Shown: positions 1-16,867 of the stretch, piece after piece
How the letters are laid out: every line of letters begins with the position of its first letter
Numbering within the stretch: the first letter of the stretch is position 1
NCBI GenBank assembly: GCA_031263965.1
Contig: JAISES010000239.1
Coordinates: 1-16,867 of the forward strand
DNA: 16,867 nt
Direction of reading: 5' to 3'
Origin: Prevotella sp.
GTDB lineage: Bacteria > Bacteroidota > Bacteroidia > Bacteroidales > Dysgonomonadaceae
Notes under the pieces: model-generated
The model's input: only the letters and a program-made list of their open reading frames with translations
Databases searched by the model: none
Told to the model about the DNA's origin: nothing
Program-made: the position numbers and the translations under genes

Positions 1-1907
1 ACTTCTTTGCGTTTTCTGGTTTCGTTGCGTATGGCTCTCCAAATTTGTCCGATTTCTTTTTCACTTATTTTTGTTTGATTCAATAAGATAAAATGCTTAT
101 CCAAATCATCTTCATTAAAGAGTATAAAACACTTGGCGCTCAGTTTTTCGTCCCGACCGGCTCGCCCTGCCTCCTGCACATAGTTTTCCAAACTGTCGGA
201 AATATTATAATGAATAACTGTCCCGACATCTTTTTTATCAACCCCCATTCCAAAGGCGGTTGTGGCTACTATAATACTCGCTTCGTCAGCCATAAAGGCT
301 TCTTGATTCCTGATTTTCTCGTCATTATCCATTTGTCCGTGATAACAACGAGCCGAATAACCATGTCCATTCAGTTTGTTTGCCAGCTCTTCCGCTTTTC
401 GGGTTCGGCTTACATACACAATTGTCGGCTTTTCCCGACCGTCTAAAATAGAGCAAAGTCTATCAAACTTTTCTCTTTCCTGCGTAATAATAACATTGTA
501 AGAAAGGTTTGTTCTTGATGTGCGAGCCGTAAATAGGTCTAAATGCAGGTTGAGTTTATCTTTAAAATAGAGCCTAATATCATCAATAACACGCTGTTTT
601 GCCGTTGCCGTAAAACATGATACGGGAATATTTGTTGCTGTGCCTTTTAATGTTTGATAGTTTTTTATAAAATCGCCGATATATTGGTAATCTACTCTAA
701 AATCCTGTCCCCAAACCGAAAAGCAGTGTGCCTCATCAATTACAAATCGTACAATATTTCTTTTAAGAAGCAGTGTCTCCATGCTTTTACTTCTTAAACT
801 TTCAGGTGAAATATATAATATTGCAACATCGCCGTCTTCTACTCGTCTACGTTCTTCTGCGACTTCAATAGTTGTTAATTGTCCGTTTATAGTTGCAGCT
901 TCCGTAATTCCATTTTTGGCAAGGTTATCCACCTGGTCTTTCATAAGCGATTGTAAAGGCGAAATAACGATCGTCAGCCCTTTGACCGCACGATAAGCCA
1001 TCAATGCCGGTAATTGAAAAGTAATACTTTTTCCTCCGCCTGTTGGGAACACTGCTAAAAGTGATTTATTCTCATTTGCTGTTTTAACGGCATTTTGCTG
1101 CAAAGGTTCGCCTCCAAACAAACGGAACGCAGGGTAACCAAAAAAATCTTTAAGTCCCTGGATTTCATCGGAAAATTGAGTGCAATATTCGCATTCAACA
1201 ACACAACACTTTCCCCGCAAAAAATAAAGTACGTTTTCCGTTTTAGGATATCTGTTCAGTACCCATGGAGGAGTAACAGAATATGAATCGTTTGCTGTAA
1301 TCAAAGCCAAAGCATAAGCAAGTTCAACAGGATATTTGGATGCTAAGGCTTCAACCGGCGCGTTTGCACACATTTTTCTCCAAAAATAACTCCTTATTTC
1401 ACTCGATAAATTATACGGTTTTTCGTTATATTCAACATAATCAAAGAAGTGCTTATATTCTTCTTTTTCGGAAAGCAACCCAAAATATATTCGTTTCAGC
1501 GAATCATTTAACTTATTGAACGCATCCGCTTCGCTATCAAAAAGTTCTTTACACAGTTTGCTGTCGTTTACCGGGTTATTAACTTCATCCGTATCAAGTT
1601 TGTAATCTTTAACAAGTTTATGATAGGGTCTTTGTGGAAACAATAACGGTGAAAAAACAAGAGTATCAATAAATTTCTTAACGCCTTGCTTATGAAAACT
1701 TTCTGCTAAATATTTAAGATCATGTTCAAAGATATTATGCCCAATGGCGTATTGAATATTTGATATAAAATATTCAAATTCATTCTTTTTAGACGAATGA
1801 AACAGACGATTATCATAACTAATCGCTCCAATATCCAACACCGATTTTCTGTCAATGTCAGTTTCAATATCAAAAAACACGTATGATATATTATGTGTTT
1901 CAGGCAT
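1..1907 (-). CDS. RecQ-family ATP-dependent DNA helicase with N-terminal DEDD exonuclease-like domain (partial, C-terminus outside window)
   Basis: Reading from the ATG at 1907-1905 the frame stays open for 635 codons to the window edge. Residues 8-16 contain the exonuclease motif FFDIET (D13, E15), followed by GHNIFEHD (56-63) and a likely fourth acidic residue D115; the His or Tyr general base normally five residues before it appears to be Asn. The helicase part follows: a FGYPAFR aromatic segment, Walker A PTGGGKS ending at 294, DEAH box 391-394, motif III SCFTATA 430-436, motif V around ATTAFGMGVD, and motif VI QEAGRAGRD 578-586. These are the hallmark RecQ motifs, so 3'-5' DNA unwinding is expected from the family; exonuclease activity is inferred only. 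RQC and HRDC domains, if present, lie beyond the left edge. About 270 residues separate the exonuclease core from the helicase and I do not recognise that part. No clear promoter is visible upstream. RecQ family confident; exact gene name is not. Confidence 0.93.
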   Translation of the reverse strand, partial: MPETHNISYVFFDIETDIDRKSVLDIGAISYDNRLFHSSKKNEFEYFISNIQYAIGHNIFEHDLKYLAESFHKQGVKKFIDTLVFSPLLFPQRPYHKLVKDYKLDTDEVNNPVNDSKLCKELFDSEADAFNKLNDSLKRIYFGLLSEKEEYKHFFDYVEYNEKPYNLSSEIRSYFWRKMCANAPVEALASKYPVELAYALALITANDSYSVTPPWVLNRYPKTENVLYFLRGKCCVVECEYCTQFSDEIQGLKDFFGYPAFRLFGGEPLQQNAVKTANENKSLLAVFPTGGGKSITFQLPALMAYRAVKGLTIVISPLQSLMKDQVDNLAKNGITEAATINGQLTTIEVAEERRRVEDGDVAILYISPESLRSKSMETLLLKRNIVRFVIDEAHCFSVWGQDFRVDYQYIGDFIKNYQTLKGTATNIPVSCFTATAKQRVIDDIRLYFKDKLNLHLDLFTARTSRTNLSYNVIITQEREKFDRLCSILDGREKPTIVYVSRTRKAEELANKLNGHGYSARCYHGQMDNDEKIRNQEAFMADEASIIVATTAFGMGVDKKDVGTVIHYNISDSLENYVQEAGRAGRDEKLSAKCFILFNEDDLDKHFILLNQTKISEKEIGQIWRAIRNETRKRKE

Positions 1908-2011
1908 AATATTTAATGGTTTAATATGTCAAATGAGCGGGTTTGTTATTCATTCAATTGTTTGTTTTTTTTAACAATTATCAAAATTCTCATTTACGAT
2001 TTCTGTATTTC

Positions 2012-2720
2012 TTAGGCATTAGTAGTATCAACCAAAAATTCCTTTGCTTCTTTAGAAACTGTTTGAATTTTATAGCAGATTTTTTTTATAGGTATTTTCA
2101 GATGGATTTTGTTCTTTTTGCTTGCAGGTTTAGCGGGCTAAACCAAAAGGAAAAAGGATAAAATACGCTGAAAAGAGCATAAAAAAATTGCTAAGAAGTC
2201 TTTTTCTAATCCTATAATAATATTTTTCGATAAAATTCAAACAGTTTCTTAATTTTTTCTTCAAAATACTCCTCTGCCTGCTGTTTTATCTCATCATATC
2301 TGAGTTTTCTTCTACGAACCAATTTATATTTTTCATTGTTATAAAGAATAACCCCTTCCTCCTTTAGTTGAACCTACCATCCGAAAGGTCTTTATTCAAC
2401 TTCTTAATATCATCGTTAATGAATTGAACAGGAGTTTGTTTGTCAGGGTTCTTATAATAGATTTCTTCAATATTATCCAGTTTCTGACCTACCTCTTTAT
2501 CTTTCGCCTTATCGGTAACAACCAGTATATCATAATCGCTCATATAAGTTGTACGGATACCAAATTCTATCCGGCTGTCGCAATCTACATATTTACCGGT
2601 AGCATAACTACCGTAAAGAATAATCATTTGAGTCTGGAGAATTCTATCCGGACTCAGACAGACAAGATACTTTAAGTCTTCCTGTTTTTCTTCGGGCAGG
2701 TATTTAATAGATTTCTTCAT
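2012..2720 (-). pseudogene. Nucleotidyltransferase-HEPN (MNT-HEPN) protein, broken by frameshift/deletion and MITE insertion
   Basis: The first 118 codons (2720-2364) encode an MNT fold: LYGSYATG (G37, S38) then SDYDILV with the metal-binding pair D62 and D64, as in polymerase-beta-type nucleotidyltransferases. After LNKDLSDGR the frame breaks near 2364-2375, where a short stretch expected in this family seems deleted. In the next frame the protein resumes (KEEGVILYNNEKYKLVRRRK, then YDEIKQQAEEYFEEKI) up to a MITE at 2055-2248, which adds a stop at 2214-2212. If the MITE and one TTA copy are removed, the frame continues EEKIKEAKEFLVDTTNA and ends at 2014-2012, well short of a full HEPN domain. 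Intact relatives join an MNT and a HEPN domain, and such pairs are known as toxin-antitoxin modules or resistance-type enzymes; the role here is not known and the gene is surely dead. The family assignment rests on recalled homologues. Confidence 0.85.
2055..2248 (-). mobile_element. MITE-like element, intact copy A (194 bp, TTA target duplication)
   Basis: Terminal inverted repeats GAAACTGTTTGAATTTTAT and ATAAAATTCAAACAGTTTC bound a 194-bp unit flanked by direct TTA (2052-2054 and 2249-2251). A second copy at 9109-9301 is nearly the same sequence in the opposite orientation, also between TTA repeats. The middle carries a perfect hairpin GGTTTAGC-GG-GCTAAACC (2127-2144). There is no plausible transposase frame inside, so it would be non-autonomous. 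The insertion lies within the MNT-HEPN pseudogene, and taking it out restores that frame. The parental insertion sequence is not in the window. Confidence 0.85.
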
Positions 2721-2808
2721 GTAAATCAGTTATTTTGAGTCTGTAAAGATAATAAAAGGAAGGCACTCTTTAATATTATTTTGTACTTTTGCTCTGTATT
2801 AGTTATAC

Positions 2809-3188
2809 TCAAACGAAATTGGATTGCGACTTAGCCAATCTAAAATTGAGAGTCATCAGCGTCTCTAACTCCGGTTTATATTGTTCTATATTTTCAAAGA
2901 ATTGCAGGATGGCTTGCCTGAACTTTTCTTTAGTCCGATAGAAGCAGGTGTTAATAACTTTCTTTCTCAGAAACTTCCACTTGGGGGAGTGGGGTGGAAG
3001 AAAACAGGTTTTATCCTTGTGGTTTGCTCCAATATGTCTGAGAAGACTTCCATAAAATCTTCCTGAGCCTGGACGTCCACTTCACAGGGTACCTGTTTGG
3101 TCTGCTTGTAAGTAAAACCGATACGGTTTAACAAATCGACTGTTCCCTGCGGCGTACGGTATTTCTTTTTACCGTTGTTCTCTTCCAT
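2809..3188 (-). pseudogene. IS630-type transposase remnant with catalytic core deleted
   Basis: From the ATG at 3188 the frame gives a winged-helix segment (TVDLLNRIGFTYKQTKQVP, then EVDVQAQEDFMEVFSDILEQ) that resembles the region just before the DDE domain of IS630 transposases. It then runs into a short unrelated stretch (about 2967-3000, with a CTTCCAC/GTGGAAG inverted repeat) and stops. A second frame gives KKVINTCFYRTKEKFRQAIL followed by QFFENIEQYKPELETLMTLN and ends at 2811-2809, matching the usual IS630 C-terminus. The DDE catalytic region between the two parts is missing, so the element cannot move by itself. Terminal repeats and the TA target duplication typical of IS630 were not identified. 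Family call is from recalled sequence patterns. Confidence 0.75.
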
Positions 3189-3239
3189 TTTTGCCTTGCG
3201 TCTTTCACCCTGTACTATCGGGACTACCGTTGCATGGAT

Positions 3240-3365
3240 AAGGCTTTCAGCCTTATATCCCTTAGCACAGGGCAACGACCTGTGTATCAGCGACAGTATC
3301 AACGGCACCCTACAAAAAAATCATAGGGCGTTGCCCTACGCTAATAGATTGCGCTCTTTCAGAGC
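3240..3365. repeat. Cluster of four small hairpins (intergenic repeat)
   Basis: Four perfect short palindromes follow each other: AAGGCT-TTC-AGCCTT (3240-3254), CACAGG-GCAACGA-CCTGTG (3266-3284), TAGGGC-GTT-GCCCTA (3324-3338) and GCTCT-TTC-AGAGC (3353-3365). The stretch has no credible coding content. A similar mosaic, including a TTC-loop hairpin, is seen at 15427-15520. I interpret both as members of the multi-hairpin intergenic repeats common in Bacteroidetes; the function is unknown. Confidence 0.7.
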
Positions 3366-3403
3366 TATTTACTTAACTTAATGACGTCTGAGTTGAGGTA
3401 ACT

Positions 3404-3431
3404 GGATTACTTCGGGTAAACCCTCGCAACG
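3404..3431 (-). repeat. 28-bp dispersed repeat, single copy inverted relative to 10297-10324
   Basis: GGATTACTTCGGGTAAACCC and the following CTCGCAACG match, in reverse complement, the unit at 10297-10324 with only about two differences; a diverged third copy lies at 10512-10539. It is fused to the MITE fragment that starts at 3445. No function is evident. Confidence 0.7.
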
Positions 3432-3444
3432 ACGGGAGAAAACG

Positions 3445-3502
3445 AAAAAATCCATCTGAAAATAACTATAAAAAAGATTTGCTACAAAATTTAAACAGTT
3501 TC
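3445..3502 (+). mobile_element. MITE fragment (right half only)
   Basis: The sequence from AAAAAATCCATCTGAAAATA to the terminal AAACAGTTTC matches the right end of the intact MITE at 9109-9301 (9245-9301) with several substitutions. The left half and left inverted repeat are absent. It ends 82 bp before the POT transporter start, so its AT-rich end lies next to that gene's promoter region. Confidence 0.7.
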
Positions 3503-3539
3503 TAACATTTTCAGCTATCCTCAACATCAATTATTTTGC

Positions 3540-3547
3540 TATTTTTG
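3540..3547 (+). promoter_or_regulatory. Candidate -7 element for the POT transporter
   Basis: TATTTTTG fits the Bacteroidetes primary sigma -7 consensus TAnnTTTG and lies 37 bp before the ATG at 3585. No convincing -33 TTTG is seen at the expected spacing, so this is weak. Confidence 0.35.
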
Positions 3548-3584
3548 TGACAATTCGTTTATATTTTAACAACTAAATAATCTA

Positions 3585-5063
3585 ATGACTAAATTTTCCG
3601 GAGCTTTTTGGGTCGCCAATTTTGTAGAACTATTGGAGCGACTGGCTTATTATGCCGTTTTTATTTCACTAACCCTTTACCTCTCAAGTATCTGGGGATT
3701 CTCCGACATCGAAGCAGGTATTATCGCCGGCACATTCTCGGCTTTACTCTATTTCCTGCCCACTTTCCTGGGAGCATATTCCGACAAGATAGGCTTCAGA
3801 AAAGCTATCATGGCAGCCTTTGCACTTCTTACCATCGGGTATTTCGGATTAGGACTGGTCCCTACCCTGCTCGAAAGCGCCGGACTTGCAAAATATGGAG
3901 CGGCCAATGCTGTAATCGACGAAAGCAGCATATTCCAATCTTTCTTCAAATCGATCGGTGTAGGCGAGTTCGACAAAAGCACAGCATTTACAGGATTGAG
4001 GGAAAGCGCCCAACAATGGACTATCGTTCCAATATTACTCTTTATCGTGGTAGGGGGAGCATTCATTAAGTCCGTTATCTCGGGCACAGTAGCAAAAGAA
4101 ACCTCAACCGATACGCGCGCCAGAGGCTTTGCTATTTTCTATATGCTGGTAAACATCGGGGCATTCACAGGCAAAACGGTTGTTGATCCGCTTCGAAAAA
4201 GCATTGGTGATCAGGGACTGGTATATCTGAATTATTTTTCGGCAACAATGACTCTGATTGCATTGTTTGTTGTTTTCTTTATGTACAAGTCTACCCATAC
4301 CGCAGGACAGGGGAAAAGTTTCCGGGATATCCGGCATGCCCTTGTCAAGGTTTGTAAAAACGGCCGTCTGGTAGCATTGATCCTTATCACCAGCGGATTT
4401 TGGATCGTACAGCAACAGATGTACGCCTCCATGCCAAAATACGTTATCAGAATGGTGGGACCCGAAGCGCAACCGGGATGGATAGCCAACGTGAATCCGT
4501 TTGTGGTATTCCTGCTTGTGAACCTGATAACAACCTTAATGAAAAAGCGTTCGGCGCTGTCGTCTATTATGGTAGGTATGTTTATCATACCATTCTCGGC
4601 GCTGATTATGTCGACAGGTAACACAATGGGTAACGAATATATTTCTATTTTCGGATTATTTACACTTCACCCCATAACCCTGACATTAATCATAGGGATT
4701 GCCTTTCAGGCATTGGCAGAATGTTTTATCTCGCCACGGTTTTTGGAATATTTTTCTTTGCAATCGCCTAAAGGGGAAGAAGGCTTGTATCTTGGATTCA
4801 GCCACTTACACTCATTTGTGTCTTCGCTGGTAGGATTTATTGTAGCCGGAGTATTATTGGACGCTTTCTGTCCCGACCCTAAATCGGCACGATTTGCCGA
4901 TTCCACAAATTTCACCGCCGATTATGCCGCTGCAACAGCCAATGCACATTATCTGTGGTATGTATTCTTTGCCATAGGATTAGTTTCCGCCATTTCATTG
5001 GTAATATATGCCCGGGTGATTAAAAAGAGTGATGCAAAAAAGGCATTATCTTCCGGTTTATAA
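3585..5063 (+). CDS. POT/PTR-family proton-coupled peptide transporter (MFS)
   Basis: A 492-residue inner-membrane protein of the major facilitator superfamily. The first helix carries ELLERLAYY (15-23), a version of the ExxERFxYY proton-coupling signature of POT transporters with Leu for Phe. Further support comes from the MFS loop GAYSDKIGFRKA after helix 2, many hydrophobic helices throughout, and a C-terminus with basic residues facing the cytoplasm. A hydrophilic insert around residues 95-145 separates two early helices, longer than in typical bacterial POT proteins. The family imports di- and tripeptides or related small substrates with protons; the substrate here cannot be read. The start is fixed by an in-frame TAA just upstream. 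The gene stands alone, followed by a good terminator, with inactivated mobile elements on both sides. Confidence 0.88.
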   Translation: MTKFSGAFWVANFVELLERLAYYAVFISLTLYLSSIWGFSDIEAGIIAGTFSALLYFLPTFLGAYSDKIGFRKAIMAAFALLTIGYFGLGLVPTLLESAGLAKYGAANAVIDESSIFQSFFKSIGVGEFDKSTAFTGLRESAQQWTIVPILLFIVVGGAFIKSVISGTVAKETSTDTRARGFAIFYMLVNIGAFTGKTVVDPLRKSIGDQGLVYLNYFSATMTLIALFVVFFMYKSTHTAGQGKSFRDIRHALVKVCKNGRLVALILITSGFWIVQQQMYASMPKYVIRMVGPEAQPGWIANVNPFVVFLLVNLITTLMKKRSALSSIMVGMFIIPFSALIMSTGNTMGNEYISIFGLFTLHPITLTLIIGIAFQALAECFISPRFLEYFSLQSPKGEEGLYLGFSHLHSFVSSLVGFIVAGVLLDAFCPDPKSARFADSTNFTADYAAATANAHYLWYVFFAIGLVSAISLVIYARVIKKSDAKKALSSGL

Positions 5064-5085
5064 TACTTATACTACATATAAAATG

Positions 5086-5119
5086 ATCCCCTGGCTTTCG
5101 TTCGGGGATTGTTTTTTTT
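5086..5119 (+). terminator. Rho-independent terminator of the POT transporter gene
   Basis: Inverted repeat ATCCCC (5086-5091) / GGGGAT (5104-5109) with a 12-base loop is followed by a run of eight T (5112-5119), 23 bp after the stop codon. Confidence 0.8.
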
Positions 5120-5163
5120 AGGAAAAATATTAAATTTACAAAGTGTAAGAAACTGCTGAGCAT

Positions 5164-5306
5164 ATGACAAAAATTTGTAACCGTATTATTATCAATAATA
5201 TGCTGTCCTTTTGGGGCTGTATATCTTAACCCAACGGCAACACCTTGGGTAATAGAGCATAACCTCCGGCCATCGTCCTGCAAAGGACAGCATAATATTT
5301 TGTCAT
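5164..5306. repeat. 143-bp intergenic repeat bounded by inverted repeats
   Basis: Outer arms ATGACAAAA (5164-5172) and TTTTGTCAT (5298-5306) are perfect inverted repeats. Inner arms ATGCTGTCCTTTTG (5200-5213) and CAAAGGACAGCAT (5281-5293) pair with a one-base bulge. The left arm carries an extra segment of about 27 bases between the outer and inner parts. The central part is GC-richer than its surroundings. A minus-strand reading frame crosses it but I regard it as non-coding. The central sequence reminds me of an intergenic repeat found in other Bacteroidales genomes, but that is memory and not a search. Confidence 0.55.
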
Positions 5307-5313
5307 GTATTCA

Positions 5314-5381
5314 GCGAAAAATATTATTATAGGATTTGAAAAAAGACTTCTTAGCAATTTTGCTATAAAATTCAAACAGTT
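5314..5381 (+). mobile_element. MITE derivative with internal deletion and lost left end
   Basis: CGAAAAATATTATTATAGGA and onward to GCAATTTT matches the left inner part of the MITE (from 9128). It is joined directly to GCTATAAAATTCAAACAGTT, the right end. The left terminal repeat and about 110 bp of the middle, including the GGTTTAGC hairpin, are missing. Its right end abuts the broken IS110-type transposase and supplies that frame's stop codon. Confidence 0.7.
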
Positions 5382-5625
5382 GATTCTAATTGGTAATGTG
5401 TCCAAAATCCGCTAAATACTGCTTCATAAGCAGAGTAATAATCGGCTCCCGGAAAATGATTACGTAAATAACTCACCAATTTATCCGGTTCGGAAGGTTG
5501 GCTGAAAGTCTTATGATGATTATGTTCACTTATTTTATTGTTACCGACCAACTACGCAAATGTACATCAATTCCAACATAAATCTTTTGTCCTTCGAAGT
5601 TTAATTCGTTCCTTTGTCTTTGCAT
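5372..5625 (-). pseudogene. IS110-type transposase, N-terminal remnant with frameshift
   Basis: The ATG at 5625 opens MQRQRNELNFEGQKIYVGID and then VHLRSWSVTI, which resembles the start of IS110-family transposases; D20 would be the first residue of their DEDD site. A frameshift follows near 5540, after which EHNHHKTFSQPSEPDKLVSY and RNHFPGADYYSAYEAVFSGF continue in another frame. The sequence then enters the MITE derivative and ends at TGA (5374-5372). Only about 80 residues of a normally 300-plus-residue protein remain, so it is inactive. No full-length copy is present in the window. Confidence 0.82.
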
Positions 5626-5749
5626 AAGCTTTGATTATTATTTGTTGATGATTCCTAAATCCAAATATAATAATACTCTTGGCTTATGCTATTTTTAATG
5701 GAGGCCTAATTCTTCTTACAAACATAGGAACTAGTACAAACAAAATTAC

Positions 5750-6223
5750 ATGAGAGAACGAATTGGAAAACTAGCCAAACAGGAATCTTTCAGGCAACTC
5801 GTAAAATATGGAATAGTCGGAGTAGTCGGATTGATTATCGATATGGGTGTTTTCTATTTGCTGGTTAAAAAATTCTCTGTCCATTATCCCTTTTCCTCTT
5901 TTATCAGTAACATATTGAGAGGCAATATGTCGGTAGGGATGTTAGATATCCTCATATCCAATATTATCAGCAGTACGTTAGCCATTATAAATAATTTTAT
6001 GCTAAATAGTTATTTTACTTTTAAGGTAACAGATAAAAAGCTTAAACGTTTTACATCTTTTGCCGGTATAGCTGTTATAGGCATGATTATAAGTTCTTTG
6101 CTCCTCACTTTGTTTATTGGTATAATGAAGATAGATGACATGGTATCAAAAGTATTGGCAATATTGATTGTTGCTGCCGTACAATTCGGCATTAATAAAT
6201 TTTTCACTTTCAGGCAAGGTTAA
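5750..6223 (+). CDS. GtrA-family membrane protein
   Basis: A 157-residue protein with four predicted membrane helices (about 18-39, 66-88, 101-126 and 132-152). The family signature pieces are present: FRQLVKYGIVGVVG near the N-terminus, IINNFMLNSYFTF after helix 2, and FGINKFFTFR at the C-terminus. GtrA proteins are thought to help move lipid-linked sugars across the inner membrane, or otherwise assist cell-surface polysaccharide decoration; no glycosyltransferase partner lies next to it here. Compared with typical members, the loop after helix 1 (residues 41-65) is somewhat long. The 124 bp upstream contain no clear promoter. It is followed 105 bp later by the Nudix-like membrane protein on the same strand, which may share its transcript. 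Confidence 0.9.
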   Translation: MRERIGKLAKQESFRQLVKYGIVGVVGLIIDMGVFYLLVKKFSVHYPFSSFISNILRGNMSVGMLDILISNIISSTLAIINNFMLNSYFTFKVTDKKLKRFTSFAGIAVIGMIISSLLLTLFIGIMKIDDMVSKVLAILIVAAVQFGINKFFTFRQG

Positions 6224-6328
6224 AAAGGATCTTATATATATCCAAATGTCTGATTTTCCAGAACAAATAAAAAACGATAGTTGTTTTATTCTTATAAGGT
6301 TGTGGCTACATTCGGAAAATAAAATAAA

Positions 6329-7459
6329 ATGCTCAGTACAGGAATCAGGAAGTATATGACTAATCCGGCAATAGGTCTATTACCGTTTGTTTTGTTCATT
6401 CTTCTATATACATCAGGTGTAGAAACCGCTTGCTCATTATCAATATCGATATTGTCGGCTGTTGCCGGAGAAATATCAATAAGATCATATTATAAAAGCA
6501 GGAGCTTTAGCCTGACTTTTTATATATCGGGGATATCGCTTCTGGCGACATTTATCATATGGTTTTTCACCTATAACCATCTTGATAAGGGAGAGACGTA
6601 CATTGTCCTTTGCGAGATGCTTATTGTCATCATGTTTATGTTGTTGCGTGCCAGTAAAACCTATATAGCCGCTGTCTTCTTCCGTCAAAAGAACTTGCGT
6701 CAGAAGGCGTTGATGAATGAGTATTATAATTCGGCATCTATAATACGGTATAGCCTTACATTTCACATATTCGGCATCATGTTGTATAGGCAGTTTATTG
6801 GTAAAGAGTCTATTACGGCGGGATGCAATGTTGTTTTATTTTCTATTCTGCCTGTGTTGATAATATTGTTTGCCGGTATTTACCAGGTGTATAAAATAAG
6901 CAGGCTTTCTTCCAAATTGAAAAAAGAAGAGTGGATACCGATTGTTACAGAGAAAGGAGAGGTAACAGGGAAAATAGCTAAAAGTGTGTTGCTGAATACA
7001 AAGAACAGATTCTTGCATCCTGTTGTAAGAGTTGCTCTGACCTCAAAAACTAAAGTATATTTACAGGAAAGAACTGTAGGGGATGTCTTAAGCCCGGGAA
7101 AACTCGATTATCCCTTCGAGAAGTACATGCTTTTTAATCATGAAATAAATTTGGTTGCCAGAAGTAGTATTGGCGAGATGATAGGAGATGAATTAGATAT
7201 TTCCATAAAGTTTATTCTAAAATATGTATTTGAGAATGACAACACAAAACGGTTAAATTTTCTTTTTGTAGCAGATATCGATGATGAAGATAAAATAAAA
7301 AAAAGTAATTTGATGACAGGTAAATTCTGGACTGTAAAGCAAATCGAAGAAAGTTTTGCAGATGAAATATTCAGTGAATGTTTTGAATTGGAATTTGAGT
7401 ATCTGAAAAATATGGTATTGATACCTTCCTCTTCCCTTGTCACCGGAAAAAGCGACTAA
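6329..7459 (+). CDS. Polytopic membrane protein with C-terminal degenerate Nudix-like domain
   Basis: A 376-residue protein. The first 190 residues hold about six hydrophobic helices. A basic cytoplasmic linker (RLSSKLKKEE, about 192-201) leads into a soluble domain. This starts WIPIVTEKGEVTGKIAKS and continues with LHPVVRVAL, VYLQERT and LSPGKLDYP, closely following the order of elements in Nudix hydrolases of the IDI/YfcD type (strand, G..TGK..RS, LH..V, LLQ.R, PGK.D). The Nudix box that should follow is not conserved: in the segment around NHEINLVARSSIGEMIG the REUxEE core is absent. I therefore infer a Nudix-fold domain without pyrophosphohydrolase activity, perhaps a ligand sensor. A second possible start is the ATG at 6357. 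The stop overlaps that of the convergent gene by a few bases. Membrane topology is confident; the Nudix call is moderate. Confidence 0.75.
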   Translation: MLSTGIRKYMTNPAIGLLPFVLFILLYTSGVETACSLSISILSAVAGEISIRSYYKSRSFSLTFYISGISLLATFIIWFFTYNHLDKGETYIVLCEMLIVIMFMLLRASKTYIAAVFFRQKNLRQKALMNEYYNSASIIRYSLTFHIFGIMLYRQFIGKESITAGCNVVLFSILPVLIILFAGIYQVYKISRLSSKLKKEEWIPIVTEKGEVTGKIAKSVLLNTKNRFLHPVVRVALTSKTKVYLQERTVGDVLSPGKLDYPFEKYMLFNHEINLVARSSIGEMIGDELDISIKFILKYVFENDNTKRLNFLFVADIDDEDKIKKSNLMTGKFWTVKQIEESFADEIFSECFELEFEYLKNMVLIPSSSLVTGKSD

Positions 7460-8349
7460 TTAAGTTTTTTCCTTTCCCTCCATACCTGATACGAGTTTAC
7501 CAGATTTTGCCACAACACATATGCTCCCGGTCCCAGAGACGATATTGGATTCAGATATGTTTGCGCCATCCAGATAGCCAGAATTGTGTTTTTTTGACCC
7601 AATCCCTGTCCACCGGCTATGGTGTTGCCATAGATGCCGCCCAATTTGCGCCCGACCAGGAATTGACCTATGCAGACAATGAAGGCTCCGGTTGCAATCG
7701 AAATTTCTACCTTATAGTCGGGGTTTTCCTGATCTATAATAAACTGAACGGTCTTTCCCGATATAATAATGAGAGCCAATGACCAAAGGTAGAAAGATAC
7801 GCTTTTCATTTTTTTCATCTCGTGATGTATTCTTGGCAACAGTTTTTGTAGCAATAAGGCGCAGAAAAAAGGCAAGAATAAAAGAAGAGATACTTTCTGA
7901 AAAATAATCCACACTGAGTCGGTAAACGAGGAGGAATCAACTTCTCCAATAGTTGCGAAAAATACGGGGCTAACCAATATCACCATCAGGTTGCACAATA
8001 AGCTATACGCAGTGAGGCTTTCTACATTTCCTCCGAGCATACCCGTTATAACCGGAGCAGAAGTGGCTGTAGGAGCCAGTATGCAGATCATGATTCCCTG
8101 AGCTACAATCGCATTTACCGGTGAGAGGATCGTAAAAACAGACAGGCTGCCCGCCACCTGTATCAGAATAAGCCATAGGTGTAGACGGGAAATGCGTATA
8201 TCCTTGACATTGATATTACAATAAGTGAAAAACAGCATGATTGCAATCAGATAGGGAGTAATAAAGCTTAAAGCTCCCACGTACCTGTGGAGTATAATGC
8301 CTGAAATCATAGCAATAGGCATCATATAAGACTTTATTTTATTCAGCAT
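7456..8349 (-). CDS. Bile acid:sodium symporter-like (BASS/SBF) membrane transporter
   Basis: From the ATG at 8349 the protein has 297 residues with eight to ten hydrophobic helices. The conserved features are CILAPTATSAPVITGMLGG in mid-sequence and a GQGLGQKNTILAIWMAQTY segment near the C-terminus, which match the paired discontinuous helices of BASS-family sodium symporters. The family carries bile acids, pantothenate, keto acids and other organic anions; the substrate here cannot be told. An ATG 87 bp further upstream (8436) is in frame but would add a hydrophilic basic extension overlapping the preceding gene, so I chose the internal start, which leaves a 31-bp gap. It is the last gene of the minus-strand set 9039-7456 and ends with TAG overlapping the stop of its convergent neighbour. 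Confidence 0.82.
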   Translation of the reverse strand: MLNKIKSYMMPIAMISGIILHRYVGALSFITPYLIAIMLFFTYCNINVKDIRISRLHLWLILIQVAGSLSVFTILSPVNAIVAQGIMICILAPTATSAPVITGMLGGNVESLTAYSLLCNLMVILVSPVFFATIGEVDSSSFTDSVWIIFQKVSLLLFLPFFCALLLQKLLPRIHHEMKKMKSVSFYLWSLALIIISGKTVQFIIDQENPDYKVEISIATGAFIVCIGQFLVGRKLGGIYGNTIAGGQGLGQKNTILAIWMAQTYLNPISSLGPGAYVLWQNLVNSYQVWRERKKLN

Positions 8350-8380
8350 GTAGTTTCCCGAATCACCGGTTGTGGTTATA

Positions 8381-8740
8381 TTATTCTTTTTCGCCTTGCT
8401 GCTCTTTCTTATATGCAATGGAAAGCGCGATAGCACAATACAGCGTGAGAAGCGCTGAAATAAGCAATGTTACGACCCAACCTCTCATGTCAACAAACAT
8501 CAGATATGCCGAAACGCAAACAAGCAATACGGAAAATATCTGAATATTAAAAAGCCGTTTCCCTCTCAGGCTCTTTCCCTGATAGGGTGTTGTAAATGTA
8601 GTAGCGGCAAATCCGGCTGCTCCGGCGATCAGCATATATTTCGCGATAGTAGTATCAAAACTGTGCATAACGGCTGCCGCCAGTATAGCGATAGCAGATA
8701 CTTGGAATAAAATGTTTTTTAATTTTTGGTTCAATTTCAT
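8381..8740 (-). CDS. Small four-helix membrane protein, unknown function
   Basis: A 119-residue protein with four hydrophobic segments (about 9-26, 33-48, 65-83 and 88-109) and a charged C-terminal tail rich in Lys and Glu. I recognise no motif that assigns a function. Its ATG overlaps the stop of the upstream DivIC/FtsB-like gene by 4 bp, so the two are probably translationally coupled. This arrangement suggests a role tied to the envelope or division, but that is only inference. Confidence 0.85.
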   Translation of the reverse strand: MKLNQKLKNILFQVSAIAILAAAVMHSFDTTIAKYMLIAGAAGFAATTFTTPYQGKSLRGKRLFNIQIFSVLLVCVSAYLMFVDMRGWVVTLLISALLTLYCAIALSIAYKKEQQGEKE

Positions 8741-9039
8741 TCTATGATATATACGTCCTCATTATCCTTCTTCATGAAGTAATTTTCACGAACAAACTTT
8801 TCGATTTGATCTTTGTCTAATTGTAATTGTTCGAGTTTCTGTTTATCTTCGGTGGTTTTATTTCTGTAATATTCTATTTGGTCGTTCATCTCCATGATTT
8901 GGGCATCATAACCAATCCTGGCAAAGATGTTGCTTTCGCTTATAAAAAAAGCAAATACAATAATTACGGATATAATCAGCAGTTGCACTTTTGTGTATCT
9001 GGTAATGAGGTAATTAAACATGGATTTTAGAAATTTCAT
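8737..9039 (-). CDS. Septum formation initiator family protein (FtsB/DivIC-like)
   Basis: A 100-residue bitopic protein: short basic cytoplasmic N-terminus, one membrane helix (about 18-33), then a coiled-coil region (about 45-80, MEMNDQIEYYRNK and QKLEQLQLDKDQIEKF) and the family's closing pattern VRENYFMKKDNEDVYII. Proteins of this family join FtsL and FtsQ/DivIB in the divisome and help activate septal peptidoglycan synthesis. Length and layout are normal for the family. It is the first gene of a minus-strand set; a candidate promoter lies at 9081-9088, just inside the border of an intact MITE. Confidence 0.92.
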   Translation of the reverse strand: MKFLKSMFNYLITRYTKVQLLIISVIIVFAFFISESNIFARIGYDAQIMEMNDQIEYYRNKTTEDKQKLEQLQLDKDQIEKFVRENYFMKKDNEDVYIIE

Positions 9040-9080
9040 ACAATAAAGAAATAAAGGTGATTGATTATAAACCCACCTTG

Positions 9081-9088
9081 CAAAGATA
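9081..9088 (-). promoter_or_regulatory. Candidate -7 element for the ftsB-like operon
   Basis: On the minus strand TATCTTTG fits TAnnTTTG, about 42 bp before the ATG at 9039. The -33 element would fall at about 9108-9112, exactly the edge of the MITE at 9109, and no TTG-type motif is present there. Confidence 0.5.
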
Positions 9089-9108
9089 TATATTTGTAAT
9101 TACATTTA

Positions 9109-9301
9109 GAAATTGTTTGAATTTTATCGAAAAATATTATTATAGGATTTGAAAAAAACTTCTTTGCAATTTTTTATGTTCTTTTCAGCGTATTTTCCCC
9201 TTTTTACTTTTGGTTTAGCCCGCTAAACCTGCAAGCAAAAAGAAAAAAATCCATCTGAAAATACCTATAAAAAAAATCTGCTATAAAATTCAAACAGTTT
9301 C
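9109..9301 (+). mobile_element. MITE-like element, intact copy B (193 bp, TTA target duplication)
   Basis: Same element as 2055-2248, in opposite orientation. Ends are GAAATTGTTTGAATTTTAT (one mismatch to the other end) and ATAAAATTCAAACAGTTTC, with TTA at 9106-9108 and 9302-9304. The internal hairpin GGTTTAGC-CC-GCTAAACC is at 9212-9229. It fills nearly all of the space between the divergent ftsB-like gene and xerD and ends 35 bp before the xerD start. No transposase is encoded. Confidence 0.85.
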
Positions 9302-9336
9302 TTAATGATCTTAATCTGAACATTATTTGACAACCG

Positions 9337-10233
9337 ATGGTTAAAGAAAATATAGAAAAGAAATACAGGAACTATTTGTTGCTCGAAAAATCTTTGTCGG
9401 CAAACTCTATCGAGGCGTATCTGGCCGACCTGGCCAAATTGTCTGATTTTTTGGAGAATGAAGGTTTAAAGGTAGAAAATGTAACACTGGACAATCTTCA
9501 GCAACTTATTGCCCAGCTTTACGATCTGGGTATAAATGCCCGGTCGGTGGCGCGCGTCATATCGGGTATAAAGTCGTTCTATAATTTTCTGGTCCTGGAC
9601 GGATACATGCGAAATGACCCGACGGAACTTTTGGAAACTCCTAAAATAGGATTGAAACTGCCGACAGTACTTTCGCTCGACGAAATAGAATCTTTGATGT
9701 CTGTAATAGATTTATCAGTGAAAGAGGGACAGCGTAACAGAGCCATTCTCGAAACGTTATATAGTTGCGGCCTGCGTATATCGGAGCTGACTAAGCTAAA
9801 GTTTTCCGACCTGTTTTTCGACGAAGGCTTTATCAAAGTGGAAGGGAAAGGCAGTAAGCAAAGGCTTGTTCCTATATCCCGTACGGCCATAAACGAGATT
9901 AATAAATATCTTTATTATCGCCGTGAGATGAAGATAAAAAAGGGGAGTGAAGATATTTTATTTTTAAGCAACAGAGGCACTCCGATCTCGCGTATTATGG
10001 TATTCCATTTTATAAAGGAATATGCCGGAAGAGCGGGAATAAAGAAAATAATAAGCCCTCATACATTCAGGCATTCCTTTGCTACCCATTTGCTTGAAAG
10101 AGGAGCTAATATAAGGGCTATACAGTTGATGCTGGGTCATGAAAAGATAACAACGACAGAAATATACACACACATGGACAGGGAATACCTGCGTCAGGAG
10201 ATTATCGAACATCATCCGCGCAATAAGAAGTAA
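9337..10233 (+). CDS. xerD: Site-specific tyrosine recombinase XerD
   Basis: A 298-residue tyrosine recombinase with the normal XerC/D length and layout. The N-terminal SAM-like core-binding domain (about 1-95) includes YLLLEKSLSANSIEAY and the family-typical ARVISGIKSFYNFL. The catalytic domain holds all six expected residues: R147 (CGLRISEL), K171 (GKGSKQR), H242 and R245 (HTFRHSFATHL), H268 (LGHEKITTT) and Y277 (IYTHMD). XerD with XerC resolves chromosome dimers at dif during division. The choice of XerD over XerC or an integrase rests on overall similarity and on the housekeeping context, without tRNA or attachment sites nearby. The start at 9337 follows the MITE end by 35 bp, so its promoter may lie inside or be altered by the element. 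Confidence 0.9.
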   Translation: MVKENIEKKYRNYLLLEKSLSANSIEAYLADLAKLSDFLENEGLKVENVTLDNLQQLIAQLYDLGINARSVARVISGIKSFYNFLVLDGYMRNDPTELLETPKIGLKLPTVLSLDEIESLMSVIDLSVKEGQRNRAILETLYSCGLRISELTKLKFSDLFFDEGFIKVEGKGSKQRLVPISRTAINEINKYLYYRREMKIKKGSEDILFLSNRGTPISRIMVFHFIKEYAGRAGIKKIISPHTFRHSFATHLLERGANIRAIQLMLGHEKITTTEIYTHMDREYLRQEIIEHHPRNKK

Positions 10234-10296
10234 ATAAATGTCGTTTTTATAATAGATAATGTGCAATCAATGAAAAATACGTTCGTTTCCTCCCAT

Positions 10297-10539
10297 CATT
10301 GCGAGGGTTTACCCGAAGCAATCCATCTGTATTTTTTCGAGGGTGTATCAAAAATAATTTTTGGTTTCTTTTTGTCATCCTGAACAGAGTGAAGGATCTC
10401 TTCTTGCCGGATTAGATTCTTCGTTTCACTCAGAATGACAAGAGAGAGTAATATTTTGGTGATGTAATTTGACTTTTGAGACAGCCTCCTACCGCTAACC
10501 GTCCAATTTCCGGATTGCTTCGGGCAAACTCCCGCAATG
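10297..10539. repeat. Nested palindromic repeat region between xerD and rpmB
   Basis: This fills most of the 467-bp gene-free stretch 10234-10700. Three inverted-repeat pairs are nested: outer CATTGCGAGGGTTTACCCG.. (10297-10324) with ..CGGGCAAACTCCCGCAATG (10512-10539); middle GAGGGTGTATCAAAA (10339-10353) with TTTTGAGACAGCCTC (10474-10488); and inner, weaker, TCATCCTGAACAGAGTGAAG (about 10375) with CTTCGTTTCACTCAGAATGA (about 10419-10438). No coding content is credible. The middle pair could be the ends of a second, about 150-bp MITE-like element; a related TTTTCTGACACAGCCTCC occurs at 15541-15558. Confidence 0.65.
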
Positions 10540-10615
10540 ACAAGAGTCGCCACTCTTCCATTTACACCCCTGCGCTCAAAAAATATAAGAAAGCAAAACT
10601 TTAACGTGATAAATA

Positions 10616-10646
10616 TTTGTAGGTTTGAAAAATATAACTAAATTTG
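10616..10646 (+). promoter_or_regulatory. Promoter of the rpmB-rpmG-bL38 operon (Bacteroidetes type)
   Basis: TTTG at 10616-10619, a 19-bp spacer, then TAAATTTG at 10639-10646. This is the standard Bacteroidetes -33/-7 pair (TTTG-N19-TAnnTTTG). It lies 55 bp before the rpmB start, leaving a leader of about 48 nt. Confidence 0.75.
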
Positions 10647-10700
10647 CATCCCGATTTTGCGCACGAAAATTAGAAAAATAAACAAAAAAATACGATAGCA

Positions 10701-10940
10701 ATGTCCAAGATTTGTCAAATTACAGGAAAGAAAGCTATGGTTGGCAATAACGTTTCTCACTCTAACAAAAGGACTAAGAGAAAATTTAACGTCAATCTTT
10801 TTACTAAAAAATTCTACTGGGTAGAAGAAGATTGTTGGATCAGCCTGAATGTATCTGCTAACGGGCTTCGCACAATCAATAAAATAGGGTTGGACGCTGC
10901 ACTTAAAAGAGCGGCGGAAGCAGGTTATTTGAACGCATAA
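10701..10940 (+). CDS. rpmB: 50S ribosomal protein L28 (bL28)
   Basis: A 79-residue basic protein beginning [20 protein letters not shown], with the family pattern CQITGKK..GNNVSHS..RTKR followed by [11 protein letters not shown] and [14 protein letters not shown]. The length is normal for bL28. It is the first gene of a three-gene ribosomal operon with rpmG 18 bp downstream. No Shine-Dalgarno sequence precedes it, as is usual in Bacteroidetes, and the leader just before the ATG is A-rich. Confidence 0.97.
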
Positions 10941-10944
10941 TTTC

Positions 10945-10950
10945 AGGAGG
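10945..10950 (+). promoter_or_regulatory. rpmG: Perfect Shine-Dalgarno sequence before rpmG
   Basis: AGGAGG lies 8 bases before the rpmG ATG, an ideal spacing. Such sequences are rare in Bacteroidetes, where the anti-Shine-Dalgarno tail of 16S rRNA is known to be occluded on the ribosome; none of the other housekeeping genes in the window has one this good. Confidence 0.7.
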
Positions 10951-10958
10951 AAAGAGAA

Positions 10959-11147
10959 ATGGCTAAGAAAGCAAAAGGAAACAGGGTACAAGTGATCCTC
11001 GAGTGCACAGAGCACAAAGAAAGCGGTATGCCGGGCACATCGCGTTACATTACTACCAAAAACAGGAAGAATACAACAGAAAGACTTGAGTTGAAGAAAT
11101 ACAACCCGATCCTTAAGAAAATGACTGTTCACAAAGAAATCAAGTAA
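10959..11147 (+). CDS. rpmG: 50S ribosomal protein L33 (bL33)
   Basis: A 62-residue basic protein with the bL33 pattern [34 protein letters not shown] and [15 protein letters not shown]. Of the zinc-ribbon cysteines found in some L33 forms only one remains (ECTEHK), so this is the zinc-free (C-minus) form. It sits between rpmB and the DUF4295-type gene and is preceded by a striking AGGAGG. Confidence 0.97.
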
Positions 11148-11160
11148 AACAATATAAACC

Positions 11161-11322
11161 ATGGCAAAGAAAGCAGTCGCTGGTTACCGCGATGCATCTA
11201 CAAAAGATGGCCGTAACTATGCAAAAGTAATCAAAATGGTAAAATCGCCTAAAACAGGCGCTTACACATTTAAAGAAGAAATGGTTCCGAACGAATCAGT
11301 AAAGGATTATTTCACAAAATAA
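11161..11322 (+). CDS. DUF4295 family small basic protein, probable Bacteroidetes ribosomal protein bL38
   Basis: A 53-residue, lysine-rich protein (MAKKAVAGYRDASTKDGRNY, then AKVIKMVKSPKTGAYTFKEE, ending VKDYFTK). It begins 13 bp after the rpmG stop and is followed by a terminator, so it is the last gene of the ribosomal operon. Its start MAKKAVAGYRD and the motif SPKTGAYTFKEEMVP are those I recall for DUF4295, which is confined to Bacteroidetes. I also recall that a Flavobacterium ribosome structure placed a protein of this family in the 50S subunit as bL38; that link is from memory. Because of its length it is easily missed by gene finders. Confidence 0.9.
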   Translation: MAKKAVAGYRDASTKDGRNYAKVIKMVKSPKTGAYTFKEEMVPNESVKDYFTK

Positions 11323-11345
11323 TCTTGTTAAAAATATCTAAAATG

Positions 11346-11376
11346 CCTCCTTCATTCTCATGCAGGGAGGTTTTTT
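11346..11376 (+). terminator. Rho-independent terminator of the ribosomal protein operon
   Basis: CCTCC (11346-11350) pairs with GGAGG (11366-11370) and is followed by six T (11371-11376), 23 bp after the stop of the DUF4295-type gene. The stem is short, with a 15-base loop. Confidence 0.7.
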
Positions 11377-11389
11377 ATTATCCGTTTTG

Positions 11390-11397
11390 TAGCTTTG
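11390..11397 (+). promoter_or_regulatory. Candidate -7 element for ftsY-rimO
   Basis: TAGCTTTG matches TAnnTTTG, directly after the ribosomal-operon terminator and 82 bp before the ftsY ATG. The T-rich terminator tail occupies the -33 position and no TTTG is evident there. Confidence 0.4.
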
Positions 11398-11479
11398 CAT
11401 AAGGCTAGAAATAAGGATATTTACAAGATTGCACAAGGCAATTGTTTTGTCCCGAAAAATCAAAAAGAACTAAACTATC

Positions 11480-12433
11480 ATGGGATTATTTGACTTCTTC
11501 TCGAAACAAAAGAAAGAAACACTGGATAAGGGACTCGAAAAGACCAAAGAATCGATGTTCTCTAAACTGTCGCGTATCGTAGCCGGAAAATCGAAAGTGG
11601 ATGACGATGTGCTCGACGACCTGGAGGAAGTGCTGATTACATCGGATGTAGGCGTGAACACTACGCTGAAAATAATCGAACGCATCGAAGACCGTGTGGC
11701 CAAAGACAAGTATGTAAGCGCTGAAGAACTTAACACCATCCTCCGCGACGAGATAGCCCGGCTGCTCACCGAAAACAATACAGGAGATGTGGAAGACTTC
11801 TCCCTAGAAGGACAATCCTCTCCGCACGTTATTATGGTAGTGGGCGTAAACGGAGTAGGCAAGACGACAACAATAGGCAAGCTGGCCAATCAGTTCAAGA
11901 AAGCAGGAAAATCTGTCTACCTCGGTGCTGCCGATACATTCCGCGCCGCAGCCGTAGAACAATTGGTTATCTGGGGCGAGCGCGTAGGCGTGCCTGTCGT
12001 AAAACAGCCGATGGGTTCCGACCCTGCATCCGTGGCGTTCGATACACTTAGTTCTGCCAAATCGAACAATGCCGATGTAGTTATCATCGACACTGCCGGC
12101 CGTCTCCACAACAAAGTAGGATTGATGAACGAGCTGACCAAGATAAAAAACGTAATGAATAAGATCGTCCCCGGCGCTCCGCACGAAGTACTCCTTGTGC
12201 TCGACGGCTCTACCGGGCAAAACGCATTTGAACAGGCAACCCAGTTTACTGCCGCAACGGATGTAACGGCGCTGGCCATCACCAAGCTCGATGGGACGGC
12301 CAAGGGCGGCGTTGTGATAGGTATTTCAGACCAGTTTAAAATCCCCGTAAAATATATAGGACTGGGAGAAGGTATCGACGACTTGCAGGTATTCCGCCGC
12401 AAAGAGTTTGTCGATAGTCTGTTTGGAGAGTGA
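11480..12433 (+). CDS. ftsY: Signal recognition particle receptor FtsY
   Basis: A 317-residue SRP-type GTPase. A short amphipathic N-terminus (MGLFDFFSKQKK) replaces the long acidic A domain of the E. coli protein; such short forms are usual outside the proteobacteria. The four-helix N domain spans about 20-105. The G domain shows the P-loop GVNGVGKTT (122-130), DTFRAAA (152-158), DTAGR (204-208) and TKLDGTAKGG (268-277), then the closing GLGEGIDDLQVF. FtsY receives ribosome-SRP complexes at the inner membrane for co-translational insertion. It lies 6 bp before rimO, so the two are very likely cotranscribed. The complete set of G motifs makes this call very firm. Confidence 0.97.
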   Translation: MGLFDFFSKQKKETLDKGLEKTKESMFSKLSRIVAGKSKVDDDVLDDLEEVLITSDVGVNTTLKIIERIEDRVAKDKYVSAEELNTILRDEIARLLTENNTGDVEDFSLEGQSSPHVIMVVGVNGVGKTTTIGKLANQFKKAGKSVYLGAADTFRAAAVEQLVIWGERVGVPVVKQPMGSDPASVAFDTLSSAKSNNADVVIIDTAGRLHNKVGLMNELTKIKNVMNKIVPGAPHEVLLVLDGSTGQNAFEQATQFTAATDVTALAITKLDGTAKGGVVIGISDQFKIPVKYIGLGEGIDDLQVFRRKEFVDSLFGE

Positions 12434-12439
12434 AATTAA

Positions 12440-13738
12440 ATGAAAAAAAACAGAATAGACGTTATAACGCTCGGATGCTCCAAAAATCTGGTCGATTCCG
12501 AGTTGCTCATGAAACAACTTTTAGCTAACGGCTACACCGTAAAGCACGACCCCGACAAGTCGGAAGGAGAAATAGTTGTTATCAATACCTGTGGATTTAT
12601 AGGCGATGCCAAAGAAGAATCGATCAATATGATCCTCGAATTTGCCGAAGCCAAGAAAGAACGCAAACTAAATAAACTGTTTGTAATGGGTTGCCTTACC
12701 GAAAGGTACATGGACGAACTAAGGACGGAAATACCCGAAGTAGATAATTTTTACGGCAAATTCGGATGGAGGGCGCTGATCTCCGACCTGGGCAAGTCTT
12801 TCAAACAAGACCTTGCGCTTGAACGCAGCATCACCACGCCGAAGCATTATGCCTATCTCAAAATATCGGAAGGATGCAACCGCACATGCTCTTACTGCTC
12901 TATCCCTATCATGACCGGCAAGCACCAGTCGCGCCCGATAGAGGAAATAGAGGAAGAAGTACGCCATCTAGCAACTGCGGGGGTAAAAGAATTTCAGGTA
13001 ATAGCACAGGACTTGTCGTTCTACGGGCTCGACAATTATAAGACGGCTAAATTGCCCGGACTCATCGAACGTATAGCCAAGATACCCGGCGTGGAATGGA
13101 TTCGCCTGCATTATGCCTATCCCGCTCATTTTCCGTACGACCTGTTGCGCGTAATGCGCGAAAACGACAACGTATGTAAATACCTCGATATAGCCTTGCA
13201 GCACATCAGCGACAACATGCTGGACAAGATGCGCCGCAATATTTCCAAAGAGCAAACATACGGCCTGATAGAGCGCATCAGGGAAGAAGTGCCCGGAATA
13301 CACCTGCGCACAACGCTGATGGTGGGACACCCCGGCGAAACCCAAAAAGATTTTGACGAACTGCTCCGGTTTGTAAAAGATATACGTTTCGAACGTATGG
13401 GGGCTTTCCCTTATTCGCATGAGGACGGAACATATGCTTACGACCATTATAAAGACAGCATTTCCGATGCCGTGAAGCAAGAGCGCATGGACGAGCTGAT
13501 GGCTGTACAGGAACGTATCGCCCTCGAAATAAACGAAGAGAAAATAGGAAAAACCCTCAAAGTGATTATCGACAGGGAGGATGCCGGTTATTATATCGGC
13601 CGCACCGAGTACGATTCGCCCGAAGTTGATCCCGAAGTATTGGTAAAGAAAAATAAAATTCTTAATATTGGAGAATATTACGATGTTCGCATTACCGGTG
13701 CGCACCCGTTTGACCTTTTAGGAGAAATAAGCTGTTAG
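12440..13738 (+). CDS. rimO: Ribosomal protein S12 methylthiotransferase RimO
   Basis: A 432-residue radical-SAM methylthiotransferase. The N-terminal UPF0004 domain carries the three cluster cysteines C13 (LGCSKNLVDSE), C51 (NTCGFIGDAKEES) and C85 (GCLTERY). The radical-SAM cluster motif is CNRTCSYC with C146, C150 and C153. The C-terminal TRAM domain covers about 370-432, ending AHPFDLLGEI. The GCSKNLVDSE and EGCNRTCSYCSIP forms point to RimO and not MiaB. RimO adds a methylthio group to the conserved aspartate of ribosomal protein uS12. Pairing with ftsY and the nearby ribosomal protein operon suits a translation-related cluster. Confidence 0.96.
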   Translation: MKKNRIDVITLGCSKNLVDSELLMKQLLANGYTVKHDPDKSEGEIVVINTCGFIGDAKEESINMILEFAEAKKERKLNKLFVMGCLTERYMDELRTEIPEVDNFYGKFGWRALISDLGKSFKQDLALERSITTPKHYAYLKISEGCNRTCSYCSIPIMTGKHQSRPIEEIEEEVRHLATAGVKEFQVIAQDLSFYGLDNYKTAKLPGLIERIAKIPGVEWIRLHYAYPAHFPYDLLRVMRENDNVCKYLDIALQHISDNMLDKMRRNISKEQTYGLIERIREEVPGIHLRTTLMVGHPGETQKDFDELLRFVKDIRFERMGAFPYSHEDGTYAYDHYKDSISDAVKQERMDELMAVQERIALEINEEKIGKTLKVIIDREDAGYYIGRTEYDSPEVDPEVLVKKNKILNIGEYYDVRITGAHPFDLLGEISC

Positions 13739-13748
13739 TTTATAGTTG

Positions 13749-13818
13749 TTAGCTATTGGCCATTAGTGATATAGTGATACGAAGTACTAAAAGCTAACGG
13801 CTAATAGCCAACAGCTAA
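13749..13818. repeat. Long imperfect hairpin between rimO and the HU gene
   Basis: TTAGCTATTGGCCATTAG (13749-13766) pairs with CTAATAGCCAACAGCTAA (13801-13818), 16 of 18 positions matching, around a 34-base loop. There is no T-run, so it is a poor terminator. The right arm ends 16 bp before the HU start, so it could affect HU translation or shield mRNA ends. Confidence 0.6.
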
Positions 13819-13834
13819 TTTAAAGATAATAACT

Positions 13835-14125
13835 ATGACAAATCAGGAACTAGTGGCTACCCTAGCCAAACGTTTAGACTGGACACAGCGTCAGGCATCT
13901 GACGCGCTGGAGTCGGCAGTATCTGTTATCAGCAGCAATCTGGGAGAAGGCAATACTATTAATATACAAGGCTTTGGCCAGTTCGAAACAAAGAAAAAAG
14001 GGGAACGCATATCGGTAAATCCAGTGTCGAAACAACGTTTCCTTGTTCCGCCTAAAATAACGCCGGCTTTTCGTCCCGGCCAGAGTATAAAAGATAACCT
14101 TAAAAAACTGGAGATCAATGGATGA
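13835..14125 (+). CDS. HU-family DNA-binding protein
   Basis: A 96-residue HU/IHF-fold protein. The helical N-terminus (TNQELVATLAKRLDWTQRQA) is followed by the saddle motif GFGQFETKKKGERISVNP and the arm returning through KITPAFRPGQSIKD. The arm carries Pro63 at the place where HU and IHF insert a proline into DNA, so it should bend DNA in the usual way. Family length is about 90, so it is complete. Its last 8 bases overlap the start of the next gene, which encodes a second HU domain fused to a membrane anchor and LysM; the two are likely coupled in translation and might heterodimerise. Confidence 0.93.
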   Translation: MTNQELVATLAKRLDWTQRQASDALESAVSVISSNLGEGNTINIQGFGQFETKKKGERISVNPVSKQRFLVPPKITPAFRPGQSIKDNLKKLEING

Positions 14126-15449
14126 ACGTCTCAGCCTTCAGGATTTAATAGATCTTCTGGTTAAAAAACAGGGAATAACCAGGAAAGACGCGGAAGCTTT
14201 CTTGCGGGAGTTTATTGCTGTAGTTACGGAAAATATAGAGGCTAATGAGCCTGTAAAAATTAAAGACTTCGGTACTTTCAAACCGGTAAAAGTAAACGCA
14301 CGCAAGAGTGTGGATGTAAATACCGGAGAGACTATCGAGATAGCCGCGCATTACAAGCTAAGCTTCAATCCCGATAGATTGTTGAAAGAGGCTATAAACC
14401 GTCCGTTTGCACACTTCGAGAGTGTTGTGCTTGAGGAAGGCGTGACTTTTGATAATATAGAAAGCGAAATTGAGGAAGAAAAAGGCGGGGAGGTTGAAGA
14501 AGATGCAACCATAGAAGAAGAAATTACCGGATATATTGCAGTAGAATCGCCAAAGGCCGGCATGTCCGAAGAAGAGGTCGTGGAAGAGCTTGCAGGCGAA
14601 GCCGTTGAGCCTGAACCCGAAAAGGAAGCAGAAAAATCAGGACAGGAAGCCGCACCTCCTGATGACATCATAAGTAAGATAGAAGAAGAGGCTGCATTAC
14701 GCAATGTAAATATAGAAGATTTTCTCGTGGCACTACGGGAAGATGATAAGGAAGAAAAGACTTTAGCAGGCAAAGCGGCTGAAGATGAACCAGGATTTGA
14801 GTATGAAGCCGACGGACTTGTTTACGAAGATACAGCGCCTGAGAGAAAAGGCATACGCAAACGTTATATCACTCTTGCATTCTTCATTTTCCTTATTATA
14901 GCCGGATTTGTTGCCGGAGGATTGTACTTTCAGGAGATAGCCGCGTATCTGACCCAAGGCTCGTCCGGCAGTGACAATAATATGGCAATAGCCGTAGAAC
15001 CTCAGGCTATGGTTACTGTTGCAGATAGTCTTGTGCAAGAGCAGGATACAATATCAGATTCGCAAGCTCCGAATCCTTTGTTGCAAGACCGCGGCAGGGA
15101 TATGCAAGCTCCGCCGCCATCGCCACAGGTAAAACAGGCTGAGACAGTAACCCCTCAGACATCTGTCAATGCACCACTAGGTGTAGAAACTATACAGCCC
15201 GGGCATACATTGCGGAATATAGCATTGAAATATTACGGAAATAAATCTTTCTGGGTGTACATTTACGAAGAAAATAAGGGCAAAATAAAGAATATTAATA
15301 ATGTACCCATAGGCACAAAACTCACGATCCCAGCCCCTGCAAAATACGGTATCGATCCACAGGATAAAGCATCTGTAACGAAAGCGAGGGCGCAGGAAGA
15401 AGTTTTATTCAAACGCGCAGATATTACCCCCGCTCGCGCAGACTTGTAG
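14118..15449 (+). CDS. HU domain - membrane helix - LysM fusion protein
   Basis: A 443-residue protein with three distinct parts. Residues 1-95 form an HU/IHF-like domain (LQDLIDLLVKKQGITRKDAE, VKIKDFGTFKPVKVNARKS, NPDRLLKEAIN); the proline normally found at the arm tip is replaced by the segment VNTGETIE. Residues 100-245 are a strongly acidic, low-complexity linker. Basic residues RKR at 247-249 precede one membrane helix (about 250-270), so by the positive-inside rule the HU part is cytoplasmic. After a Pro/Gln-rich periplasmic stretch, residues 356-407 are a LysM domain (ETIQPGHTLRNIALKYYG, WVYIYEENK, IPIGTKLTIP-like ending), which in general binds peptidoglycan. The layout suggests a tether between DNA and cell wall. 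The last eight or so residues are encoded by a hairpin-rich repeat (15427-15520) that also provides the stop. Confidence 0.9.
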   Translation: MDERLSLQDLIDLLVKKQGITRKDAEAFLREFIAVVTENIEANEPVKIKDFGTFKPVKVNARKSVDVNTGETIEIAAHYKLSFNPDRLLKEAINRPFAHFESVVLEEGVTFDNIESEIEEEKGGEVEEDATIEEEITGYIAVESPKAGMSEEEVVEELAGEAVEPEPEKEAEKSGQEAAPPDDIISKIEEEAALRNVNIEDFLVALREDDKEEKTLAGKAAEDEPGFEYEADGLVYEDTAPERKGIRKRYITLAFFIFLIIAGFVAGGLYFQEIAAYLTQGSSGSDNNMAIAVEPQAMVTVADSLVQEQDTISDSQAPNPLLQDRGRDMQAPPPSPQVKQAETVTPQTSVNAPLGVETIQPGHTLRNIALKYYGNKSFWVYIYEENKGKIKNINNVPIGTKLTIPAPAKYGIDPQDKASVTKARAQEEVLFKRADITPARADL

Positions 15450-15520
15450 TCTGTGCGTTGCGCAGCAAAAAAGGATTGCTCTTCGAGCAAGACACGGACA
15501 AATGTCCGTGCCAGCGGGGG
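15427..15520. repeat. 94-bp multi-hairpin repeat bounded by CCCCCGCT/AGCGGGGG
   Basis: Outer arms CCCCCGCT (15427-15434) and AGCGGGGG (15513-15520) are perfect inverted repeats. Inside are three hairpins: CAGACT-TGT-AGTCTG (15439-15453), TTGCTC-TTC-GAGCAA (15476-15490) and CACGGACA-AA-TGTCCGTG (15493-15510). The first contains the stop codon of the HU-LysM gene. The repeat is much more GC-rich than its surroundings and looks inserted at the gene's 3' end. Confidence 0.75.
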
Positions 15521-15566
15521 ACTGTTCACTGTTCACTGATTTTCTGACACAGCCTCCTTTTTGTTT

Positions 15567-16867
15567 TTATTTTTCCTTGCTTAAAGGGCGGTATTTATTT
15601 AATAATTCTTCGAAACGGAGATCTTGGCGGAGGTTGTCGAGATCGGGTTCAGCCTCAAAATATTTCCTTGTACATTCTCTGTTTTGCAAAGCTTTTTCAA
15701 ACCACTCGAGTGCTTCGTCTTTTTCATCCAAAAGAGAATAAAGACACGCTAGATTATATACGCCATTCGTATTGTCTAATGAATAAACTTTCAAAAGCTT
15801 TTCTTTTATTACATATTGATCTTCTTTTACACTTCCTCTTAAATTTGCCAGATTGAATAACGCATACCCCCAGTTGTTGTATGCAACAGCATAATCTTCT
15901 TTGATTTGTGTGGCTTTTTCATACTTTTCAAAGCTTACTTCAAACAGCTTTTCATCCCCCTTTAGTTTTGCCAAATCGGACAATGCGTTTCCCCAGTTGT
16001 TGTAAGCAACAGCATAATCTTCTTTGATTTGTGTGGCTTTTTCATACTTCTCAAAGCTTGCTTCAAACAGCTTTTCATCACCTTTTAGTTGTGCCAAATC
16101 GTACAATGCGTTTCCCCAGTTGTTGTAAGCAACAGCATAATCTTCTTTGATTTGTGTGGCTTTTTCATACTTCTCAAAGCTTGCTTCAAAAAGCTTTTCA
16201 TCACCTTTTAGTTGTGCCAAATCGGACAATGCGTTTCCCCAGTTGTAGTAAACAACAGCATCGTTTTCATTAATTTGAATGGCTTTTTCATACTTCTCTA
16301 AGCTTGCTTCAAACAACTTTTCATCACCTTTTAGTTTTGCCAAATAGGCCAATGCACTTCCCCAGTTGTAGTAAGCATCAGCATTATTTTTATCAATTTG
16401 AGTGGCTTCTTTATACTTCTCAAAGCTTGCTTCAAAAAGTTTTTCATCCTCTTTTAGTTTTGCCAAATCGGACAATGCGGTTCCCCAGTTATTGTAAGCA
16501 GCAGCATAATCTTCTTTGAGTTGAATGGCTTTTTCATACTTTTCGAAGCTTGCTTCAAACAGCTTTTCATCCCCCTTTAGTTTTGCCAAATTGTACAATG
16601 CATTTCCCCAGTTGTAGTAAACAACAGCATCGTTTTCATTAATTTGAATGGCTTTTTCATACTTCTCTAAGCTTACTTCAAACAGCTTTTCATCCCCCTT
16701 TAGTTTTGCCAAATCGGACAATGCGTTTCCCCAGTTGTTGTAAGCAACAGCATCATCGTCTTTGATTTGTGTGGCTTTTTCATACTTCTCAAAGCTTGCT
16801 TCAAACAGCTTTTCATCACCTTTTAGTTGTGCCAAATCGTACAATGCGTTTCCCCAGTTGTTGTAAG
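15567..16867 (-). CDS. Tetratricopeptide-repeat protein with 41-residue units (partial, N-terminus outside window)
   Basis: The visible 433 residues start at the window edge and end at TAA 15569-15567; no true start codon is seen. Nine units of the type YNNWGNALSDLAKLKGDEKL plus FEASFEKYEKATQIKEDYAVA repeat with a period of 41. They keep the TPR core (W, G, A/L, Y..A, A..Y) but carry a seven-residue insert KGDEKLF between the two helices. The last unit degenerates (YALFNLANLRGS), followed by a standard TPR (VYNLACLYSLLDEKDEALEW) and the usual bacterial TPR ending LDNLRQDLRFEELLNKY. TPR arrays bind protein partners; no enzymatic domain is visible. The N-terminus, where a signal peptide or effector domain might lie, is missing. 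Confidence 0.9.
   Translation of the reverse strand, partial: YNNWGNALYDLAQLKGDEKLFEASFEKYEKATQIKDDDAVAYNNWGNALSDLAKLKGDEKLFEVSLEKYEKAIQINENDAVVYYNWGNALYNLAKLKGDEKLFEASFEKYEKAIQLKEDYAAAYNNWGTALSDLAKLKEDEKLFEASFEKYKEATQIDKNNADAYYNWGSALAYLAKLKGDEKLFEASLEKYEKAIQINENDAVVYYNWGNALSDLAQLKGDEKLFEASFEKYEKATQIKEDYAVAYNNWGNALYDLAQLKGDEKLFEASFEKYEKATQIKEDYAVAYNNWGNALSDLAKLKGDEKLFEVSFEKYEKATQIKEDYAVAYNNWGYALFNLANLRGSVKEDQYVIKEKLLKVYSLDNTNGVYNLACLYSLLDEKDEALEWFEKALQNRECTRKYFEAEPDLDNLRQDLRFEELLNKYRPLSKEK
15868..16867 (-). repeat. Tandem 123-bp DNA repeat array inside the TPR gene
   Basis: The block beginning CCCCAGTTGTTGTAAGCAAC recurs with period 123 bp (15868, 15991, 16114 and so on) to the window edge. 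Several copies are almost identical in nucleotide sequence, including third codon positions, so the array was recently expanded or is homogenised by recombination. Confidence 0.85.

Follow-up and report, generated by a model that had tools for sequence, protein, structure and literature searches.

A 16,867-nucleotide stretch of DNA (the window) carries a gene whose product, HU2, joins an HU domain through a single membrane helix to a divergent LysM domain. This protein forms a unit with HU1, a free HU/IHF-like partner encoded immediately upstream (Table 1). Both the architecture of HU2-TM-LysM and its pairing with HU1 are firm. The explanation that we place first, and to which we attach about as much belief as doubt, is an IHF-like HU1-HU2 heterodimer that ties DNA to the envelope through one subunit anchored in both the membrane and the wall. 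To our knowledge, how chromosomes are placed or held in Bacteroidota is poorly known; a direct candidate for a link between chromosome and envelope, testable with short constructs, is a conserved HU pair that has one subunit in the membrane and wall.

Architecture, pairing and distribution

The Pfam scan assigned PF00216 (cut-off 22.4) to both proteins, with 80.1 bits (E=1.5e-22) for HU2 and 80.2 bits for HU1, and the same profile was matched by 71/71 A2 members at E<=0.01. An earlier, sequence-only reading of HU2 had proposed an N-terminal HU-type domain, an acidic linker, one membrane helix preceded by RKR and a C-terminal LysM domain, and each of these parts was recovered. None of the 81 protein-family members (the window and the best 80 of 146 confirmed loci) has a second hydrophobic segment; the helices of two of them, L020 and L022, lie slightly below the hydrophobicity threshold of 1.6. 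Basic residues are more numerous N-terminal than C-terminal of the helix in 75 of the 81, equal in six and fewer in none. The single hydrophobic segment and this bias lead to the prediction, in agreement with the topology first proposed, that the positive side faces inwards, with HU in the cytoplasm and LysM in the periplasm.

Table 1. Features of the HU1-HU2 locus in the window
Feature	Position	Strand	Remarks
ftsY homologue	11480..12433	+	SRP54-type GTPase
rimO homologue	12440..13738	+	radical SAM, UPF0004, TRAM
HU1 gene	13835..14125	+	96 aa; free HU/IHF-like partner; arm ERISVNPVSKQR, proline kept
HU2-TM-LysM gene	14118..15449	+	443 aa
HU domain of HU2	14139..14399	+	aa 8-94; intercalating Pro replaced by Val
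Acidic linker	14418..14831	+	aa 101-238, net charge -39, mostly low-confidence; predicted cytoplasmic
Single membrane helix	14868..14924	+	aa 251-269; RKGIRKRY immediately N-terminal; without long T run
Predicted periplasmic linker	14925..15176	+	84 aa
Divergent LysM domain	15180..15341	+	aa 355-408; family signature FWVYIYEEN
Conserved C-terminal extension KYGID...S...A	15342..15416	+	predicted helix aa 417-433

With Pfam alone, the LysM domain of HU2 falls short of detection (PF01476, 13.9 bits against a curated cut-off of 20.9), yet the LysM profile of the family matches the LysM of Kbp (E=5.2e-9), and the AlphaFold model has a predicted LysM fold at 1.2-1.6 Å from that domain. The nearest solved LysMs are those of Kbp and of contractile-baseplate proteins. 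Helix and LysM, with invariant residues, are retained across the aligned Bacteroidales members.

The HU-LysM protein had been regarded as a lone HU, and this view had to be revised, as it is half of a conserved two-subunit unit with HU1. The 3' end of HU1 overlaps the start of HU2 by 8 bases, the pair is kept in many Bacteroidales (gut-type bacteria), and in several lineages HU1 and HU2 are joined as a single protein. Sequence evidence establishes the domains, how closely the two genes are paired, their natural fusions and the asymmetry in proline described below. The predicted structure of one natural fusion aligns with single-chain IHF, and this fusion is predicted to be an IHF-like pseudo-dimer. 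Heterodimerization of HU1 and HU2 is likely, presumably through direct contact.

The gene order in the window is ftsY-rimO-HU1-HU2, the first two being genes that we take to be ftsY and rimO. Among the best 80 of 146 loci, ftsY and rimO are upstream in 11, a MoxR-type ATPase or DUF58 gene is downstream on the same strand in 37 (33 of 35 moxR distances are within 456 bases), and neither context is present in 34, loci cut by contig ends being scored as misses. The joined order rimO-HU1-HU2-moxR, which is taken as ancestral, occurs in L034, L066, L149 and partly L150, with ftsY before and DUF58 after it where read. Pfam confirms MoxR-type AAA, DUF58 and BatA/VWA genes after the HU pair of L066 (6589-10547); in L150, what is presumably a transposase-like gene lies between the pair and genes of the MoxR-DUF58-BatA type. 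Beyond the pair in the window, a dispersed repeat of ~95-105 bases (15425-15530), with 40 matches in the window's genome (40 of 47 candidates scored), supplies the final few codons and the stop of HU2. It is followed on the minus strand by a gene for a long TPR protein (15567-16865), with closely similar ~41-residue repeats, that runs past the window edge.

The LysM profile was matched in 7/295 class genomes (E<=1e-10), 39/247 order genomes (E<=1e-15) and 73/81 genomes of the window's own family (E<=1e-10). The HU2 profile was matched in 34/247 order genomes (E<=1e-20), in open frames of 313-726 aa for 33 of the 34 (the exception, in G521, has 156). The union of both profile sets places the HU-LysM kind in 45/247 order genomes. 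This conservation argues for a real function of HU2-TM-LysM. The best 80 of the 146 confirmed loci were found partly via the LysM pattern FWVYIYEE, so that the presence of LysM in this 80-locus set is not independent.

Another kind of protein, HU-HU-TM-SPOR, was followed through PF18175, which scores above its cut-off in 193/247 order genomes and 213/295 class genomes. A scan of nine PF18175 ORFs taken from the class survey gave SPOR in nine, PF18175 in nine and PF18174 in eight. On the window proteins PF18175 stays below the cut-off of 35 (HU2, 16.9 bits; HU1, 21.9 bits), and the Pfam scan (E<=1) found SPOR absent from the window HU2, which has LysM at its C-terminus instead. The expectation that the LysM and SPOR kinds would exclude each other was rejected, as PF18175 is present in 37 of the 45 HU-LysM genomes (E<=1e-5). 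It exceeds its cut-off in 32 of the 45, always away from the pair (positions compared by eye). With both kinds in one genome at separate places, HU-HU-TM-SPOR is thus a parallel system, not a replacement. Weak PF18175 matches on HU-sized frames (92-104 aa) and on the window HU1 are unfit to count as the SPOR kind. In the window's genome (82.7% complete) PF18175 was matched nowhere beyond HU1, and its congener G313 has one match; no loss is claimed.

Arm residues, charge and the function of the pair

The intercalating proline, noted early on as missing from the HU arm of HU2, is indeed replaced by valine in the window; this residue is customary in the HU/IHF superfamily but does not strictly define it. 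Among the best 80 of 146 confirmed loci, proline occupies this column in 71/77 HU1 and 0/78 HU2 proteins, the latter having Val (62), Ile (4), a gap (9) or another residue (3); L059, L064 and L083 were left out of both counts, and L061 also of that of HU1. In the same set the HU1 arm has its full length of 33 residues in 76/77, and the median net charge of the first 95 residues is +7 for HU1 and 0 for HU2. From this asymmetry in proline and charge, free HU1 resembles a DNA binder and anchored HU2 a modified partner. In four Dysgonomonas genomes PF00216 gave 13 matches apart from those of the pair, and five of the 10 read by eye are devoid of the proline. Stand-alone HUs can thus also lack it, and its loss alone does not prove that DNA binding is lost.

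As the basic, proline-bearing subunit, HU1 would face the DNA. The single helix of HU2 would bring the dimer to the inner membrane, and its periplasmic LysM would extend the link to the wall. For the lineage of the window, such a dimer would most likely bind DNA via one intercalating arm, not two, and a DNA segment would thereby be tied to the envelope. Such a DNA-to-wall tether is plausible as the leading function for this lineage, whose arms are full length. We infer DNA binding by the window-type pair as well as wall binding and a role in chromosome placement; wall binding is put forward with caution, because the LysM subtype is nearest to those of Kbp and baseplate proteins, for which we saw no sign of it. 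The conserved proline asymmetry offers a clean mutational test.

The HU2 arm is truncated in 10/78 proteins of the best 80 of 146 loci, and nine of these 10 have net charges of -5 to -13 (L032, L047, L054, L057, L061, L072, L076, L078 and L080). Eight HU1 partners of the nine acidic HU2 proteins were measured, seven of which have charges between -3 and +3. HU1 is without the proline in four truncated-arm loci (L032, L047, L054 and L072). In genus g330, which belongs to the window's own family, the HU1 proline is lost in the readable loci and HU2 is a remnant in the loci read. Helix and LysM are retained where the HU arms are eroded. In these truncated-arm, acidic lineages DNA binding has probably been lost while helix and LysM stay, and the HU part may hold proteins there, not DNA. 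A universal DNA-wall tether is therefore unlikely, since some relatives without the anchored arm are strongly acidic and have kept helix and LysM.

The main rival to the tether is that the HU pair serves as a protein-protein adaptor, through which a partner from the cytoplasm would dock on a membrane protein anchored in the wall, perhaps in connection with the MoxR/DUF58/BatA neighbours. Microtubule and gliding-machine chains are among the top structural matches listed for the fused form, and this similarity of a predicted model suggests that a tandem HU could act as a protein adaptor. Such a role has reportedly been proposed for the CCDC81 clade. However, HU1 mostly keeps its full arm (76/77), its proline (71/77) and its basic charge (median +7), all of which would be dispensable for an adaptor. 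We consider the adaptor possible, and the tether the better candidate for the window's lineage.

Rather unlikely, in our view, is that the LysM, rather than holding the wall, is a Kbp-like module for another ligand or a structural piece, the protein being a membrane sensor that acts on DNA via HU; the identity of the nearest solved LysMs and the conserved, family-specific KYGID extension after the LysM are consistent with this. That HU2 is an ordinary HU paralogue with an incidental tail and no wall-related role is very improbable: the same genus has stand-alone HUs, so that other HUs are available for packaging, but the invariant residues of helix and LysM are kept and the LysM part is present in 73/81 genomes of the family.

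A conserved T run in the helix codons of sister genera

Of the 73 loci of the window's own family (Dysgonomonadaceae), 59 were retrieved and 57 parsed, two remaining unparsed. The helix codons end in a T run in 38/38 parsed loci of genera g158, g324, g325, g329, g330, g331 and g332, a group defined after the run had been noticed (L144-L147, L151-L165, L167-L172, L175, L177, L179-L184, L187-L188, L193 and L196-L197). This run is T10 in 35 of them, with single loci at T11, T9 and T8. In the remaining 19 parsed loci and in the window the runs measure 3-6, so that the window's own HU2 gene is without a long T run at the helix, and the 80-locus set has runs of 1-6. Only two further A/T runs of at least nine, both A9, occur in the 111,985 bases surveyed. 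Relative to the HU-helix part, the LysM is in frame in 26 of the 38 loci and at +1 in 12, and both alternative frames stop 0-25 codons past the run in all 38. A conserved A/T run of at least nine and a conserved product read in a different frame thus occur together in the sister genera.

At conserved Phe positions of rimO, 33 T-run loci use mixed codons (TTT in 21-79% per column, with 0/8 columns uniform), which argues against simple codon bias as the cause of the uniform T run. On a rimO tree of 51 of the 57 loci, built by a quick method, the run state needs two changes, and for the LysM frame the minimum is three, two of them forced by the starred branches; L157, which has an out-of-frame LysM and belongs to a different genus, is not included in this tree. 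Genus g328, within the clade on the same tree, speaks against T10, as its T run is only 4-5. No comparable T run was found at the hydrophobic segment of PF18175 genes (14 proteins, runs of 2-7; L112, a 24-aa ORF, was excluded). Among 119 listed proteins examined, 12 have at most 240 aa and end soon after the helix; FFF is present there in only four of the 12, so truncations other than T10 exist, which likewise counts against it.

We see the case for and against the following reading as evenly poised. In this clade of Dysgonomonadaceae the T10 would be selected on the DNA itself and would cause RNA polymerase slippage, yielding the HU membrane protein with and without LysM and so setting what fraction of HU dimers connects the nucleoid with membrane and wall. 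The product with LysM would be anchored to the wall, and that without it membrane-bound and wall-free. Transcriptional slippage is favoured because the run stays at 10 in both frame states, one T11 apart. Replication-based phase variation and sequencing error at the T run are both disfavoured by this same observation, namely a length of 10 whether the species is in frame or out of frame (with one out-of-frame T11). Classic -1 ribosomal frameshifting was rejected as a misfit with the +1 (or -2) offset, and +1 ribosomal frameshifting is a possible source of the second form.

Transcriptional slippage at A9/T9 runs is described in PMC1088944 for dnaX of Thermus and for IS elements, and nine A or T is given there as the length at which a sizeable proportion of bacterial genomes shows selection against slippage. 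mxiE is a slippage case according to a title cited in PMC3711429. The portions consulted of PMC3711429 and PMC5009743 contain no LysM slippage case, and neither the HU-LysM pair nor the T10 run was found described among the matches listed in the open-licence literature, which is no proof of absence. If slippage is the correct reading, the T10 represents a rare case of programmed slippage affecting a cellular structural gene, which can be checked from RNA reads alone.

Comparison with known systems

The predicted fold of the HU1-HU2 pair is that of IHF alpha/beta and the HU heterodimers; a natural fusion aligns with single-chain IHF, and HU1 is basic and proline-bearing. Unlike in those dimers, one subunit is without the proline and has a membrane helix and a LysM. 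HU2 and Kbp/YgaU have the LysM domain in common. In Kbp, in contrast, the LysM is joined to BON, without HU and without a membrane helix.

HU-CCDC81_bac proteins of Bacteroidia (PF18174, PF18175 and SPOR) similarly have two HUs and a single hydrophobic segment, and end in a wall-type domain at the C-terminus. The system described here differs in having LysM instead of SPOR, usually two genes rather than one, and arms that are mostly full length. In Cell Cycle in 2017, Burroughs et al. reportedly predicted that the bacterial CCDC81 clade has a role in chromosome partition.

Finally, the sister genera share with the slippage genes (dnaX, IS elements and mxiE) a conserved slippage-prone homopolymer and a predicted second product in another frame. 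In contrast with those genes, the run is located at the end of a membrane helix, where the presence or absence of a wall-type domain would depend on it.
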